Shown: positions 1-64,000 of the stretch, piece by piece
Position numbering within the stretch: position 1 is the stretch's first letter
Layout: each line of letters starts with the position of its first letter
From: Prauserella flavalba
GTDB lineage: Bacteria; Actinomycetota; Actinomycetes; Mycobacteriales; Pseudonocardiaceae
DNA length: 64,000 nt
Assembly: GCF_003202235.1 (NCBI RefSeq)
Contig: NZ_MASU01000005.1
Location: 868,001 to 932,000, forward strand
Direction: 5' to 3'
Made by a program: the position numbers and the translations under genes
Notes under the pieces: generated by a model
What the model was told of the DNA's origin: nothing
The model's input: only the letters and a program-made list of their open reading frames with translations
The model's database searches: none

Positions 1-1067
1 GGCTTGGTGCGGCCGATGCGGGACACGATCTGCCCGCTGATCGTGGAGGACAGGAACAGACCGAGCACCATCGGCAGCGTCATGAGGCCGGCGTGCGTGG
101 GGGAGTAGCCGCGGGCGATCTGGTAGTACTGCCCGAGGAACACGGCGCCGCCGAACATCGCGGTGCCGACGGCGAGCGTGCCGAGCACCGCGAGCGAGAA
201 GGTGCTGTTGCGGAACAGCCGCAGCGGCACCACGGGCTCGCGAACCTTGGCCTCGACGACGAGGGCCAGCGCCAGTGCCACGACCGCGCCGCCGATGAAC
301 CACAGCGTCTCGAGCGACCACCACGCGAAGTTCTTGCCCGCCAGCGACACCCAGATCAGCAGCAGCGCCACGCCGCCGACGATCAGGGTCGCGCCCAGCC
401 AGTCGATCTTGACGTCACGCTTGAGCACGGGCAGGTGCAGCGTCCGGCCGAGGACGATGAACGCGAGGATCGCGATCGGCACGCACACCCAGAAGCACCA
501 GCGCCAGCCGAGCGCCGAGTCCACGATCACGCCGCCGAGCAGCGGGCCCGACACCGTGGCGACGGCGAACACCGCGCCGATGTAGCCGGAGTACTTGCCG
601 CGGTCGCGGGGGGCGATCATCGCGGCCATGACGGCCTGGATGAGCGCCTGCAGGCCGCCCATGCCGATGCCCTGCAGGGCGCGGTAGCCGATCAGCTCGG
701 GCATCGACTGCGCGAAGCCGCCGAGCACGGAGCCGACGGTGAAGATCACGATCGCGAGCTGGTAGAGCAGCTTCTTGCTGAACAGGTCGGAGAGCTTGCC
801 CCAGATCGGCGTGGTGGCCGTGGAGGTCAGCAGCATCGCGGTGACGACCCAGGTGTACTGGCTCTGGGTGCCGTCCAGATCGGCGAGGATCGTCGGCAGC
901 GCGTTGGAGACGATCGTGGAGGAGAGGATCGCCACGAGCAGCGCGAGCAGCAGACCGGTGAAGGCTTCCAGAATCTGCCGATGCGTCATGGGCTCGGTGG
1001 CCGGGGCGTGCACGGGCGCGGACGTAGTGAGCTCCTTGTCGAGAGAGACTGCGGGATTTCTCTCCAC
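1..1067 (-). CDS. MFS multidrug exporter (DHA2/EmrB-like), 3' end outside window
   Basis: This is a proton-driven drug efflux permease of the inner membrane. The reading frame runs off the left edge, so only about 355 N-terminal residues are seen. A cytoplasmic leader of about 30 residues precedes membrane segments beginning at 'GLLLALLVAILSSTIVSNAL'. The 'WGKLSDLF' loop between the second and third helices and the 'RALQGIGMGGLQAL' helix match the DHA2 (14-helix) family. The GTG at 1067 is chosen because it directly precedes the conserved part, but no good ribosome binding site is visible and the frame stays open upstream into the neighbouring pseudogene. An ATG 26 codons further in is an alternative start. 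The substrate cannot be inferred. Confidence 0.85.
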   Translation of the reverse strand, partial: MERNPAVSLDKELTTSAPVHAPATEPMTHRQILEAFTGLLLALLVAILSSTIVSNALPTILADLDGTQSQYTWVVTAMLLTSTATTPIWGKLSDLFSKKLLYQLAIVIFTVGSVLGGFAQSMPELIGYRALQGIGMGGLQALIQAVMAAMIAPRDRGKYSGYIGAVFAVATVSGPLLGGVIVDSALGWRWCFWVCVPIAILAFIVLGRTLHLPVLKRDVKIDWLGATLIVGGVALLLIWVSLAGKNFAWWSLETLWFIGGAVVALALALVVEAKVREPVVPLRLFRNSTFSLAVLGTLAVGTAMFGGAVFLGQYYQIARGYSPTHAGLMTLPMVLGLFLSSTISGQIVSRIGRTK

Positions 1068-1104
1068 GGTAACGCAGAAAACTTGTGTGCTGCAACTACA
1101 TATC

Positions 1105-1720
1105 TGCGCCGGGGTGTCGCCCAGCACGTCGAGCACTCCGCTCAGGCCCAGGTCAACGCCCCTTCGAGCCTCGCGAGTGAAGCTCTCCACACCGAGGGCG
1201 GCCGTGGCCGAGGCCGTGGTCCGGGCGACATCGTGACGCTCCGCAATGGGCAGGGGCGCGCCCACCGAGGCGCGCGGCCTCGGCCATGCCGAGCAGCAGT
1301 GCCGCGCGGGCGTGCTCGCCGCCGGGCGCGGCGGCACCGGCCAGCCCCTCCAGCGCCAGCGCGATGGCCCGCGGATCGCCCACCCGCTGCGCCGCCGTCA
1401 GCGCGGCCTGGTGCCTCGACTCGGCCGGCTCGGCGTCACCGCGCTGCTCGGCGACGAAACCCACCGCTCGCCGAACAGCTCCGCGGACTCCCGAGCGGCC
1501 CGCTCCGACTCGTCCAGCTCGCCCAGCGAGAGCAGGTGTCCCGCGCCGTCCGCCAGCGCGGCGGCCGTGCCCCAGCGGTCCCCGAGCGCGCGGAAGCCGG
1601 CCAGCGGCGATGGCACGGTCGTAGTGGGACTTGACGGCCTCCGCCGCGGGCCACGGCAAGGACAACTGGACGAGCCTGTGCGAGATCGTCAGGGCCACGG
1701 GCTGAATCCGTGCCGGGGGA
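1105..1720 (-). pseudogene. Remnant of a SARP/BTAD (AfsR-like) regulator C-terminus, frameshifted
   Basis: Pieces of a tetratricopeptide-type C-terminus like that of AfsR/SARP and LuxR-type ATPase regulators appear in three reading frames of the minus strand. '[20 protein letters not shown]' lies near 1600-1540. '[20 protein letters not shown]' with '[20 protein letters not shown]' lies near 1420-1260. '[20 protein letters not shown]' lies near 1259-1200. Order and spacing match the end of an intact protein, so at least two frame shifts must have occurred. The N-terminal DNA-binding, BTAD and ATPase parts are absent. The last piece is open into the following MFS gene. It is either a decayed gene or, less likely, an assembly with indel errors. 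Confidence 0.6.
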
Positions 1721-1737
1721 GACCCGGGCGTTCCCGC

Positions 1738-1775
1738 GGTGACGGAGCTGCTACCCGGGCAGCAGCTCCGTCACC
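1738..1775. terminator. Hairpin terminator overlapping the coxE stop codon
   Basis: A perfect 15-bp inverted repeat (arm GGTGACGGAGCTGCT at 1738-1752, its complement at 1761-1775) encloses an 8-nt loop. On the minus strand the first arm encodes the last residues of the CoxE-like protein and the TAG stop lies at the loop edge. The stem would therefore end transcription right at the gene end. No U-tract follows, as is common in actinobacteria. Confidence 0.7.
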
Positions 1776-3160
1776 AACCGCGACAGCTGCCGGATGTTGC
1801 GGCACTCGTACATCGGCACCAGCTCCGCGTACCGCAGCGCCGCCGAGTCCCCGGTGCCCCAGAACGTCCGCCCCTCCGGGTTGAGCCAGTACACGTGCCG
1901 CGCACGCTCGGCGATCCGGCGCAACGCCCCGAGATTGGGATCGCCGAAGTTGGTGCGGCCGTCGCCCAGGATCAGCACACTCGTGCGCGGACCAAGCGCG
2001 TCGGAGAACTCCTCGACGAAGCTGCCGAGCGACTCGCCGTAGTCGCTGCTCATGCCCCACCTGGTGACCCTGGCCTGTGACAGGATCCGCGTGGCCAGCC
2101 CCTCCGGCTCGTCCCTGCCCGCACTCACCAGCTCGGTGATCTCGTCGGTCAGGCCCACGAACGCGAAGCTGCGGATCTTGCTGAACTGGTCGGCCAGCGC
2201 CTGCGTGAGCAGCAGCGTGAACTGCGCGAACCCGGCCACCGACCCCGACATGTCGCACAACACCACCAGCTCGGGCCTGCCCGGCCGCCGGGCGCGCAAC
2301 ACCGGGCGCATCGGCACGCCGCCCGTGGCCAGCGAGCGGCGCAACGTCCGGCGCAGGTCGATCTGCCCGCGCCTGGCTCGCCGCCTGCGAGCGGCGAGCC
2401 GTGTCGCGAGCTTGCGGGACAACGGCTGGATCGTGCGCCGCATCGCCGCCAGTTGCTCCCTGCTCGCGCTCGTGAACGTCACGAGCTCGGTCTGCGGCGC
2501 CACGGCGTGCCGGGCGATCCGCTCTCGGCCGCGCAGCTCGGCGGTGCGGCGCCGCGCCTCCGCCTGCACGTGCTCCCGGAACGCCGCGAGCCGGGAGCGG
2601 GCCTCGCGCCCCGCGAGCGCCTCACCCAACCCGCCGTGACCGTCGTCGGGCCGGGCCGTCCGCATGGCGGCCAGCACACGGTTCAGCAGCGCGTCCGGGC
2701 GTACCTCGCCCAGCGTCTGGTACGCCGACCAGCCGCTGAGCCGCCGTGACCCGGTGCCGTTGCCGCCGCTGCCACCTTCGCCGACATCGCCGTAGCGGCC
2801 GAACGCCTCCACCCCGGCCGCCGCGAGGGCCCGCAGCCGCGCGTCGTCACCCTCGGCGAGCGCGGCCACGAGGGCGTCCCGCAGCTCGTACACATCGGAC
2901 GGTCGCTCGGCCGCCGACTCCGCGGACCCCACGGCGATGGGGAAGTAGAGGTCGAACACCGCGTCGAAGACACCTCGCTGCCCCGAGCGCCGCAGCACCG
3001 TCGAGGCCAGCGCCTCCCGCAACTGCGCGCGGTCGGCGAGGCCGAGCACGCCGATCGCGGCCGCGGCGTCGACGGTCTCGCCCGGCCCCACCTCGATCCC
3101 GCGCTCGCGCAGCGCGCCGACGAAGTCGACGAGCCGCGTGGGCAGCACCTCGGTGTTCAC
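1751..3160 (-). CDS. CoxE-like VWA-domain protein
   Basis: This 469-residue protein is of the CoxE/YehP-like family: a helical N-terminal half and a C-terminal von Willebrand A domain from about residue 297. The metal-ion-dependent adhesion site starts with DMSGS at 303-307, and a conserved '[12 protein letters not shown]' segment follows near 398. Such proteins work with MoxR ATPases as metal-cofactor insertion or complex-remodelling chaperones. The pairing here with an upstream MoxR gene (4-bp GTGA overlap, so translationally coupled) supports that role. The client is unknown; no CO dehydrogenase or other molybdenum enzyme gene lies nearby. It starts at GTG 3160. Confidence 0.85.
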
Positions 3161-4044
3161 GGCGACGCCGGATCCAGCAGCTGGTCGAGACGCAGCTCGG
3201 CGGCCGCCTTGCGGTGGTCGGACTGGTACTTGAGGATCACGCCGAGGCTGCTTTCCACGATATCCTCGTCGAGGCTGTCGGCACCGAGCGCGAGCAGGGT
3301 CCGCGCCCAGTCGACGGACTCGGCGATCGACGGGGCCTTGCGCAGGTCCATCTCCCGCAGCGCGCCCACGACGCGCACGAGCGACTCGGCGAGCGCGGCG
3401 TCGAGCCCGGGCACCTGCATTGTCACGATGTCCCGTTCCAGGTCCGGCGCGGGGAAGTCCAGGTGCAGGAACAGGCAGCGCCGTTTGAGCGCCTCCGACA
3501 GCTCACGGGTGGCGTTGGACGTCAGCAGCACGAACGGCCTGCGCGCCGCGGTGATCGTGCCGAGTTCCGGCACCGTGACCTGGAAGTCGCCGAGCACCTC
3601 CAGCAGCAGGCCCTCCATCTCGACGTCGGCCTTGTCGGTCTCGTCGATCAGCAGCACTGTCGGCTCGGGGTTGCGGATCGCCGTGAGCAGGGGCCGGGGG
3701 AGGAGGAACTCCTCGCTGAACACGTGGTCGCGCGTCTCCCGCCAGCCCTCGTCCCGCGCCGCGGTGATCCGCAGCAGCTGCTTGGCGTGGTTCCACTCGT
3801 AGAGCGCCCTTGACTCGTCGATGCCCTCGTAGCACTGGAGCCGGACCAGCTCGCTGTCCGTGGCCGTGGCGAGCGCGCGGGCCAGTTCGGTCTTGCCGAC
3901 GCCGGCGGGACCCTCGACCAGCAACGGCTTGCCGAGCCGGTCGGCGAGGAAGACGGTGGTGGCCACGGCGGTCGAGGCCAGGTAACCTGCCCCGGCCAGT
4001 CGCTCGACGACCTCGTCGACCGAGCCGAACAGCGGTTCTTGCAC
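3157..4044 (-). CDS. MoxR-family AAA+ ATPase
   Basis: MoxR-type AAA+ ATPase of 295 residues, partner of the CoxE-like protein encoded next. Walker A GPAGVGKTE lies at 45-53 and Walker B 'VLLIDETDKAD' has its acidic pair at about 134-135. Sensor 1 'LLTSNATREL' and the sensor 2 region 'EALKRRCLFLHLDFP' follow. MoxR proteins use ATP hydrolysis to remodel or mature protein complexes together with a VWA protein. I prefer GTG 4044 over an in-frame start at 4098 because GGGGAGGG sits just upstream of it. The stop overlaps the coxE start, so the two form an operon. Confidence 0.88.
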   Translation of the reverse strand: MQEPLFGSVDEVVERLAGAGYLASTAVATTVFLADRLGKPLLVEGPAGVGKTELARALATATDSELVRLQCYEGIDESRALYEWNHAKQLLRITAARDEGWRETRDHVFSEEFLLPRPLLTAIRNPEPTVLLIDETDKADVEMEGLLLEVLGDFQVTVPELGTITAARRPFVLLTSNATRELSEALKRRCLFLHLDFPAPDLERDIVTMQVPGLDAALAESLVRVVGALREMDLRKAPSIAESVDWARTLLALGADSLDEDIVESSLGVILKYQSDHRKAAAELRLDQLLDPASP

Positions 4045-4124
4045 GAGCCCTCCCCGGGACGAGTGGATCCGCTCATTGTCGTCACGCCAAGACAGCACGA
4101 CGCCCTCGGGTGGCTCAGGTCACG

Positions 4125-4757
4125 TCAGCCCGCCACGCCGACCGGCCTGCGGATGGTGACCGGGTCGTCGAGTGCGGCCAGCATCGCGTGTGCGAGGTCG
4201 GCACGCGAGATCCGGTGTTTTCTCGCCACGTTGGCGCCGATCTCGCGCGTGTAGGCGGCGGTGAGCGGACCGTCGGTGAGCTGCGGCGGCCGCAGCACCG
4301 TCCAGTCCGTGTCGCTGCGCGCGATCTCGTCCTCCATCCGGGCGAGGTCGGCGTAGACGTCTTTGAGAGCCGCCAGCAGTACCCGGCGCAGGCCTCGGAA
4401 CAGCACGCTCTCGCCGGACGGGACCGGACCGACCGGCATCGCGCTCACGGCCACGAACCGCCGCACACCCGTATCCGCCATCGCCCCGAGGATCGCCCTG
4501 GTCCCCGCCGTGGCGATCCCGGCGCCCTTGCGGCTGCCCGCACCGAGCGAGGAGAGCACCGCGTCGCGATCCGCCACCAGCGGGCGCAGCGCGGTGGGAT
4601 CGGTGACATCCGCGGCCTCGACCACCAGGGATTCGTGATCGACCGGCAGCCTGGCCGGGTCGCGTACGACCGCGGTGACGGAGTGCCCCGTGTCGAGTGC
4701 CTGCCGCACGAGCTGTCTGCCGGTGCCGCCCGTCGCGCCGAAGATCGTCAGCTTCAT
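4125..4757 (-). CDS. NAD(P)H-binding SDR-like reductase (NmrA/YwnB type)
   Basis: Atypical short-chain reductase of 210 residues. The dinucleotide-binding motif GATGGTG lies at about 7-13, a 'DVTDPTAL' segment near 50 and 'SSLGAGSRKG' near 70. 'DTDWTVLRPPQLTDGP' near 150 is typical of the NAD(P)-binding (PF13460) group. The family contains flavin reductases and NADPH-sensing proteins, so the substrate is unknown. ATG 4757 has a strong GGAGGAG ribosome binding site. The gene diverges from the DHFR-like gene, and a perfect palindrome between them is a likely operator. Genes of this family are often controlled by an adjacent regulator, but none is encoded next to it here. Confidence 0.8.
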   Translation of the reverse strand: MKLTIFGATGGTGRQLVRQALDTGHSVTAVVRDPARLPVDHESLVVEAADVTDPTALRPLVADRDAVLSSLGAGSRKGAGIATAGTRAILGAMADTGVRRFVAVSAMPVGPVPSGESVLFRGLRRVLLAALKDVYADLARMEDEIARSDTDWTVLRPPQLTDGPLTAAYTREIGANVARKHRISRADLAHAMLAALDDPVTIRRPVGVAG

Positions 4758-4776
4758 GACTACTCCTCCTGGGGTT

Positions 4777-4794
4777 GGTGAGTACTTACTCACC
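4777..4794. promoter_or_regulatory. Palindromic operator candidate GGTGAGTA-CT-TACTCACC
   Basis: This perfect 8-bp inverted repeat with a 2-bp centre lies 20 bp upstream of the reductase start at 4757 and 69 bp upstream of the DHFR-like start at 4863. Symmetric sites of this size are typical for TetR, MarR or HxlR-type dimers. The cognate regulator is not encoded beside it. Confidence 0.6.
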
Positions 4795-4862
4795 AGGGTA
4801 GCGCCGATGAGTTTTCCCGGCCCCCGGAGTCTGCCCGTCAGCACACCGCAGAAGGGAAGCCT

Positions 4863-5507
4863 GTGAATCAGCTGCTGAGAGTCCAGAACTTCAACGTCTC
4901 GCGCGACGGATACGCCGCCGGTGAGAACCAGAGCCTCGAGAGACCGTTCGGCGATGTCGATCCCGGGGACATGTTCGCGTGGGCGGGGGCCACGGCGAGC
5001 TGGCCCATGCGGACCGACCCCGGCGGCAGCCGCGGCCTCGACGACTACTTCACGCGGGACTTCGCCCACAACATCGGCGCCGAGATCATGGGCCGCAACA
5101 AGTTCAGCCCGCACCGCGGCCCCTGGCGGGACCACGAATGGCGTGGCTGGTGGGGCGACGAGCCTCCGTTCCGCACTCCGGTGTTCGTCTTGACGCACCA
5201 CAAGCGTCCCTCGATCACCCTCTCCGACACCACATTCCACTTCGTCGACGGCGATCCGGCCACGGTCCTCGAGCTCGCGCGGGAGGCGGCGCAGGGCAAG
5301 GACGTCCGGCTCGGTGGGGGACCGAGCACCATCCGGCAGTTCCTCGACGCCGACCTCGTCGACACCCTGCACGTCGCGGTGTCGGCGGTGGAGCTGGGAT
5401 CCGGCGTGCGGCTCTGGGAGTCACCCGACGAGCTGCTGGACCGGTATCACCTGGAGGTCGTACCCAGCCCGAGCGGGGTGACCCATCATCTGTTCTGGCG
5501 AAGGTGA
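4863..5507 (+). CDS. DHFR/RibD C-terminal domain family reductase
   Basis: This 214-residue protein is of the dihydrofolate reductase-like family related to the RibD C-terminal domain. The N-terminal strand carries 'LLRVQNFNVSRDGYAAG', 'GAEIMGRNKF' lies near 74, 'TPVFVLTHHKRP' near 103, and the nucleotide-binding 'VRLGGGPSTIRQFLDADLVD' near 150-170 is characteristic. Members bind NADPH, but their physiological substrates are mostly unknown, and this is not the housekeeping folA. It starts at GTG 4863 after GAAGGGAAG. The gene diverges from the SDR-like gene and its 3' end overlaps the convergent PrmC-like gene by 22 bp. Confidence 0.85.
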   Translation: MNQLLRVQNFNVSRDGYAAGENQSLERPFGDVDPGDMFAWAGATASWPMRTDPGGSRGLDDYFTRDFAHNIGAEIMGRNKFSPHRGPWRDHEWRGWWGDEPPFRTPVFVLTHHKRPSITLSDTTFHFVDGDPATVLELAREAAQGKDVRLGGGPSTIRQFLDADLVDTLHVAVSAVELGSGVRLWESPDELLDRYHLEVVPSPSGVTHHLFWRR

Positions 5508-6259
5508 ACGTTCCCGCCGATGACGACGGCGGTGTCGTCGGAGGTGGCCACCTGCGGTCGCAGTCCCGCCGCCGCGAACGCCTCGACGGCCACCGGCGCC
5601 TGCTCCTCGCTCGTCTCGATGAGCAGGTGACCACCGGCCGCGAGCCACGGGGGAGCGCCCGCGGCGACCCTGCGCAGCACGTCCAGGCCGTCGGCGCCGC
5701 CGTCGAGCGCGATCCTCGGCTCGTGCAGCCTCGCCTCGGGCGCGAGCAGGGAGAGCGCGCCGGTGGGCACGTACGGCACGTTGGCGACGAGGACGTCGAC
5801 GTGGTGGCGCAGGGGAGTGGGCAGTGCGTCGAAGAGGTCGCCCTCGTACACCCGCGCGCCGGCGGGAAGGTTGCGGCGCGCACAGCGAACCGCGGCGGGA
5901 TCGATGTCGGCGGCGATCAGCGAGATCGGTCCGGCGGCGGCCACCGCGGCACCGACGGCGCCGGAACCACAGCAGAGGTCCACGACCACCGCGCCGGGCC
6001 GGGCGAGGGCGGCCGCCCGCTCGGCGAGGAACTCGGTGCGCTTGCGCGGCACGAACACGCCGGGTTCGAGCGCGATGCGCAGGCCGCGGAACTCGGCCCA
6101 GCCGACGACCTGTTCGAGCGGTTCACCGGCGCAGCGCCGGCGAACCAGCGTGGCGAGTTCCCCGGGCGTCCGTGCCGCCGCGGTGAGCAGGCGGGCCTCG
6201 TCCTCGGCGAACACGCACCCAGCGTTGCGGAGGGCGGTGACGACAGCGGAAAGGTTCAC
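5486..6259 (-). CDS. PrmC/HemK-like protein N5-glutamine methyltransferase
   Basis: S-adenosylmethionine-dependent methyltransferase of 257 residues resembling PrmC, which methylates the glutamine of the release-factor GGQ motif. An N-terminal helical domain (about 1-75) precedes a Rossmann domain with motif I '[17 protein letters not shown]' near 92 and 'IAADIDPAAVRCARRN' near 115. The catalytic NPPY loop is replaced by NVPY ('VANVPYVPTG'). This substitution is typical of a divergent actinobacterial PrmC-like subfamily, so the true target may not be a release factor. The gene stands alone on the minus strand and converges on the DHFR-like gene. Confidence 0.8.
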   Translation of the reverse strand: MNLSAVVTALRNAGCVFAEDEARLLTAAARTPGELATLVRRRCAGEPLEQVVGWAEFRGLRIALEPGVFVPRKRTEFLAERAAALARPGAVVVDLCCGSGAVGAAVAAAGPISLIAADIDPAAVRCARRNLPAGARVYEGDLFDALPTPLRHHVDVLVANVPYVPTGALSLLAPEARLHEPRIALDGGADGLDVLRRVAAGAPPWLAAGGHLLIETSEEQAPVAVEAFAAAGLRPQVATSDDTAVVIGGNVHLRQNR

Positions 6260-6308
6260 TGGGGAGCGACGCTACCGGAGTGGGTCATATCCGAAGTGAG
6301 GAGCGGCG

Positions 6309-6755
6309 ATGCGCAACGAGGCCATGCGGCGGCTGGACGTGCTGACCGGGTCGTGGCGGACGACGATGCGGAACGCGTGGTTCCTGGAGCCGCCGGACCG
6401 GGAGGTGCCCGGTTCGGCGACGGTCGAATGGCTCGGCGACGCGTTCGTGGTCTTTCGCTGGACGATGAAGGGCGATACCGGTGAGGCCACGAGCGAGATG
6501 GTCCTGGTTCTCGGTCGCAGCGACTCCCAGGACGCCTACACCGCGCTGTACCACGACGAGCGCGGTGTCTGCCGGGTCTTCGCCATGTCCTTCGAGGGCT
6601 CGCGGTGGATGCTCAGCCGCGAGGACCCCGACATGTTCCAGCGGTTCGTCGCCGACGTCGAGCCTGGCCGGATCGTGGGCCGCTGGGAGGCTTCGGGGGA
6701 TCGCGGGTCCACGTGGCGCAAGGACTTCGATCTGATCTTCGAACGCGCGACTTAA
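6309..6755 (+). CDS. Small beta-barrel protein of DUF1579-like type, function unknown
   Basis: A 148-residue soluble protein without signal peptide or membrane segment. The opening 'RLDVLTGSWRTTMRNAW' and alternating strand segments ('FEGSRWMLSREDPDMFQRF', 'GRIVGRWEASGDRG') suggest a lipocalin- or nitrobindin-like barrel as in the DUF1579 family. No catalytic residues can be assigned. The GAGGAG just before ATG 6309 supports the start. It is transcribed alone and faces the uvrA-like gene across a palindromic repeat. Confidence 0.7.
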   Translation: MRNEAMRRLDVLTGSWRTTMRNAWFLEPPDREVPGSATVEWLGDAFVVFRWTMKGDTGEATSEMVLVLGRSDSQDAYTALYHDERGVCRVFAMSFEGSRWMLSREDPDMFQRFVADVEPGRIVGRWEASGDRGSTWRKDFDLIFERAT

Positions 6756-6800
6756 CATAATGTAGCTTATCGGCACTTGAAACAAGGTGACGGGAGAGCG

Positions 6801-6853
6801 GCCCCCAAGGCCACCTTCGGTGCGCTCAACGCAACAAAGGTGGCCTTGGGGGC
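6801..6853. repeat. Palindromic intergenic repeat, copy 1 (convergent junction)
   Basis: Perfect 17-bp arms (GCCCCCAAGGCCACCTT at 6801-6817, complement at 6837-6853) surround a 19-nt loop. The loop itself contains a small hairpin TGCG-CTCAA-CGCA. The core AAGGCCACC/GGTGGCCTT and the TGCG...CGCA centre are shared with copies at 48078 and 55958. It lies between two converging genes, where it could terminate transcription from both sides. Confidence 0.85.
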
Positions 6854-6871
6854 AAGCAGGTCAGGCTCGGT

Positions 6872-9286
<2,415 letters not shown>

Positions 9287-9357
9287 CGGGGTCTCCATCG
9301 AGGTCGGGCAGTGTCGAGCGGTACGTCGAGCTGCGATTCCGGACTGTTACGGCAACG

Positions 9358-9768
9358 TCAGGCGAGCTGCTGGATACGGATCATGTTGCCGGAAGGGTCA
9401 CGGAAGGCGCAGTCACGCACGCCGTACGGCTGGTCGATCGGCTCCTGGACCACCTCGGCGCCGGCGGCCTGCAGCTTGTCGAACGTGCCGTCGACGTCCT
9501 TGGTCGCCAGGTTGACGCCGCCGTAGGTGCCCTTGGCCATCATCTCGGTGATGGTGCGGCGTTCCTCGTCGGTGATGCCGGGGTCGACGCCCGGCGGGTG
9601 CAGGACGATCGACGTGCCGGGCTGGCCGGGAGGGCCGACGGTGATCCAGCGCATGCCTTCGTACCCGACGTCGTTGCGGACCTCGAAGCCGAGGATGTCG
9701 CGGTAGAACCTCAGCGCGGCATCCGGGTCGTCGTGTGGGAGGAAGCTCGAGTGAATGGTGATGTCCAT
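9358..9768 (-). CDS. VOC-family (glyoxalase/bleomycin-resistance fold) protein
   Basis: A 136-residue vicinal-oxygen-chelate protein with the two-module beta-alpha-beta-beta-beta fold. 'DPDAALRFYRDILGFEVRND' opens the first module, and the chain ends with the usual 'RDCAFRDPSGNMIRIQQ'. Family members bind a metal and act as dioxygenases, lyases or drug binders. The substrate here is unknown. ATG 9768 is chosen; an overlapping GTG three codons upstream is possible. It is transcribed toward the uvrA-like gene, about 70 bp before it, so the two may be co-transcribed. If so, that would fit a resistance or detoxification context. Confidence 0.85.
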   Translation of the reverse strand: MDITIHSSFLPHDDPDAALRFYRDILGFEVRNDVGYEGMRWITVGPPGQPGTSIVLHPPGVDPGITDEERRTITEMMAKGTYGGVNLATKDVDGTFDKLQAAGAEVVQEPIDQPYGVRDCAFRDPSGNMIRIQQLA

Positions 9769-9869
9769 GTCGCTCACGCTATCCGCGGCCGCCGAGCCCG
9801 CGCTTCTCGATTCCTGACCGGTCCGCCGCCCGTTCAGGTGGACTCCCCCTGTTCCTCCGGCCGCGCCCG

Positions 9870-9894
9870 CCAATACGTCACCGTGACGTATTGG
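9870..9894. promoter_or_regulatory. Perfect 25-bp palindrome, candidate operator
   Basis: Twelve-base arms (CCAATACGTCAC and its complement) flank a single central C. The site is about 100 bp upstream of the VOC gene start and 23 bp past the end of the zinc-finger gene. Its A+T content in the arms and very short centre favour a protein-binding operator over a terminator hairpin. Confidence 0.6.
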
Positions 9895-9916
9895 GCGTGA
9901 CAGCCTGGATGTTGGA

Positions 9917-10297
9917 TCAGCGGAGTTGTTCGAGTTCGTGGGCGGCGTTGGCCAGCTCGGCGGCCATGCGGCGGAGCTCGTCCGTGGTCGCGCCGTCCTC
10001 GGCGGCCGTGACCACGTCCTCGGCGGCGCACCGCAGCTGGAACAGCCGGTCCTGCAGCGTGGCGATCTCGGTGTCGGACAGTACGACGGCATCTTCGGGC
10101 AGGCCGGTGCGCTGGACGGCGGCGCGGCGTTCGTAGGCGCGCTGACGGCACGACTGACCGCAGTAACGGCGCCTGCGGCCGACCGTCCCGCTCTGCTCGA
10201 GCCTGCGCCCGCACCAGCCACAGTGCTTCGGCACCGGTGTCCGCAACTCCCGCAATTCGTCACGTGACGCAACAACGGGTCCTGCCAGATCGCTCAC
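9917..10297 (-). CDS. Small CxxC zinc-finger protein, function unknown
   Basis: A 126-residue protein with a putative zinc ribbon: CGWC near residue 27 and CGQSC near 46, separated by an arginine-rich stretch (VGRRRRYC). A C-terminal helical region rich in Ala, Glu and Leu follows, possibly coiled-coil ('DELRRMAAELANAAHELEQL'). The basic finger suggests nucleic-acid binding. GTG 10297 gives the shortest protein that keeps the finger intact; an ATG at 10330 is possible. It diverges from the glycerophosphodiesterase gene. The family is recurrent in actinobacteria but I know of no described function. Confidence 0.6.
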   Translation of the reverse strand: MSDLAGPVVASRDELRELRTPVPKHCGWCGRRLEQSGTVGRRRRYCGQSCRQRAYERRAAVQRTGLPEDAVVLSDTEIATLQDRLFQLRCAAEDVVTAAEDGATTDELRRMAAELANAAHELEQLR

Positions 10298-10363
10298 GTG
10301 TCCGACCCTAGCTCGCCACCAATTGCTCATGCCGAGGCCACGCCGGGGCGGCACACTTGAGGC

Positions 10364-11164
10364 GTGCCGACGCCACCGCATCCCTATCTCGCCGAGCCGC
10401 TCCCCCGCGCGTTCGCGCACCGGGGCTGGCACCTGGACGAAATGTCCGAAATGGAGAATTCCCTTCCCGCCTTCCGGCGCGCCGTCGCGGAGGGCTTCCG
10501 GTACGTCGAAACCGACGTCCACGCCACCTCGGACGGCGTCGTCGTGGTGCATCACGACGCGCTGCTCGACCGCACCACCGACGGCACGGGACCGATCGCT
10601 CGGCAGACCTGGCGCACCGTCAGCCGGGCGAAAGTCGGGGGCCGCGCACCCATCTCGCGCCTGGAGGACGTTCTTGAAGAACTCCCCGGCGCGTTTTTCA
10701 ACGTGGACGTCAAGGCGGCCGACGCCGTGGAGCCGTTCGTCCGTGTGCTGGAGCGGCTCGACGCCTTCGACCGCGTGGCCGGAGCCTCCTTCTCCGACGC
10801 GCGACTCGCCCGGCTCCGCAAGCTCGCCGGCCCTCGGCTCATCACCTCGCTCGGTCCGCGCTCGGCCGCCATTCTCTGGGCCAACGGGTGGCTGCCGTTC
10901 CTGCGCCTCGGTTTCCTGAGCCGGGGCGCACTGGCGCAGGTGCCGGTACGCCAGGGGCGCATGACCATTGTGGACAAGGCTTTCCTGCGCTCGGCGCGGA
11001 AGGCGGGCGTCGAGGTGCACACGTGGACGATCAACGACAAGGAGCACATGCGCTCGCTGCTGGACCTCGGCGTGGACGGCATCGTCACCGACCGGCCGGA
11101 CCTGTTGCGGGAGCTCCTGATCGAGCGCGGCGCGTGGCCCTCGGTCAACGGCCACAACCCCTAG
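10364..11164 (+). CDS. Glycerophosphodiester phosphodiesterase
   Basis: GDPD-family enzyme of 266 residues hydrolysing glycerophosphodiesters to glycerol-3-phosphate and an alcohol. The TIM-barrel signatures are present: 'FAHRGWH' near 17 with the catalytic HR, 'VETDVHATSDGVVVVHHD' near 46-64 with metal-binding Glu and Asp and second catalytic His, and 'VDGIVTDRPDLL' near the C-terminus. No signal peptide is seen, so it is probably cytoplasmic. It starts at GTG 10364. Its TAG stop shares the tetranucleotide CTAG with the stop of the convergent Rpf-like gene. Confidence 0.9.
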   Translation: MPTPPHPYLAEPLPRAFAHRGWHLDEMSEMENSLPAFRRAVAEGFRYVETDVHATSDGVVVVHHDALLDRTTDGTGPIARQTWRTVSRAKVGGRAPISRLEDVLEELPGAFFNVDVKAADAVEPFVRVLERLDAFDRVAGASFSDARLARLRKLAGPRLITSLGPRSAAILWANGWLPFLRLGFLSRGALAQVPVRQGRMTIVDKAFLRSARKAGVEVHTWTINDKEHMRSLLDLGVDGIVTDRPDLLRELLIERGAWPSVNGHNP

Positions 11165-11829
11165 CGCGGCGCCTTGCCGCTCCAGGCTGCCTTCCAGGTC
11201 TTCGGTCCGAGGCGTCCCGAGTCGTTGATGCCGTTGGCCCGCTGGAGGTCGAGCACCGCCTTGCGGGTCTTCTCGTAGTAGCAGCCGGTGCCCTGGAAGT
11301 CGTAGCCGTAGGTGTTCATCCGCAGCTGGAACGTGCGCAGTTCGGGCGCGCAGTCACCGTAGGCGTAGACAAGGCCCGGCCAGGCCGGCCGCACCGGCTT
11401 CGCGGGTGCGGGCTTGCGGCCGCTGATGTAGGCGGAGTCGGAGTAGCTGGGCTTGACCTTGCTGCGCGCGTCGCGGTCGTTGACGAGGCCCAGCATGCCG
11501 GCGCACTCCCAGGGCTGCCAGCCGCGCATCCGGTACAGGTAGAGCGCGCGGTAGTCCTGTTCGGCCCTGGTCGCCTGGTCGGGCCTGCCCGTGCCGCCGA
11601 CGCTGCGCCAGGTGGGCAGGTCGAACTGGTAGGCGCCGTAGTAGCCGTTGCCGGTGTTGACGGCGTAGCGGTCGGTCGACTCGCACATGCGCAGCTTCGC
11701 CCACGTGTCCGGGGACGGGTCCCCCGCCGCCGGGATGCTCAGCGCCACCGGCAGTCCGAGTGCCACCGCCGCCACGAGCAGGAAGCGCACTACCAGTCGT
11801 TTCGCGGTGCCCGCCCAGTGCTTGTCCAT
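11161..11829 (-). CDS. Secreted Rpf-like transglycosylase with peptidoglycan-binding domain
   Basis: A 222-residue exported protein. An N-terminal signal peptide (about 1-36, ending near 'LSIPAAG') is followed by a resuscitation-promoting-factor/lysozyme-like domain ('TWAKLRMCESTDRYAVNTGN' near 42, 'GYYGAYQFDLPTW' near 63). The C-terminal PF01471-like module spans about 155-215 ('GDCAPELRTFQLRMNTYGYD', 'AVLDLQRANGI'). Rpf enzymes cleave peptidoglycan glycan strands and promote outgrowth. The catalytic Glu is expected in the MCES segment. ATG 11829 begins the basic signal-peptide head. The 176-bp upstream gap is comparatively A+T-rich; I recognise no riboswitch there. Confidence 0.87.
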   Translation of the reverse strand: MDKHWAGTAKRLVVRFLLVAAVALGLPVALSIPAAGDPSPDTWAKLRMCESTDRYAVNTGNGYYGAYQFDLPTWRSVGGTGRPDQATRAEQDYRALYLYRMRGWQPWECAGMLGLVNDRDARSKVKPSYSDSAYISGRKPAPAKPVRPAWPGLVYAYGDCAPELRTFQLRMNTYGYDFQGTGCYYEKTRKAVLDLQRANGINDSGRLGPKTWKAAWSGKAPR

Positions 11830-12005
11830 GACTGCACACTAAGCAAAACGGACAATGGACCACAAGAGTCACACCAAAAACAACAGTCTCTCATACCACA
11901 GAGGGGGGATGCCATGACCGACACGCCGTCGCACCGGCTTCAGCCGTGCTATGGGCACGCAGTAATCTCCGCTCACTCGACGACTCGCAGTGCAGGGAGC
12001 CCCGC

Positions 12006-13430
12006 ATGACCGTGACCCCGCAGGGCCCGGCGCCTGCGGCCGACGCCAGGGAACGCAAGCGGGAACAGCGCGGCTGGTACTTCTACGACTGGGCGAACTC
12101 GACGTTCTACACCTCGGTCATCACGGTCTTCGGCGCGCTGTACATGAGCTCGGTCGCCGCCGACGACGCCAAACAGGACCTGGCGCGCAACGGACCGAAC
12201 CCCTGCGTCGACGCGCAGGGCCAGGAGAACAACCTCCAGAACTGCGACGTCTCCCTGTTCGGCCTCGAGTTCCCGGCCGGCTCCCTGTGGGGCTATCTGC
12301 TCTCGGTGGCCACGATCGTGCAGGTGCTGATCCTGCCGATCACCGGCGCGATCGCCGACCGCAGCCAGTACAAGAAGCGCATCCTCGGCGGGTTCGCCCT
12401 GCTCGGCGCGACGGCCTCGGCGCTGCTGTTCTTCGTCGCGGACGGCCGTTGGCAGCTGGGCGTGGCGCTCTACATCCTGGGCAGCATCGGCTACGGCGCG
12501 TCGATCGTCACCTACTACTCGTTCCTGCCCGACATCGCCACGCCCGACGAGCGGGACGCGGTGTCGGCGCGCGGCTGGGCGTTCGGCTACCTGGGTGGAG
12601 GCGTCGCATTGGCGCTGCAGCTGGCGTTCTACCTGAGCCACGAGTCGTTCGGCATCTCGCAGTCCACCGCGGTGCGGATCTGTTTCCTCAGCTCCGGCGT
12701 GTGGTGGGCGGCGTTCACGATCATCCCCCTGCGCAGGCTCAGGGAGCGGCAGGCGCCGCACGGGAGCGAGCGCGGCCTCGGCGTCGTGCGGGCCGGCTTC
12801 AGCGAGCTGCGCGACACGATCAGGGCGGCGCGGGCGTTCCCGCTCACGCTGGCCTTCCTGGGCGCGTACCTGATCTACACCGACGGCATCTCGACGGTGG
12901 TGACGGTGTCCGCCCAGTACGGGACGGAGGAGCTGCGGTTCAGCGACGAGGTGCTCATCGCGACGATCCTGGTGATTCAGTTCGTCGCCTACTTCGGCGG
13001 TATGGCCCACGGGCTCGCCGCGCGCCGGTTCGGCGCGAAGAAGACCATCCTCGGCAGTCTGGTCGTGTGGATCGTCGTGATCGCGGCGGCGTACTTCGTG
13101 CAGGAGGGCCAGGCGCTGCAGTTCTACGCCGTCGCGGTGGGCATCGGGCTCGTGCTCGGCGGCACCAACGCGCTGTCGCGCTCGCTGTACAGCCAGATGA
13201 TCCCGGCGGGCAAGGAGGCCCAGTACTACTCGCTCTACGAGATCGGCGAGCGCGGGACGTCGTGGCTGGGTCCGCTGCTGTTCGCCGGTGTCGGGCACGC
13301 CACGGGCTCGTTCCGGTACGCCATCATCGCGCTGGTGATCTTCTTCGTGATCGGGTTCGTGCTCGTGGCGCTGGTCCCTGTGAGAAGGGCCATCGCGGCG
13401 GCGGGTAACCGGGAGCCTGCCGTCCTGTAG
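12006..13430 (+). CDS. MFS transporter of the Atg22/UMF1 type
   Basis: Integral membrane transporter of 474 residues with about 11-12 helices. The hallmark 'RGWYFYDWANSTFYTSVITV' after a short cytoplasmic head and 'YGASIVTYYSFLPDIATPDE' place it in the Atg22-like MFS family, whose vacuolar member exports amino acids. The bacterial substrate is unknown. A loop with two cysteines ('NPCVDAQGQENNLQNCDV') lies between the first two helices. ATG 12006 follows GGGAG. The next gene (tdk) starts 27 bp after its stop and could be co-transcribed. Confidence 0.87.
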   Translation: MTVTPQGPAPAADARERKREQRGWYFYDWANSTFYTSVITVFGALYMSSVAADDAKQDLARNGPNPCVDAQGQENNLQNCDVSLFGLEFPAGSLWGYLLSVATIVQVLILPITGAIADRSQYKKRILGGFALLGATASALLFFVADGRWQLGVALYILGSIGYGASIVTYYSFLPDIATPDERDAVSARGWAFGYLGGGVALALQLAFYLSHESFGISQSTAVRICFLSSGVWWAAFTIIPLRRLRERQAPHGSERGLGVVRAGFSELRDTIRAARAFPLTLAFLGAYLIYTDGISTVVTVSAQYGTEELRFSDEVLIATILVIQFVAYFGGMAHGLAARRFGAKKTILGSLVVWIVVIAAAYFVQEGQALQFYAVAVGIGLVLGGTNALSRSLYSQMIPAGKEAQYYSLYEIGERGTSWLGPLLFAGVGHATGSFRYAIIALVIFFVIGFVLVALVPVRRAIAAAGNREPAVL

Positions 13431-13457
13431 CCCGCCAGGCGGATAGGGTCGCTCGAC

Positions 13458-14228
13458 GTGACCGCCGTGGAGAACGAGCATTCCGACCCGACCGACGCGC
13501 TCTCGTCCGCCCCGGCGTGGGGTGCCCGCAGAGAGCTGCCGATCGCGGGCAAGGTGAAGTTCTGCTACGGCCCGATGGACTGCGGGAAGTCGACGCTCGC
13601 CCTGCAGATCGACCACAACCTCGCCCGGCAGGGGCGGCAGGGGCTGTTGCTCGTGCGGCACGACCGCTCCGGCGCGCCGCAGATCACCAGCCGGATCGGG
13701 ATCACGCGCACGGCGGTGGAGGTCGAGTCGGACACCGATCTGTGCGCCCTGGTGCGGCGCGCATGGGCGAGCGGGCGGCACGTGGACTACCTCATCGTCG
13801 ACGAGGCCCAGTTCCTCTCCCCCGCGCAGGTCGAGCAGCTCGGTGAGCTCGCCGACGACGCGCACGTGGACGTCTACTGCTTCGGCATCGCGACGGATTT
13901 CCGCAGCGAGCTGTTCCCCGGCGCGCGGCGGCTGTTCGAGCTGGCCGACGAGTTGCAGCCCGTGCAGGTGGAGGTGCTGTGCTGGTGCGGGCTGCCCGGC
14001 CGGTTCAACGCGCGCGTGCGGGACGGCCGGGTGGTGCGGGAGGGCGACACGGTGTTCGTGGCCGACACCGAGGGGCCGGCGAGGTCCACCGCTGAGGTGA
14101 ATTCGGTACCGACACGCGCGCAGTCCGAAACCGCTACGGTCCGTTACCAGGTACTTTGTCGTCGCCACTTTCGCCGAGGCGACCTGGGGCCAACGGTGTC
14201 CCACCAGGGACAGCTCCGGTTGACCTGA
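13458..14228 (+). CDS. tdk: Thymidine kinase
   Basis: Type II thymidine kinase of 256 residues, phosphorylating thymidine in the salvage pathway. Walker A GPMDCGKST is at 38-46. 'VDYLIVDEAQFLSPAQVEQL' carries the Walker B/catalytic segment and 'CFGIATDFRSELFPGARRLF' the lasso-adjacent region. Zinc-binding cysteines occur in 'LCWCGLPGRFNARV' and 'VLCRRHFRRGD'. A 25-residue N-terminal extension precedes the kinase core, longer than in E. coli. The start is GTG 13458. Confidence 0.9.
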   Translation: MTAVENEHSDPTDALSSAPAWGARRELPIAGKVKFCYGPMDCGKSTLALQIDHNLARQGRQGLLLVRHDRSGAPQITSRIGITRTAVEVESDTDLCALVRRAWASGRHVDYLIVDEAQFLSPAQVEQLGELADDAHVDVYCFGIATDFRSELFPGARRLFELADELQPVQVEVLCWCGLPGRFNARVRDGRVVREGDTVFVADTEGPARSTAEVNSVPTRAQSETATVRYQVLCRRHFRRGDLGPTVSHQGQLRLT

Positions 14229-14290
14229 GTGGCCACTACCTAGCCCAAGTGGGGGATATCCCCAAGAAGAGAGGCATTTGCGCGTCACGC

Positions 14291-14309
14291 GGAGACGGTG
14301 AACGTCTCC
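14291..14309. terminator. Short hairpin downstream of tdk
   Basis: Inverted repeat GGAGACG-GTGAA-CGTCTCC lies 63 bp after the tdk stop and upstream of the rbpA promoter. A 12-bp palindrome GGGGATATCCCC at 14252-14263 precedes it. Together they may end tdk transcription before rbpA. No poly-U tract is present. Confidence 0.4.
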
Positions 14310-14370
14310 CACTAGAGAAAGCTGTTCCCGAGGGTGATGCAGCTCATCGTGAGTAACGGCATGGTCGGTT

Positions 14371-14397
14371 GGGAATTCAACGACCCGTAGCCTCGTT
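14371..14397 (+). promoter_or_regulatory. Sigma-R/SigH-type promoter of rbpA
   Basis: GGGAAT at 14371-14376 is followed by exactly 18 bases and then GTT at 14395-14397. This matches the GGAAT-N18-GTT consensus of the thiol-oxidative-stress sigma factor SigR (Streptomyces) / SigH (mycobacteria). Start of transcription about 7-10 bases later would leave a leader of roughly 50 nt before rbpA. rbpA is a known SigR target in Streptomyces. Confidence 0.8.
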
Positions 14398-14455
14398 GCA
14401 CAGGGTGAGCACCGCCCTGGCTCCCTGGCTGGGAGCCGACTGAAAGGACCCACTC

Positions 14456-14800
14456 ATGGCCGACCGTGTTCTCCGTGGAAGCCGGTTGGGAGCGGTCAGT
14501 TACGAAACCGACCGCAATCACGACCTCGCCCCCCGGCGCACCGTGCGTTACTCGTGCCCGAAGAACCACGAGTTCGAAGTGCCGTTCTCGGACGACGCCG
14601 AGATCCCTTCCGTGTGGGAGTGCCGCCTGCACGGCACCGAGTCGGAGATCGTGGACGGCGGGCAGCCCGAGCCCAAGGAGACCAAGCCTCCGCGCACCCA
14701 CTGGGACATGCTGCTCGAACGACGCTCCATCCCCGAGCTCGAGGAACTGCTCAACGAGCGGCTCGCCGAGCTGAAGGGTCGAAGGGGCACCCGCGCCTGA
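14456..14800 (+). CDS. rbpA: RNA polymerase-binding protein RbpA
   Basis: RbpA, 114 residues, an actinobacteria-specific general transcription activator that binds principal sigma factor and stabilises the open promoter complex. The RbpA core with its paired cysteines ('VRYSCPKNHEFEVPF', 'SVWECRLHG') and the basic linker plus sigma-interaction C-terminus ('RTHWDMLLERRSIPELEELL') are intact. ATG 14456 follows a GGA-containing site. The upstream SigR-type promoter suggests induction by disulfide stress and possibly rifampicin, as in relatives. It is monocistronic, with a strong terminator directly downstream. Confidence 0.95.
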   Translation: MADRVLRGSRLGAVSYETDRNHDLAPRRTVRYSCPKNHEFEVPFSDDAEIPSVWECRLHGTESEIVDGGQPEPKETKPPRTHWDMLLERRSIPELEELLNERLAELKGRRGTRA

Positions 14801-14831
14801 CGGCCACCGGCCACGCACCGCTCCCACCAAC

Positions 14832-14870
14832 AGCAGAGCCCCCGCGACCTCCCGCCGCGGGGGCTCTGCT
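14832..14870. terminator. Bidirectional hairpin terminator between rbpA and ppm
   Basis: Perfect 15-bp GC-rich arms (AGCAGAGCCCCCGCG and complement) with a 9-nt loop lie in the 84-bp gap between convergent rbpA and the mannosyltransferase gene. It is well placed to terminate both. Confidence 0.85.
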
Positions 14871-14884
14871 CTGTCCTGGACCGG

Positions 14885-15649
14885 TCAGCGGCCGAGAAGC
14901 CTGCGCAGCTGGCCCAGCCGACGCTGGAGGCCCCACTGGGCGACCTTGAGCGCGGCCTCCCCCATGATCGCGCCGCTCATCTTCGACTCGCCCACCTCGC
15001 GGTCGGTGAAGGTGATGGGCACCTCCACCACCTCGAAGCCCTGCTGCACCGTGCGCCACGTGAGGTCGATCTGGAAGCAGTAGCCGGTGGAGGCGACCTC
15101 GTCGAGCGCGAGCTTCTCGAGCACCTCGCGCCGGTAGGCGCGGAAACCGGCCGTGTTGTCGTTGACGCCCATGCCGAGCGCGAGCCGGGAGTAGAGGTTG
15201 GCGCCGCGGGAGATGAACTGCCGGGACAGCGGCCAGTTGACCACCGCGCCGCCCGGCACGTACCGGGACCCGATCACGAGGTCTGCACCCTCGAGCGCGT
15301 CGAGGATGCGGGGCAGGTCCTCCGGCGCGTGCGAGCCGTCGGCGTCCATCTCCACGAGCGTGCGGTAGTCGCGGGCCAGCCCCCAGCGGAACCCGGCGAT
15401 GTAGGCGGCGCCGAGGCCGGCCTTCTCGGTGCGGTGCAGGACGTGCACGCGGTCGTCGGCGGCGGCGAGCTTGTCGGCGAGCTCTCCGGTGCCGTCGGGG
15501 CTGCCGTCGTCGACCACGAGCACGTGTACCTGCGGCAGCGTCGCGTGCAGTCGCTGCAGGAGTGGCGTGAGGTTCTCCCGCTCGTTGTAGGTCGGGATGA
15601 TCACCAGCACGGGGTCGACCTGCTCCCTGTGCTGCGTGCCCTCCGCCAT
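14885..15649 (-). CDS. Polyprenol monophosphomannose synthase (Ppm-type)
   Basis: Family 2 glycosyltransferase of 254 residues making polyprenyl-phosphomannose from GDP-mannose, the donor for lipoglycans and protein O-mannosylation. '[20 protein letters not shown]' opens the fold, '[12 protein letters not shown]' and '[16 protein letters not shown]' supply the Asp pairs and DxD site, and '[20 protein letters not shown]' near the end is typical of DPM synthases. There are no membrane segments. In M. tuberculosis this domain is fused to Lnt in Ppm1; here it is a separate gene directly after lnt (12-bp gap), preserving the association. Confidence 0.9.
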
Positions 15650-15661
15650 GCTTCTCCCCTT

Positions 15662-17257
15662 CTATCGCGTGTGGTCCGCGTTGGCGCGGCGCGTGCGCGA
15701 CCGGAGCACGAACCCGGCGACCACCGCGAGGAGTGCGGCCCCGACCAGCACGTACTCGGTCGACGCACCGAGTCGATCCGACAGCGTAGTCTGCTGCCGC
15801 AACGGCACGTCGGCCACCAGTGACGCCGCGGTGAACAGACCGGTCTGCTGCGTCACGCTACCGTCAGGCTGGACGATGGCGCTGACCCCACTGGTCGCCG
15901 CCACCACCACCGCACGGCCGTGTTCGACGGCGCGCACACGCGACATCGCCAGCTGCTGGTAGCTCATCTCCCCCGGCCCGTACCAGGCGTTGTTGGTGGG
16001 CACGACGAGCAACTGCGCCCCCGCTGTCGTGGCCTCCCGGGAAACGTAGTCATAGGCCACCTCGTAGCAGATGACGGGTCCGATTCGGGTGCCGGCGACG
16101 TCGAGCTTCCCCGGCTCGGTGCCCCAGCGCATGTCGACCGTGTCGTCGAGGAACGGGGTGAACCAGCCCGCAATGGTGCGCAGGGGGATGTACTCGGCGA
16201 AGGGCACGAGTTCCTGTTTGACGTAGCGCTCCCCCTCCCCTTCACCGGGCCGCCAGGCGGCGACGGCGTTCTCGGTCATGCCGTCGGGTGCGCGGTACGC
16301 GGCGCCGATGAGCGTGGGCACGCCGAACTCGTCGACCATCGCGTCGAGTACGGGATCGGGGCCGTCGACCTCGGTGGCGGTCTCGGGCCACACGACGAGG
16401 TCGGGGCGCGGCACGTCGCCCGTCCTGATGCGCTCGGCGAGCCGCTCGCTCTCGGCGAGGTGGTTGGCGCGGATGAGGTCGCGGCGGCCGAGCAGGTCGA
16501 GTCCGATGTCGGGGGCGTTGCCCTGCACCACGGCGACGGTGCGGGTGCCGGCCTCGGCGGCCGTGCCGACGGTCGGCCACACCGCCAGGCCGACGGTCAC
16601 GGGCAGGATCGCGGCGACGGCGGGGCCGAGCCAGGATCGGCCGGGACGAAGGCCGTGCTCGCGGATCCGCATGACGAGCCACGCGAGCCCGAACCCGGTG
16701 ACCACGACGGCGAAGCCGACGAGCGGCACCCCGCCGATCGAGGCCAGGGAAAGGTAGGCGCCCTCGGGCTGGCTGAAGCCGACGCGGCCCCAGGGGAAGC
16801 CGTTGGTGGGCCAGCGAGAGCGCGCGAACTCCTGGAGCAGGAACACCATCGCCAGCCACACCGGCGCGCCGGGCAGTCGCGCGGCGAACGGCATGAGCGC
16901 GCACGCGAGGCCGAGGTAGCCGGCCAGCACGGCGGACAGGCCGAGCCAGGGCGCGGAGCCGAAGTCGTCGCCGAGGAAGTCCTGGATCCACAGCAGGTGT
17001 GGCAGGAAGAACGCGAACCCGAACACGGTGCCGTAGCCCGCACTGCCCCACGACCGCCTGCCGTAGAGCACGAGCCCGAGGCCCGCGAAGGCGAACGGCG
17101 CCAGCCACCACAGCGGGCGCGGCGCGAAGCTGGCGAACAGCACCAGTCCGGAAGCGACGGTCAGCGCGAGCCGGGCGAGCACGGGCACGAGGCGGCGGCC
17201 CTTGGGGACTGGCTCGTGACGCTCGGTGGAGAGGGGCGCTTCGGCCGCGGCGGTCAC
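15662..17257 (-). CDS. lnt: Apolipoprotein N-acyltransferase
   Basis: Membrane enzyme of 531 residues that transfers a third acyl chain to lipoproteins. About seven hydrophobic segments in the first 220 residues are followed by a nitrilase-like extracytoplasmic domain. The Glu-Lys-Cys catalytic triad is visible in 'DLVVWPETATEVDGPD', 'YVKQELVPFAEY' and 'IGPVICYEVAYDYVS'. A final helix lies near 'YVLVGAALLAVVAGFVL'. It is encoded just upstream of ppm on the same strand; the products are fused in some mycobacteria, where Lnt also supports Ppm activity. Confidence 0.92.
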   Translation of the reverse strand: MTAAAEAPLSTERHEPVPKGRRLVPVLARLALTVASGLVLFASFAPRPLWWLAPFAFAGLGLVLYGRRSWGSAGYGTVFGFAFFLPHLLWIQDFLGDDFGSAPWLGLSAVLAGYLGLACALMPFAARLPGAPVWLAMVFLLQEFARSRWPTNGFPWGRVGFSQPEGAYLSLASIGGVPLVGFAVVVTGFGLAWLVMRIREHGLRPGRSWLGPAVAAILPVTVGLAVWPTVGTAAEAGTRTVAVVQGNAPDIGLDLLGRRDLIRANHLAESERLAERIRTGDVPRPDLVVWPETATEVDGPDPVLDAMVDEFGVPTLIGAAYRAPDGMTENAVAAWRPGEGEGERYVKQELVPFAEYIPLRTIAGWFTPFLDDTVDMRWGTEPGKLDVAGTRIGPVICYEVAYDYVSREATTAGAQLLVVPTNNAWYGPGEMSYQQLAMSRVRAVEHGRAVVVAATSGVSAIVQPDGSVTQQTGLFTAASLVADVPLRQQTTLSDRLGASTEYVLVGAALLAVVAGFVLRSRTRRANADHTR

Positions 17258-17287
17258 CTCGACAGCGTAACGCGCGGGCAGATCACG

Positions 17288-18115
17288 TCACTGTGAGTGG
17301 GTGAAACGTTCGAGGCCGGTGACCCGGAGGAGTTCGAGGGCCGACGCCGTGCGGGTGCCGGGCGCGGCGGAGTAGACGAGCACGAACTGGTCGTCCTCCG
17401 GGACCGCGAGGATGTCGCAGTCGAGGGTGAGTGTGCCGAGCTCGTGGTGCTGGACGGTCACGCTGCCGGAGCGCAGTCGCCCGGAGCGGGCGGCCCGCCA
17501 GAGCCGGTCGAACGCGGGGCTGCCGGTGCGCAGCTCGGTGACGAGGCGGGCGAGGTCGGGGTCGCCCGGGTACCGGGCGTGTGCGGTGCGCAGGCAGCCG
17601 ACGCAGTCGGCGGCCGACTCGGCGTCCGGGTTCGGGGTGGGACCGAGGAAGCGCTGCCAGATGAGGTTGCGCCGGGTGGGCGGCCATTCGGAGAGGTCCC
17701 CGAGCAGGGCGGCGGCGAGCGGGTTCCAGGCGAGCACGTCGGACTTGGCCGACAGCACGAGTGCGGGCAGGTCCGCCATCCGGTCCAGCAGCCGCAGCAC
17801 GCTCGGTCGGACGAGCATCGGCACGCGGCCGTCGTGGGGCGGAGGGGCGCCGGCGAGCCGGAACAGGGTGTCGCGGTCGTCGTCGGACAGCCGCAGTGCC
17901 CTCGCGAGCGCGGTGAGCACCTGGACCGAGGGTTTGGGGCCCCTGCCCTGTTCGAGCCGGGTCACGTAGTCGACGCCGAGACCCGCGAGCTGGGCGACCT
18001 CCTCGCGGCGAAGCCCTGGCACCTGCCTGCGTGCGCCTGTGGGCAGGCCGACGTCGGCGGGGGTGACCCTGGCCCGCGCGGTCCGCAGCACGGCGGCCAG
18101 TTCGGCTCTGTCCAC
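17288..18115 (-). CDS. XRE-type regulator with MmyB-like ligand-binding domain
   Basis: Transcription regulator of 275 residues. The N-terminal helix-turn-helix ('VPGLRREEVAQLAGLGVDYV', near 32-55) is followed by 'RLEQGRGPKPSVQVLTALAR' and a C-terminal MmyB-type PAS-like domain ('LPALVLSAKSDVLAWNPLAA', 'GTLTLDCDILAVPEDDQFVL'). MmyB-like proteins are thought to bind fatty-acid-type ligands and often regulate an adjacent divergent oxidoreductase. Here the SDR gene at 18216 is divergent, 100 bp away, and is the likely target. The start is GTG 18115. Confidence 0.87.
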   Translation of the reverse strand: MDRAELAAVLRTARARVTPADVGLPTGARRQVPGLRREEVAQLAGLGVDYVTRLEQGRGPKPSVQVLTALARALRLSDDDRDTLFRLAGAPPPHDGRVPMLVRPSVLRLLDRMADLPALVLSAKSDVLAWNPLAAALLGDLSEWPPTRRNLIWQRFLGPTPNPDAESAADCVGCLRTAHARYPGDPDLARLVTELRTGSPAFDRLWRAARSGRLRSGSVTVQHHELGTLTLDCDILAVPEDDQFVLVYSAAPGTRTASALELLRVTGLERFTHSQ

Positions 18116-18215
18116 GACCCCATCATGCCGGGCCGCACGGGGTTCGGGGTGGTACTGGCAGGCCCATGCCGGGGTGGTCCTGGTGCGGGGCGGCGAGCTC
18201 GGCGACGCTCGGGGC

Positions 18216-18923
18216 ATGACCACGACGGCGCTGGTGACCGGCGCGAACAAGGGGCTTGGCCGGGAGACCGTGCGACGGCTCGCCGCGCGCGGCTGGGAGG
18301 TGTTCCTCGCGGCCAGGGACGAGGAGCGCGGTCGTACGGCGGTGGCGGAGCTGGCGGGGTCCGGGCTCGCGGTGCGGTTCGTCGCGCTGGACGTGACCTC
18401 CGACGAGTCCGTGGCCTCTGCCGCGTCGCAGGTGAAGGCCGCCGTGGGACGGCTCGACGTGCTGGTGAACAACGCGGGCGTTGGCGGAGAGGACGGCCCG
18501 CCCGCCGAGGCGCGGGTGGCGGGGTTGCGGGAGCTGTTCGAGGTGAACGTGTTCGGCCCGATCCGGGTCACCAACGCGTTCCTCCCGCTGCTGCGCGAGG
18601 CCGCGAGTCCCAGGATCGTGATGGTCTCCAGCGGGATGGGCTCGTTCGCCGTGGCTCGCGACCCTCGCTGGTTCGACCTGGTGCCGCCGGGTCTCGGCTA
18701 CCCGGCGTCGAAGGCGGCACTGAACATGATCACCGTCCAGTACGGTCGCGCCCTGGACGGCATCCGGATCAACGCGGTGGACCCCGGCTTCACCGCGACC
18801 GACCTCAACGACCACCGCGGCTACCAGACCCTGGCCGAGGGCACGGACGCGATCATCAGGCTCGCCGGCGCGGACGGTCCGACCGGCGGATTCTTCGACA
18901 GAAAGGGGCCCGTTCCGTGGTAA
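18216..18923 (+). CDS. SDR-family oxidoreductase
   Basis: Classical short-chain dehydrogenase of 235 residues. The cofactor motif TGANKGLG is at about 8-15, '[12 protein letters not shown]' near 80, a serine in 'IVMVSSGMGS' near 135, and YPASK as the catalytic Tyr-x3-Lys near 164. 'VDPGFTATDLNDH' follows. The basic residue in 'AARDEERG' suggests NADP(H). Its substrate is unknown, though carbonyl-reductase-like proteins with NKGLG motifs are common next to MmyB regulators. The stop overlaps the start of the following hypothetical gene. Confidence 0.88.
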   Translation: MTTTALVTGANKGLGRETVRRLAARGWEVFLAARDEERGRTAVAELAGSGLAVRFVALDVTSDESVASAASQVKAAVGRLDVLVNNAGVGGEDGPPAEARVAGLRELFEVNVFGPIRVTNAFLPLLREAASPRIVMVSSGMGSFAVARDPRWFDLVPPGLGYPASKAALNMITVQYGRALDGIRINAVDPGFTATDLNDHRGYQTLAEGTDAIIRLAGADGPTGGFFDRKGPVPW

Positions 18924-19324
18924 CCAGCAAGGGAGACACCGTCCTGTCGCTCGGGATGCACCCGAGCGCTATTGACTTCAGCCGCTACCCCGAGGTCACC
19001 GAGGAGATGCTGACGGCACGCATCGAGGCGGGTGAGGCGGCGCTGCGCGAGGCCGGGTTCGACATCGTGCCGTGCCGTCTCACCTCCGGCGACGCCGACG
19101 ACGCGGAGAAACTCATTCGCGAGACCATCGCCGCGCGGCCGGTGCAGGTGGTGGTGATCGGCGCCGGGTTGCGGATGGCCGAGGAGTACACGCTGTTGTT
19201 CGAGCGGGTCGTGAACCTGCTGGTGGAGCTCGTGCCCGGGATCAGGTTCTGCTTCAACACCTCCCCGGAGACGACGATCGACGCGCTGCGCCGGTGGGCT
19301 CGGCCCGGCTACGGGCGCTCGTAG
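18917..19324 (+). CDS. Conserved hypothetical protein
   Basis: A 135-residue soluble protein of unknown function. 'VLSLGMHPSAIDFSRYPEVT' is followed by an alpha/beta pattern ('VQVVVIGAGLRMAEEYTLLF' near 80, 'NLLVELVPGIRFCFNTSPET' near 105), suggesting a small Rossmann-like fold. GTG 18917 has GAAAGGGG upstream and overlaps the SDR stop by 7 bp, so translation is probably coupled. Its 3' end overlaps the convergent amidohydrolase gene by 16 bp. Confidence 0.7.
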   Translation: MVTSKGDTVLSLGMHPSAIDFSRYPEVTEEMLTARIEAGEAALREAGFDIVPCRLTSGDADDAEKLIRETIAARPVQVVVIGAGLRMAEEYTLLFERVVNLLVELVPGIRFCFNTSPETTIDALRRWARPGYGRS

Positions 19325-20907
19325 ATCACCTCACCGGCGCGGACGGTGCGCAGGCAGCGGGGCAACGGCGCGCCCGGTTCGAGCGGCGGCAGCCCGGGAA
19401 CCTGGGCCCTGGGGTCGGTGGACCAGCGCTGCACGCGTGAGTCCGGCGTGGCGACCACGAGGTCGGCCGACTCCCAGACGGCGTAGTGCGCGGGCGCGCC
19501 GGGCACGAGGCTGCCGGTGACGCCGTCGTTGACGCCTGCCGCGCGGTGCCCGCCCCGGGTGTGGGCGTTGAAGGCGGCGCGCGCGGACACGCCCGCGCCG
19601 GGCGTGTGGTGGTGCACGGCCGCGCGGACGCTCGCCCACGGTTCGAGTGGCGTCACGGGGGCGTCGGAGCCGAACGCGAGCAGCACTCCCTCGCTCGCGA
19701 GCGTCGCGAACGGGTTGAGCGCGGCGGCACGGTCGGTGCCGAGACGTGTGGCGTACATGCCGTCGCGACCGCCCCACGCGGCGTCGAACTGGGGCTGCAC
19801 GGACGCGGTGACGCCCCAGCCCGCCAGCGCGCGGGCCTGTTCGGCGTCGATCATCTCGACGTGTTCGAGGCGGTGGTGCCGCCCGGCGAGGGCGCGCTGG
19901 CCGACGGTCTTCTCCGCGAGCCTGAAGCCCTCGACGACCTCGGCCACGGCGGCGTCGCCGATGACGTGGAAACCCGCCTGCAGCCCGGCTTCGGTGCAGG
20001 CGACGAGATGGCCGGCGATGGTCTCGGCGTCGAGGTAGCGCGCGCCACGGGTGCCGGGCCGGTCGGCGTAGGGCTCGTGCAGGGCGGCGGTGTGCGAGCC
20101 GAGCGCGCCGTCGACGAACAGGTCGCCGGCGAGGCCGCGGGCACCGAGGCGCGCCGCGGTGTCGGCCGCGCCGAGCTCTCCCCAGTAGGCGACGACCTCG
20201 GGCAGGCCGGGTTCGCTCGCCAGCCGCTGGAGGTCGCGCAGGTCCGCCTCGCCGGAGATGTCGGGGCCCGCGCATTCGTGGACGCTGACGATCCCGGCCG
20301 CCGCGGCGGCGTGCAGGAAGGCCCGCTGGGCGCGCTGCCGCTGGTCGGTGGTGATCGCGGCGCGCACGGCGGAGCGGACGAGGTGGTGGGCGTCGCGGGT
20401 GAGGGGTCCGTCGGGGGACCAGCCGTCGGCGTCGCGGGCCGCCGGCGCCAGCTCGACCAGTGCGCTGGTCACCAGCGCGGAGTGCACGTCGACCCGGCTC
20501 AGGTAGACCGGTGCGCCGCCCGTGGCCTCGTCGAGCTCGGCGCGGCTGGGCAGCCGGGGGCTGGTCCAGGTGGACTCGTCCCAGCCGTGGGCGCACAGCA
20601 CCTCGCCGGGGGTGACGGCGGCGCGCACCGCGGCCAGCAGTTGGCCCGCGTCGCGGACGCCGGTGAGGTCGAGGCCGGACAGGTGCAGCCCGGTCGCGGT
20701 GGCGTGGACGTGGGCGTCGACGAAGGCGGGCGCGACGAACGCTCCGTCGAGCGGCACCTCCTCGGCGCCCGGGTGCAGTGCGCGGCCGGGTCCGTCCTGC
20801 CCCACCCAGACGACGGTGCCGTCGGTGATCGCCAAGGCGGTGGCGTCGGTCGAGCCGGGCGTATGGACGCGCCCGCCGAGCAGGAGCGTGGTCGTGCTGG
20901 TACTCAC
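19309..20907 (-). CDS. Amidohydrolase of the YtcJ-like metal-dependent hydrolase group
   Basis: Amidohydrolase-superfamily enzyme of 532 residues. The small N-terminal beta-sandwich leads into 'AFVAPAFVDAHVHATATGLH' with the metal-binding HxH near 63-65. Further metal or catalytic positions are suggested in 'QAGFHVIGDAAVAEV', 'HHRLEHVEMIDAEQA' and 'LLAFGSDAPVTPLEPW'. The YtcJ-like group hydrolyses amide or ester bonds of unknown compounds. It starts at GTG 20907 and diverges from the KamA gene across a 99-bp region unusually rich in A+T, so both promoters probably lie there. Confidence 0.87.
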   Translation of the reverse strand: MSTSTTTLLLGGRVHTPGSTDATALAITDGTVVWVGQDGPGRALHPGAEEVPLDGAFVAPAFVDAHVHATATGLHLSGLDLTGVRDAGQLLAAVRAAVTPGEVLCAHGWDESTWTSPRLPSRAELDEATGGAPVYLSRVDVHSALVTSALVELAPAARDADGWSPDGPLTRDAHHLVRSAVRAAITTDQRQRAQRAFLHAAAAAGIVSVHECAGPDISGEADLRDLQRLASEPGLPEVVAYWGELGAADTAARLGARGLAGDLFVDGALGSHTAALHEPYADRPGTRGARYLDAETIAGHLVACTEAGLQAGFHVIGDAAVAEVVEGFRLAEKTVGQRALAGRHHRLEHVEMIDAEQARALAGWGVTASVQPQFDAAWGGRDGMYATRLGTDRAAALNPFATLASEGVLLAFGSDAPVTPLEPWASVRAAVHHHTPGAGVSARAAFNAHTRGGHRAAGVNDGVTGSLVPGAPAHYAVWESADLVVATPDSRVQRWSTDPRAQVPGLPPLEPGAPLPRCLRTVRAGEVIYERP

Positions 20908-21006
20908 GGCGAGCAGTCTGCCAGGCCACTCGGAGACGGGAATATTTGCATCCTTCTGATGATCTGGCAGGATATTTTTACGCCTGAACCGACATGAGGA
21001 GCAGAT

Positions 21007-22392
21007 GTGACTGCGATCCAGGAACCTGCTGTGGATGCCGGCGACCAGCCGTACACCTACCGGCGTGCCGAGCTGACCGAACCGGACTGGCGTCGTTTCC
21101 CCGGCTGGCGGGACGTCACCGAGGCCGAGTGGCGTGACGCCCAGTGGCAGCGGGTGCACTGCGTCCGCAACCTCCGGCAGCTGCGCGGTGTGCTGGGCGA
21201 GCTGGTGGCCGACCGGTTCTACGACGACCTCGCCGCCGACCAGCGCGAGCTGGCGACGATGTCGATGCTGCTGCCGCCGCAGATGCTCAACACGATGGCG
21301 CCGCACGCGGGCACGGACCCGGAGAAGGTCACCGACGCCTTCTACGCCGACCCCGTCCGGCGCTACATGTTGCCCGTGCGCAGCGACCGGGACGCCGTCT
21401 GGCCGAGCCACCCGCACTCGGAGCGCGACTCGCTGCACGAGGCCGAGATGTGGGTCGTGGAGGGTCTCACCCACCGCTACCCCACCAAGGTGCTCGCGGA
21501 GCTGATCTCCACCTGCCCGCAGTACTGCGGGCACTGCACGCGGATGGACCTCGTCGGCAACTCCACCGAGCTCATCGACAAGCACAAGCTGACACTCAAG
21601 CCCGTCGACCGGCAGGACGCCATGATCGACTACCTGCGGCGCACCCCGGGGGTGCGGGACGTCGTGGTGTCCGGTGGCGATGTCGCCAACGTGCCGTGGC
21701 ACCAGCTCGAGGCGTTCCTCATGCGGCTGCTCGACATCGAGACCGTCCGCGACATCCGCCTGGCCACCAAGGCGCTCGCGGGACTGCCCCAGCACTGGCT
21801 GCAGCCGAAGGTCGTGGAGGGCCTCGCGCGGGTCGCGGGCACGGCACAGCGGCGCGGGGTGAACCTCGCCATCCACACGCACGTCAACCACGCGCAGTCG
21901 GTGACCCCGCTCGTCGCCAAGGCGGCACGCACGGCGCTCGAGGTCGGCGTGCGGGACGTGCGCAACCAGGGCGTGCTGCTGCGCGGCGTCAACGACACTC
22001 CGGCGCAGCTGCTGGACCTGTGCTTCGCCTTGCAGGGTGAGGCGAACATCCTGCCCTACTACTTCTACCTGTGCGACATGATCCCCAACGCCGAGCACTG
22101 GCGGCTCGCCGTGTGGGAGGCGCAGGAGCTGCAGCACGCGATCATGGGCTACCTGCCCGGGTACGCGACGCCGCGCATCGTGTGCGACGTCCCGTACGTC
22201 GGCAAGCGCTGGGTGCACCAGCTCGCCGAGTACGACCGCGAGCGCGGGATCTCCTACTGGACCAAGAACTACCGCACCGGCATCGAGCACCACGACCCCG
22301 AGGCGCTGCGCCGCCGCTACCCGTACTACGACCCGATCGCGACCCTGCCCGAGTCCGGGCGCGCGTGGTGGGCCGACAACGCGCGGCGGTGA
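21007..22392 (+). CDS. kamA: Lysine 2,3-aminomutase-like radical SAM protein
   Basis: KamA-family radical SAM/PLP enzyme of 461 residues. The [4Fe-4S]-binding CX3CX2C motif is CPQYCGHC near 170, 'VVVSGGDVANVP' binds SAM and 'LAIHTHVNHAQSVTP' follows. The PLP-binding lysine is expected in the C-terminal half near 'PRIVCDVPYVGKRWV'. KamA interconverts alpha- and beta-lysine for lysine catabolism, osmolytes or antibiotics. Related actinobacterial proteins may act on other amino acids, so substrate is uncertain. GTG 21007 has a clear AGGAG site. No beta-lysine pathway genes lie beside it. Confidence 0.88.
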   Translation: MTAIQEPAVDAGDQPYTYRRAELTEPDWRRFPGWRDVTEAEWRDAQWQRVHCVRNLRQLRGVLGELVADRFYDDLAADQRELATMSMLLPPQMLNTMAPHAGTDPEKVTDAFYADPVRRYMLPVRSDRDAVWPSHPHSERDSLHEAEMWVVEGLTHRYPTKVLAELISTCPQYCGHCTRMDLVGNSTELIDKHKLTLKPVDRQDAMIDYLRRTPGVRDVVVSGGDVANVPWHQLEAFLMRLLDIETVRDIRLATKALAGLPQHWLQPKVVEGLARVAGTAQRRGVNLAIHTHVNHAQSVTPLVAKAARTALEVGVRDVRNQGVLLRGVNDTPAQLLDLCFALQGEANILPYYFYLCDMIPNAEHWRLAVWEAQELQHAIMGYLPGYATPRIVCDVPYVGKRWVHQLAEYDRERGISYWTKNYRTGIEHHDPEALRRRYPYYDPIATLPESGRAWWADNARR

Positions 22393-22398
22393 CGGGCC

Positions 22399-23097
22399 TC
22401 AGAAATGCCGCAGCAGCTCGGGAAACGCGCTGAGCCGCAGCACGCCGGGATCGCCGGGGTCCAGCTCGCCGTGCTCCAGCACCCACGTGTTGTCGTTGGG
22501 GATGAACACGGCACCGAGCCCGGCCTGCCTGGCCGGCAGGATGTCGGACTTCGGCGAGTTGCCGATCATCCACGTCGTCTCCGGTGCGAACGCGTACTCA
22601 CGGGCGAGGTCGTGGTAGGTCCCGGCGTGCTTCTCGGCGACGATGTGGATGCCGCCGAAGTGCCGCTCCAGCCCGGAGACGGTCAGCTTTCGTTGCTGCT
22701 CCTCGGTGTCTCCCTTGGTGAGCAGCAGCAGGTCGTGTCGCTCGCCCAGCGCGTCCAGGGTCTCCGCGACGCCGGGGATCAGCTCGATCCGGCCCTCGAC
22801 GAGCGCCACCGCCAGCTCGTCGATCCGCCGTAGTTCCTCGCGGGTGGCCGGCCGTTCCCGCAGCCGTGCCACACAGTCGCCGAGGCTGCGCAGGAACACC
22901 TTGCTGCCATAGCCGTGCGCGGCGGAGTTCGCGCGCTCGATGTCGTCCAGGATCTCGCGCAGTTCCGCGCGGTCCAGGGTCGGATGCGCCAGCCAGTCGA
23001 GAAAGTCGTCGATGACCCGCTCGAAGAGGACGTTGTTCTCCCAGAGCGTGTCGTCGGCGTCGAAGATCAGGACCTGCTTCTCGTATCGTGCGCGCAC
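22399..23097 (-). CDS. HAD-family hydrolase
   Basis: Haloacid-dehalogenase-type phosphatase of 232 residues. Motif I FDADDTLW near residue 12 holds the nucleophile Asp. A helical cap domain follows to about 90, motif II is 'LLLLTKGDTEEQQRKL' near 122, and motif III/IV is 'TTWMIGNSPKSDILPARQAG' near 170. A Lys follows the motif III pair as in phosphatases. Substrate unknown; it resembles YjjG/pyrimidine-nucleotidase-like HADs. It starts at GTG 23097 and diverges from the SGNH lipase gene with only 62 bp between. Confidence 0.87.
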   Translation of the reverse strand: MRARYEKQVLIFDADDTLWENNVLFERVIDDFLDWLAHPTLDRAELREILDDIERANSAAHGYGSKVFLRSLGDCVARLRERPATREELRRIDELAVALVEGRIELIPGVAETLDALGERHDLLLLTKGDTEEQQRKLTVSGLERHFGGIHIVAEKHAGTYHDLAREYAFAPETTWMIGNSPKSDILPARQAGLGAVFIPNDNTWVLEHGELDPGDPGVLRLSAFPELLRHF

Positions 23098-23159
23098 CGC
23101 GCGAGTATCAGCGCACGGTCCCGGCGGCCGCCACCCGTTTTCTTCTAGACTCGACCGCG

Positions 23160-24242
23160 ATGGCCAGATCTCGCTGGTGGCTCGCCGCGTTCGCACTCGT
23201 CGGGGTCGCCCTCCTCGTGGGAGTCTTCGTTCTCATCGGCAGGGACGAGCAGCAGCCCACCGAACGGCCTGGCCCGCCCGGCCGTGGCCCGTTGACCGTG
23301 GTGGGGCTCGGCGACAGCACGATGTCCGGCGAGGGCGCCGGGGACTACACCGCCGACACCGACGGCCGCAACGGCAACTGGTGCCATCGCTCCCCCAACG
23401 CCTCGGTGCACCACGTGACGGTGACGAGCATCGTGAAATCGGTGAACCTGGCGTGTTCCGGTGCACCGTCGGGCCAGGTGGCGCTGGGTGACGTGAAGCA
23501 GTGGACCGAGCCCTCCCAGGCGCAGCAGCTGGCGCAGCTGGTGAAGAACCATCGCGTGTCGGCCGTGGTGGTGGCCGTCGGCGCCAACGACGACCCGCAT
23601 TTCTCCCGGCTGATCTCCGAGTGCTTCACGTCGTGGTTCATGGACGACGGCGACCCGTGCAGCGAGCGGATCAAGGACGACTGGCAGTCGCGGATCGACA
23701 AGATGGTGCCGAAGGTCGTCGGCGCGCTGGAGGACATCAAGAAGGTGCTCCGCGGCGCGGGCTACGACCGCGAGGACTACGAGCTGGTGCTGCAGTCCTA
23801 CGCCGCGCCGATCGGTCCGGACATCCCGGAGAACCTGCGCAACCTCAACGGCTGCCCGTTCCGCACCGAGGATTTGCGCTGGGTCAAGGACACCGGCGCG
23901 ACCTCGCTGTCGGCGGGGCTGCGGCAGGCGGCGTCGGAGGCCGGCGCGCGGTTCCTCGACCTCTCGCGCGCGGGCGATGGCCACGAGGCGTGCTCGGGTG
24001 GGCGCGACGCGAGCGGCGAATGGTTCACGCGGTTCACGGTGCAGTGGGACGACCTCACCGACGCCGAGCGCGCGACCCACGCGATCCAGGAGTCGTTCCA
24101 CCCCAACGCCGCGGGGCACGAGCAGTTCGGCCGGTGCCTCAGCGAGTTCCTGACCACCAACGACGAGTCGGCGGCCTGTCTGGAGGGCGAGGACGGGAAC
24201 CTGCACGCCGCGCCCTCGGTGCTGGCGCAGAGCCGCGGCTGA
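23160..24242 (+). CDS. Membrane-anchored or secreted SGNH/GDSL hydrolase
   Basis: A 360-residue exported SGNH-family esterase or lipase. A single hydrophobic segment (about 7-26, 'WWLAAFALVGVALLVGVFVL') serves as signal anchor. Block I is 'VVGLGDSTMSGEGAGDY' near 47 with the catalytic Ser after GD, the oxyanion Asn sits in 'VVAVGANDDPHFSRLI' near 140, and the Asp/His pair is replaced by 'ESFHPNAAGHEQFG' near 322. Several cysteines suggest disulfides outside the cell. Similar actinobacterial proteins act on lipids or cell-wall esters. ATG 23160 begins the basic head. Confidence 0.87.
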   Translation: MARSRWWLAAFALVGVALLVGVFVLIGRDEQQPTERPGPPGRGPLTVVGLGDSTMSGEGAGDYTADTDGRNGNWCHRSPNASVHHVTVTSIVKSVNLACSGAPSGQVALGDVKQWTEPSQAQQLAQLVKNHRVSAVVVAVGANDDPHFSRLISECFTSWFMDDGDPCSERIKDDWQSRIDKMVPKVVGALEDIKKVLRGAGYDREDYELVLQSYAAPIGPDIPENLRNLNGCPFRTEDLRWVKDTGATSLSAGLRQAASEAGARFLDLSRAGDGHEACSGGRDASGEWFTRFTVQWDDLTDAERATHAIQESFHPNAAGHEQFGRCLSEFLTTNDESAACLEGEDGNLHAAPSVLAQSRG

Positions 24243-24247
24243 CCGCG

Positions 24248-24335
24248 AGGAGCGTGCTGAACGACCCCGCCCGTAGCGAGCCGCGATCCAGACTGGGCGT
24301 CGCGCAGCAGGGCAGCGGTTGTTCAGCGCGCTCCT
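24248..24335. repeat. Long imperfect inverted repeat at a convergent junction
   Basis: Arms of 19 bases (AGGAGCGTGCTGAACGACC at 24248-24266; GGTTGTTCAGCGCGCTCCT at 24317-24335) match at 17 positions around a 50-nt loop. They lie between the SGNH gene and the toxin gene, reaching the toxin stop codon. It differs in sequence from the 'GGCCACC' repeat family but occupies the same kind of site. Confidence 0.6.
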
Positions 24336-24633
24336 AGAGGTCGAGGGCGGCGCGCAGCGCGCTGTCGATCTGTTCCTGCACGTCGGTGCCGATCGTGGCG
24401 ATGCGGCGGTCGAGCCACGGTCGGTAGATCCGGGTGAGCTGTAGCGTCGAGATCCAGAACCGGCCGTCGATGGCGACGCCGAGAATGTCCTGCGGGTCCT
24501 TCTCCAGCAGCTCGGTACCCAGCAGCCAGGGCCGTTCGGATTCGTTCACGCCGTCCGAGGAGAGCAGCAGGATCGCGCGGGGGCGGGCGGGTCGTGTGGG
24601 TGGGTGGTAGGTCCAGACTTCACCCCTCCGCAC
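24334..24633 (-). CDS. MazF/PemK-like toxin
   Basis: A 99-residue protein with the MazF/PemK fold signature: 'RRGEVWTYHPPTRPARPRAI' at the N-terminus, then 'LLLSSDGVNESERPWLLGTE'. 'GVAIDGRFWISTLQLTRIYR' gives the central strand, and a C-terminal helix follows. MazF toxins are sequence-specific mRNA endoribonucleases. The upstream gene encodes the probable antitoxin, with a 14-bp overlap, as expected for a type II module. It starts at GTG 24633. The proline-rich 5' loop is somewhat unusual, so activity is not certain. Confidence 0.75.
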   Translation of the reverse strand: MRRGEVWTYHPPTRPARPRAILLLSSDGVNESERPWLLGTELLEKDPQDILGVAIDGRFWISTLQLTRIYRPWLDRRIATIGTDVQEQIDSALRAALDL

Positions 24634-24850
24634 GCAGGTCCTCCAGCGCGGCCGCGATCTCCGCTTCGTCCGTCTTCGCCGCGGACTCGGCCGACTGGGC
24701 TGCGTGCGGGTGGTATCCGGTGCGGACGGCCTCCCTGCGGGCGGCCTTGGACAGCCAGGACGACACCGAGATGCCGTGCGCCTTGGCGGCCCGTTCGGCG
24801 AACTCGAGCGCACCCGCGTCCAGCGACAAGGTGACCTTACGTGTTGCCAT
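24620..24850 (-). CDS. Antitoxin of the MazEF-like module
   Basis: A 76-residue protein. The N-terminus 'ATRKVTLSLDAGALEFAERA' resembles a ribbon-helix-helix strand plus helix for DNA binding and dimerisation, with 'ISVSSWLSKAARREAV' as second helix. The acidic C-terminal tail ('ESAAKTDEAEIAAALEDLRA') would wrap the toxin. The antitoxin precedes and overlaps the toxin gene, the usual arrangement allowing autoregulation. ATG 24850 is the only good start. Confidence 0.75.
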   Translation of the reverse strand: MATRKVTLSLDAGALEFAERAAKAHGISVSSWLSKAARREAVRTGYHPHAAQSAESAAKTDEAEIAAALEDLRAEG

Positions 24851-24889
24851 ACCTTTTACCGTACTCCCGCGCGCCCGCGACCGACACTC

Positions 24890-25345
24890 CTAGAGGTTCG
24901 GCGAGCGACCCTCGAACGGTGTGGAGAGCACCACCGTGGTGCGCGTGGACACCTTCGCGGCCTCCCGGATCTTGCGGAGCAGGTCCTCGAGCGCGAGCGG
25001 CGAGGCCACCCGCACGAGCAGGATGTAGGACTCGTCGCCCGCCACCGAGTAGCACGACTCGATCTCGGTGATGTGCTCCAGCCGCTGCGGGTAGTCGTCG
25101 GGCGCGGCGGGATCGTTCGGCGTGAGCGAGATCAGCGCTGTGAGCGGCAGGCCGATCTGCTCGCCGTCGAGCCGGGCGGTGTAGCCGCGGATCACGCCGC
25201 GCTGCTCCAGCCTGCGCACCCGCTGGTGCACGGCCGACACCGACAGTCCGACCCGCTCGGCGAGGTCGGTGAAGCTGCGCCTGCCGTCGGCGGCCAGCTC
25301 CCGGACGATCGCCTGGTCCAGCGGTTCGAGTCCGGCGCCTGTCAT
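24890..25345 (-). CDS. Lrp/AsnC-family transcriptional regulator
   Basis: AsnC-type regulator of 151 residues. The helix-turn-helix ('RSFTDLAERVGLSVSAVHQR', about 23-45) is followed by an RAM ligand-binding domain ('GLPLTALISLTPNDP', 'CYSVAGDESYILLVRVASPL'). These proteins sense amino acids. The ATG overlaps the stop of the M24 peptidase gene by 4 bp, so both are in one operon and the regulator may respond to amino acids or dipeptides released by the peptidase. Confidence 0.9.
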   Translation of the reverse strand: MTGAGLEPLDQAIVRELAADGRRSFTDLAERVGLSVSAVHQRVRRLEQRGVIRGYTARLDGEQIGLPLTALISLTPNDPAAPDDYPQRLEHITEIESCYSVAGDESYILLVRVASPLALEDLLRKIREAAKVSTRTTVVLSTPFEGRSPNL

Positions 25346-26490
25346 GAGCCCAGCACGACGAGCTCGTGCGGCCGCTTGTTGAGCGCCTCGGCGCCCTCGG
25401 AGGTGACCACGACGATGTCCTCGATTCGCGCGCCCCAGCGGCCTGCCTGGTAGATGCCGGGCTCGACGCTGAACGCCATGCCGGGTTCGAGCGGGAGGTC
25501 GTTGCCACCGACGATGTAGGGCTCCTCGTGCACGTCGAGGCCGATGCCGTGCCCGGTGCGGTGGATGAAGAACTCGCCGTACCCGGCGTCGGTGATGATG
25601 TCGCGCGCTGCCGCGTCCACCTCCTGCGCCGTGGCACCGGGGCACACCGCCTCGACGGCGGCCTGCTGGGCGCGCTGCAGCACGGCGTAGGTCTCGGCCA
25701 CGTCGGCGTCGCGCGGATCGCCGACCGCGTAGGTGCGCGTGGAGTCGGAGTTGTAGCCCTCGGCGATCGGCCCGCCGATGTCGACCACCACGACGTCGCC
25801 CGGCTCGATCACGCGGTCGGACACGTCGTGGTGCGGGCTCGCGCCGTTCGGCCCGGAGCCGACGATCACGAAGTCGGCCGTGGTGTGGCCCTCCTCGATG
25901 ATCGCGGCGGTGATGTCGGCGCCCACCTCGGCCTCCGTGCGGCCGGCGCGCAGCCACTCGCCCATGCGCGCGTGCACGCGGTCGATGGCCTCCCCCGCCT
26001 TGCGCAGCGCGGCGATCTCGGTGGCGTCCTTGCGCATCCGCAGTTCCCGCAGCACCGGTCCGGCGAGGCACTGCTCGGCTCCGCCGACGGCGGAGCGCAG
26101 CGCGAGCACGTGCAGCGCGGCCATCATGTCGCTCACGGCCACGCGGCCGGGCTTGCCGAGGCGGTCGGCCACGAGCTGGTACGGGTCGTCGCCGTCGACC
26201 CACGTCACCAGCTCGACACCGAGGTCGTCGAGTGGTACGTCGGAGTAGCCGGGCGCTTCCAGCTTCGGTACGACCAGTGCGGGCGGCCCGTCCCCGCCCG
26301 CGGGGATCACGAGCGTGGTGAGCCGCTCGAACGAGCCGCCCGCCTGGCCGATCAGGTAGCGCAGGTCGGAGCCGGGCGCGATGAGCAGCGCGTCGGTGTT
26401 CGCGTCGGCGGCGGCGCCGCGGGCCCGGTCGAGGCGGGCGCGGAGGCTGGCGGCGTCGGGGGCGGGGTTGTGCAGCGATCGGCGCGACAT
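25342..26490 (-). CDS. M24 metallopeptidase (Xaa-Pro aminopeptidase/prolidase-like)
   Basis: Xaa-Pro peptidase-like enzyme of 382 residues. A creatinase-type N-terminal domain spans about 1-150. The pita-bread catalytic domain has metal ligands in 'VVVVDIGGPIAEGYNSDSTR' (two Asp), 'FFIHRTGHGIGLDVHEEPYI' (His), 'GMAFSVEPGIY' (Glu) and 'WGARIEDIVVVT' (Glu). It removes N-terminal residues next to proline and is cytoplasmic. ATG 26490 is supported by family length. It is operonic with the AsnC regulator. Confidence 0.9.
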   Translation of the reverse strand: MSRRSLHNPAPDAASLRARLDRARGAAADANTDALLIAPGSDLRYLIGQAGGSFERLTTLVIPAGGDGPPALVVPKLEAPGYSDVPLDDLGVELVTWVDGDDPYQLVADRLGKPGRVAVSDMMAALHVLALRSAVGGAEQCLAGPVLRELRMRKDATEIAALRKAGEAIDRVHARMGEWLRAGRTEAEVGADITAAIIEEGHTTADFVIVGSGPNGASPHHDVSDRVIEPGDVVVVDIGGPIAEGYNSDSTRTYAVGDPRDADVAETYAVLQRAQQAAVEAVCPGATAQEVDAAARDIITDAGYGEFFIHRTGHGIGLDVHEEPYIVGGNDLPLEPGMAFSVEPGIYQAGRWGARIEDIVVVTSEGAEALNKRPHELVVLGS

Positions 26491-26528
26491 GGCGCTGAGC
26501 CTAGTCGGCCCTCGGGCCGTCGTCCTGG

Positions 26529-27161
26529 CTACCTTGGCCGCGCCACGCCGAGCACGCGCGTGGCCACCACCGACACCTTCGCACCGGGCGGGAAGATCAA
26601 CTCGCGGAGCCGGACGAGGTCGAAGCCCGCGCGCCGCAGTGCCGACACGGTGTCGCGGTTCGGGTGGCAGCCACCCATGAGGTGCGGCCACACCAGGTTC
26701 GCGACGTCCTGCCAGCGGCCGCGCACGGCATCGCCGGAGCGGACGTGCTCGAAGAAGCGCAGCTCACGGCCGGGCCGCAGCACCCGCCGGAACTCGGTGA
26801 GCGCGGCGGCCGGGTCGGCGACCGAGCACAGCACGCCCGACACGACCACCGCATCGGCTGAACCCGTGCCGACCGGCAGCGCGTCGGCGAGCCCGTCCAC
26901 GACGTCGATGGGCACCGGTGCGCCCCGGGCCGCCTCGACCGCCTTCTCCTGCAGCGTCGGTTCCGGCTCGACGGCCGTGACTCGTTCGACCGTCGGCGGA
27001 TAGTGCGGGAAGTTCAGGCCGGTGCCCGCGCCCACCTCGACCACGTGGCCGGTGAGCCCGGCGAGCAGTTCCTTGCGCAGCTCGGCCTGCCCGCGAGCCT
27101 CGTTGCGGGCACCGATGCGGATGAACAGTCTCGCGAAGAACGGGTTCTCGACGAGTCCCAT
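26529..27161 (-). CDS. Class I SAM-dependent methyltransferase
   Basis: A 210-residue methyltransferase. The SAM-binding motif 'VVEVGAGTGLNFPHYP' is near 40-55, the acidic residue 'VTAVEPEPTLQEKA' near 63, and 'DAVVVSGVLCSVADPAAAL' near 103 gives motif IV. The C-terminus ends with strand residues 'KVSVVATRVLG'. It resembles the UbiE/phosphatidylethanolamine-methyltransferase-like group. The acceptor is unknown. It stands alone, divergent from the exonuclease gene with 25 bp between starts. Confidence 0.85.
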   Translation of the reverse strand: MGLVENPFFARLFIRIGARNEARGQAELRKELLAGLTGHVVEVGAGTGLNFPHYPPTVERVTAVEPEPTLQEKAVEAARGAPVPIDVVDGLADALPVGTGSADAVVVSGVLCSVADPAAALTEFRRVLRPGRELRFFEHVRSGDAVRGRWQDVANLVWPHLMGGCHPNRDTVSALRRAGFDLVRLRELIFPPGAKVSVVATRVLGVARPR

Positions 27162-27186
27162 CCCCCGAGCATGGCACGCTGTGCGG

Positions 27187-28134
27187 GTGACGACCGCTCC
27201 TTTGGCGCTGCTCGACGCGGCAAGCCTGTATTTCCGTTCGTTCTACGCGCTGCCGGACACGATGACCGCGCCCGACGGCACGCCCGTCAACGCCGTGCGT
27301 GGGTTCGCCGACACGATCGCGCGGATCATCGTCGACCGGCGTCCGTCGCGGCTGGTCGCGTGTCTGGACGCCGACTGGCGGCCGCAGTTCCGGGTGGACG
27401 CGCTGCCGAGCTACAAGGCGCACCGCGTGGCCGAGGTCGCCGACGAGGGGGTCGATGTCGAGGAGGTGCCGGACACGCTCACCCCGCAGGTGCCGATCAT
27501 CCTCGATCTGCTGGAGGCGGTCGGGCTGGCGACCGCCGAGGCGGCGGGTTTCGAGGCCGACGACGTGATCGGCACCCTCGCCACGCGGGAGGCCACCGAC
27601 CCGGTCGAGGTGATCACCGGCGACCGCGATCTCTTCCAGCTCGTGCGCACGGAGCCGACGCCGACCTCGGTGATCTACGTCGGCAAGGGCTGGGCCAAGG
27701 CCGAGGTGCTGGGCCCCGCCGAGGTCGGCGCCCGCTACGGCGTCCCCGCCGAGCACGCCGGGCCCGCGTACGCGGACATGGCGATGCTGCGGGGCGATCC
27801 CTCGGACGGCTTGCCGGGCGTGGCCGGTATCGGGGAGAAGACCGCGGCCAAGCTGATCACGCAGTTCGGCTCGCTCGAGGCACTGGTCGAGGCCGCGCGC
27901 AAGGAGAGCCCCCAGCTGCCGTTGAAGACGCGGACCAGGTTGAACGAGGCCGCGGACTACCTGGCGGTCGCGCCGACGGTGGTGCGCGTGGCCGAGGACG
28001 CGCCGGTGGTCCAGTCCCGCGACGACCGGGTCCCCGACGGGCCCGCCGATCCGGACCGGGTGGCCGAGCTCGCGGAGCGCTGGAACCTCGGCAACTCCGT
28101 CAAACGCCTGCTCGACGCGCTCTCCGCTCGCTAG
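27187..28134 (+). CDS. 5'-3' exonuclease (PolA N-terminal-domain-like)
   Basis: Flap-endonuclease-type nuclease of 315 residues similar to the 5'-3' exonuclease domain of DNA polymerase I. Metal-binding acidic residues are seen in 'LALLDAASLYFRSFYALP', 'AGFEADDVIGTLAT' and 'VEVITGDRDLFQLV'. A helix-hairpin-helix 'DGLPGVAGIGEKTAAKLI' near 205 binds DNA. It likely removes RNA primers or flaps. GTG 27187 is chosen; GTG 27181 is equally possible. Its TAG stop shares a CTAG tetranucleotide with the stop of the convergent Rieske gene. Confidence 0.9.
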   Translation: MTTAPLALLDAASLYFRSFYALPDTMTAPDGTPVNAVRGFADTIARIIVDRRPSRLVACLDADWRPQFRVDALPSYKAHRVAEVADEGVDVEEVPDTLTPQVPIILDLLEAVGLATAEAAGFEADDVIGTLATREATDPVEVITGDRDLFQLVRTEPTPTSVIYVGKGWAKAEVLGPAEVGARYGVPAEHAGPAYADMAMLRGDPSDGLPGVAGIGEKTAAKLITQFGSLEALVEAARKESPQLPLKTRTRLNEAADYLAVAPTVVRVAEDAPVVQSRDDRVPDGPADPDRVAELAERWNLGNSVKRLLDALSAR

Positions 28135-29138
28135 ACCGAGCCGGTGCGCAGGGCGTAGCGGCGCTCGGCGTAGGCGAGATCGTCCCGCCACAGCCGCGCC
28201 GCGACCCTGCGCATCACCGGCCGCACGAGTGGAGCCAGCGAGCGCGCCACCGCGAAGCCCGTGCGTGGCGACGTCGCCACGGTGGCCTCCAGCACCGCCG
28301 TGCGAGGCCTGCCGTCGGCGCCCGGGCCCAGCGGGGTCGCGTGGGTCTCGACGACGCTGCCCTCCCCCTCGCCCGAGACGATCCGCATCACGACCGTGCG
28401 CGGCTCCGGGGCCGTGAACTCGGCGCGCACCGGCACGCCGAAGCGCCCGCCCACGCGGAACGTCACATCCACCAGGAACCGGTCGTCGCCGTCGACCGCG
28501 CCCGGCTCCGGGGCCCGCACGACCGTCAGGCGGGTGAACGAGTACGGGTGGAACCACGCGCCGTGCCACGGATCGAGGCGGTTGGCCACGACGTCGCACG
28601 GCTCGCACACGCCCTCCAGCCTGGCCACCGCGGAGAGCGCACCCGGCAGTTCCGGCCGGGCGGGCAGCACCGGCCGCGGGGTCGGCGGTTCCCCGCCCTC
28701 GGCGTCGAGCCGCACCCAGGCGAGCACGCCGTCGTCGTGTGCGGGCAGCGGTCGCCAGCCCCGGCCGCCGCCCGGCGGCACCGCGAGGCCGTGCCAGCGG
28801 CACACGACCTCACCGCACACCACGCGGCCCTGCGCCAGCGGCGCACCGAGGTGCGGGCAGGCACCGGGGCCGACGACGAGCCGTCCGGTGCCGTCCCGCC
28901 ACGCGACCAGCTCCCGGCCCGCGACCCTGGTCCCGAAGGGACGGTCGGAACGGATCGCGTCGGCGGCCGCGAACGGGAACCAGTTGCCCGACGGGCGGGC
29001 CTGCGCACGGTCGGCGGCCGCCTGGATGACGGCGGGATCGGCCTGCCCGACCGTCGGCCGCTGCCGGGCCCAGCGCGTGCGGGAGATCGGCTGCACCGGC
29101 CAGTGGGCAGGCCACCGCCGCTGAGGGTTGTCGCTCAC
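28131..29138 (-). CDS. Rieske [2Fe-2S] protein with DUF5914-like C-terminus
   Basis: A 335-residue Rieske-type protein. The cluster ligands CPH and CRWH are in 'GACPHLGAPLAQGRVVCGEV' and 'VCRWHGLAVPPGGG', near residues 93-118. The C-terminal half ('PWHGAWFHPYSFTRLTVVRA') resembles DUF5914, which I recall near actinobacterial carotenoid genes; no carotenoid genes are in this window. It lacks the usual catalytic mononuclear iron motif of ring-hydroxylating dioxygenases. Only 38 bp separate it from the upstream StyB-like gene on the same strand, so it could be the last gene of that operon. Confidence 0.82.
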   Translation of the reverse strand: MSDNPQRRWPAHWPVQPISRTRWARQRPTVGQADPAVIQAAADRAQARPSGNWFPFAAADAIRSDRPFGTRVAGRELVAWRDGTGRLVVGPGACPHLGAPLAQGRVVCGEVVCRWHGLAVPPGGGRGWRPLPAHDDGVLAWVRLDAEGGEPPTPRPVLPARPELPGALSAVARLEGVCEPCDVVANRLDPWHGAWFHPYSFTRLTVVRAPEPGAVDGDDRFLVDVTFRVGGRFGVPVRAEFTAPEPRTVVMRIVSGEGEGSVVETHATPLGPGADGRPRTAVLEATVATSPRTGFAVARSLAPLVRPVMRRVAARLWRDDLAYAERRYALRTGSV

Positions 29139-29176
29139 GCGTCCTTGTTAACCCAGGTGCGTCCATCGATAAACGC

Positions 29177-29692
29177 TCAGTAGAAGAACACGTCCTCCGT
29201 GAGCCCGGCGTGCAGCGCCCGGTAGCCGCCCGTGTAGAACAGCAGCGGGCTGCCCTCGCGGTACTCGAGATGCTCGACCTCGCCGATGAACAGCACGTGG
29301 TCGCCGGCCGGATGGCGGTCGACGATCCGGCAGCCGATCTCGGCGAGCCCGCCGGACAGGAACGCGTGGTCACCGCGCCACTGGAAGTCGGGCGTCAGGC
29401 CGGGGCACGGCCTGCCGCCGAAGTGGCGGGACAGTTCCTCCTGCTCGGCGGAGAGCACCGTGACGCCGTAGCGGTCGCCCCGGTGCAGGTGCTCGGCCAT
29501 CGTGCAGTTGCCGAGCGACACGAGCACGAGCGGCGGATCGAGCGAGACCGACAGGAACCCGTTCGCGGTCATGCCGTGCACGCCGCCCTCCGGCGGGGTC
29601 GTGGTGATCACCGTGACGCCGGTGGCGAAACGCCCCAGCGCGGCGCGGAAGTGGCGCGCACCGGTGACCGAGGGGCGCGGTCCGGCGATCAC
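29177..29692 (-). CDS. styB: StyB-like flavin reductase component
   Basis: NAD(P)H:FAD oxidoreductase of 171 residues of the HpaC/StyB family, which supplies reduced FAD to two-component monooxygenases. 'ALGRFATGVTVITTTPPEGG' near 14, 'GMTANGFLSVSLDPPLVLVS' near 40 and 'HLEYREGSPLLFYTGGYRAL' near 140 are typical. It starts at GTG 29692, overlapping the EthD gene stop by 4 bp (GTGA). It is the only reductase of the operon and presumably serves both StyA-like oxygenases. The symbol is by similarity and context. Confidence 0.87.
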   Translation of the reverse strand: MIAGPRPSVTGARHFRAALGRFATGVTVITTTPPEGGVHGMTANGFLSVSLDPPLVLVSLGNCTMAEHLHRGDRYGVTVLSAEQEELSRHFGGRPCPGLTPDFQWRGDHAFLSGGLAEIGCRIVDRHPAGDHVLFIGEVEHLEYREGSPLLFYTGGYRALHAGLTEDVFFY

Positions 29693-30000
29693 GTGCCCGC
29701 CACGGGCGCGTAGTGGATCACCTGCGCGCCGCCGGTGGCGTAGTTGGCGACGTCGGCGTTGACGGCCTTGCCCTCGTCGGAGGACAGCGCCGCGATCATG
29801 GCGTCCTGCGAGTCGAAGTCGCCCTCGAAGATCGCGAAATACGGGCTGTCCCCGCCACCGGCGGCCCGCACGTCGAGGCTGTAGCGCATCGCGCGCAGGC
29901 CGGGCAGCTTCGCGGCCAGCGGCAGGTGCGTGTTGACGTAGTACTCCCGGAAGTGGTCGGGGTCGGCGGGCGGCGGGTACAGCACGGTGAGGCGGTACAT
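29689..30000 (-). CDS. EthD-family small protein
   Basis: A 103-residue dimeric alpha+beta-barrel protein of the EthD type. 'YRLTVLYPPPADPDHFREYY' and 'HLPLAAKLPGLRAMRYSLDV' carry the family's N-terminal strand and the conserved His-Leu-Pro. EthD proteins accompany oxygenase systems, and related small barrels act as cofactor-free oxygenases or isomerases. Here the gene lies exactly between a StyA-like oxygenase and its reductase, overlapping the latter. It may handle the unstable epoxide or hydroxylated product in place of an absent styrene oxide isomerase; that is inference. Confidence 0.8.
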   Translation of the reverse strand: MYRLTVLYPPPADPDHFREYYVNTHLPLAAKLPGLRAMRYSLDVRAAGGGDSPYFAIFEGDFDSQDAMIAALSSDEGKAVNADVANYATGGAQVIHYAPVAGT

Positions 30001-30023
30001 GCTGGGTTCTCCTCTCGGATCGG

Positions 30024-31247
30024 TCAGGATTTGGCGTGGCGGGCGAGGAACTCGCGGGTGCGCTCCGGGGTGGCGAGGATGCGCCACTGCCGGTCGGGGT
30101 AGTCGAAGTTGTCCGTGAACTCGTTGGCGACCGCCTGGTCCTGGCTCATCGCGCCGAAGAGCTGCAGCAGGTGCTCCGGCGGCGGCGTGAGCATGAAGTT
30201 GGTCCACTGGGCCGCGCCCAGCACGACGTCGGCTCTGCGTGCGGCGACCCGCTTGCAGAACTCCTCGTCGAGCGCGTAGTCGGCGAGGATCTCCTCGCCG
30301 GTGACCCACGCGGAGTGCGACGCCGAGTTGGCGCCCTGGCCCACCACGGGGTCCACCACCGTGTGCACGTCGCCGATCGCGAGCGCGTACTTGCCGTTCG
30401 GCAGCGCGGCGTAGTCCTGGCGCACGGTCGGGGTCAGTGCGCCCTGGAGGATGTCGAGCGGTCCGGTGAGCCCGAAGCTCGCCGGGTCGACGCGCTCGAA
30501 GGTCTGCGGGTGGTGCTTGGCGAGCAGGTCGAGCACGAGGCGCTCGTAGCCTGCTGGGTCCTCGTCGTAGGACTTGCGGCCGAGGATCTCCAGCTCGCCG
30601 CCGGGCACGTTCTCGAACAGCAGCGCCGTGGTGAACCCGGCGGCGCTGTACATCGGGATCTCCAGCAGCTCGCCGTGGCCGGGCGAGACGCTGATCGTGA
30701 CGCCCTTGGGCTCGGAGTAGGTGATGCCGTTGTAGAAGCCCACCGACAGCACGCGCTGCGGCTTGTCGTACGGGCTGTACTCGGGCCTGCGGGGGAACAG
30801 CGCGGAGAAGGCGCCCCGGCCGGCCGCCACGACGAGCAGGTCGTGCCGGTCGGCGATGGGCTCGATGTCCTCGGCCTGCAGCATGCGCACCTCGAGCGTG
30901 CCGCCGCGTTCCTCGAACGCCTTGGTGAGCCTGGGCAGGTAGAGGCGGTAGTCGATGGCGCTGGACCAGCGTGCGAAGTCGCCGCGGAAGGACAGCGGGC
31001 TCGGGCCGCCGACGTAGTGGTGGTGGCAGGAGTAGCCGTACTCCTCGACCGGCCAGAAGTGGACGTCGAGCTCCCGCTCGCGCTGGATGGTGGGGCCGTG
31101 GTGGGCCACGCTGTTGAGCAGCCTGCCGCTCGCGAGCTGGGCCGCGGTCTTGTCGGTGTAGATGGTGACCGGGACGTCGTGCTGCCGCAGCTTCAAGCCC
31201 AGCTGCAGGCCGGCGATCCCGGCGCCGACGATACCGATGTTCGGCAT
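30024..31247 (-). CDS. styA: StyA-type styrene monooxygenase, copy 1
   Basis: FAD-dependent group E monooxygenase of 407 residues, the epoxidase partner of StyB. 'IGIVGAGIAGLQLGLKLR' binds FAD near 4-21, and 'GDVHTVVDPVVGQGANSASH' near 300 is the second FAD motif. The active-site positions that I recall separating styrene from indole oxygenases read Asn-Val-His ('LLNSVAHH', 44-50), Tyr and His ('EYGYSCHHHY') and Ser ('SSAIDYRLY'), all of the styrene type. It sits in the operon after the aldehyde dehydrogenase (14-bp gap) and 23 bp before the EthD gene. Confidence 0.88.
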   Translation of the reverse strand: MPNIGIVGAGIAGLQLGLKLRQHDVPVTIYTDKTAAQLASGRLLNSVAHHGPTIQRERELDVHFWPVEEYGYSCHHHYVGGPSPLSFRGDFARWSSAIDYRLYLPRLTKAFEERGGTLEVRMLQAEDIEPIADRHDLLVVAAGRGAFSALFPRRPEYSPYDKPQRVLSVGFYNGITYSEPKGVTISVSPGHGELLEIPMYSAAGFTTALLFENVPGGELEILGRKSYDEDPAGYERLVLDLLAKHHPQTFERVDPASFGLTGPLDILQGALTPTVRQDYAALPNGKYALAIGDVHTVVDPVVGQGANSASHSAWVTGEEILADYALDEEFCKRVAARRADVVLGAAQWTNFMLTPPPEHLLQLFGAMSQDQAVANEFTDNFDYPDRQWRILATPERTREFLARHAKS

Positions 31248-31261
31248 GGTGCGTGCTCTCC

Positions 31262-32698
31262 TCACAGTCGCGTCCAGACGCTCTTGATCTCGGTGTACAG
31301 GGCGATGGCGTGCTTGCCCATCTCGCGGCCCCACCCGCTGGCCTTGAACCCGCCCCACGGCGCCGCGGCGTCGACGGGGTTGGGCATGTTGACGAACACG
31401 GTGCCGGCGCGGATGGCGGCGGCCAGGGAGTGCGCGGCGCCGACATCCCGCGTCCACACCGACGCGGCGAGGCCGTACTCGGTGTCGTTGGCCCTGGCCA
31501 CCACCTCGTCGGCGTCCTCGAACGGTAGTACGGCGAGCACCGGGCCGAACACCTCCTTCCGCGCGATGATCATGTCGTCGGTGACGCCGGTGAGCACGGT
31601 CGGCCGGTAGAAGTGTCCGTCACAGCCGACGAGCTCACCGCCCGCGGCGAGCCGCGCGCCCTCGGCGGCGGCTCCGCGGACGAGGGCGTCCACGGAGGAC
31701 AGGTGCTCCGCCGACACGAGGGGGCCGACCTGCGTCGCCGGGTCGAGACCGGGGCCGACGACCATCGCGTCGGCGGCCTTGCCGAGCCGGTCGGCGAACT
31801 CGTCGACCACGGACGCGTGCACGTAGAAGCGGGTGTAGGCGGCGCACACCTGACCCGCGTTGAGGAACCCGCCCTGCAGGCAGCCCTCCACGGCGGCGTC
31901 CAGGTCGGCGTCGGGCAGCACCACCACCGGCGCCTTGCCGCCGAGTTCGAGCGAGACCCGCTTGAGGTTGCCGGCCGAGGCACGCACGATCTCGCGGCCG
32001 ACATCGGTGGAGCCGGTGAAGGAGACCTTGTCGACGTCAGGGTGGGCGACGAGCGCCTTGCCCGTCTCCGGGCCGCCGGTGAGGACGTTGAGCACCCCCG
32101 CGGGCACCCCGGCGTCGATCATCAGCTCTGCCAGGCGCAGCGTGGTCAGCGGGGTCTGCTCGGCGGGCTTGAGTACGACGGTGTTGCCGCACGCGAGCGC
32201 GGGCGCGAGCTTCCACGAGGCGATCATCAGCGGGAAGTTCCACGGCGTGATCAGCGCGCACACGCCGATCGGCTCGCGGCGCGTGTACTGGAGCACGCCG
32301 GGGATCGACACCGGCGACGTCTCACCCTCGATCTTGGTGACCCAGCCCGCGTAGTAGCGGAAGTGCTCCGCGGCGGCGGCCACCGACACGTTCCTCGCGA
32401 TGCCGATGGGCTGCCCCTGGTCGCGGCACTCCAGTTCGGCCAGCTCGGCGGCGTGCTGGTCGATGAGGTCGCCGACGCGCCACAGGATCCTGGCCCGCGC
32501 GGCGGGGGTCAGCTCCGGCCACGGGCCCGAGGCGAACGCCGTTCTCGCCGCGGCGACGGCACTGTCCACATCGGCCTGCCCGGCGTCGGCGACGGTGCCG
32601 AGCGGGCGCGCCGTCGCCGGGTCGGTGGTCTCGAACCGCCCGCCCCCGGCCGCGTCGACCCACTGGCCGCCGATCAGCAGTTGCCCTGTCACGTTCAT
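31262..32698 (-). CDS. Aldehyde dehydrogenase (phenylacetaldehyde-dehydrogenase-like by context)
   Basis: NAD(P)-dependent aldehyde dehydrogenase of 478 residues. 'LITPWNFPLMIASWKLAPAL' near 150, 'VSFTGSTDVGREIVRASAGN' near 225, the general base in 'LELGGKAPVVVLPDAD' near 253 and the nucleophile in 'FLNAGQVCAAYTRFYV' near 287 are complete. In a styrene-type operon the expected substrate is phenylacetaldehyde, giving phenylacetate (the StyD or FeaB role). No phenylacetyl-CoA ligase is encoded nearby. The 63-bp gap before it contains an interrupted inverted repeat (ACCGG...CCGGT, 32714-32731), possibly an AraC-type site. Confidence 0.88.
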   Translation of the reverse strand: MNVTGQLLIGGQWVDAAGGGRFETTDPATARPLGTVADAGQADVDSAVAAARTAFASGPWPELTPAARARILWRVGDLIDQHAAELAELECRDQGQPIGIARNVSVAAAAEHFRYYAGWVTKIEGETSPVSIPGVLQYTRREPIGVCALITPWNFPLMIASWKLAPALACGNTVVLKPAEQTPLTTLRLAELMIDAGVPAGVLNVLTGGPETGKALVAHPDVDKVSFTGSTDVGREIVRASAGNLKRVSLELGGKAPVVVLPDADLDAAVEGCLQGGFLNAGQVCAAYTRFYVHASVVDEFADRLGKAADAMVVGPGLDPATQVGPLVSAEHLSSVDALVRGAAAEGARLAAGGELVGCDGHFYRPTVLTGVTDDMIIARKEVFGPVLAVLPFEDADEVVARANDTEYGLAASVWTRDVGAAHSLAAAIRAGTVFVNMPNPVDAAAPWGGFKASGWGREMGKHAIALYTEIKSVWTRL

Positions 32699-32761
32699 GT
32701 GCTCAGCCTGGCAACCGGCCCCGTGTCCGGTCTTTGCCTGAGGCGAACGGTTCTTGACGAT

Positions 32762-33727
32762 TCACGTACCGGCCAGCGCCCTGGCCCGGAACTCGCGCGG
32801 GCTGAGCCCGTAGGCGGCCTTGAAGGCGCGGCTGAAGTGCGCGGCGTCGGGCAGGCCCCACGCCGCCCCGACCGCGCTCACCGGTTTGGCGAGCGTGCCG
32901 GGCACTGCGAGGTCGCGGCGGCACTGTTCGAGCCTGCGGGTGCGGATCCAGCCCGCCACGCCCGCGCCCTCCTCGGCGAAGAGCTTCTGCAGGTAGCGCG
33001 TGGACACGTGCAGTGCGGCCGCGACGGCGTCCGGGCACAGGCCGGGGTCGTCGAGGTGCTCGTCGATGAACGCCTTCGCGCGGGCCACGAGCGCGGCGTG
33101 CGGCACCTCGGCCGGTGCCGCGATGCGTTCGGACAGCAGTGCCGACAACAGGTCCAGCACCGCGTCGGCCAGCGACAGCGTGGCACCGGGCGTCGTGCCG
33201 CCGAGCCTGCCGAGCAGGCGCAGGAACAGCGGGGCGAGCAGCGAGCCGGTGTCGTCGTCGCGGGCGATGCGGTGGGCGAGCACGTGCCGCTCTCCCCCAC
33301 CGGGAACGCGCAGCCGTTCGCGCGGGAACATGAACACCGCCATCGTGGTGGCCTCGGGGAACGCGAGCGTGTAGGGCCGGTCGGTGTCGTAGAGCGCGAA
33401 GTCTCCTGGCGAGAGCATCGCCTCGTTGCCGTCCTGCACGAGCAGGCAGCTGCCGGTCAGCTGGAGCCCGAGCTTGTAGTAGCCGCGCTCGCTGCGGGCG
33501 ATCATGGGCCGGGTGCGCCGGACCCGGTGCGCCTGAGCGTCCACTCTGGACACCAGGAGCGCGCCGAGCCGGTCGATGCGCACCTCGCCGTGGAACTCCG
33601 GCGCCTGCGCCACGGCGTCGAGCGGCACGAACGCGTCGGAGATGACGTGGCGCCAGTAGTCGACGCTCTCGCCGCCCGCCACGTCGTCGGTGTTCAGTAC
33701 GGTGCTGCCGATCGCTGGATGGACCAC
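32762..33727 (-). CDS. AraC-family transcriptional regulator (FeaR-like)
   Basis: A 321-residue AraC-type activator. The N-terminal AraC_binding_2-like domain ('YYKLGLQLTGSCLLVQDGNE', 'LSPGDFALYDTDRPYTLAFP', about 95-140) is followed by two helix-turn-helices: 'CPDAVAAALHVSTRYLQKLF' and the conserved 'DAAHFSRAFKAAYGLSPREF' near the end. The architecture resembles FeaR, which activates a phenylacetaldehyde dehydrogenase gene; here the dehydrogenase is next in the operon. GTG 33727 has an excellent GGAGGA site. It lies inside the 3' end of the upstream StyA-like gene (34-bp overlap), indicating translational coupling. Confidence 0.88.
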   Translation of the reverse strand: MVHPAIGSTVLNTDDVAGGESVDYWRHVISDAFVPLDAVAQAPEFHGEVRIDRLGALLVSRVDAQAHRVRRTRPMIARSERGYYKLGLQLTGSCLLVQDGNEAMLSPGDFALYDTDRPYTLAFPEATTMAVFMFPRERLRVPGGGERHVLAHRIARDDDTGSLLAPLFLRLLGRLGGTTPGATLSLADAVLDLLSALLSERIAAPAEVPHAALVARAKAFIDEHLDDPGLCPDAVAAALHVSTRYLQKLFAEEGAGVAGWIRTRRLEQCRRDLAVPGTLAKPVSAVGAAWGLPDAAHFSRAFKAAYGLSPREFRARALAGT

Positions 33728-34962
33728 GTCGTCCTCCGATCTCCTTCTGCTCGGTCCCCGGCGAGGAACTCCCGCTGACGCCGTGGCGTCGCGAGCAGCC
33801 GCCACTGCCGGTCCGGGTGGTCGAAGTTGGTGGTGAACTCGTCGGCGCGACGTTGGTCGGCCGCGAGTGCGCGCAGCAGTTCGGGGATGCGGGGCGGCGG
33901 GTCGAGCATGAGGTTGGTCCACGCCGACCCCGCGAGCAGGACCTCTTCCCTGGCGCGCGCGACCCGCAGGCAGAACTGTTCGTCGTAGACGGTGTCGGTG
34001 ACGATCTCGGCGGCGACGACGGCCGCGCTGTAGGCGGCGAGGTTGGCGCCCTGGCCCATCACCGGGTCCACCACCACGTGGGCGTCGCCGAGCGCGAGGG
34101 CGAACTTCTCGTCGCCGAGCGGCAGGTAGTCCTCCCGCACGGCGGGGATGACGCCGCCCTGCAGCAGGTCCAGCGGGTGGGTCAGGGCGAACTCACGTTC
34201 CTCGACGCGTTCGCGGGTCGCGGGGTGGTGCACGGCGAGCGCGTCGAGCACGGCGCGGTGGAACCGGGCCGGGTCGTCGTCGTAGGGCAGGCTCGCGAGC
34301 CCGGCGAGGTCGCCGTCGGGCTCGTTCTCCAGCAGCAGCGCCGTCACCGGTCCGTGCCTGCTGAGGATGGGGATCTCCAGCAGCTCGCCGTGACCGGGCG
34401 CGACGCTGATGCCGACTCCGGCGGGCTCGGGCGCGCGGACGCCGGTGTAGAGCCCCGCGCACAGCAGCCTGCGCGGGGCGTCGTGCGGGCAGTGTTCCGG
34501 TCTGCGGGCGAACAGACCGCTCAGCGGGCCCCGGCCGGAGGCGACCACCACCAGGTCGTGCTGCGCGCCGAGCCGGGCGAGGTCACGGGGGCCGATGTCG
34601 GCGACCACCGGCTTCGCGCCGCGGTCGGCGAGGTCGGCGGCGACGCGGGGCAGGTAGAGGCGGTGGTCGACGGCGCAGGACGGGTTGGTGAAGTGGCCGG
34701 TGAAGCGCACCGGCTCGGCGCCGCCGAGGTAGTGGTGGTGAGCCGCGTAGCCGTATTCCTCCGCGGGCCAGTGATGCACGCCGAGCGCGCGCTCGCGTTC
34801 GAGCATCGGGTGGTGGTGGGCGACCGTGTTGAGCAGCCGCGCACCGGCGAGGTCCTCGAGGGGGTGCTCGGTGTAGAGCGTCACGTCGACGTCGGCAGCA
34901 CGCAGGGCGAGGCCGAGATGCAGCCCCGCGACCCCCGCACCGACGATGCCGACCGTTGCCAT
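33694..34962 (-). CDS. styA: StyA-type styrene monooxygenase, copy 2
   Basis: Second StyA-like FAD monooxygenase, 422 residues, and first gene of the operon. By eye about half of its positions match copy 1. 'VGIVGAGVAGLHLGLALR' and 'GDAHVVVDPVMGQGANLAAY' bind FAD. The fingerprint is again styrene-type: Asn-Val-His in 'LLNTVAHHH', Tyr and His in 'EYGYAAHHHY', Ser in 'PSCAVDHRLY'. A 20-residue basic tail after the family C-terminus arises where the frame overlaps the AraC gene. ATG 34962 follows GGGAAG. It diverges from the IclR gene and has an operator-like repeat just upstream. Confidence 0.87.
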   Translation of the reverse strand: MATVGIVGAGVAGLHLGLALRAADVDVTLYTEHPLEDLAGARLLNTVAHHHPMLERERALGVHHWPAEEYGYAAHHHYLGGAEPVRFTGHFTNPSCAVDHRLYLPRVAADLADRGAKPVVADIGPRDLARLGAQHDLVVVASGRGPLSGLFARRPEHCPHDAPRRLLCAGLYTGVRAPEPAGVGISVAPGHGELLEIPILSRHGPVTALLLENEPDGDLAGLASLPYDDDPARFHRAVLDALAVHHPATRERVEEREFALTHPLDLLQGGVIPAVREDYLPLGDEKFALALGDAHVVVDPVMGQGANLAAYSAAVVAAEIVTDTVYDEQFCLRVARAREEVLLAGSAWTNLMLDPPPRIPELLRALAADQRRADEFTTNFDHPDRQWRLLATPRRQREFLAGDRAEGDRRTTWSIQRSAAPY

Positions 34963-34980
34963 CGCACGCTTCCCGTCAGT

Positions 34981-34997
34981 TGCTCTATTATCGAGCA
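34981..34997. promoter_or_regulatory. Operator candidate in the styA/IclR divergent region
   Basis: TGCTC-(7 nt)-GAGCA is an inverted repeat 19 bp upstream of the copy-2 styA start. A related half-conserved site (TTCTC-TAAGC-GAGCA) follows at 35003-35017. On the minus strand the spacer contains GATAAT, a good -10 element for styA, so a bound IclR-type protein would block or control that promoter. Confidence 0.55.
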
Positions 34998-35070
34998 GCA
35001 CGTTCTCTAAGCGAGCACACCGTACGACGCGCCCAGCGGGCGCACAACCCCGGGTGGAGGCGAGCGATCC

Positions 35071-35742
35071 GTGGCGGAAGCCAAGGTGGCCGGACTGCAG
35101 ACCCTGGAGCGTGGCCTGTCGGTGCTGGAGGCCGTCGCCGCGCACGGGCCCTGCACCGCGGCCCAGGTCGGAGAGGCGACCGGGCTGCACCGCTCCATCG
35201 CCTACCGCGTGCTGTGCACGCTGGAGGCGCGTGGCTACCTGCGCCGGGGCCAGGGCGGCCGGTACGAGGTGGGGCTCGCGGTGCTCACCGTCGCCTCGGC
35301 GGTGCATTCCGACCTGCAGGCACTCGCGCACGCCGAGCTGAGCACCGTCGCGGAGGCCACCGGCACCACGGCGTTCCTCGCCGTGCCGCACGGCGACGAC
35401 GCGCTGACGCTGGTGACCGTGGAGCCACCCGCGGCCAGGGCTCCGGTCTCCTACCGGCCGGGGGTGCGGCACCCGCTCACCCGCGGCGCGCCCGGCCTGG
35501 CGATCCTCGCCGCGCAGCCACCGCGTGCGGGCGAACGGCCCGAGGTGACGCTCGCCCGCGACCTCGGCCACGTGCGTACCAGCGGCGAGGTGGTGCCCGG
35601 CATCAGCTCGCTCGCGGTCCCCGTCCGGCTGCGCGCGGGCCGGGTCGCCAGCGTGTGCGTGCTGTTCGTCGCCGGGCGCTTCGACGAGACCGCGGCGCTG
35701 GAGCGGCTCCACGCCGCCGCCGACCGCCTGCGGGGGAACTGA
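35071..35742 (+). CDS. IclR-family transcriptional regulator
   Basis: IclR-type regulator of 223 residues. The winged helix ('CTAAQVGEATGLHRSIAYRV', about 28-48, then 'LEARGYLRRGQGGRYEVGLA') precedes the effector-binding domain ('HAELSTVAEATGTTAFLAVP', 'PLTRGAPGLAILAAQP', 'VVPGISSLAVPVRLRAGRVA'). IclR proteins commonly control aromatic catabolism genes from a divergent position. Here it is divergent from the styA operon with a 108-bp shared control region containing inverted repeats. It starts at GTG 35071 after GGAGG. The effector is probably a pathway substrate or product. Confidence 0.9.
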   Translation: MAEAKVAGLQTLERGLSVLEAVAAHGPCTAAQVGEATGLHRSIAYRVLCTLEARGYLRRGQGGRYEVGLAVLTVASAVHSDLQALAHAELSTVAEATGTTAFLAVPHGDDALTLVTVEPPAARAPVSYRPGVRHPLTRGAPGLAILAAQPPRAGERPEVTLARDLGHVRTSGEVVPGISSLAVPVRLRAGRVASVCVLFVAGRFDETAALERLHAAADRLRGN

Positions 35743-35763
35743 CGGGCCTTCGCCGTGGCCGCG

Positions 35764-37023
35764 TCAGCTGCCCGCCGTCGCGAACGCGGGGGCCACCTGT
35801 GCGGTCTCCTCCGCCGGCACACGGGTGGCCGAACGCCACGCCACGGCCGCCACGACGGTGGCACCGAGGGTCACCAGCCCGGCGGCGAGCAGCGCCTCGG
35901 CGGGGCCGAGCCGCTCACAGAGCCAGCCGAGCAGCGGCGCGCCGACCGCGCCGGCACCAGCGGCGACCGTGCCCTGGATCGCCAGCACCCTGCCCCGCAT
36001 GCCCTCGGCGGAGTCCAGCTGCAGGCGCGTGCTCTTCGCGGTGTCGATCAGCACCGCGCCCGCGGCGATGGGCAGGATCATCGCGGCGAAACCGGCGATC
36101 CCGGGCAGGTAGCCGCTGAGCGCCTGGAGCACGCTGGTGACGGCCGCCGCGCCGAGCAGCACGGGAATCGTCAGCTCGCGGATCCTGGCGGTGACGACAC
36201 CGCCGACCACGGTGCCGACCGCGAAGACCGACGAGAGCAGCCCGTACCCGGCCGCGCCCGCGCCGAGCGGCCCCTCGGCCATCGCCGCCATCGTGACCTG
36301 GTAGTTGCGGCCGAGCCCGGAGAGCACGAAACCGAGGGCGAACAGGATGATCAGCACCCGGTGCCCGCGCACGTAGGCCAGCCCGGCCCGCACCCCGGCG
36401 TGCTCGGGCGGGCTGACCGCCAGCGGGTGGAACTCCCCCGTGCGCATCACGGCGATCGTGGCGATGACGGCGACGAAGCTCGCGGCGTTGACGAGGAAGA
36501 GCAGCGGCTCGCCGACCGCGGCCGCGAGCACCCCGGCCAGGCTCATGCCCAGGACACGGCCGATGGAGTTGACGATCGAGTTCCACGCGAGCGCGTTGCC
36601 GAGGTCGTCCCTCGGCACGACCTGGCTCGCGAACCGCCCGAGCGCGGGGCCGCCGAACGTGCCGACGAGGCCGGAGGCCGCGGTCAGGGCGTACACGGCC
36701 GCGATCGGCAGGCCCTGCCACACGACGTAGGCGAGGACGAGCGCCAGTGCCAGATGCGTGGACTCGGCGATGAGGATGATCCGCCGGGGCGGGAACCGGT
36801 CCGCGAGCGCACCCGCCCACGGGCCGAGCAGCAGTGCGGGCAGGGTGCTCAGCAGGATGGACGCGCCCACCGACGTCGCCGACCCGGTCAGCTCCAGCAC
36901 GACCCAGTTGAGGCCGAGTACCTGCATCCACGTGCCGGTCACCGAAATCAGATCGGCGGTGGCCCACAGCCGGTAGTTGTGGTTGCCGAGGGCACGCAGC
37001 ATCGGCGGCAGTTCTCGCCGCAA
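35764..37023 (-). CDS. MFS transporter, enterobactin-exporter-like (MFS_3) group
   Basis: A 12-helix efflux permease of about 419 residues. 'NHNYRLWATADLISVTGTWM' opens the first helix and 'LNWVVLELTGSATSVG' follows, as in MFS_3/DHA3 exporters. 'GPWAGALADRFPPRRIILIA' is the loop 2-3 motif. The TTG at 37023 has GGGGAAAG three bases upstream and places ATG eight codons in; an ATG at 37062 lacks any ribosome site. The substrate is unknown. It converges on the IclR gene with a 21-bp gap. Confidence 0.85.
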   Translation of the reverse strand: MRRELPPMLRALGNHNYRLWATADLISVTGTWMQVLGLNWVVLELTGSATSVGASILLSTLPALLLGPWAGALADRFPPRRIILIAESTHLALALVLAYVVWQGLPIAAVYALTAASGLVGTFGGPALGRFASQVVPRDDLGNALAWNSIVNSIGRVLGMSLAGVLAAAVGEPLLFLVNAASFVAVIATIAVMRTGEFHPLAVSPPEHAGVRAGLAYVRGHRVLIILFALGFVLSGLGRNYQVTMAAMAEGPLGAGAAGYGLLSSVFAVGTVVGGVVTARIRELTIPVLLGAAAVTSVLQALSGYLPGIAGFAAMILPIAAGAVLIDTAKSTRLQLDSAEGMRGRVLAIQGTVAAGAGAVGAPLLGWLCERLGPAEALLAAGLVTLGATVVAAVAWRSATRVPAEETAQVAPAFATAGS

Positions 37024-37403
37024 GGTCTTTCCCCTTTGGACAGTGGTACGCCGGAAAAGCACCGTCGCGCACCGGAAGGCGGGCAGGTTCGCGATCGACG
37101 GTGACCGAGCGGCCGCTCACGCTACCCGGGAACGCGCGCGCTACTCCTTTCCGGACGTGTGGCGATGCCAACAACCGAAGCCGGAAACGCTTCTGCCGAA
37201 AGGAATCCGCATGTCGGCGCGTGGGAGCATGGCCGGTTGGTCACGGACCAGAGTCAGTCGTTGTGCGGGAGGCGATGAGATTGGTGGCACAGCCGCGACG
37301 AGCAACCCGGGTGCCCTTCGCGCGTCGGCGGACGGTTGACAGAACCCATATCTAGTATAACGATTATCAGGCCAACATCGGCGTTGGAGCGACGGGAGAC
37401 GAG
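37024..37403. other. 380-bp intergenic region upstream of the alcohol dehydrogenase
   Basis: This region separates divergent MFS and alcohol dehydrogenase genes. It holds no convincing gene. A TTGACA at 37336-37341 and the A+T-rich stretch around TATAAC (37356-37361) and GATTAT (37362-37367) form a candidate promoter for the dehydrogenase, though the spacing is not ideal. The imperfect palindrome ATAACGATTAT may be a regulator site. A 42-codon frame from ATG 37211 with a fair ribosome site was considered but has no recognisable features. Confidence 0.5.
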
Positions 37404-38522
37404 ATGAAGACCAAGGGTGCGCTGCTGTGGGAGCCGGGGACCAACTCCGGGTGGAGCGTCGAGGACATCGAGATCGATCCGCCCAAGGAACGCGAGGTAC
37501 TGGTCAAGCTCGCCGCCTCGGGCATCTGCCACAGCGACCACCACCTCGACGATGGCGTGATCCCGCTGCCGTGGGCACCCATCCTTGGCGGCCACGAGGG
37601 CGCGGGCGTCGTCACCGAGGTCGGGCCCGGCGTCACCGACGTCGAGGTCGGCGACCACGTGGTCCTGTCGTTCCTCCCCTCGTGCGGCAAGTGCACGATG
37701 TGCGTCGCCGGCCGCAGCAACATGTGCGCACTCGGCGCGGGCGTGCTCGCCGGCACCGCCCCCGACGGCACCCACCGCGTGCACGCCAGGGGCAAGGGCG
37801 TCGGCTGCATGTCCTACCTGGGCACGTTCAGCCCCTACGTGTGCGCGCCGCTCGACGCCACGATCAAGATCGACCGCGACATCCCGCTCGACAAGGCCGC
37901 CCTCATCGGCTGCGGCGTCCCGACCGGCTGGGGCTCCTCCGTGTACGCCGCCGACATGCAGCTCAACGACACCGTCGTGATCGTCGGCACCGGCGGCGTC
38001 GGCATCAACGCCGTACAGGGCGCCCGCCACAAGGGGGCGCGCAACATCATCGCCATCGACCCGGTCGAGTTCAAGCGCGAGTCCGCACTGCGCTTCGGCG
38101 CCACCCACGCCGTCAGCGACTACGCCGAGGCCGCCCAGCTGGTCGAGCGCATGACCGACGGCCAGGGCGCCGACCGCGTGATCGTCACCGTCGGCGTCGC
38201 GCACGGCAACCTCATGAACCCGGCCCAGGAACTCACCCGCCGCGGCGGCGTCATGGTCCTCACCGCGGCCGCCCCGCTCACCCAGCGCGACGTGGACTTC
38301 GACCTGTTCACCTTCGCCATGTCCGGCAAACGGCTCCAGGGCTGCCTCTACGGCAGCACCAACTCGCGCAACGACGTGCCGGTGCTGCTGGACCTGTATC
38401 GCGACGGCAAGCTCATGCTCGACGAACTGGTGACCAAGACCTACGACCTGGAGGACATCAACCAGGCGTTCACCGACCTGCAGGAGGGCAAGAACCTCCG
38501 CGGCGTGATCATGTACGACTGA
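37404..38522 (+). CDS. NDMA-dependent (mycofactocin-associated) alcohol dehydrogenase
   Basis: Zinc-type medium-chain dehydrogenase of 372 residues in the NDMA-dependent group, whose nicotinamide stays bound and is reoxidised by the peptide-derived cofactor mycofactocin. 'ASGICHSDHHLDDG' near 40 and 'LGGHEGAGVVTEVG' near 62 give the catalytic zinc site. 'PSCGKCTMCVAGRSNMC' near 92-108 holds the structural zinc, and 'VVIVGTGGVGINAVQGARHK' near 192 binds NAD. The extended loop 'HARGKGVGCMSYLGTFSPYV' fits this family. No mycofactocin biosynthesis genes are in the window. The ribosome site is GGGAGA. Confidence 0.9.
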   Translation: MKTKGALLWEPGTNSGWSVEDIEIDPPKEREVLVKLAASGICHSDHHLDDGVIPLPWAPILGGHEGAGVVTEVGPGVTDVEVGDHVVLSFLPSCGKCTMCVAGRSNMCALGAGVLAGTAPDGTHRVHARGKGVGCMSYLGTFSPYVCAPLDATIKIDRDIPLDKAALIGCGVPTGWGSSVYAADMQLNDTVVIVGTGGVGINAVQGARHKGARNIIAIDPVEFKRESALRFGATHAVSDYAEAAQLVERMTDGQGADRVIVTVGVAHGNLMNPAQELTRRGGVMVLTAAAPLTQRDVDFDLFTFAMSGKRLQGCLYGSTNSRNDVPVLLDLYRDGKLMLDELVTKTYDLEDINQAFTDLQEGKNLRGVIMYD

Positions 38523-38545
38523 GATACTGCTCCCCTCGGCCGCGC

Positions 38546-38573
38546 TGTCGATCCGGCCTCTCGCCGTTCGTAC
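38546..38573 (+). promoter_or_regulatory. Putative ECF42 promoter
   Basis: TGTCGA at 38546-38551 matches exactly the -35 element I recall for ECF42 sigma factors. After 17 bases CGTAC (38569-38573) resembles the CGA/TC-type -10. It lies 50 bp before the DGPF gene start, so the sigma factor probably drives its own operon. Confidence 0.6.
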
Positions 38574-38622
38574 AGAGGGTGAGAGGCCGGCAGCCCGCCG
38601 GCCGGGTCCGAGGAGAAGCGGC

Positions 38623-38976
38623 ATGAAGCAGTACCTGCTCAGCATCTACCAGCCCACCGGCGGCGTGCCCGCCCCCGACGTCCTCGCCGGGGTCATGCGC
38701 GACCTCGAGCGGCTCAACCAGGAGCTGCGCGCCGCCGGCGCGTGGGTCTTCGCAGGCGGCCTGCACTCCCCCGAGTCGGCGACCGTCCTGCGCCCCGACG
38801 GCGACCACGTGCTCACCACCGACGGCCCGTTCGCCGAGGGCAAGGAGCACCTCGGTGGCTTCACGATCATCAGGGCCGAGGACCTGGACTCGGCACTGCA
38901 CTGGGGCCGCAGGCTCGCGAAGGCGACCACGCTGCCCGTCGAGGTGCGGCCGTTCCAGGACGAGGCCGGGGACTGA
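38623..38976 (+). CDS. DGPF-type YCII-domain protein, partner of ECF42 sigma factor
   Basis: A 117-residue YciI-like protein with the diagnostic 'TTDGPFAEGKEHLGGFTIIR' near 65-84. DGPF proteins are encoded beside nearly all ECF42 sigma factors and form part of their regulon; their biochemical role is unresolved. The YCII fold has a His-Asp pair implying possible enzymatic activity. ATG 38623 has a strong GAGGAG. The sigma factor gene starts 6 bp after the stop, so both form an operon behind a TGTCGA promoter element. Confidence 0.9.
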   Translation: MKQYLLSIYQPTGGVPAPDVLAGVMRDLERLNQELRAAGAWVFAGGLHSPESATVLRPDGDHVLTTDGPFAEGKEHLGGFTIIRAEDLDSALHWGRRLAKATTLPVEVRPFQDEAGD

Positions 38977-38982
38977 AGCGAC

Positions 38983-40200
38983 ATGGCGCAGCCGTCCACC
39001 GCGGACCTCGAACGGATCTTCCGCGAGGAGTACGGCCGCACCGTCGCGGTCCTGGTCCGCGTCTTCGGCGACCTCGACCTCGCCGAGGAGGCGGTCCAGG
39101 ACGCGTTCGCCGCCGCGGTGCGCGCCTGGCCCGAGTCCGGGCTGCCGCCCAGCCCGGCCGGCTGGCTCATCACCACCGCCCGCAACCGCACGATCGACCG
39201 CCTGCGCCGCGAGGCCTCCCGCCAGGACCGGTACGCGCAGGCGGCTCTCCTGCACGCCAGGGGCGAGCCCGCCGAGGAGGGGCCCGTGCGCGACGAACGG
39301 CTCCGCCTGCTCTTCACCTGCTGCCACCCCGCGCTCGCCATGAGCGCGCGGGTGGCGCTCACACTGCGGCTGCTCGGCGGGCTCACCACCGCCGAGATCG
39401 CCCGCGCGTTCCTGCTGCCCGAGCCCACCCTGGCCCAGCGGATCGTGCGCGCGAAGGCCAAGATCCGCGACGCGGGCATCCCGTACCGGGTGCCGGACGA
39501 GGCCGACCTGCCCGAGCGGCTCGCCGGAGTGCTCGCCGTGGTGTACCTGATCTACAACGAGGGGCACACCGCGAGCACGGGCCAGGCGCTCGTCCGCGAG
39601 GACCTGTGCGCGGAGGCGGTGCGCCTGGCCCGGCTGCTCGCCGGCCTGCTGCCGGGCGAGCCGGAGGCGCTGGGCCTGCTCGCGCTGCTGCTGCTCAGCG
39701 AGTCCCGCCGCGCGGCGCGCACCGGCGAGAACGGCGAGGTGGTGCTGCTGGCCGACCAGGACCGCGGCCGCTGGGACCGGGCGCTCGTCGCCGAGGGCCA
39801 GGCACTGGTGCGGGAATGCCTGCGCCGCAACCGGCCCGGCCCCTACCAGCTCCAGGCCGCCATCAACGCCGTCCACAGCGACGCCCCGAGCACCGCCGAG
39901 ACCGACTGGCACCAGATCGTGCGGCTGTACGACCAGCTGCTGGCGATCGCGCCGAACCCGGTGGTGGCGCTGAACCGCGCCGTCGCCGTGGCCGAGGTGG
40001 AGGGGCCCGCCGTCGCGCTCGCGCTCGTCGACGAGCTGAAGCTCGACCGCTACCACCTGTTCCACGCCATCCGCGCCGACCTGCTCGGCAGGCTCGGCCG
40101 GACCGGCGAGGCGGCGCGGGCGTACGAGACGGCGCTCGAGCGCACCGCCAACGAGGCCGAGCAGGCACTGCTGCGGCGCAGGCTCGCCGGACTGGGCTGA
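38983..40200 (+). CDS. ECF42-group RNA polymerase sigma factor with C-terminal TPR-like extension
   Basis: Extracytoplasmic-function sigma factor of 405 residues, about twice the usual ECF size. Region 2 ('FREEYGRTVAVLVRVFGDLD', 'AVQDAFAAAVRAWPESGLPP', 'AGWLITTARNRTIDRLRREA') spans 10-80. Region 4 ('LTLRLLGGLTTAEIARAFLL') is near 130-160. The rest is a helical tetratricopeptide-like domain ('LAVVYLIYNEGHTA', 'LLAIAPNPVVALNRAVAVAE') characteristic of ECF42, needed for activity in studied members. No anti-sigma factor gene is adjacent, consistent with the group. It is co-transcribed with the DGPF gene. Confidence 0.92.
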   Translation: MAQPSTADLERIFREEYGRTVAVLVRVFGDLDLAEEAVQDAFAAAVRAWPESGLPPSPAGWLITTARNRTIDRLRREASRQDRYAQAALLHARGEPAEEGPVRDERLRLLFTCCHPALAMSARVALTLRLLGGLTTAEIARAFLLPEPTLAQRIVRAKAKIRDAGIPYRVPDEADLPERLAGVLAVVYLIYNEGHTASTGQALVREDLCAEAVRLARLLAGLLPGEPEALGLLALLLLSESRRAARTGENGEVVLLADQDRGRWDRALVAEGQALVRECLRRNRPGPYQLQAAINAVHSDAPSTAETDWHQIVRLYDQLLAIAPNPVVALNRAVAVAEVEGPAVALALVDELKLDRYHLFHAIRADLLGRLGRTGEAARAYETALERTANEAEQALLRRRLAGLG

Positions 40201-40203
40201 GGC

Positions 40204-41052
40204 TCAGGCGGGCCAGTGACCCGGCCGGGTCAGGGTCGACGGCAGTGTCGTGCCGCCGTCGCCTTTCGCGGCGTCGAGCTGGGACTGGATCAGGAACAGG
40301 CTCGTGCTCAGGTCGGCGCCCCGCAGATCCGCGCCCCGCGTGTCGGCACCGACGACGTCGGCCAGCCGCAGATCGGCGTCACGGAGATCGGCCCCGATCA
40401 GGAACGCGCCCCTCAGGTTCGCACCACGCAGGTCGGCCTTGCGGAAGTCCCGGCCGATCAGGTCGGCACCCCGCAGTTCGGCGGGCCGCCGCACCCCGCG
40501 CCGCGCCAGCTCGCTCGCGCGCGACAGCAGGGCGTTCACCGACCGCCAGTGCGGGCCCACGTCGAGCCCGGCGAGCGCGTCCGGCTCCAGTAGCGTGAGT
40601 CGTTCTGTCTCCTCGCGCGCGGCCGTCAGGTCGGCATGCACCGGGCGCGCCGCTCGCAGGGTCAGCGCCTCGTTGACGTACCACAGAAGCTCGTGCAGCT
40701 CCCGCATCACGGGGAAGACGGTGAACATCCGCTCCGCGGTCTCGGGCGCGCCGCGCCAGTCCCGCCCAGCAAAGGTGACCTGGGAGACGTGCTGGCCCGC
40801 GCCGAAGCAGTCGTACACCGTGCAGCCGGGGAAACCCTTGTCCCGCAACCGGTCATGGATGCCGCAGCCGAAGTCGGCGAGGAGGTTGCGGCACGGCGTG
40901 CGCGCGGGCTTGTCGACGGCGAAGTCGGCCGACGCGGCGAAGGCGGGAACGACGCAGCACAGCCCGAAGCAGCTCGCGCAGTCGGCCCGCAACCGGGTCC
41001 GGAAGCCGTCGGTCGCGGTGGCCGCGCCGGGCGGCGCGGAAGGTTCTGGCAT
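40204..41052 (-). CDS. Pentapeptide-repeat protein with Cys-rich N-terminal domain
   Basis: A 282-residue protein. The N-terminal part has conserved cysteines ('CASCFGLCC', 'PCRNLLADFGCGIHDR', 'GCTVYDCFGAGQHVS'), perhaps a metal site. A helical middle follows. From about 195 to 255 there is a run of A(D/N)LxX repeats ('ELRGADLIGRDFRKADLRGA' and so on), forming a short right-handed beta-helix. Some pentapeptide proteins protect gyrase, but this architecture is not of the Qnr/MfpA type. ATG 41052 follows GGAG. It converges on the ECF42 gene with a 3-bp gap. Function unknown. Confidence 0.85.
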   Translation of the reverse strand: MPEPSAPPGAATATDGFRTRLRADCASCFGLCCVVPAFAASADFAVDKPARTPCRNLLADFGCGIHDRLRDKGFPGCTVYDCFGAGQHVSQVTFAGRDWRGAPETAERMFTVFPVMRELHELLWYVNEALTLRAARPVHADLTAAREETERLTLLEPDALAGLDVGPHWRSVNALLSRASELARRGVRRPAELRGADLIGRDFRKADLRGANLRGAFLIGADLRDADLRLADVVGADTRGADLRGADLSTSLFLIQSQLDAAKGDGGTTLPSTLTRPGHWPA

Positions 41053-41077
41053 GGGGAGATCTCCTGCGAGGCGGCTG

Positions 41078-41353
41078 TCAGGCCTGGGACTTCGCGGCCA
41101 TCCTCGCGCGCACCTCGGGCCTGCGCAGTGGCGGCACCGTCGACGGCGGGTTCCGCCGGGCGGGAAGCTCGGCGAGCAGCCGCGTGGTGATCTCGGCGAT
41201 CTCGCTGACGGCCCGCTCGAACGGCTCGCGGGTCGCGTCCGACACGGACTGGACTCCGCTGACCTTCCGTACGTACTGCCGGGCGGCGGCCTCGATCTCC
41301 TCCGGCGTCGCCGACGGCTCGAGCCCGCGAAGAACGGTGATGTTGCGGCACAT
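41078..41353 (-). CDS. DUF2277 family protein
   Basis: A 91-residue protein beginning 'MCRNITVLRGLEPSATPEEI', the hallmark of DUF2277, with the following 'AARQYVRKVSGVQSVSD'. It is a small helical, soluble protein of unknown function, widespread in actinobacteria and proteobacteria. It is transcribed with, and 25 bp upstream of, the pentapeptide-repeat gene, and diverges from the GAF-ANTAR gene. Confidence 0.85.
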   Translation of the reverse strand: MCRNITVLRGLEPSATPEEIEAAARQYVRKVSGVQSVSDATREPFERAVSEIAEITTRLLAELPARRNPPSTVPPLRRPEVRARMAAKSQA

Positions 41354-41409
41354 GCGTTCAGCCTACGCGCCGGGCCGGGGCCAAAGGCCTTCCCGCCGAC
41401 CGCGCGACG

Positions 41410-42165
41410 GTGTACACCTACCTGGTGGGCACCACACCCCAGGGCCCTGAGCAGCTGATCCAGCTCGATGAAGTCGCCACCGCCCTCCGCCTGTTGCACG
41501 ACGAAATGAGCGCGGCCGAGCCGCTGGAGCGCGCGCTGTGCCGGGTCACCGCGGGGGCGGTGGCCGCCGTTCCCGACGCCCGGCACGCGAGCGTCACGCT
41601 GCTCGACGACGGGCAGCTGAGCACGGCCGCGGCGACGGCGGGCGACATCACCGAGCTCGAGCACGTCCAGTACGTCGTGGGCCGGGGCCCGTGCGTGCTG
41701 GCCGCCACCACCCGCCGGGTGGTCCGCGCCGTCGCCGGTTCGGGGCCCGCGCCGTGGCCCGAGTTCGCCGAGGCCGCGCACGGTGCCGGCCTGCGGGCGG
41801 CACTGTCGGTACCGCTCGTGGTGGCCGCCGACGACGAGCCGATGTGGGGCTCGCTGAACCTCTACAGCGGCGACGAGACCGCGTTCGATCCCTTCGACGA
41901 AAGCCTCATGGGCGTGTTCACCGTGGCGGCCTCCGCCGCGATCTGCAACGCCCGCCGCTGGCAGCGCTCGCTCCGCCAGGTCGAGCAGCTGGAGTTCGCG
42001 CTCGTCTCGCGCGCCGACATCGAGCAGGCCAAGGGCGTGCTGATGGCGCTGCACGGCTGCTCAGCGGACGAGGCGTTCCTGCTGCTTGCCCACGAGTCGC
42101 AGGTCCGCAACACGAAGCTACGCGAGGTCGCCCGCGAGCTGCTGACGTCGCTGCGGCGCCGTTAG
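41410..42165 (+). CDS. GAF-ANTAR RNA-binding regulator
   Basis: A 251-residue putative antiterminator. A GAF sensor domain covers about 25-175 ('SVTLLDDGQLSTAAATAGDI', 'GRGPCVLAATTRRVVRAV', 'LSVPLVVAADDEPMWGSLNL'). The C-terminal ANTAR domain is about 190-248 ('LVSRADIEQAKGVLMALHGC', 'AFLLLAHESQVRNTKLREVA'). ANTAR proteins bind paired RNA hairpins and prevent termination. The GAF ligand is unknown. It starts at GTG 41410. No obvious partner kinase is adjacent. Confidence 0.88.
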   Translation: MYTYLVGTTPQGPEQLIQLDEVATALRLLHDEMSAAEPLERALCRVTAGAVAAVPDARHASVTLLDDGQLSTAAATAGDITELEHVQYVVGRGPCVLAATTRRVVRAVAGSGPAPWPEFAEAAHGAGLRAALSVPLVVAADDEPMWGSLNLYSGDETAFDPFDESLMGVFTVAASAAICNARRWQRSLRQVEQLEFALVSRADIEQAKGVLMALHGCSADEAFLLLAHESQVRNTKLREVARELLTSLRRR

Positions 42166-42172
42166 CGGCTCA

Positions 42173-42598
42173 TCAGTAGTAGCCCTCCACCGGAACCCGC
42201 GCCTCGTCGAACAGCGCGGGGCCCTCCTGCGGCACGGCCGCAAACCCGGTACCGGGTGGCTGCAGGCTCGCCAGCTGTTCCCCCGACAGCGCGAACACGA
42301 CACGGCCCACGCCGGAGCGCGCGAGCGCCCCCGCGCACATCTCGCACGGCTGGCAGCTGGTGTAGAGGGTGGTGCCCGCCGCGGTGTCGCGGTCCAGTTC
42401 CCGCGCCGCCCATTTCGCGAGTTTCAGCTCGGGGTGGGCGCTGATGTCGCGGTCGCCCAGCACGGTGTTCCACGCCTCGGCGAGGACGTCGCCGCCGGGC
42501 CCGGCGAGCAGCGAGCCGAACGGTGCCTCCCCGGACTCGCGGGCCTTGGCGGCGAGCGCGATCGCCCTGCGCAGGAAATGGTCGTCGTCGTGGGTCAC
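42173..42598 (-). CDS. Nucleoside deaminase (CMP/dCMP-deaminase fold)
   Basis: Zinc-dependent deaminase of 141 residues. The zinc and catalytic residues are in 'ISAHPELKLAKWAARE' (His and Glu of HxE, near 57-59) and 'TSCQPCEMCAGALARSGVGR' (PCxxC near 86-91). 'EAPFGSLLAGPGGDVLAEAW' is typical of guanine- or tRNA-adenosine-deaminase-like enzymes. The substrate, purine or cytosine nucleoside, is not certain. GTG 42598 has GGAGGGAG upstream and overlaps the stop of the oxidoreductase gene by 4 bp, so the pair is one operon. Confidence 0.87.
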   Translation of the reverse strand: MTHDDDHFLRRAIALAAKARESGEAPFGSLLAGPGGDVLAEAWNTVLGDRDISAHPELKLAKWAARELDRDTAAGTTLYTSCQPCEMCAGALARSGVGRVVFALSGEQLASLQPPGTGFAAVPQEGPALFDEARVPVEGYY

Positions 42599-43446
42599 GA
42601 GGTCTCCCTCCGGTTCCAGTGGGCGGCCACCGCCGCCAGCGCCTGCCACGCCCGCTCGGGGTGGTGCGTCTCGGCCGGGTCGCCGCCGAAGGGGTCGAGC
42701 ACGACCGTGTCGGCGCCGAGCAGCCGCAGCCGCTCCAGGTCACCTGCGATCTGCTCGATGCTGCCCTCGCCGGCGAGCCGCCCCGGCGCGGTCAACGGCG
42801 TATCGGTCAGGCGCAGCACGATGCGGGGCGCGAGCGCGGGCACCGGGCGCCCCAGTGCGTCGGCGTCGGCCTTGAGCCGCTGCGCTGACTCGTCCAGCCA
42901 GCCCGCCTCGAACCGCAGCGGATGCCACGCGTCACCGAACCGGACCGCGCGGCGGCGGCCCGCGGCGCTGTTGCCGCCGACCCACACCGGGACGTCACCG
43001 GCGCGGTAGTCGGACTCGTTCGCCCACGCCTCCCGCAGCATGCGCAACGTCTCGTCGGTGAGCGCGCCGCGCCGCTCGAAGGGCACGCCGAGCGCCTCGT
43101 ACTCCTGCCGCGCCCAGCCGACCCCGACACCGAGCACGAACCGGCCGCCGCTGAGGTCGTTGAGGTTCGCCGCCATGCGCGCGATCAGCAGCGGATGCCG
43201 GTACGGCGCCACGAGCACGGTGGTCCCGAGCCGCACGCGGTCGGTGACGCCCGCCAGCCAGGACAGGGTGGTGAACGGCTCGTAGAACGGCGCAGGGTAC
43301 TGCGCGGCGACATCCGGGGTCACCGCGACGTGGTCGGAGACCATCAGCAGGTCGAAACCGAGCCCCTCGACCGTGCGGGCCCACTGCCGGAGCACGCCGG
43401 GATCGGTGCCGGGCCCGAAGTTGAGGACGTTGACGCCGAGTCGCAT
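42595..43446 (-). CDS. LLM-class F420-dependent oxidoreductase
   Basis: Luciferase-like TIM-barrel oxidoreductase of 283 residues, probably using F420. 'LRQWARTVEGLGFDLLMVSD' near 19, 'RVRLGTTVLVAPYRHPLLIA' near 70, 'NLNDLSGGRFVLGVGVGWAR' near 95 and 'VPVWVGGNSAAGRRRAVRFG' near 150 are family landmarks. Substrate unknown. ATG 43446 is the conserved start. It is operonic with the downstream deaminase, a pairing whose meaning I do not recognise. Confidence 0.88.
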   Translation of the reverse strand: MRLGVNVLNFGPGTDPGVLRQWARTVEGLGFDLLMVSDHVAVTPDVAAQYPAPFYEPFTTLSWLAGVTDRVRLGTTVLVAPYRHPLLIARMAANLNDLSGGRFVLGVGVGWARQEYEALGVPFERRGALTDETLRMLREAWANESDYRAGDVPVWVGGNSAAGRRRAVRFGDAWHPLRFEAGWLDESAQRLKADADALGRPVPALAPRIVLRLTDTPLTAPGRLAGEGSIEQIAGDLERLRLLGADTVVLDPFGGDPAETHHPERAWQALAAVAAHWNRRETS

Positions 43447-43472
43447 GGCTTCAGGCTAGAGGGATTCCTTCG

Positions 43473-43570
43473 TGAAAGGTCTTTCATCCCGGTTTCATCG
43501 GAACGCCGGTGCAGCGTGGCGAGACTTCGGACCGACCGGGTGAACCGGTCCGCGACGTCCCGGCCGGGAC
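43473..43570. promoter_or_regulatory. Palindrome-rich leader upstream of the Asp-rich protein
   Basis: TGAAAG-GT-CTTTCA (43473-43486) lies 26 bp upstream of the F420 oxidoreductase start. GTCCCGGCCGGGAC (43557-43570) is a perfect 14-bp palindrome between it and the Asp-rich gene. They could be operators or RNA hairpins; nothing in the sequence decides this. Confidence 0.35.
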
Positions 43571-43626
43571 CTCGCGCTCGCCCGCGGTTCCGGTTCGGAA
43601 GCCGCGCTCTCGAAAGGGTTTTCGAC

Positions 43627-44016
43627 ATGTCCAATCCTGTGCGGAAACTGCTCCTGGCCGTGCTGCTCGGCGGTGGCGTGGCGCTCGGTGCCGCGGCGCC
43701 GGCGCTCGCCGCCCCGGCCGTCGCCGACGGCGCACCCGCGGCCTACCAGGCCGACGACGACGGTGACGACGGAGCCGCGGGTGGCTCCGCCGACGATGAC
43801 GACGACGCGGCCCCCAGAGGCGGGGTGGAGACCGGATTCGGCGGTACGGCCGACGACGATGACGACGCGCCGCCGAGCGGTGGGATCGAGGCGGGGGCCG
43901 GTGGCACCGTCGCCGACGACCCGATCCTTCCGATCGCCTTCGTCGGCGGCACGGCGCTGGCCACGGCGGGCGGGGTGCTGCTCGTCCGCAGGCTCGCGAC
44001 CGGCGGCCGCGGCTGA
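43627..44016 (+). CDS. Secreted Asp-rich tandem-repeat protein with C-terminal anchor
   Basis: A 129-residue exported protein. The signal peptide (about 1-28) ends at 'APALAAPA'. The mature part is dominated by two near-identical acidic repeats: 'GGSADDDDDAAPRGGVETGF' and 'GGTADDDDDAPPSGGIEAGA'. It ends in a hydrophobic helix (about 103-122) followed by 'RRLATGGRG', the layout of a sortase substrate. No LPXTG is visible; the nearest is 'PILPIAF'. The class F sortase gene starts 10 bp downstream, suggesting that it is the partner. The runs of Asp may bind calcium. Family unknown to me. Confidence 0.7.
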   Translation: MSNPVRKLLLAVLLGGGVALGAAAPALAAPAVADGAPAAYQADDDGDDGAAGGSADDDDDAAPRGGVETGFGGTADDDDDAPPSGGIEAGAGGTVADDPILPIAFVGGTALATAGGVLLVRRLATGGRG

Positions 44017-44026
44017 ACCGCCCGCC

Positions 44027-44638
44027 ATGCCCGCAGGCTCCCCGCTGAGCGGTGGTGGCCGCGCTCGCCTCGCGGCCACCACCGTCGCACTGCTCGCGCT
44101 GCTCGCCGGGTGCGGTCCGGCGCTGCCGCCCCGCGGCGTGGGCACCACGGCCGCGAGCGCCCCGCCCCCGGCGAGTACGCCAGCGGACGCCCAGGCCGCG
44201 GCGCCGGTGCGGCTCCGCATCCCCGCCATCGGCGTCGACGCCCCGGTCACCCCGCTCGACGTCGGTGCCGACAACGTCCTGCCCGCACCGGACACCGACG
44301 AGGGCACCGGCTGGTGGCGCGGCGGCCCCGAACCGGGCGAACGCGGGCCCGCCGTCATCGCCGGGCACGTCGACTCCTACCAGGGTCCCGCGGTGTTCTT
44401 CCGGCTCGCCGAGCTGGAACCGGGACAGCGCGTCCTCGTCGACCGGGCGGACGGGACCACGGCGGTGTTCGTCACCACCCGCCGGGAACGGCACGCCAAA
44501 GACGCCTTCCCCGCCGAGGTCGTGTACGGCGACACGCCAGGCGCGGAGCTGCGGCTGATCACCTGCGGCGGGGAGTTCGACCGCACCGGACGGCGCTACC
44601 TCGACAACATCATCGTCTACGCCGTGCTGGAGCGGTGA
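44027..44638 (+). CDS. Class F sortase
   Basis: Sortase of 203 residues. A hydrophobic N-terminal segment ends in a lipobox-like 'LALLAGCG', so it could be a lipoprotein or signal-anchored. A Pro/Ala-rich linker leads to the sortase barrel: 'VRLRIPAIGVDAPVTPLDVG', the catalytic His in 'PAVIAGHVDSYQGPAVFFRL', the Cys in 'ELRLITCGGEFDRTGRRYLD' and the Arg shortly after. The short size and the missing TLxTC consensus fit class F. It would attach the neighbouring Asp-rich protein, with which it is operonic, to the cell wall. ATG 44027. Confidence 0.87.
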   Translation: MPAGSPLSGGGRARLAATTVALLALLAGCGPALPPRGVGTTAASAPPPASTPADAQAAAPVRLRIPAIGVDAPVTPLDVGADNVLPAPDTDEGTGWWRGGPEPGERGPAVIAGHVDSYQGPAVFFRLAELEPGQRVLVDRADGTTAVFVTTRRERHAKDAFPAEVVYGDTPGAELRLITCGGEFDRTGRRYLDNIIVYAVLER

Positions 44639-44687
44639 CCGGGTGCGAGCAGAGCGCCGCATGGCCGAGCCGACCGGACTCATCGAG

Positions 44688-44702
44688 TCAATCAGTGATT
44701 GA
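44688..44702. promoter_or_regulatory. Operator candidate TCAATCA-G-TGATTGA
   Basis: Perfect 7-bp arms with a 1-bp centre lie 33 bp upstream of the TetR-type gene. The size and symmetry are typical of TetR autoregulatory sites. Confidence 0.65.
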
Positions 44703-44725
44703 ACCGCTGATGGAAGTGCGGTTCA
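44700..44725. promoter_or_regulatory. Second inverted repeat TGAACCGC-N10-GCGGTTCA before the TetR gene
   Basis: Perfect 8-bp arms separated by 10 bases adjoin the preceding palindrome and end 9 bp before ATG 44735. It could be a second operator or a leader hairpin over the ribosome site. Confidence 0.55.
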
Positions 44726-44734
44726 CTGGTAGCT

Positions 44735-45325
44735 ATGGCCACCACCGCCACGCCCGGCACACGCGAGCGCCTGCTCGACGTCGCCGAGGAGCTCTTCGCC
44801 GAACACGGCTACGACGCCGTCTCCGTCCGGGCCATCAACGGCGCCGCGGGCATGAACCCCGCCGCCGTGCACTACCACTTCGGCTCCAAGGAGGCACTCG
44901 TCGCCGCGCTGCTGGAGACCAGGCTCGCGCCGCTCTGGCAGGACGGCCTCGCCTCGCTCACCGCCCGCAGGAGAACCGGTGCGCCGCCCGCGGTCGGCGA
45001 GCTGGTGGAGGTGGTGCTGGCTCCGCTGGCCGCGCTGGCCGCCGATCCGACGGGCCGTCTGCGGCTGCGCCTGCTGGCCCGTGTGGTGCTCGGCCGCTGG
45101 GACGTGTCCTGGACGTCGGACTGGTTCAGCCTCCGTCCGTGGGTGAGCCTGCTGCGCGCCGCCCGGCCCGACCTCAGCGCCTCCGTCGCGAGCAGGCGCT
45201 GGCTGCTGGCCTTCGACCTGGTGCTGCACACGTTCGCCGACCCCGCGGCCGACCCACCGCGGCCCGGGCGCGCCGCGTACCGGGCGCTGCACTCGTTCGT
45301 CACCGCGGGACTGGACGCGCCGTGA
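44735..45325 (+). CDS. TetR-family transcriptional repressor
   Basis: TetR-type regulator of 196 residues. The N-terminal helix-turn-helix is complete: 'TRERLLDVAEELFAEHGYDA' then 'SVRAINGAAGMNPAAVHYHF' and 'GSKEALVAALLETR', about 9-60. The C-terminal ligand domain is not assignable. It is followed, with a GTGA overlap, by an Old-Yellow-Enzyme-like gene and then an acyl-CoA synthetase gene, so it likely represses this operon in response to an acyl-CoA or enone. Two perfect inverted repeats precede it. Confidence 0.9.
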   Translation: MATTATPGTRERLLDVAEELFAEHGYDAVSVRAINGAAGMNPAAVHYHFGSKEALVAALLETRLAPLWQDGLASLTARRRTGAPPAVGELVEVVLAPLAALAADPTGRLRLRLLARVVLGRWDVSWTSDWFSLRPWVSLLRAARPDLSASVASRRWLLAFDLVLHTFADPAADPPRPGRAAYRALHSFVTAGLDAP

Positions 45326-46491
45326 CCGACGTCTTCGCCCCCGCCGCGCTGGGCCCCGTGCGGCTGCGCAACCGGATCGTCAAGGCCGCGACGTTCGAGG
45401 GGGCCACGCCGAACGGCGAGGTCACCGACCGGCTCGTCGACTTCCACGTCCGCGTCGCCCGCGGCGGAGCGGCCCTCACCACGCTCGCGTACTGCGCGGT
45501 GGCCCCCGAGGGCGGCACCGACCGGCACCAGATCCGCATGCGCGCCGACGCCGTGCCGGGACTGCGCAGGCTCACCGACGCCGTCCACGCGGAGGGCGCG
45601 GCGATCAGCGCCCAGCTCGGGCACGCGGGCCCGGTCGCCAACGCGGCGTCCAACGGCGTGCCGGCCCTCGCGCCGAGCAGGCTGCCGAGCCCGCTGAGCC
45701 TGCGCATGATCCGCGCCGCCGGCGCCGACGACCTCGACCGGATCGTCGCCGCGCACGCCGACGCCGCACTGGTCGCGATCGAAGCCGGGTTCGACGCCGT
45801 CGAGCTCCACTTCGGACACAACTACCTCGCGAGCGCGTTCCTCAGCCCGAAGCTCAACCGGCGCCGAGACCGCTACGGCGGGAGCCTGCGCAACCGGGCA
45901 CGGCTCGCCCTCGGCATCGCGCGGGCCGTGCGCGAGGCCGTCGGCGACCGCATCGCCGTCACCGCGAAGCTCAACATGGACGACGGCGTGGCGGGCGGGT
46001 TCTGGCTCGACGAGAGCGTGCAGGTGGCGCGGTGGCTCGCCGCCGAGGGCACCGTGGACGCGCTCGAGCTCACGGCGGGCAGCTCACTGCTCAACCCCAT
46101 GTACCTGTTCACCGGCGACGTCCCGCTGCGGCAGTTCGCCGCGCGGTTCCCGCCGCCGCTGCGCTGGGGGATCCGCCTCTCCGGCAACACCTTCCTGCGC
46201 GCGTACCCCTACCGCGAGGCGTACCTGCTCGACCGGGCGCTCCAGTTCCGCGCGGCCGTGGACCTGCCGCTGATCCTGCTCGGCGGCATCACCCGCGCCG
46301 AGACGATGGAGCTGGCGATGCGCCACGGCTTCGCGTTCGTCGCGATGGCGCGGGCGCTGCTCCGGGAACCGGACCTGCCGCGGCGGCTCCAGGCCGACCC
46401 CTCGGCACGCTCGTTGTGCATACACTGCAACAAGTGCATGCCCACGATCTACCGGGGGACGCACTGCGTGCTCACCACCGACGCGAGCTGA
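45322..46491 (+). CDS. NADH:flavin oxidoreductase (Old Yellow Enzyme family)
   Basis: FMN-dependent TIM-barrel oxidoreductase of 389 residues. 'LGPVRLRNRIVKAATFEGAT' at the start, 'AISAQLGHAGPVANA' near 90, 'IEAGFDAVELHFGHNYLASA' near 155 with the substrate-binding His, and 'LNRRRDRYGGSLRNRARLAL' near 180 are diagnostic. The C-terminus has 'CIHCNKCMPTIYRGTHC', reminiscent of the Fe-S cysteines of dienoyl-CoA reductases, but no second NAD domain follows. It probably reduces an activated double bond. GTG 45322 overlaps the TetR stop. Confidence 0.88.
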   Translation: MTDVFAPAALGPVRLRNRIVKAATFEGATPNGEVTDRLVDFHVRVARGGAALTTLAYCAVAPEGGTDRHQIRMRADAVPGLRRLTDAVHAEGAAISAQLGHAGPVANAASNGVPALAPSRLPSPLSLRMIRAAGADDLDRIVAAHADAALVAIEAGFDAVELHFGHNYLASAFLSPKLNRRRDRYGGSLRNRARLALGIARAVREAVGDRIAVTAKLNMDDGVAGGFWLDESVQVARWLAAEGTVDALELTAGSSLLNPMYLFTGDVPLRQFAARFPPPLRWGIRLSGNTFLRAYPYREAYLLDRALQFRAAVDLPLILLGGITRAETMELAMRHGFAFVAMARALLREPDLPRRLQADPSARSLCIHCNKCMPTIYRGTHCVLTTDAS

Positions 46492-46507
46492 GCCTGGAGG
46501 GTCGCCG

Positions 46508-48058
46508 ATGACCAGCAGCGGTCACGTCTTCGACATGGTGCGCCACTGGGAGCGGGAGGACCCGGGACGGATCGCGCTGCGGTTCGGCGAACACGCGCGC
46601 ACGTGGGGCGAGCTCGCCGCGCGCGTCCGGCGGCATGCGACGGCGCAGGCGGCGGCCGGGCTGGCCCCCGGCGACCGGGTCGCCTTCGTGGACAAGAACC
46701 ACGCCGCGTGCCTGGAGACCACGCTGGCCTGCGGCCTGGCCGGCACGGTCAACGCGGTGGTGAACTTCCGGCTGGCCCCCGCCGAGCTCGCCTACGTGCT
46801 CAACGACTCCGGCGCCCGCGTGGTGTTCGCCGGTGCCGAGTTGCTGCCCGTGCTCGAGCAGATCCGCGACGACCTCGACGCCGTCGAGCGCGTGATCACC
46901 GTCGGCGGCGACGAGGACGGCTACGAGGCGTTCCTGGACACGGGCAGCGACTCCGAGCCCGGCCACCACGCCGGGCCGGACGACTGCTTCCTCCAGCTCT
47001 ACACCTCCGGCACCACCGGGCACCCCAAGGGCGCGATGCTGACCCACCGCTCCCTCGGCGCGCACTCGGTGGCCGCGGCGGACGCGTTCGGCTTCACCCG
47101 CGACTCGGTGAACATGGTGGCGATGCCGCTGTTCCATGTGGGCGGCACCAGCTGGGCGCTCGCGGGCATGTCGAGGGGCTGCGAGACGATCGTGGTACGC
47201 GAGATCGTCCCCGCGGACATCCTGGCACGGTTCGGGCCCGAGCGCGTGACCCACGCGTTCTTCGTCCCCGCCGTGTTCGGCTTCTTCCTCCAGGTGCCGG
47301 GCGTCGCCGACTTCGACTACTCGTCGCTGCGCTGCCTCGGCTACGGCGGCTCCCCCATGCCGACCCCGTTGCTGCACAAGGCGATGGACGTCTTCCCGGT
47401 GGGCTTCTACCAGGTCTACGGGATGACGGAGGCCTCGGGTGTCTTCGCCGTGCTGGGGCCCGGCGACCACCGGGACACCGCGCATCCCGAACGGCTCACC
47501 TCGGCGGGACGGCCCGTCGACGGCGTCGAGGTGCGCGTGGTGGACCCGGCGACGGGCGAGCCGGTGCCCGACGGCCAGCTGGGCGAGTTCCAGGTCCGGT
47601 CGGAGCAGGTCATGAGCGGCTACTGGCGGCGGCCGAAGGAAACCGAGGCGACGATCGTGGCCGGGTGGCTGCGCACCGGCGACGCGGGACGCCGCGACGA
47701 GCACGGTTACCTCTACCTCGAGGACCGGGTGAAGGACATGATCATCACCGGTGGGGAGAACGTGTACCCCGCCGAGGTGGAGCGGGTGCTGGCCGAGTAC
47801 CCGGGTGTCGCCGAATGCGCCGTCATCGGTGTGCCCGACGACAAGTGGGGAGAGACCGTGAAGGCGGTGCTCGTCCCGGCCGAGGGCGCGACACTCGACG
47901 AGGACGACGTGATCGAGTTCTGCCGGGCGCGCCTGGCCCGCTACAAGTGCCCGGCCACTGTGGACGTCGTGGAGTCCTTGCCCCGCAACGCCACCGGCAA
48001 GATCCTCAAACGAACGCTGCGGGCGCCGTACTGGGCGGGCAGGCAGCGCGCACTCTGA
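46508..48058 (+). CDS. Acyl-CoA synthetase (fatty-acid-CoA ligase type)
   Basis: AMP-forming ligase of 516 residues that activates a carboxylic acid as CoA thioester. The P-loop-like motif 'YTSGTTGHPKGAMLTHRSLG' is near 163, 'YQVYGMTEASGVFAVLGPG' near 303 and 'WLRTGDAGRRDEHGYLYLED' near 385. The hinge 'DRVKDMIITGGENVYPAEVE' and the catalytic lysine in 'RNATGKILKRTLRAPYW' near 500 follow. It belongs to the FadD/long-chain or aromatic group; the substrate is unknown. It follows the OYE gene by 16 bp, so the TetR operon likely processes an unsaturated acid. Confidence 0.9.
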   Translation: MTSSGHVFDMVRHWEREDPGRIALRFGEHARTWGELAARVRRHATAQAAAGLAPGDRVAFVDKNHAACLETTLACGLAGTVNAVVNFRLAPAELAYVLNDSGARVVFAGAELLPVLEQIRDDLDAVERVITVGGDEDGYEAFLDTGSDSEPGHHAGPDDCFLQLYTSGTTGHPKGAMLTHRSLGAHSVAAADAFGFTRDSVNMVAMPLFHVGGTSWALAGMSRGCETIVVREIVPADILARFGPERVTHAFFVPAVFGFFLQVPGVADFDYSSLRCLGYGGSPMPTPLLHKAMDVFPVGFYQVYGMTEASGVFAVLGPGDHRDTAHPERLTSAGRPVDGVEVRVVDPATGEPVPDGQLGEFQVRSEQVMSGYWRRPKETEATIVAGWLRTGDAGRRDEHGYLYLEDRVKDMIITGGENVYPAEVERVLAEYPGVAECAVIGVPDDKWGETVKAVLVPAEGATLDEDDVIEFCRARLARYKCPATVDVVESLPRNATGKILKRTLRAPYWAGRQRAL

Positions 48059-48077
48059 CCCGTCCAGCTCCCCCGAC

Positions 48078-48132
48078 CGCAGTGAAGGCCACCCTGCCTG
48101 CGTTCAACGCAGTGAAGGTGGCCTTCACTGCG
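48078..48132. repeat. Palindromic intergenic repeat, copy 2 (convergent junction)
   Basis: Perfect 16-bp arms (CGCAGTGAAGGCCACC at 48078-48093, complement at 48117-48132) enclose a 23-nt loop. The loop contains the small hairpin TGCG-TTCAA-CGCA at 48099-48111. It lies between the converging acyl-CoA synthetase and Sua5 genes and is nearly identical to copy 3. Confidence 0.88.
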
Positions 48133-48146
48133 TTCGGGCGCGGCGG

Positions 48147-48767
48147 TCAGCCGAACCGGGCGACGTCGCCGGCGCCGACGCGCACGATCTCGGGTTCGTC
48201 GGCGGAGAAGTCCACCACCGTGGTGGGCTCGGTGCCGCACTCGCCGGAGTCGATCACGGCGTCCAGCACGTGGTCGAGCTGCTCCTTGATCTCCCAGCCC
48301 TGGGTCAGCGGCTCCTCCTCGCCGGGCAGCAGCAGCGTGCTGGACAGCATCGGCTCGCCGAGCTCGGCCAGCAGCGCCTGGGCCACGGTGTGCTCGGGGA
48401 TGCGCACGCCGACGGTCTTCTTCTTCGGGTGCAGCAGCCTGCGCGGCACCTCCTTCGTGGCCGGAAGGATGAACGTGTAGCTGCCGGGCGTGGCCGCCTT
48501 GATCGCGCGGAACACGGCGTTGCTGATGTGCACGAACTGGCCGAGCTGGGCGAAGTCCTGGCACACGAGCGTGAAGTGGTGCCGGTCGTCGAGCTGCCGG
48601 ATCGAGCGGATCCGGTCGATGCCGTCGCGGTTGCCGAGCTGGCTGCCCAGCGCGAAGCACGAGTCGGTGGGGTACGCGATCAGCCCGTCGCCGCGGAGGA
48701 TCTCCACCACCTTGCCGATCGAGCGTGGCTGCGGGTTGTCGGGATGGACGTCGAAGTACCTCGCCAT
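48147..48767 (-). CDS. Sua5/YciO/YrdC-family L-threonylcarbamoyladenylate synthase-like protein
   Basis: A 206-residue YrdC-fold protein. 'GKVVEILRGDGLIAYPTDSC' near 18, 'RIRSIRQLDDRHHFTLVCQD' near 53 and 'SYTFILPATKEVPRRLLHPK' near 95 carry the nucleotide-binding positions, including the KR-type basic residues. Sua5/TsaC makes threonylcarbamoyl-AMP for tRNA t6A37. This protein is closer to the YciO branch ('KKKTVGVRIPEH'), whose role in t6A synthesis is less certain. ATG 48767 gives family length. Confidence 0.85.
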   Translation of the reverse strand: MARYFDVHPDNPQPRSIGKVVEILRGDGLIAYPTDSCFALGSQLGNRDGIDRIRSIRQLDDRHHFTLVCQDFAQLGQFVHISNAVFRAIKAATPGSYTFILPATKEVPRRLLHPKKKTVGVRIPEHTVAQALLAELGEPMLSSTLLLPGEEEPLTQGWEIKEQLDHVLDAVIDSGECGTEPTTVVDFSADEPEIVRVGAGDVARFG

Positions 48768-48890
48768 GCACCGAGCCTAGGGCCGCCCGTCTGGGAACCA
48801 CGACCGGCGCGCCGCTACTCCCCTCGGAGTACGCGCGGGACACTTCCCGCACACGACGCCCCGCGCGCACTCGGCCCCGATGATCGGCGC

Positions 48891-49376
48891 ATGCGCAGCA
48901 GACTCGTACCCACCCTGGCGTTGTTGTTCACCGGCCTGCTGGCCGGCGCGTTCGGCTATGGCGCGCTGAACGTCGCGCCGACGTTCGACGTCGTGCCGCT
49001 CGACGTGCGGCTGCAGTTCCACACCGCGCTGATGCGGATGAACGGGCCGGTCATGCAGACGCTCATGGGCCTGTCGGTGGTGAGCGCCCTCGCACTGGCG
49101 ATCACCACGCGGGGGCGTGCGCGGAGGTGTGCGGCGATCGCCTCCGCGTTGTGTGCCGGGTCGTTCCTCGTCACCCGTTTCGGCAACGTCCCGATCAACG
49201 GGCGCATCAAGGTCTGGGCCGCGACGACGCCGCCCCCGGACCATGCCGCCCAGTTGCAGCGCTGGGAGGTGTTCAACCAGGTGCGCAGCGCCGCGGCGTT
49301 CGTCGCGTTCGTGCTGCTGCGCGTGGCCGTCGACGCGAGCCGCCGCCGTCCGGTCAGCCCGCCTGCCCCCCGGTGA
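48891..49376 (+). CDS. DUF1772-like small membrane protein
   Basis: A 161-residue integral membrane protein with about four helices ('LALLFTGLLAGAFGYGALNV', 'GLSVVSALALAITTR', 'AAIASALCAGSFLVTRFGNV', 'SAAAFVAFVLLRVAVD'). The 'RFGNVPINGRIKVWA' segment between helices three and four is the hallmark of DUF1772/anthrone-oxygenase-like proteins. Function is unknown in bacteria. It converges on the GntR gene with a 23-bp overlap. Confidence 0.8.
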   Translation: MRSRLVPTLALLFTGLLAGAFGYGALNVAPTFDVVPLDVRLQFHTALMRMNGPVMQTLMGLSVVSALALAITTRGRARRCAAIASALCAGSFLVTRFGNVPINGRIKVWAATTPPPDHAAQLQRWEVFNQVRSAAAFVAFVLLRVAVDASRRRPVSPPAPR

Positions 49377-50064
49377 GCCGGTTGTCGACGTGGCGGCTGA
49401 GCAGTTCGCCGGCGTTGCGGATATGGGCGAGCATCGCCGCCCGCGCCGCCTCGGCGTCGCGGGCGTGCAGTGCCTCCAGTATCGGGTAGTGGTCGTTCAC
49501 CGACGCCTGCACCCAGCCGCCGATCGTCTCGTAGAAGCGCGAGGGCGTGTGCTTGACCGACTGGGCCAGGAACCACGTCAGCTTCGGTGACCGGCCCGCC
49601 CGGGCCAGCAGGTTGTGGAACTCGTGGTTGAGGCTCTCGATCTCCTCCACCCGGTTCTCGGCGAGCGCGGCGGCGAGGCTTGCCTGGATCTCGTCGAGCG
49701 TCGCCAGGTCCTGTTCGGTGAGCCGGGGCGTCGCCCGCGCGACCAGCTCGCCCTCCAGCTGGGCCTGTACCCAGAACAGGTCGCGGATGTCGTCACCGGA
49801 GAGCGGTGCGACCATGAACCCACGCCGGGGTTCCAGTTGCAGCAGCCCCTCGGCCCGGAGGGTGAGCAGGCCCTCGCGCACCGGGGTGACGCTCACGCCG
49901 AGCTCGTCGGCGATCCGCTCCAGCCGCACGAACTCGGGAAACCGCAGCTGCCCGGACATGATCAGCTCACGCACGTACGTGGCCACCTCGTCGGGCAGGC
50001 CGCGTTTCGGCTCGCGGGCGGGCCGGGAGCGAGTGCGCCGGGGCGCGCTGGACGCCTGACTCAT
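49354..50064 (-). CDS. GntR/FCD-family transcriptional regulator
   Basis: FadR-type GntR regulator of 236 residues. A basic N-terminal arm precedes the winged helix ('EVATYVRELIMSGQLRFPEF', 'IADELGVSVTPVREGLLTLR', about 26-75). The FCD effector domain ('DIRDLFWVQAQLEGELVARA', 'ESLNHEFHNLLARAGRSPKL') has the His residues that usually bind a metal. It diverges from the CoA-catabolic operon starting at 50214 and is its likely repressor. The intervening 149 bp contain an A+T-rich stretch around 50160-50180 (TATATTTCGGTTATAAAAC) fit for promoter and operator. Confidence 0.88.
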   Translation of the reverse strand: MSQASSAPRRTRSRPAREPKRGLPDEVATYVRELIMSGQLRFPEFVRLERIADELGVSVTPVREGLLTLRAEGLLQLEPRRGFMVAPLSGDDIRDLFWVQAQLEGELVARATPRLTEQDLATLDEIQASLAAALAENRVEEIESLNHEFHNLLARAGRSPKLTWFLAQSVKHTPSRFYETIGGWVQASVNDHYPILEALHARDAEAARAAMLAHIRNAGELLSRHVDNRLTGGQAG

Positions 50065-50213
50065 GTCGTCGACCCTCACTGCTGCCAGGGAGCACCGAGG
50101 CGCTCCGGTTCGGTTGGAGCAACTGTAACGTGCGCCTCTCACCAGGGGCTATGCAGGATCGTATATTTCGGTTATAAAACATAGGAAGCACCGGCGCCGC
50201 GATGGAGGTTGGG

Positions 50214-50993
50214 ATGCCCGAGGGGCAGGCAGTGCACTGGTCCGTCCAGGAGGGCATCGCCACGGTGACGCTGAACCGGCCACACGTACGCAACGCGCTG
50301 GACGACCAGTCGTGGGCCGGACTGCGCGCCGCCGTCAGTGAGTGCGGCGAGCAAGGGGTCCGCGCGATGGTGCTGACCGGCGGCGACAGCTTCTTCTCCG
50401 CGGGCGGCGACGTGTCGAGCATGGCCGATCCCGGCGAGCGGCTGACCGGTGCCGCGGAACGGATCCAGCGGGCGCACGGGGTGTTCGGGCTGCTCAGCAC
50501 AGCGGAGTTCCCGGTCGTCGCCGCGGTCGAGCGGTACGCGATCGGCGTCGCCTGGGGCCTCGTGCTGGCCTGCGATCTCGTGGTCGCCGCGAAGGACGCG
50601 TTCTTCCAGGCGCCGTTCGCGCTGCGCGGGCTCGTCGCCGATGGCGCCACGGCGTGGGCGCTGCCGAGAGCCGCGGGCAGGCACCGCGCGATGCGGTACC
50701 TGCTGCTGGGCGAACGGATGCCCGCGCCGGACGCCTTCGAGTTCGGGCTCGTCACCGAGCTCGCCGAGCCGGGCACCGCGACCGACGTGGCCCACGGGTT
50801 CGCGACGCGGCTCGCGGCGGGCCCCAGCGAGAGCAACGCGCTCACCAAATCACTGGTCCGGCAGGGCGGGAGCGTCCCTCCCGAGGCGTTCCTCGAAGCG
50901 GAGCGCCTCGCGGTCGCGCTGGCCGGGCACGGCAGGGACTCCGCGGAAGGGCGCGCGGCGTTCCTCGAGAAGAGAGAGCCGACCTTTTCGTGA
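50214..50993 (+). CDS. Enoyl-CoA hydratase/isomerase family protein
   Basis: Crotonase-fold protein of 259 residues. 'IATVTLNRPHVRNALDDQSW' near 14 and the oxyanion-hole 'FFSAGGDVSSMADPG' near 60 are present. In 'AAVERYAIGVAWGLVLACDL' near 103 the usual GxxxGGG is modified (AIGVAWGL), and 'FALRGLVADGATAWALPRAA' near 136 takes the place of the Glu-bearing segment. It may therefore be an isomerase or hydrolase rather than a true hydratase. ATG 50214 is preferred because GGAGG lies five bases upstream. First gene of the operon. Confidence 0.87.
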   Translation: MPEGQAVHWSVQEGIATVTLNRPHVRNALDDQSWAGLRAAVSECGEQGVRAMVLTGGDSFFSAGGDVSSMADPGERLTGAAERIQRAHGVFGLLSTAEFPVVAAVERYAIGVAWGLVLACDLVVAAKDAFFQAPFALRGLVADGATAWALPRAAGRHRAMRYLLLGERMPAPDAFEFGLVTELAEPGTATDVAHGFATRLAAGPSESNALTKSLVRQGGSVPPEAFLEAERLAVALAGHGRDSAEGRAAFLEKREPTFS

Positions 50994-52219
50994 ACACACC
51001 GGACACTCCCCTCGCCGGCCTGCGCATCGTGGAGTGCGCGACGTTCGTGGCGGGCCCCTCCGGCGGGATGGCGCTGGCGCAGCTCGGCGCCGAGGTCATC
51101 CGCGTCGACCTGCCGCAGGGCGGTGGCGACCACGGACGCTGGCCGGTCGCGCCCAGCGGCGCGAGCCTCTACTGGAACAACCTCAACAAGGGCAAGCGCT
51201 CCGTCGCGCTCGACTTCCGCACGCCCGAGGGCCGCGAACTGCTCACCGCGCTCGCCACGGCCGAAGGGCCGGCCAACGGCATCTACCTCGACAACGTCGC
51301 CGGGCGCACCCGGTTGCGCTACGACGAGCTGACCGAGCGGCGGCGCGACGTGATCCACGTGCACGTCCAGGGCAAACCGGACGGCAAGCCCGCCGTGGAC
51401 TACACGGCCAACGCCGAGGTCGGCGTCCCGGACATGACGGGCCCGCAGGACCACGCCGCTCCCGTCAATCACGTGCTGCCGGCGTGGGACTTCCTCACCG
51501 GCATGACCGCCGCGACCGGCGTGCTCGCGGCGCTGCACCGGCGCGCCGCGACCGGCGAGGGCTCGGGCATCGCGGTCGCACTGTCCGACGTCGCGCTCGC
51601 GGCGGTGGGCAACCTCGGCTGGCTGGCCGAGGCGCGCTTCGCGGGCCGGGGCAGGCCGCGGCACGGCAACCACACGTTCGGCAGCTTCGGCGTGGACTTC
51701 CCCACCGCCGACGGCAGGCGGGTGATGGTGCTGGCGCTGACGCCCGGCCAGTGGGACGCCCTGTGCGCGGCGACCGGCACCACGGAGGTGTTCAAGGCAC
51801 TGGAACCCGTCTTCGACGCCGACCTCAGCACCGAGTCCGACCGCTACCGGCTCCGCGACACGATCGAGGCGATCCTGCGCCCGTGGTTCGAAGGCCGCGG
51901 GCTCGCCGAGATCGGCGAACGCCTCGACCACGCCAGGGTGCTGTGGGGCCCGTACCGGGACACCCACGAGGCCGCGACCCTCGCCCTGGCCGACCCGGGC
52001 TCGATCGTCACCGAGATCGACCAGCCTGGTGTCGGAGCGATGGCCGCCTCCGCCGGGCCGCTGCGCTGGTCCGGCAGCACCCAGCCCCCTCGGCCCGCTC
52101 CCCTGCTCGGCGCCGACACCGACGAGGTGCTGAGCAGGGACCTCGGCCTGTCCGCCGCGGAGCTGGGCAGATTGCACGACGCCGGGCTGGTGTCCGGCCC
52201 CGCCCCCAGCGAACACTGA
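50990..52219 (+). CDS. Family III CoA transferase, 2-methylfumaryl-CoA isomerase (Mct)-like
   Basis: CaiB/BaiF-type CoA transferase of 409 residues. 'IVECATFVAGPSGGMALAQL', 'YWNNLNKGKRSVALDFRTPE', 'VDYTANAEVGVPDMTGP' and 'VNHVLPAWDFLTGMTAATGV' correspond closely, as I remember it, to mesaconyl-C1-CoA:C4-CoA transferase (2-methylfumaryl-CoA isomerase) of the 3-hydroxypropionate bicycle. The Asp of AWDF is the expected catalytic residue that forms the acyl anhydride. Here it probably moves CoA within or between substrates of the pathway. It overlaps the hydratase stop by 4 bp (GTGA). Confidence 0.85.
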   Translation: MNTPDTPLAGLRIVECATFVAGPSGGMALAQLGAEVIRVDLPQGGGDHGRWPVAPSGASLYWNNLNKGKRSVALDFRTPEGRELLTALATAEGPANGIYLDNVAGRTRLRYDELTERRRDVIHVHVQGKPDGKPAVDYTANAEVGVPDMTGPQDHAAPVNHVLPAWDFLTGMTAATGVLAALHRRAATGEGSGIAVALSDVALAAVGNLGWLAEARFAGRGRPRHGNHTFGSFGVDFPTADGRRVMVLALTPGQWDALCAATGTTEVFKALEPVFDADLSTESDRYRLRDTIEAILRPWFEGRGLAEIGERLDHARVLWGPYRDTHEAATLALADPGSIVTEIDQPGVGAMAASAGPLRWSGSTQPPRPAPLLGADTDEVLSRDLGLSAAELGRLHDAGLVSGPAPSEH

Positions 52220-52252
52220 GACGACAGACAACGGAAGGGAACGCAAACGACC

Positions 52253-52993
52253 ATGGCGCTACTGGACGGCAGGACCGCGGTGATCACCGGCGCGGCGCAG
52301 GGCATCGGCTTCGCCATCGCCGAGCAGTTCGTGCGGGAGGGAGCGAAGGTCGTGCTCGGCGACCTCGACCTGGACGCCGCACGTGCCGCCGCCGACAAGC
52401 TCGGCGGGCCCGAGGTGGCCGTCGCCGTCCGCTGCGACGTCACCGTTGCGTCCGAAGTGGACACCCTGCTCAACACGGCGCTGGAGACCTTCGGCGCGCT
52501 CGACGTGCTGGTGAACAACGCGGGCATCACGCGCGACGCCACGATGCGCACCATGACCGAGGAGCAGTTCGACCAGGTCATCGACGTGCACCTGAAGGGC
52601 ACCTGGAACGGCACCCGCAAGGCCGCGGCGATCATGCGGGAGCGCAAGCGCGGCGCGATCGTCAACATCTCCTCGCTGTCGGGCAAGGTCGGCATGGTCG
52701 GCCAGACCAACTACTCGGCGGCCAAGGCGGGCATCGTGGGACTGAGCAAGGCCGCGGCCAAGGAGATGGCCCACCACGGCGTGCGCGTCAACGCCATCCA
52801 GCCCGGCCTGATCCGCTCGGCGATGACCGAGGCCATGCCGCAGAAGGCGTGGGACCAGAAGATGGCCGAGATCCCCATGCAGCGCCCGGGCGAGGTGTCC
52901 GAGGTCGCGAGCGTCGCCCTCTTCCTCGCCAGCGACCTCTCCTCCTACATGACCGGCACGGTGCTGGAGGTCACCGGCGGCCGGTTCATGTGA
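52253..52993 (+). CDS. FabG-like SDR, probable 3-hydroxyacyl-CoA dehydrogenase
   Basis: Classical SDR of 246 residues. TGAAQGIG binds the nucleotide near 12-19, '[20 protein letters not shown]' is near 85, a serine sits in '[20 protein letters not shown]' near 140 with YSAAK as Tyr-x3-Lys, and the C-terminus '[14 protein letters not shown]' is FabG-like. Asp in '[12 protein letters not shown]' suggests NAD(H) preference. In this operon it should oxidise a 3-hydroxyacyl-CoA to 3-oxoacyl-CoA for the thiolase. ATG 52253; a 33-bp gap separates it from the CoA transferase. Confidence 0.88.
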
Positions 52994-53026
52994 GCCGGTC
53001 TCGACGACAGCGAAAGGTGAAAGACC

Positions 53027-54241
53027 ATGCGTGACGCGGTGATCTGCGAACCGGTGCGAACCCCGATCGGCCGCTTCGGCGGCTCGCTCAAGAGCCTGAC
53101 GGCCGCGGAGCTCGGCGAGGCCGTGCTGCGCGGCCTGCTCGACCGGACCGGGCTCGACCCGGCCGCGGTCGACGAGGTGATCCTCGGCCACTGTTACCCC
53201 AACAGCGAGGCGCCGGCGATCGGCAGGGTCGTCGCCCTCAACGCGGGCCTGCCCATCACGGTGTCCGGCCTCCAGGTGGACCGCCGGTGCGGCTCCGGCC
53301 TGCAGTCCGTGGTGCAGGCGGCGATGCAGGTGCAGGCGGGCGCCAGCGACGTGATCATCGCCGGTGGCGCCGAGAGCATGAGCAACGTGCCCTTCTACTC
53401 CACCGACATGCGCTGGGGCGTCAAGGGTCCCGGCGTGACGCTGCACGACGGGCTGGCCCGCGGTCGTGTCACCGCGGGCGGGCGCCACCACCCGGTGCCG
53501 GGCGGCATGCTGGAGACGGCGGAGAACCTGCGCCGCGAGTACAGCATTCCCCGCGAGGAGCAGGATCGGCTCGCGCTCACCTCGCACCAGCGGGCCGTGG
53601 CCGCACAGCAATCGGGCGTGTTCGCCGAGGAGATCGTTCCGGTGACCGTCAGTTCCCGCAAGGGCGACGTCGTGGTGGACACCGACGAGCACCCCCGCGC
53701 CGACGCGTCACTGGAGACCCTCGCCGGGCTGCGCCCGGTGCTGGGCAAGCAGGACCCGGACGCGACGGTCACCGCGGGCAACGCCAGCGGGCAGAACGAC
53801 GCGGCCGCGGTGTGCGTCGTGACCCACCCCGACCGCGCCGCCGAACTGGGCCTGCGGCCGCTGGCCCGCCTCGTGTCCTGGGGCGTCGCGGGTGTCGGCC
53901 CGGAGGTCATGGGCATCGGGCCGGTGCCCGCGACCGAGGCCGCGCTCGGCCGGGCCGGGCTCAGCCTGTCCGATATGGACCTCATCGAGCTGAACGAGGC
54001 CTTCGCCGCGCAGGTGCTGGCCTGCACCCGCGAATGGAAGTTCGGCGAGAGCGACTTCGAGCGGCTCAACGTCCACGGCTCGGGCATCTCGCTCGGCCAC
54101 CCCGTCGGTGCCACCGGCACCCGGATCCTGGCGACGCTCACCAGGGAGCTGCAGCGCCGGGAGGCCCGCTACGGGCTGGAGACCATGTGCATCGGCGGCG
54201 GGCAGGGCCTCGCCGCGATCTTCGAAAGGGTGGCCGCGTGA
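53027..54241 (+). CDS. Thiolase (acetyl-CoA C-acyltransferase)
   Basis: Degradative-type thiolase of 404 residues. The nucleophilic Cys lies in 'LQVDRRCGSGLQSVVQAAMQ' near 90, 'LIELNEAFAAQVLACTREW' near 320 holds the NEAFA motif, the catalytic His is in 'NVHGSGISLGHPVGATGTRI' near 355 and the second Cys in 'LETMCIGGGQGLAAIFE' near 390. It cleaves a 3-oxoacyl-CoA with CoA. The MaoC gene start overlaps its stop (GTGA). The ribosome site is GAAAGG. Confidence 0.92.
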   Translation: MRDAVICEPVRTPIGRFGGSLKSLTAAELGEAVLRGLLDRTGLDPAAVDEVILGHCYPNSEAPAIGRVVALNAGLPITVSGLQVDRRCGSGLQSVVQAAMQVQAGASDVIIAGGAESMSNVPFYSTDMRWGVKGPGVTLHDGLARGRVTAGGRHHPVPGGMLETAENLRREYSIPREEQDRLALTSHQRAVAAQQSGVFAEEIVPVTVSSRKGDVVVDTDEHPRADASLETLAGLRPVLGKQDPDATVTAGNASGQNDAAAVCVVTHPDRAAELGLRPLARLVSWGVAGVGPEVMGIGPVPATEAALGRAGLSLSDMDLIELNEAFAAQVLACTREWKFGESDFERLNVHGSGISLGHPVGATGTRILATLTRELQRREARYGLETMCIGGGQGLAAIFERVAA

Positions 54242-54696
54242 GCCCCACCGTCCTGACCTCGCTCGACGACGTCCGTGCCAGGCTCGGCACCGAGCTGGGC
54301 CCTACGGAGTGGGAACCGGTCACGCAGGAGCGGATCGACGCGTTCGCCGAGCTGACCGGCGACCACCAGTGGATCCACGTCGACGTCGAGCGTGCCGCCA
54401 CCGGCCCGTTCGGCGGCACGATCGCCCACGGCTACCTGACGCTGTCGCTGCTGCCCCTGTTCAACAAGCGGCTGTTCCGGCTCGACGCCGGATCGGCGCG
54501 GGTGAACTACGGCCTCAACAAGGTCCGGTTCCCCTCCCCCGTGCCCGCGGGCTCGCGAGTGCGCGCCACGGCCTCGTTCCTGGAGCTGCGCGACCTCGAC
54601 ACCGGTTCGCAGCTGCGGACGCAGTACGTCCTCGAGCTCGAGGGCGCCGCCAAACCGGCCTGCGTGGCCGAATCCGTCACCCTCATCCTGCCCTGA
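54238..54696 (+). CDS. MaoC-family (R)-specific enoyl-CoA hydratase
   Basis: Hot-dog-fold dehydratase of 152 residues. The hydratase 2 motif 'AELTGDHQWIHVDVERAATG' near 40-58 provides the catalytic Asp and His, and 'GGTIAHGYLTLSLLPLFNKR' follows near 60. 'VNYGLNKVRFPSPVPAGSRV' is the second strand pair. It hydrates 2-enoyl-CoA. The operon thus has two candidate hydratases (this and the crotonase-like protein). GTG 54238 overlaps the thiolase stop, so translation is coupled. Confidence 0.9.
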   Translation: MSPTVLTSLDDVRARLGTELGPTEWEPVTQERIDAFAELTGDHQWIHVDVERAATGPFGGTIAHGYLTLSLLPLFNKRLFRLDAGSARVNYGLNKVRFPSPVPAGSRVRATASFLELRDLDTGSQLRTQYVLELEGAAKPACVAESVTLILP

Positions 54697-54722
54697 CCCG
54701 TCCCTTCGAAGGAGTTTCTCTC

Positions 54723-55919
54723 ATGGCCCGCCTTGCGCAGACCGCTGGTTTGACCGATGTGCAGCAGGAGATTGTGTCCACGGTGCGGGGGTTCGTGGAT
54801 AAGGAGATCGTTCCGTGTGCGCAGGAGCTGGAGCGTGGGGATGTGTATCCGGCGGACATTGTGGCGGGGATGCGGGAGATGGGCCTGTTCGGGCTGATGA
54901 TCCCGGAGGAGTTTGGTGGGTTGGGTGAGTCGCTGCTGACGTATGCGCTGGTGGTGGAGGAGATCGCGCGGGGGTGGATGAGTGTGTCGGGGGTGATCAA
55001 CACGCATTTCATCGTGGCGTACATGATTTCCCGGCACGGTACCGAGGAGCAGAAGCGGTATTTCCTGCCCAGGATGGCCACGGGGGAGGTGCGGGGGGCG
55101 TTTTCGATGTCGGAGCCGGATCTGGGGTCGGATGTGGCGGCGATCAAGACTCGTGCCCGGCGGGATGGGGACGAGTACGTCATCGATGGGGCGAAGATGT
55201 GGCTGACCAATGGGGGCACGTCGAATTTGATCGCGGTGCTGGCCCGGACGGAGGAGGGGGCGGAGAAGCCGCATCGGAATTTGACGGCGTTGTTGGTGGA
55301 GAAGCCGGAGGGCTATGGGGAGGTGGCGCCGGGGCTGACGATTCCGGGCAAGATCGACAAGATGGGTTACAAGGGGGTGGATACCACCGAGGCGGTGTTT
55401 GACGGGTTCCGGGTGCCTGCCTCCCGGGTGCTGGGGGAGGCGCCGGGCCGGGGGTTCGGGTTCATGATGGACGGTATTGAGGTGGGGCGGGTGAACGTGG
55501 CGGCGCGGGCGTGTGGGATCGCGATCCGGGCGTTCGAGCTGGCGGTGGAGTATGCCCAGCAGCGTCGCACGTTCGGTAAGCCGATCGCTGAGCATCAGGC
55601 GATCGCGTTCAAGCTGGCGGAGATGGCCACGAAGGTGGAGGCGGCGCATTTGATGATGGTCAATGCGGCGCGGTTGAAGGATGCGGGGGCGCGTAACGAT
55701 GTGGAGGCGGGGATGGCGAAGCTGCTCGCGTCGGAGTATTGCGCGGAGGTGACCCAGGAGGCGTTCCGTATTCATGGTGGTTACGGCTATTCCAAGGAGT
55801 ATGAGATCGAGCGGCTGATGCGTGAGGCGCCGTTCCTGCTCATCGGGGAGGGCACCAGCGAGATCCAGAAGACGATCATCAGCCGCGGCCTGCTCCGCGA
55901 ATACAAAACCAAGAACTGA
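54723..55919 (+). CDS. Acyl-CoA dehydrogenase with aberrant codon usage
   Basis: FAD-dependent acyl-CoA dehydrogenase of 398 residues. 'MGLFGLMIPEEFGGLGESLL' near 55, 'AFSMSEPDLGSDVAAIKTRA' near 128, 'MWLTNGGTSNLIAVLARTEE' near 160, and 'EYCAEVTQEAFRIHGGYGYS' with the final 'LIGEGTSEIQKTIISRGLL' near 375 are standard. The catalytic Glu is expected near 'EYEIERLMREAP'. It introduces the first double bond in the pathway. Codons between about 54750 and 55830 favour GGG, GTG, GAT, GGT and CGG over the C-ending codons of every neighbour, suggesting separate origin. The ribosome site is GAAGGAG. Confidence 0.92.
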   Translation: MARLAQTAGLTDVQQEIVSTVRGFVDKEIVPCAQELERGDVYPADIVAGMREMGLFGLMIPEEFGGLGESLLTYALVVEEIARGWMSVSGVINTHFIVAYMISRHGTEEQKRYFLPRMATGEVRGAFSMSEPDLGSDVAAIKTRARRDGDEYVIDGAKMWLTNGGTSNLIAVLARTEEGAEKPHRNLTALLVEKPEGYGEVAPGLTIPGKIDKMGYKGVDTTEAVFDGFRVPASRVLGEAPGRGFGFMMDGIEVGRVNVAARACGIAIRAFELAVEYAQQRRTFGKPIAEHQAIAFKLAEMATKVEAAHLMMVNAARLKDAGARNDVEAGMAKLLASEYCAEVTQEAFRIHGGYGYSKEYEIERLMREAPFLLIGEGTSEIQKTIISRGLLREYKTKN

Positions 55920-55957
55920 CCCCCCCACCGCGGTGACCCTCACCGCGGTGACCCCAC

Positions 55958-56012
55958 TGCGGTGAAGGCCACCATGCCTGCGTTCAACGCAGTGAAGGTG
56001 GCCTTCACTGCG
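55958..56012. repeat. Palindromic intergenic repeat, copy 3 (convergent junction)
   Basis: GTGAAGGCCACC (55962-55973) pairs perfectly with GGTGGCCTTCAC (55997-56008), with outer bases nearly complementary. The loop holds TGCG-TTCAA-CGCA at 55979-55991. A short direct repeat CCGCGGTGACCC just upstream looks like a partial duplication of the outer arm. It lies between the converging acyl-CoA dehydrogenase and STAS genes. Confidence 0.88.
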
Positions 56013-56033
56013 GTCGGCCGGCCTCCGGGGGGC

Positions 56034-56366
56034 TTAGTGCTCCAGGCCGTTGTGGCGGACGTCGAGCACCTGGTCGAGTCCGGTCACCTCGAGGCCGCGG
56101 CGCACGCCGGCGTGGGCCACGACGACCCGGAACGGAACACCCTTCTCCTCGCAGCGCTGGTGGGTCTTCACGAGGGTGCTCAGCCCGGAGGACGACAGGA
56201 AGGTCACGTCCGACAGGTCGGCCACGACGGCCATCGGCGGCGCCGCGGTGGAACACGCGTCCGCGAGGGCGCTGTCGAGTTGGTCGACGGTGCTCAGGTC
56301 CACCTCGCCCTGCGTGCGAACGATGAAGGCATCGGCGGCCCGCTCGGTGGTGATCAGCAGCTGCAT
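56034..56366 (-). CDS. STAS-domain anti-sigma factor antagonist
   Basis: A 110-residue STAS protein like SpoIIAA/RsbV. 'FIVRTQGEVDLSTVDQLDSA' near 15 and 'VADLSDVTFLSSSGLSTLVK' near 48-67 contain the conserved region in which a Ser is phosphorylated by an anti-sigma kinase. Unphosphorylated, it would bind the anti-sigma factor. The SpoIIE-type phosphatase gene 88 bp upstream on the same strand is the natural partner for dephosphorylation. No kinase or sigma factor gene is nearby. ATG 56366. Confidence 0.9.
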   Translation of the reverse strand: MQLLITTERAADAFIVRTQGEVDLSTVDQLDSALADACSTAAPPMAVVADLSDVTFLSSSGLSTLVKTHQRCEEKGVPFRVVVAHAGVRRGLEVTGLDQVLDVRHNGLEH

Positions 56367-56454
56367 GGTGCGCTCCGTCGTGACGTGAAGCCGCCCGCCC
56401 GTTCTCGCGGCTTGCCCAGGATGCACTGTTCTACCACGGAATCCGGGCGGGACC

Positions 56455-58764
56455 TCAGCGGCGCGGCCCGCCGGGAACACGGATCACGATGAGGCAGGTG
56501 TCGTCGTCCGTGTCGGCCGTCGCGTGGCCGAGCAACCGGTCGCTGAAATCCTCGACGTCGGTGCCGCCGTCGGCCGCGACGCGGGCGAGGCGATCGAGGC
56601 TCTCGTCGAGCAGCACGCCCCGCCGTTCGATCAGCCCGTCGGTGTAGAGGACCAGCGTGTCGCCCTCCCGCAGCGCGGTCGTGGTCTCCTCGAAGTCGGC
56701 GTCCGGGTCCGCGCCCAGCATCATCCCGTGCGGCTCCGCGAGAACGGCGGCGCTCCCGTCCCGCACCAGCACGGGCGGAAGGTGACCCGCGCGCGCCCAC
56801 CGCAGCTGTCGCGCCGCCGGGTCGTAGAGCCCGCACAGCACGGTGCCGTTGGTCCGGTTGCCGGTGAACGTGGTGGCGTTGAGCCAGGCCAGCAGTTGCC
56901 CCGGGCCGGCGCCGGTGCTCGCCAGGCCACGCAACGCACTGCGCAACGCCACCATGCCCTGTGCGGCGTCGATGCCGTGCCCGGCGACATCGCCGATCAC
57001 GAGCAGCGCCTGGTCGCCCGGCAGCGCCACGACGTCGTACCAGTCGCCGCCCACCGCGTGCTCGGACTCGGCGGGCCGGTAGCGCACGGCGATGTCGAGC
57101 CCGGCGACGTGCACCGGCCCCGCGGCTATCGGCATGATCGCGTGCTGCAGCTCGCGGACGATCCGGTACTGCTGCTGGGCCCGCTGCTCGGTGTCGGCGA
57201 GCCGGTCCTGCGTGGCGGCAAGCGCCACCTGGCTGTGGTACTGCGCGGAGAGGTCCTGGTAGATCCCGCGCACCGCCACGAGCGTGCCGTTGTCGGCCAC
57301 GACGGGCTCGCCGTGCGCGCGAACCTGCCGGAGGGTCCCCTCGGGGCGGATCAACCGGAAGGTCGCGGTCACCGGGCGGCGCTGCAACAGCGTCGACTGG
57401 AAGTGCTCGACGATGGGCGTGTCCTCCGGATGGACGTGTTCGGCGAGTTCCGCCCAGCCCACCGCCCCCTCCGCGCGCGCGATGCCGAACAGGACGAACG
57501 TCTGGTCCGTCCAGGTGGTCTCGCCCGTGACGAGGCTGTGTTCCCAGCCGCCGAGCCCGCCGAGCCGCTGGATGTCGCTGAGCAGCGAGGCCAGCCGGTC
57601 GGCGTCCGTCCCGGGACGCCAGTCGATGAGCAGGCCGTCGAGGAACGGCACGATGCGCACGGTCACCTCGGCCGCGCCAGCAGCCTCCCCCGTCGCGCTC
57701 GACGGGATGCGCTCCAGCCGGCAGGGCACCCCGGTGCGCAGCACCTCGGTCGCGCGGTCGAGGATGCCGTACACGGTGAGCATGGGGTACGCGCGCACGA
57801 GGCTCCGGCCCACGAGCTGCCGGTGCGTGCGGCCGGCGGGATCGGTGAAGCCCGCCGCCACGTGGGTGATCTCGAAGTCCGGCTGCTCGCCGGGTTCGCC
57901 CCGCAACGGCTGTACCAGCAGGCCGCTGTCGAGCACCGCGCCGAGCCACGTGTTCTCCGGCCGTCCGGACGGGGTGCGGGCGCCGGCCACGAAGCTCGAC
58001 GCGAGCACGTGCGCGGTGACCTCGGCCAGTGTCGCCAGCCTGCGCCGCACGCTCGGCGGCACGGCGTGGTCGTCGCCCGCCCACACGACCTCCAGCACGC
58101 CCAGCAGCGCCGCCGGGCCCCGCACGGGCAGTACAGCCCGTGCGCCGCCGGCCCACGGGCTGAGCGGCTGCTCGGCGACGGGCAGCGGCCCGGTGAGCCA
58201 CAGTGGCTGTCCCTGCTGGGCCACGCGCTGGGCGAAGGAGTCCATCTGCGGGGGGATGCGGCGCCATCGGCTCGTTTCCAGCGCGCTGAGCCCGGATCCG
58301 GCGACGAACTCCAGCGCACCGTCGGGTTGCAGCTGCCACAGCGCGGCCGCGGCGGCCTCGGTCAGCTGCAGCACCTGGGCGAGTAGCGCGTCGCCCAGCT
58401 CGCGCTGCTCCCCCGCGGGTTCGTCGGGTGCCTCGGGGGGCCGCGCCGGTGGCGGTCCGGGCTCCCCGCCGGTGAGCTGCGTCCTGCCGGCGCCGACCGG
58501 CTCGCCGATGACGTCGGCCGCGAGCTCGACGGCCTTCACCCCGGTGCGCGCGGCGAGCTCGCGGAGATGGGTGGCCGCTTCCGCGGGCGTGCAGTGCAGC
58601 TGCTCCACGAGTACGCCCTCGGCGAGGCACACGATCGCCCGTTCGGCCTGCCGGGCAGAGAGAATCTCGAGCTCTCGCTGCTGGCGTTCGATCACCGCGG
58701 CCAGGGCCAGCAGCCGCTCGTGCGGGTCGGCACCGTTGAGGTCTGCCGGTCTCTGGGCCTTCAC
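56455..58764 (-). CDS. Multidomain SpoIIE-type PP2C phosphatase (ANTAR-GAF-PAS-PP2C)
   Basis: A 769-residue regulator. An ANTAR-like N-terminal segment ('QAERAIVCLAEGVLVEQLHC', about 38-75) is followed by a GAF domain (about 125-265), a PAS-like region, and a PAS with PAC motif near 390-500 ('TATFRLIRPEGTLRQVRAHG'). The SpoIIE phosphatase domain runs from about 540 to 765 ('AVGGDWYDVVALPGDQALLV', 'IGDVAGHGIDAAQGMV', 'TLVLYTDGLIERRG'), with metal-binding Asp residues intact. It should dephosphorylate STAS antagonists such as the protein encoded next. Combining ANTAR with PP2C is unusual. GTG 58764 follows GGGGA. Confidence 0.87.
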   Translation of the reverse strand: MKAQRPADLNGADPHERLLALAAVIERQQRELEILSARQAERAIVCLAEGVLVEQLHCTPAEAATHLRELAARTGVKAVELAADVIGEPVGAGRTQLTGGEPGPPPARPPEAPDEPAGEQRELGDALLAQVLQLTEAAAAALWQLQPDGALEFVAGSGLSALETSRWRRIPPQMDSFAQRVAQQGQPLWLTGPLPVAEQPLSPWAGGARAVLPVRGPAALLGVLEVVWAGDDHAVPPSVRRRLATLAEVTAHVLASSFVAGARTPSGRPENTWLGAVLDSGLLVQPLRGEPGEQPDFEITHVAAGFTDPAGRTHRQLVGRSLVRAYPMLTVYGILDRATEVLRTGVPCRLERIPSSATGEAAGAAEVTVRIVPFLDGLLIDWRPGTDADRLASLLSDIQRLGGLGGWEHSLVTGETTWTDQTFVLFGIARAEGAVGWAELAEHVHPEDTPIVEHFQSTLLQRRPVTATFRLIRPEGTLRQVRAHGEPVVADNGTLVAVRGIYQDLSAQYHSQVALAATQDRLADTEQRAQQQYRIVRELQHAIMPIAAGPVHVAGLDIAVRYRPAESEHAVGGDWYDVVALPGDQALLVIGDVAGHGIDAAQGMVALRSALRGLASTGAGPGQLLAWLNATTFTGNRTNGTVLCGLYDPAARQLRWARAGHLPPVLVRDGSAAVLAEPHGMMLGADPDADFEETTTALREGDTLVLYTDGLIERRGVLLDESLDRLARVAADGGTDVEDFSDRLLGHATADTDDDTCLIVIRVPGGPRR

Positions 58765-58915
58765 TGGGTCCCCGTTCCGCCTGCTGCGCCGCGATTCTAC
58801 GCGACACGCGCGTGGCCACGGGTTCGCGCGAAGCGCGCCCTCCGGCCCACCGATCGTGGTCAGCACGGCGCCGACGGGGCGCGCGGCATCGAGTGTGCGG
58901 AGGGCGCCGGATCGA

Positions 58916-59728
58916 TCAGCCGTCGAGTGCGATCGACAGCACCGCGCCGTCGAACTCGCCGGGCTCGTCGAGCCCCACCGTCGCCGACGTCACCACCAGC
59001 CGTCCGTTCGTGAGGAGCACGCTCGTCGGCTGTACCGCGGGGACCTCGACGACGCGGTCGAGCGCACCCGCGGGCGAGTACCGGTGCACTCGCCCTGCGC
59101 CCCAGATCGCCGACCACACGAAGCCATCGGCGTCGACGGTCATGCCGTCCGGGCTGCCGTCCTCGACGCTCGCGAACTCGCCGCGCTGTCCCGGTTCGCC
59201 GCTCTCCGGGTCGACGGCGATGCGGTGGATCACCCCGCGGGCGCTGTCGGCGAGGTACATCGTGGTGCCGTCGGCGGTGAACGCGGGCCCGTTCGGCACG
59301 GTGAGGTCGCCGAGCACGCGGGTGACCGTCCCGTCCGGATCGGCGCGGTACAGCGAGCCGGCGCCGGGTGTGTTGTCGTAGGCCATCGACCCGGCCCAGA
59401 ACCGGCCATGCGGGTCGGCGACACCGTCGTTCATCCGCATCGGTGTCGCGGCGCCGTCCTCGGGCCGGGCGAGCCAGTGTTCGACGCCGGTGTCGCTGAG
59501 CACGGCGATGCCGGTTCCCGCGGCGGCGAGCCAGCCCCCGCCGGGGCGTGGGGCGACGGCGCCGAGCGGGACGTCCAGCTGGAGCAGCACCCGCGGTTCG
59601 CCGTCGGCGGGCAGCTCCAGCAGCCGTCCGGTGAGGATGTCGACCATGACCAGCCGGTCGCCGACGCGGCGCAGGCCCTCGCCGAGCCCGAAGCGCTCCC
59701 CCGGCCATGCCGTCCAGTGCCCGCTCAT
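58916..59728 (-). CDS. SMP-30/gluconolactonase-family lactonase
   Basis: Six-bladed beta-propeller lactonase of 270 residues. Metal ligands are recognisable as Glu in 'GLGEGLRRVGDRLVMVDILT' near 17, Asn in 'MRMNDGVADPHGRFWAGSMA' near 100, Asn in 'LTVPNGPAFTADGTTMYLAD' near 150 and Asp in 'GSPDGMTVDADGFVWSAIWG' near 195. It would hydrolyse a sugar lactone to the aldonic acid consumed by the dehydratase of this operon. ATG 59728 overlaps the kinase stop by 4 bp (ATGA). Last gene of the operon. Confidence 0.9.
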   Translation of the reverse strand: MSGHWTAWPGERFGLGEGLRRVGDRLVMVDILTGRLLELPADGEPRVLLQLDVPLGAVAPRPGGGWLAAAGTGIAVLSDTGVEHWLARPEDGAATPMRMNDGVADPHGRFWAGSMAYDNTPGAGSLYRADPDGTVTRVLGDLTVPNGPAFTADGTTMYLADSARGVIHRIAVDPESGEPGQRGEFASVEDGSPDGMTVDADGFVWSAIWGAGRVHRYSPAGALDRVVEVPAVQPTSVLLTNGRLVVTSATVGLDEPGEFDGAVLSIALDG

Positions 59729-60639
59729 CGCAGCGCCGCTCCTTCCCCGAGTGCCAGCAACTCCAGTTCCGCCCGCGTGGGCAGGCCCTCCCAGTCGCCG
59801 GCCGTGGCGACGGCGAACGCGCCGGCCCGGTTGCCCCTCGCCAGGCGCTCGGCCGGGCCGAGCCCGTCGAGCAGCGCGGAGAGGTATCCGGCGGTGAACG
59901 CGTCGCCCGCGCCGACCGAGTCGGCCACCGGCACGCGGTGGCCCGGTGCCCGCTGTTCGCCGTCGGGCGTGCTCACCGCGGCGCCGTCGGCACCGAGCTT
60001 GGTCACGACCTCCCGCACACCCGCCGTGAGCAACGCGTTCACGCCGCCCACGAGGTCCAGCTCGTCCCCGGACCCGATCACCACGTCGGCGCGCCGCGCG
60101 AGCGGGGTGAGCACCGGTGCCGCGTCCGCCGCGGACCACAGGCGGGCGCGGTGGTTGACGTCGAACGACACGGTCGCGCCCAGTTCGCGGGCGCGCGCCA
60201 CGGCCCGTTCGACGGCCTCGCGCGGCCCATCGCCGAGGGCGGGGGTGATGCCGGTGAGGTGCAGCAGGCGCACGTCACCGTCGAGCACGACGTCCGCCGC
60301 GCTCAACCGCGAACCCGCCGAGCCGGAGCGGTGGTACTGCACGCGCGTGACGTCGGGCAGCCGCTGCTCGAACAGGATCAGCCCGGTCGGCGCGGCGTCA
60401 TCGCGTTCCACTGTGGACACCTCGACGCCCTCGGCCCGCAGGGTGCGCAGCACCAGCTCACCCGGTTCGTCGGCACCGACGCGGCCGAGCCAGCGCACCG
60501 AATGCCCGAGCCTCGAGAGCCCGATGGCGACGTTCGACTCGGCACCGGCGATCGACGAGCGGAACGACGTGCCGAGGCGTACCAGGCCCTCGGCGCGCAG
60601 CGACACCATCGTCTCGCCGAGGGTCACGACCTCAGCCAC
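59725..60639 (-). CDS. PfkB-family sugar kinase, KDG/KDGal kinase-like
   Basis: Ribokinase-fold kinase of 304 residues. 'VVTLGETMVSLRAEGLVRLG' begins the family, 'GAESNVAIGLSRLGHSVRWL' near 31 holds the substrate-binding Gly/Asn, and 'VADSVGAGDAFTAGYLSALL' near 245 carries the catalytic Asp and anion hole. The pattern resembles 2-keto-3-deoxygluconate kinase. It should phosphorylate the 2-keto-3-deoxy acid made by the DgoD-like dehydratase. GTG 60639 overlaps the aldolase stop by 8 bp. Confidence 0.88.
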   Translation of the reverse strand: MAEVVTLGETMVSLRAEGLVRLGTSFRSSIAGAESNVAIGLSRLGHSVRWLGRVGADEPGELVLRTLRAEGVEVSTVERDDAAPTGLILFEQRLPDVTRVQYHRSGSAGSRLSAADVVLDGDVRLLHLTGITPALGDGPREAVERAVARARELGATVSFDVNHRARLWSAADAAPVLTPLARRADVVIGSGDELDLVGGVNALLTAGVREVVTKLGADGAAVSTPDGEQRAPGHRVPVADSVGAGDAFTAGYLSALLDGLGPAERLARGNRAGAFAVATAGDWEGLPTRAELELLALGEGAALR

Positions 60640-61252
60640 CGGCGGCCGCCACGAACCGGGCGGCGCGCTCGCGCAGCGCCTCGAGGTCTCCGCCGTGCGG
60701 GGCGTCACCGCCGAGGGGGCTGCCGACGCCGACGGCGAGTGCCCCCGCCTCCAGGTACTCGGGCACGTCGGCGAGGCCGACCCCGCCGACGGGCACCAGG
60801 CCGAGGCCGGGGAACGGGTCGCCCAGTGCCTTGACGTAGCCGGGTCCGAGACTGCCCGCGGGGAACAGTTTCACCGCCGTCGCCCCGGCCCGGTGCGCGG
60901 CGAGGACTTCGGTGGGTGTCATCGCGCCCGCCAGCACCGGCATCCCCAGTTCCAGCGCCGCGTCGACGCCCTCGCCGAGCGCGGGGGTCACGGCGAAGGT
61001 CGCGCCCGCGTCCCGGGCGGACTTCGCGTCTTCTGCGGTGAGCACCGTGCCGGCGCCGATGTGGGCCTGCGCGCCGAGTTTCGCGCAGCTGCGGGTGAGC
61101 ACGCCGACGGCGTCGGCGGAGGTGAGCGACACCTCCAGCAGCCGCACCCCGGACTCCACCAGTACCTCGGCCGTGCGCTCGCACGCCGTGGGGTCGCTGC
61201 CCCGGATGATCGCCATCAGCCGGTGGCGCGCCAGGAGTTCGTTCAGGTCCAT
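60632..61252 (-). CDS. KDPG/KDPGal-type aldolase
   Basis: Class I aldolase of 206 residues of the Eda/DgoA family, cleaving a 2-keto-3-deoxy-6-phospho-sugar acid to pyruvate and glyceraldehyde-3-phosphate. Arg17 in 'LMAIIRGSDP', Glu40 in 'VRLLEVSLTSADAVGVL' and the Schiff-base Lys128 in 'AGATAVKLFPAGSLGPGYVK' are in place. The Eda versus DgoA stereospecificity cannot be read directly; the neighbouring DgoD-like gene suggests the galactonate branch. ATG 61252. Confidence 0.9.
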   Translation of the reverse strand: MDLNELLARHRLMAIIRGSDPTACERTAEVLVESGVRLLEVSLTSADAVGVLTRSCAKLGAQAHIGAGTVLTAEDAKSARDAGATFAVTPALGEGVDAALELGMPVLAGAMTPTEVLAAHRAGATAVKLFPAGSLGPGYVKALGDPFPGLGLVPVGGVGLADVPEYLEAGALAVGVGSPLGGDAPHGGDLEALRERAARFVAAAGG

Positions 61253-61269
61253 GTTTCTTCCTCTCCCCG

Positions 61270-62415
61270 TCACCACTCGGCGAACGATCCGTCCTCGTGC
61301 CGCCACACCGGCGGCCGCCACCGGTGCCCGCGCGCGTCGGCGGCGCGGACGGCGTCCTCGTCGATGTCCACGCCGAGGCCCGGCGCCTCCCAACGGCGGA
61401 TGGCGCCCTCGGGGAAGCCGAACGGCGCGCGGTCGAGCACGTAGTCGAGCAGCTCGGCGTCGGTGTTGTAGTGGATGCCGATGCTCTGTTCCTGGATCAG
61501 GAAATTCGGGGTCGCGAAGGCGACCTGCAGGCTCGCGGCGAGCGCGATCGGCCCGAGTGGACAGTGCGGCGCGAGGAGCGCGTCGAAGGTCTCGGCGAGC
61601 GAGGCGATCCGGCGGACCTCCGAGATGCCGCCCGCGTGGGAGAGGTCCGGCTGGGCCACGGCGATCCCGGCCTGCAGGGCCGGGAGGAAGTCGGTGCGCG
61701 AGTACAGGCGCTCGCCGCACGCGACGGGCACGTTGGAGGCGGCGACGATGTCGCCGAGCCGGTGCGTGTACTCGGGCAGCACCGGTTCCTCCACGAACAG
61801 CGGGTGCAGGGGCGCGAGCTCGGGGATCACCCTGCGCGCCGCGGCGACGCCGAAGCGGCCGTGGAAGTCCACGGCCACGTCGCGCGAGTCGCCGAGCACC
61901 TCGCGCACGGCCGCCAGCCTGGCGACCACGCCGTCAACCTCGTTGCGGCCGGGCATGCGCCCGACACGGCCGGAGGCGTTCATCTTCACGGCGGTGAGGC
62001 CGCTCTCGACCTGCTCGGCGGCGGCCTCCGCGACGGCCGACGGCTCGTCGCCGCCGATCCAGCCGTAGACGCGTACCTCATCGCGCACGGCACCGCCGAG
62101 CAGCTGGTGCACGGGCACGTCGAGGGTCTTGCCGAGGATGTCCCACAATGCCTGGTCGAGCCCGGCGACCGCGCTGGAGAGCACCGGTCCGCCGCGGTAG
62201 AAGGCGGCCTTGGTCATCAGCTGCCACAGGTCCTCGACGCGCCGGGGATCCTGTCCCACGAGGAGCTCGGCCAGCTCGTCGACGGCGGCGCGGACGGTGT
62301 CGGCCCTGCCCTCCACCACGGGCTCGCCCCAGCCGACGATGCCCTCGTCGGTGGCCACGCGGCAGAACAGCCACCTCGGCGGCACCAGGAACGTCTCTAC
62401 TGAGGTGATCTTCAC
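61270..62415 (-). CDS. dgoD: Enolase-superfamily sugar-acid dehydratase (galactonate dehydratase-like)
   Basis: A 381-residue mandelate-racemase-type dehydratase. A capping domain (1-115) precedes the barrel. Ligands are Asp in 'DVAVDFHGRFGVAAARRVIP' near 198, Glu in 'LHPLFVEEPVLPEYTHRLGD' near 222 and Glu in 'NVPVACGERLYSRTDFLPAL' near 248. The His acid sits in 'FDALLAPHCPLGPIALAASL' near 298. This matches D-galactonate dehydratase, which yields 2-keto-3-deoxygalactonate. Closely related sugar acids are possible. GTG 62415 overlaps the GntR stop (GTGA). Confidence 0.88.
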   Translation of the reverse strand: MKITSVETFLVPPRWLFCRVATDEGIVGWGEPVVEGRADTVRAAVDELAELLVGQDPRRVEDLWQLMTKAAFYRGGPVLSSAVAGLDQALWDILGKTLDVPVHQLLGGAVRDEVRVYGWIGGDEPSAVAEAAAEQVESGLTAVKMNASGRVGRMPGRNEVDGVVARLAAVREVLGDSRDVAVDFHGRFGVAAARRVIPELAPLHPLFVEEPVLPEYTHRLGDIVAASNVPVACGERLYSRTDFLPALQAGIAVAQPDLSHAGGISEVRRIASLAETFDALLAPHCPLGPIALAASLQVAFATPNFLIQEQSIGIHYNTDAELLDYVLDRAPFGFPEGAIRRWEAPGLGVDIDEDAVRAADARGHRWRPPVWRHEDGSFAEW

Positions 62416-63140
62416 TCGCTGACTGTCTCTTTCTCTTCGGCGTCGCCGCTGTGGCCGAGCACGCCCGCGGCGTCCTGGGCCGCCTTGTCCAGCAACGAGG
62501 TCATCGCTGCCGCGGCCGCGGCGGGGTCCTGCCCGCGTACCGCCTCCACCACGACGGCATGGCTCGGCACGGGGTCGTCGGCGCTGCTCTCGTGCACGAG
62601 CGCGTCGCGCAGGCGCAGCGCGGGCTCGATGAACACGTCCATCCTGGCGAGCATCTCGTTGTGGGTCGCGCGCAACATGGCGCGGTGCCAGCGCAGGTCG
62701 GCCGCCACCTCCGCCGCCGCGCCCACGGCGCCCCGCATGTCCTCGAGTGCGGCGTCCAGCTCGGCGAGGTCGTGCTCGTCGCGGCGCAGTGCCGCCATCG
62801 ACGCCACGGCGGGCTCCACAACGGAGCGCACCTCGGCCAGGTCGCGCAGCACGGCGGCGGTGTCGCCGGCCTCGCTGCGCCAGCGGATCACGTCGCTGTC
62901 GAGCAGGTTCCAGTGCTCGCGGTCGCGCACATAGGTGCCGCGCTTCTGCCGTGCCTCCACGAGTCCCTTGGCGGCGAGGACCTTCATCGCCTCCCGCAGT
63001 GCGGTCATGCTCACGTCCAGGTCGCGGCCGAGCGCGGCGAGGTCGATCACGTCTCCCCTGCCCAGCTCGCCCGACACGATGCGCGCACCGAGCGCGGCGA
63101 CCACCTGCCCGTGCACCCCGCGGCCGCTGTAGCCGCTCAT
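62412..63140 (-). CDS. FadR/GntR-family regulator of the sugar-acid operon
   Basis: GntR/FCD regulator of 242 residues. The winged helix ('HGQVVAALGARIVSGELGRG', 'LAALGRDLDVSMTALREAMK', about 9-60, then 'GLVEARQKRGTYVRDREHWN') and FCD domain ('VLRDLAEVRSVVEPAVASMA', 'DLRWHRAMLRATHNEMLARM') resemble DgoR/GntR-type aldonate regulators. ATG 63140 has a strong GGGGAGGAG site. Its stop overlaps the dehydratase start, placing it within the operon it presumably represses. Confidence 0.9.
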   Translation of the reverse strand: MSGYSGRGVHGQVVAALGARIVSGELGRGDVIDLAALGRDLDVSMTALREAMKVLAAKGLVEARQKRGTYVRDREHWNLLDSDVIRWRSEAGDTAAVLRDLAEVRSVVEPAVASMAALRRDEHDLAELDAALEDMRGAVGAAAEVAADLRWHRAMLRATHNEMLARMDVFIEPALRLRDALVHESSADDPVPSHAVVVEAVRGQDPAAAAAAMTSLLDKAAQDAAGVLGHSGDAEEKETVSE

Positions 63141-63171
63141 GTGGCGCTCCTCCCCATTGCTCGACACCCCG

Positions 63172-63921
63172 TCACGACGAGGTCTTGTACACGCTCCAGC
63201 CGCCGTCCACGGTCAGCGCGGCGCCGGTGATGAACGAGGCGTCGTCACTGGCCAGAAAGGCGATGGCGGCCGCGACCTCGGCCGGTTCCCCCAACCTTTT
63301 CACGGCGGTCTGCTCCGCGGACAGGCGCCGGTCGGCCTCACCGATGCCGTCCCACGCCGCCGTGAGCACCGGCCCCGGCAGCACGGAGTTGACCCGCAGC
63401 ACGGTGCCGTACTCCACGGCGAGCTGGCGGGCAAGCCCGGTGAGCCCGGCCTTGCTGGCGGCGTAGGCGGGCCGTCCGGGCAGGCCGACGAGCGCGTGCA
63501 CCGACGAGGTGAGCACCACGGACCCGTTCCGGTCGCGGGACAGGTCGGGCAGGCACGCGGTGAACCCGAGGAACGTGCCGGTGAGGTTCACCGACAGCTG
63601 CCGCTCCCACGACACCACGCTCGTCTCGTGCGCGGGCCGGACATCGACGGTGTAGGCATTGCTGACGAGGACGTCCACCGGGCCGAGTTCGGCGTGGCAG
63701 CGGTCGAGGGCGTGTGCCCACGCGGCCTCGGAGGTGACGTCGCCGGGCACGCCGATCGCCGTGCCGCCCTCGCCGGTGATCCGGTCGACCACCGGCCGGG
63801 TGTCGGCGACGTCGAGTACCGCGACGGCGGCGCCGTCGGCGGCGAGCCGTTCGGCGGTCGCGGCGCCGATCCCTTGCGCGCCACCGGTGACGACGGCGAC
63901 CTTGCCGTTCAGGCCGGGCAT
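63172..63921 (-). CDS. SDR-family sugar dehydrogenase candidate
   Basis: Classical SDR of 249 residues. TGGAQGIG near 12-19, 'VDVLVSNAYTVDVRPAHETS' (an SNA variant of NNAG) near 82, 'VVLTSSVHALVGLPGRPAYA' near 135 and the catalytic YAASK near 153 are seen, with 'FITGAALTVDGGWSVYKTSS' at the end. In the operon context it may oxidise the sugar to the lactone that SMP-30 opens. It overlaps the stop of the upstream partial gene and is 31 bp before the GntR gene. Confidence 0.87.
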   Translation of the reverse strand: MPGLNGKVAVVTGGAQGIGAATAERLAADGAAVAVLDVADTRPVVDRITGEGGTAIGVPGDVTSEAAWAHALDRCHAELGPVDVLVSNAYTVDVRPAHETSVVSWERQLSVNLTGTFLGFTACLPDLSRDRNGSVVLTSSVHALVGLPGRPAYAASKAGLTGLARQLAVEYGTVLRVNSVLPGPVLTAAWDGIGEADRRLSAEQTAVKRLGEPAEVAAAIAFLASDDASFITGAALTVDGGWSVYKTSS

Positions 63922-64000
63922 GTGCGCACCTCCACGTCGATCGTCAGCGCGGTCTCCTGGCCCGGCCGCAGGGTGGTGAGCGGGCCCAGCACCTCGCCTT
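63909..64000 (-). CDS. C-terminal fragment of an upstream operon gene, cut by window edge
   Basis: Only about 30 C-terminal residues are visible ('GEVLGPLTTLRPGQETALTI', then 'DVEVRTCPA' and TGA). The short beta-strand pattern resembles the end of an aldose-epimerase-like or DUF4432 protein, which would suit a sugar operon, but the piece is too short for a firm call. It overlaps the SDR start by 13 bp. Confidence 0.5.
   Translation of the reverse strand, partial: GEVLGPLTTLRPGQETALTIDVEVRTCPA

What the first reader, a model, noticed from the sequence alone, without database searches (positions are those of the whole stretch)
29177..35742. Operon with two paralogous styrene-type StyA oxygenases sharing one StyB reductase
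Seen: gene order styA(2)-araC-ALDH-styA(1)-ethD-styB on the minus strand with several overlaps, and a divergent IclR gene. Both StyA proteins have the residues I recall as the styrene fingerprint (Asn-Val-His, Tyr, His, Ser) and intact FAD motifs, and about half their positions agree by eye. Known sty loci usually have one StyA plus StyB, or StyA1/StyA2B with a fused reductase. Two full StyA copies split by a regulator and a dehydrogenase are unusual. They may have different substrates, form a heterodimer, or act sequentially.
Basis: partly seen in the sequence, partly recalled or inferred. Interest (0 to 1): 0.8.

Follow-up and report, generated by a model that had tools for sequence, protein, structure and literature searches.

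The report
Two-oxygenase styrene-type epoxidase gene cassette
A set of soil-bacterium genes that looks built to attack styrene-like chemicals carries two different copies of the oxygen-adding enzyme beside one helper reductase; the same set, with two matching switch-like DNA sites, turns up in related bacteria, so the double copy looks old and kept on purpose, but its chemistry has not been tested.

Summary
The window (an actinobacterium, Pseudonocardiaceae) encodes two full-length StyA-type oxygenases, 55% identical, both with the styrene-monooxygenase fingerprint, plus one StyB-like reductase, an EthD-family protein, a StyD-like aldehyde dehydrogenase, a FeaR-like AraC gene and a divergent IclR gene. 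It is no chance duplicate: the set iclR | styA_up-araC-[ALDH]-styA_dn-ethD-styB recurs in 11 of 390 family genomes (own included) and on Rhodococcus jostii RHA1 plasmid pRHL1. The two StyAs form separate, co-inherited clades under purifying selection. The ALDH is optional (5 of 12 loci). Two cassette-specific DNA boxes, one before styA_up and one after araC, suggest two transcription units rather than one operon. StyC, the styrene-oxide isomerase, was not found in the 11 genomes or pRHL1, so this is not canonical styABCD; the cysteine-free EthD protein is my candidate for handling the epoxide. Against: one locus has a broken styA_up, one is broken throughout, EthD is weakly constrained, and no activity is known. 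Substrate, heterodimer and cascade are untested. I call it a new variant of the two-component styrene-monooxygenase kind, with no description found in the papers searched.

The parts
33694..34962 (-). styA_up: StyA-type FAD-dependent oxygenase, 422 aa (upstream copy)
30024..31247 (-). styA_dn: StyA-type FAD-dependent oxygenase, 407 aa (downstream copy)
   Evidence: NF045732 546 bits; 3ihm E 5e-128; fingerprint NVHYHS
29177..29692 (-). styB-like short-chain flavin reductase, 171 aa, the only flavin reductase gene of the cassette
   Evidence: PF01613; NF045733 StyB 141 bits, under the 200 cut-off; nearest PDB sequence 1rz0 PheA2, then 4f07 StyB
29689..30000 (-). ethD: EthD-family protein with predicted dimeric alpha/beta-barrel fold, 103 aa, no cysteine
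31262..32698 (-). StyD/FeaB-like aldehyde dehydrogenase, 478 aa (optional member of the cassette)
   Evidence: best family NF045735 StyD, 572 bits, under the 850 cut-off; present in 5 of 12 cassettes
32762..33727 (-). araC: FeaR-like AraC-family regulator, about 321 aa (start codon inferred)
   Evidence: PF14525 + HTH_18; best NCBIfam FeaR 173 bits, under the 199 cut-off; 44% id to a regulator beside R. opacus 1CP styABCD
35071..35742 (+). divergent IclR-family regulator, 223 aa
   Evidence: PF09339, PF01614; beside styA_up in all 12 cassettes
34983..34995 (-). box 1: CTCGATAATAGAG, imperfect palindrome just upstream of styA_up; proposed IclR operator
   Evidence: exact in 10 of 12 cassettes, one mismatch in P. 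muralis, absent in G173; one hit in the 8.09 Mb genome at up to 1 mismatch
32729..32761 (-). box 2: begins ATCGTCAA-N5-GTTC, right after the araC stop; proposed AraC site and second promoter region
   Evidence: 12 hits of the 12 fixed bases in 740,388 bases, all at the araC/(ALDH or styA_dn) joint: 11 of 12 cassettes plus L044; one hit in the 8.09 Mb genome

Best explanation
A conserved catabolic cassette, probably moved between lineages, for an aryl alkene or similar compound. StyB reduces FAD with NADH; free FADH2 serves two specialised StyA epoxidases, which each make a flavin hydroperoxide and epoxidise an alkene. The two copies act on different members or stages of the same substrate family rather than being back-ups. 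Expression is in two units: IclR at box 1 controls styA_up-araC, and AraC at box 2 controls [ALDH]-styA_dn-ethD-styB. With no StyC found, the epoxide is opened or rearranged by the EthD-family protein or spontaneously; where present, the ALDH oxidises the resulting aldehyde to an acid, perhaps feeding the phenylacetyl-CoA pathway. Shown: gene set, conservation, two clades, selection, boxes, no StyC found. Inferred: chemistry, FADH2 sharing, regulation, EthD role, transfer.
For: Gene set in 11 of 390 family genomes (own included) plus RHA1 pRHL1, with differing flanks in P. muralis, A. acididurans, RHA1 and the other Amycolatopsis. Up and dn each one clade against the other groups, 100/99 and 100/97; Ka/Ks 0.06-0.26 (up) and 0.09-0.16 (dn) in five species pairs; pairwise distances up-dn r 0.96, as expected of joint inheritance. 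NVHYHS in all 22 StyAs of the 11 cassettes examined, G173 left out; 78 columns invariant over up, dn and six reference SMOs. StyA_up model fits 3ihm. Boxes 1 and 2. Sites like box 1 (2-3 mismatches of 13) lie in the iclR gap of 7 of 8 single-StyA relatives that have iclR but no araC, which ties box 1 to IclR; the box 2 pattern was found only beside araC. AraC resembles a regulator beside styABCD and ALDH resembles StyD. PaaA over its cut-off in 11 of 11 genomes, base rate in the family not tested. EthD 45-51% identical to an EthD inside a Phaeobacter sty operon.
Against: No activity, expression or binding data. ALDH missing from 7 of 12 loci. StyB and both StyAs are under curated cut-offs, so styrene itself may not be the substrate. 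StyA_up has a frame break in P. muralis; several genes and both boxes are broken or lost in G173, so the cassette seems dispensable in some lines. EthD is weakly constrained, Ka/Ks 0.12-0.82 in the five pairs, on few changes. Phaeobacter has EthD together with StyC, against EthD simply replacing StyC. The unit boundary rests on footprints chosen after seeing the alignments; read-through from styA_up is possible. Over its full 33 bases box 2 in RHA1 has 12 mismatches, no better than two chance hits in other loci; only the fixed 12 bases hold it.
Confidence: 0.55

Rival explanations
1. The two StyAs form an obligate heterodimer, or one is a structural or regulatory partner of the other.
For: styA_up was never seen alone: 11 of 11 family genomes with a styA_up orthologue (about 71% identity or more) also have styA_dn within 4 kb, and so has pRHL1; correlated divergence r 0.96.
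Against: A. acidicola keeps styA_dn without styA_up, and single-copy relatives exist; both copies keep the residues shared by all; araC, which need not touch StyA, correlates with up just as well (r 0.98). R. opacus StyA is active as a monomer (PMC4460183, passages).
Confidence: 0.15
2. Isozymes: both StyAs do the same reaction on overlapping substrates, kept for dosage or wider range under two promoters.
For: Same fingerprint, 55% identity, and a StyA fold for the copy modelled; the two copies sit behind different boxes.
Against: Copy-specific fixed residues near the pocket: 47 (T in up and SMOs, S in dn), 97 (R in SMOs, C in up, S in dn), 170 (V in SMOs and dn, A in up), 313 (Y in SMOs and up, H in dn); old split with a long stem for up.
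Confidence: 0.2
3. Ordinary styrene catabolism: a styABCD variant in which StyC lies elsewhere or is too divergent to detect.
For: StyA, StyB-like, StyD-like ALDH and a sty-type AraC are all here; PaaA present. Only plasmid pRHL1 of RHA1, not its chromosome, was searched.
Against: One StyC query found nothing in 11 genomes or pRHL1 while hitting both known StyC plasmids twice each; NF045734 gave none in the own genome, though its control genomes were also empty; three StyC queries found none in the fetched loci, no positive control in that run; ALDH optional.
Confidence: 0.1

Closest known systems
Two-component E1-type styrene monooxygenase StyA/StyB (Pseudomonas VLB120, Rhodococcus opacus 1CP styABCD)
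   Same: StyA fold, fingerprint NVHYHS, separate StyB-type reductase, StyD-like ALDH, AraC of the same family as one in R. opacus
   Different: two StyAs from separate clades outside the reference SMO clade; no StyC found; EthD in all 12 cassettes; IclR; two boxes; StyAs and StyB under curated cut-offs
StyA1/StyA2B (E2-type; IndA1/IndA2B in R. opacus 1CP, PMC13101518 passages; Variovorax VpStyA1/VpStyA2B)
   Same: two StyA-type oxygenases in one locus
   Different: reductase not fused here; indole-type fingerprint there (SQM..A in the S. angustmyceticus and Variovorax rows), styrene-type here; separate clade
Single-StyA relatives in the same family (iclR | styB-styA, L059 also with ethD; L058, L059, L067, L068, L098)
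   Same: IclR, StyB-like, StyA (59-65% to styA_dn), sites like box 1 with 2-3 mismatches
   Different: one StyA, no araC, no box 2, StyB before StyA
Phaeobacter inhibens sty operon (styA-ompW-flavin reductase-styC-ethD-ALDH)
   Same: StyA, flavin reductase, EthD (45-51% identical) and ALDH together
   Different: has StyC, one StyA, LysR regulator
Eth system (EthRABCD, cytochrome P450, Rhodococcus)
   Same: EthD protein beside a monooxygenase and an AraC regulator; EthD needed for activity in reconstitution (PMC7934444, passages)
   Different: P450 with ferredoxin reductase there, flavin oxygenase here; EthD here has no cysteine, so it cannot be an iron-sulfur ferredoxin

Membership tests
Group E styrene-type monooxygenase (StyA) | fingerprint N46-V48-H50-Y73-H76-S96 | tested here: met
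   both window copies and the 20 other StyAs of ten further cassettes; G173 not examined
Group E styrene-type monooxygenase (StyA) | StyA fold with Smoa_sbd domain | tested here: met
Group E styrene-type monooxygenase (StyA) | curated NCBIfam StyA cut-off (NF045732, 550 bits) | tested here: not met
   546.1 (dn) and 487.9 (up) bits
Group E styrene-type monooxygenase (StyA) | inside the clade of the reference sty-locus StyAs | tested here: not met
   the six references form one group, 100/100, without them; the wider SMO clan likewise in the smaller tree
Group E styrene-type monooxygenase (StyA) | epoxidation of styrene with FADH2 from a partner reductase | not testable with these tools
   needs purified enzymes
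Canonical styABCD operon | styrene oxide isomerase StyC | tested here: not met
   0 of 11 genomes and pRHL1, positive controls found; none in the fetched loci with three StyC queries, no control there
Canonical styABCD operon | phenylacetaldehyde dehydrogenase StyD | tested here: inconclusive
   best family StyD, 572 of 850 bits needed; 47% to R. oxybenzonivorans StyD; absent in 7 of 12 loci
StyB | curated NCBIfam StyB cut-off (NF045733, 200 bits) | tested here: not met
   140.9 bits; nearest PDB sequence is PheA2
E2-type StyA1/StyA2B | second oxygenase fused to a reductase domain | tested here: not met
   422 and 407 aa with no reductase domain; StyB is separate
Indole monooxygenase | fingerprint S46-Q48-M50-V/I73-I76-A96 | tested here: not met
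   NVHYHS; tree
EthD family (PF07110/TIGR02118) | family profile and dimeric alpha/beta-barrel fold | tested here: met

The most novel reading that the evidence does not exclude
A two-stage, feed-forward oxygenase cassette: StyA_up is a scout enzyme, expressed with its own activator araC once IclR lets go; the product of StyA_up is the ligand that switches AraC on, which then turns on StyA_dn, EthD and StyB for bulk conversion; and EthD is a soluble, cofactor-free epoxide isomerase standing in for the membrane enzyme StyC.
Probability: 0.12. Interest if true: 0.78.

Novelty: new variant of a known kind. Interest (0 to 1): 0.52.

Why it matters
Styrene-type monooxygenases are used to make chiral epoxides, and the described systems I know of have one oxygenase or a fused pair. 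A cassette that keeps two old, distinct StyAs with one reductase and no StyC that could be found gives a ready test of how paralogous flavin oxygenases split work, offers two unexplored epoxidase clades, and points to EthD, a family of unclear function that appears beside several monooxygenases, as a possible epoxide-handling enzyme. Because an orthologous cassette sits on R. jostii RHA1 plasmid pRHL1, it can be tested in a well-known laboratory strain.

Tried and rejected
Recent or decaying duplication: rejected by two separate clades, Ka/Ks 0.06-0.26 and conservation into Rhodococcus. Indole-type enzymes or E2 fusion: rejected by fingerprint, tree and length. One-clade origin of up plus dn (with L044) alone: rejected, AU p 0.0155, group named after a first tree was seen; with single-copy L047 and L076 added they form one clade, 96/81. 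EthD as iron-sulfur ferredoxin: rejected, no cysteine in 15 of 16 EthDs examined; the Phaeobacter one has 3. Neighbouring Rieske (DUF5914), MFS and ADH genes as members: rejected, of the other cassettes compared only P. endophytica has them in place. PDB 9j0h (Streptomyces vilmorinianum StyA): lacks V48 and H50 in the printed alignment, so it is not of our clade; that it belongs to the (R)-selective group named in PMC8944620 is my guess.

Literature: searches listed no paper on a two-StyA plus EthD cassette, judged by titles, abstract starts and the passages read. Listings were capped in some: 25 of 91 (29), 30 of 39 (30), 20 of 6,321 (36), 15 of 23 (60), 15 of 39 (61), 15 of 93 (96); whole in 37, 78, 79, 95. 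Only open-licence PMC papers are held. Read: PMC13101512 abstract, passages, sections 11 and 12; PMC13101518, PMC4460183, PMC7934444, PMC9416434, PMC8944620, PMC6345017 passages only; all others listing only.

Weak points kept: G173 (L056) is broken in several genes and has lost both boxes; a second StyA locus of the same genome (L057) is also frame-broken, so assembly error and decay cannot be told apart. One search scored at most four candidates a genome. Outside the family sampling was thin: 13 of 397 (order) and 8 of 394 (class) genomes matched at E 1e-90, own genome included; in these samples the best match outside the family was 58%. The one genome-contig scan used two short peptide patterns and gave 8 loci. 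My gene caller missed most RHA1 genes, iclR and araC among them; tblastn found those two. The other multi-StyA loci (L005, L061-L065) were only mapped and placed in the tree.
Full report

Is it conserved? A search of 390 family genomes with styA_up found 202 with some StyA-family match at E 1e-30, but only 11 (the window's own among them) with a styA_up orthologue at about 71% identity or more; at most four candidates were scored a genome. In all 11 the set iclR | styA_up-araC-[ALDH]-styA_dn-ethD-styB is present in that order (six of them seen through named contigs of the same length), and so it is on Rhodococcus jostii RHA1 plasmid pRHL1 (66% styA_up, 76% styA_dn), the only one of 53 plasmid records with a StyA-family match to exceed 60% identity to styA_dn. 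Of these 12 loci, 10 have both StyA frames open; P. muralis has a frame break in styA_up, and G173 is broken in several genes. The ALDH is present in 5 of 12. In the 11 loci compared (G173 left out) the cassette genes other than the ALDH are the only gene families found in more than six loci; my gene caller missed iclR and araC in RHA1, which tblastn found. Flanks are shared among most Amycolatopsis, or between the window and P. endophytica, but differ between groups, which fits movement between lineages. In P. muralis the neighbours are an HpaB-type hydroxylase, an intradiol dioxygenase and a muconate-cycloisomerase-like enzyme, an aromatic-catabolism setting.

Two old paralogues. In a tree of 65 StyA-family proteins the 11 upstream copies form one group (100/99) and the 11 downstream copies another (100/97, with single-copy L044 inside), both outside the group of six reference StyAs from sty loci and far from indole-type enzymes. 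Up and dn with L044 and two further single-copy relatives form one clade (96/81), while up, dn and L044 alone are rejected as a clade (p-AU 0.0155). Distances among the 11 loci correlate between genes (up-dn r 0.96, up-araC r 0.98), as joint inheritance gives whatever the function; up changes about 1.5 times faster than dn. Ka/Ks in five species pairs is 0.06-0.26 for up and 0.09-0.16 for dn; EthD is looser at 0.12-0.82, on few changes. So both StyAs are kept by selection and travel together. Fixed differences include V211L in both copies relative to the six SMOs, V170A and Y101H in up, T47S and Y313H in dn, and R97 to C (up) or S (dn). Positions 170 and 211 are among those predicted by docking to contact FAD in StyA (PMC6345017, passages); 47 and 97 adjoin fingerprint positions. 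This suggests different pockets, from each other and from styrene enzymes, but it is inference.

Two control boxes. Aligning the iclR/styA_up gap showed CTCGATAATAGAG, exact in 10 of 12 cassettes including RHA1, with one mismatch in P. muralis and absent in G173. In 64 loci (852,412 bases) it occurs exactly only at those ten sites, one of them seen twice because one locus repeats the window. In the window it is at 34983-34995; it occurs once in the 8.09 Mb genome with up to one mismatch. Several cassettes have a second, weaker copy starting 20 bases upstream. Of 8 single-StyA relatives with iclR but no araC, 7 have a site within 2-3 mismatches of 13 in the gap beside iclR (L057, L058, L059, L067, L068, L070, L098; not L101, scanned with a narrower pattern). 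Sites with 3 mismatches also occur elsewhere by chance, so the place, not the score, is the argument; it ties the box to IclR. A second box, ATCGTCAA-N5-GTTC, lies right after araC, before ALDH or styA_dn; in 740,388 bases of loci it occurs 12 times, all at that joint (11 of 12 cassettes, not G173, plus A. acidicola), and once in the own genome. Both patterns were chosen after seeing the alignments, so the counts outside the cassettes are the fair test. A. acidicola (L044) is a natural variant: two near copies of box 1 (one and two mismatches) stand directly before araC, box 2 before styA_dn-ethD, and styA_up, iclR and styB were not found in the 12.1 kb held, whose contig ends 1.5 kb beyond the boxes. 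The pattern fits IclR control of styA_up-araC and AraC control of the rest.

Judgement. What it does is open: I favour two specialised epoxidases fed by one reductase in two transcription units (0.55). The most daring reading, a scout-and-bulk cascade with EthD as the epoxide isomerase, is allowed by the anatomy but untested. It belongs to the known kind of two-component styrene-type monooxygenases and differs enough to be a new variant; I found no description in the listings searched, several of them capped.

Noticed in passing
L005:12070-14585 (own genome, contig 5, about 312-314.6 kb): A second tandem pair of StyA-family genes (410 and 410 aa), indole-type fingerprint (SQM..A), no fused reductase domain, grouping with IndA/StyA1-StyA2B-type enzymes in the tree.
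   Followed up: partly
window 28131-29138 (-): Rieske protein with DUF5914, 38 nt after styB and possibly co-transcribed, also next to the cassette in P. endophytica but not seen in the other cassettes.
   Followed up: partly
window 37404-38522 (+): NDMA-dependent alcohol dehydrogenase (TIGR03989, 525 bits over cut-off 440), of the mycofactocin-linked type as I recall.
   Followed up: no
L044:1539-2921: A. acidicola keeps near copies of box 1, box 2 and araC-styA_dn-ethD but has no styA_up: the box-1 pair stands directly before araC, as if styA_up had been lost.
   Followed up: partly
L063:7815-10929, L061 and L062: Further multi-StyA loci in another genus of the family: tandem styA-styA-styB in G265 and three StyAs within about 20 kb in G277, 55-64% identical to Pseudomonas VLB120 StyA.
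   Followed up: partly
L084:8154-8474: An EthD-family gene inside a canonical Phaeobacter inhibens sty operon next to styC; EthD may be an overlooked accessory of styrene-type pathways.
   Followed up: partly
L056 (G173): A cassette with broken reading frames in several genes and both boxes lost; a second StyA locus of the same genome (L057) is also frame-broken, so decay and assembly error cannot be separated.
   Followed up: partly
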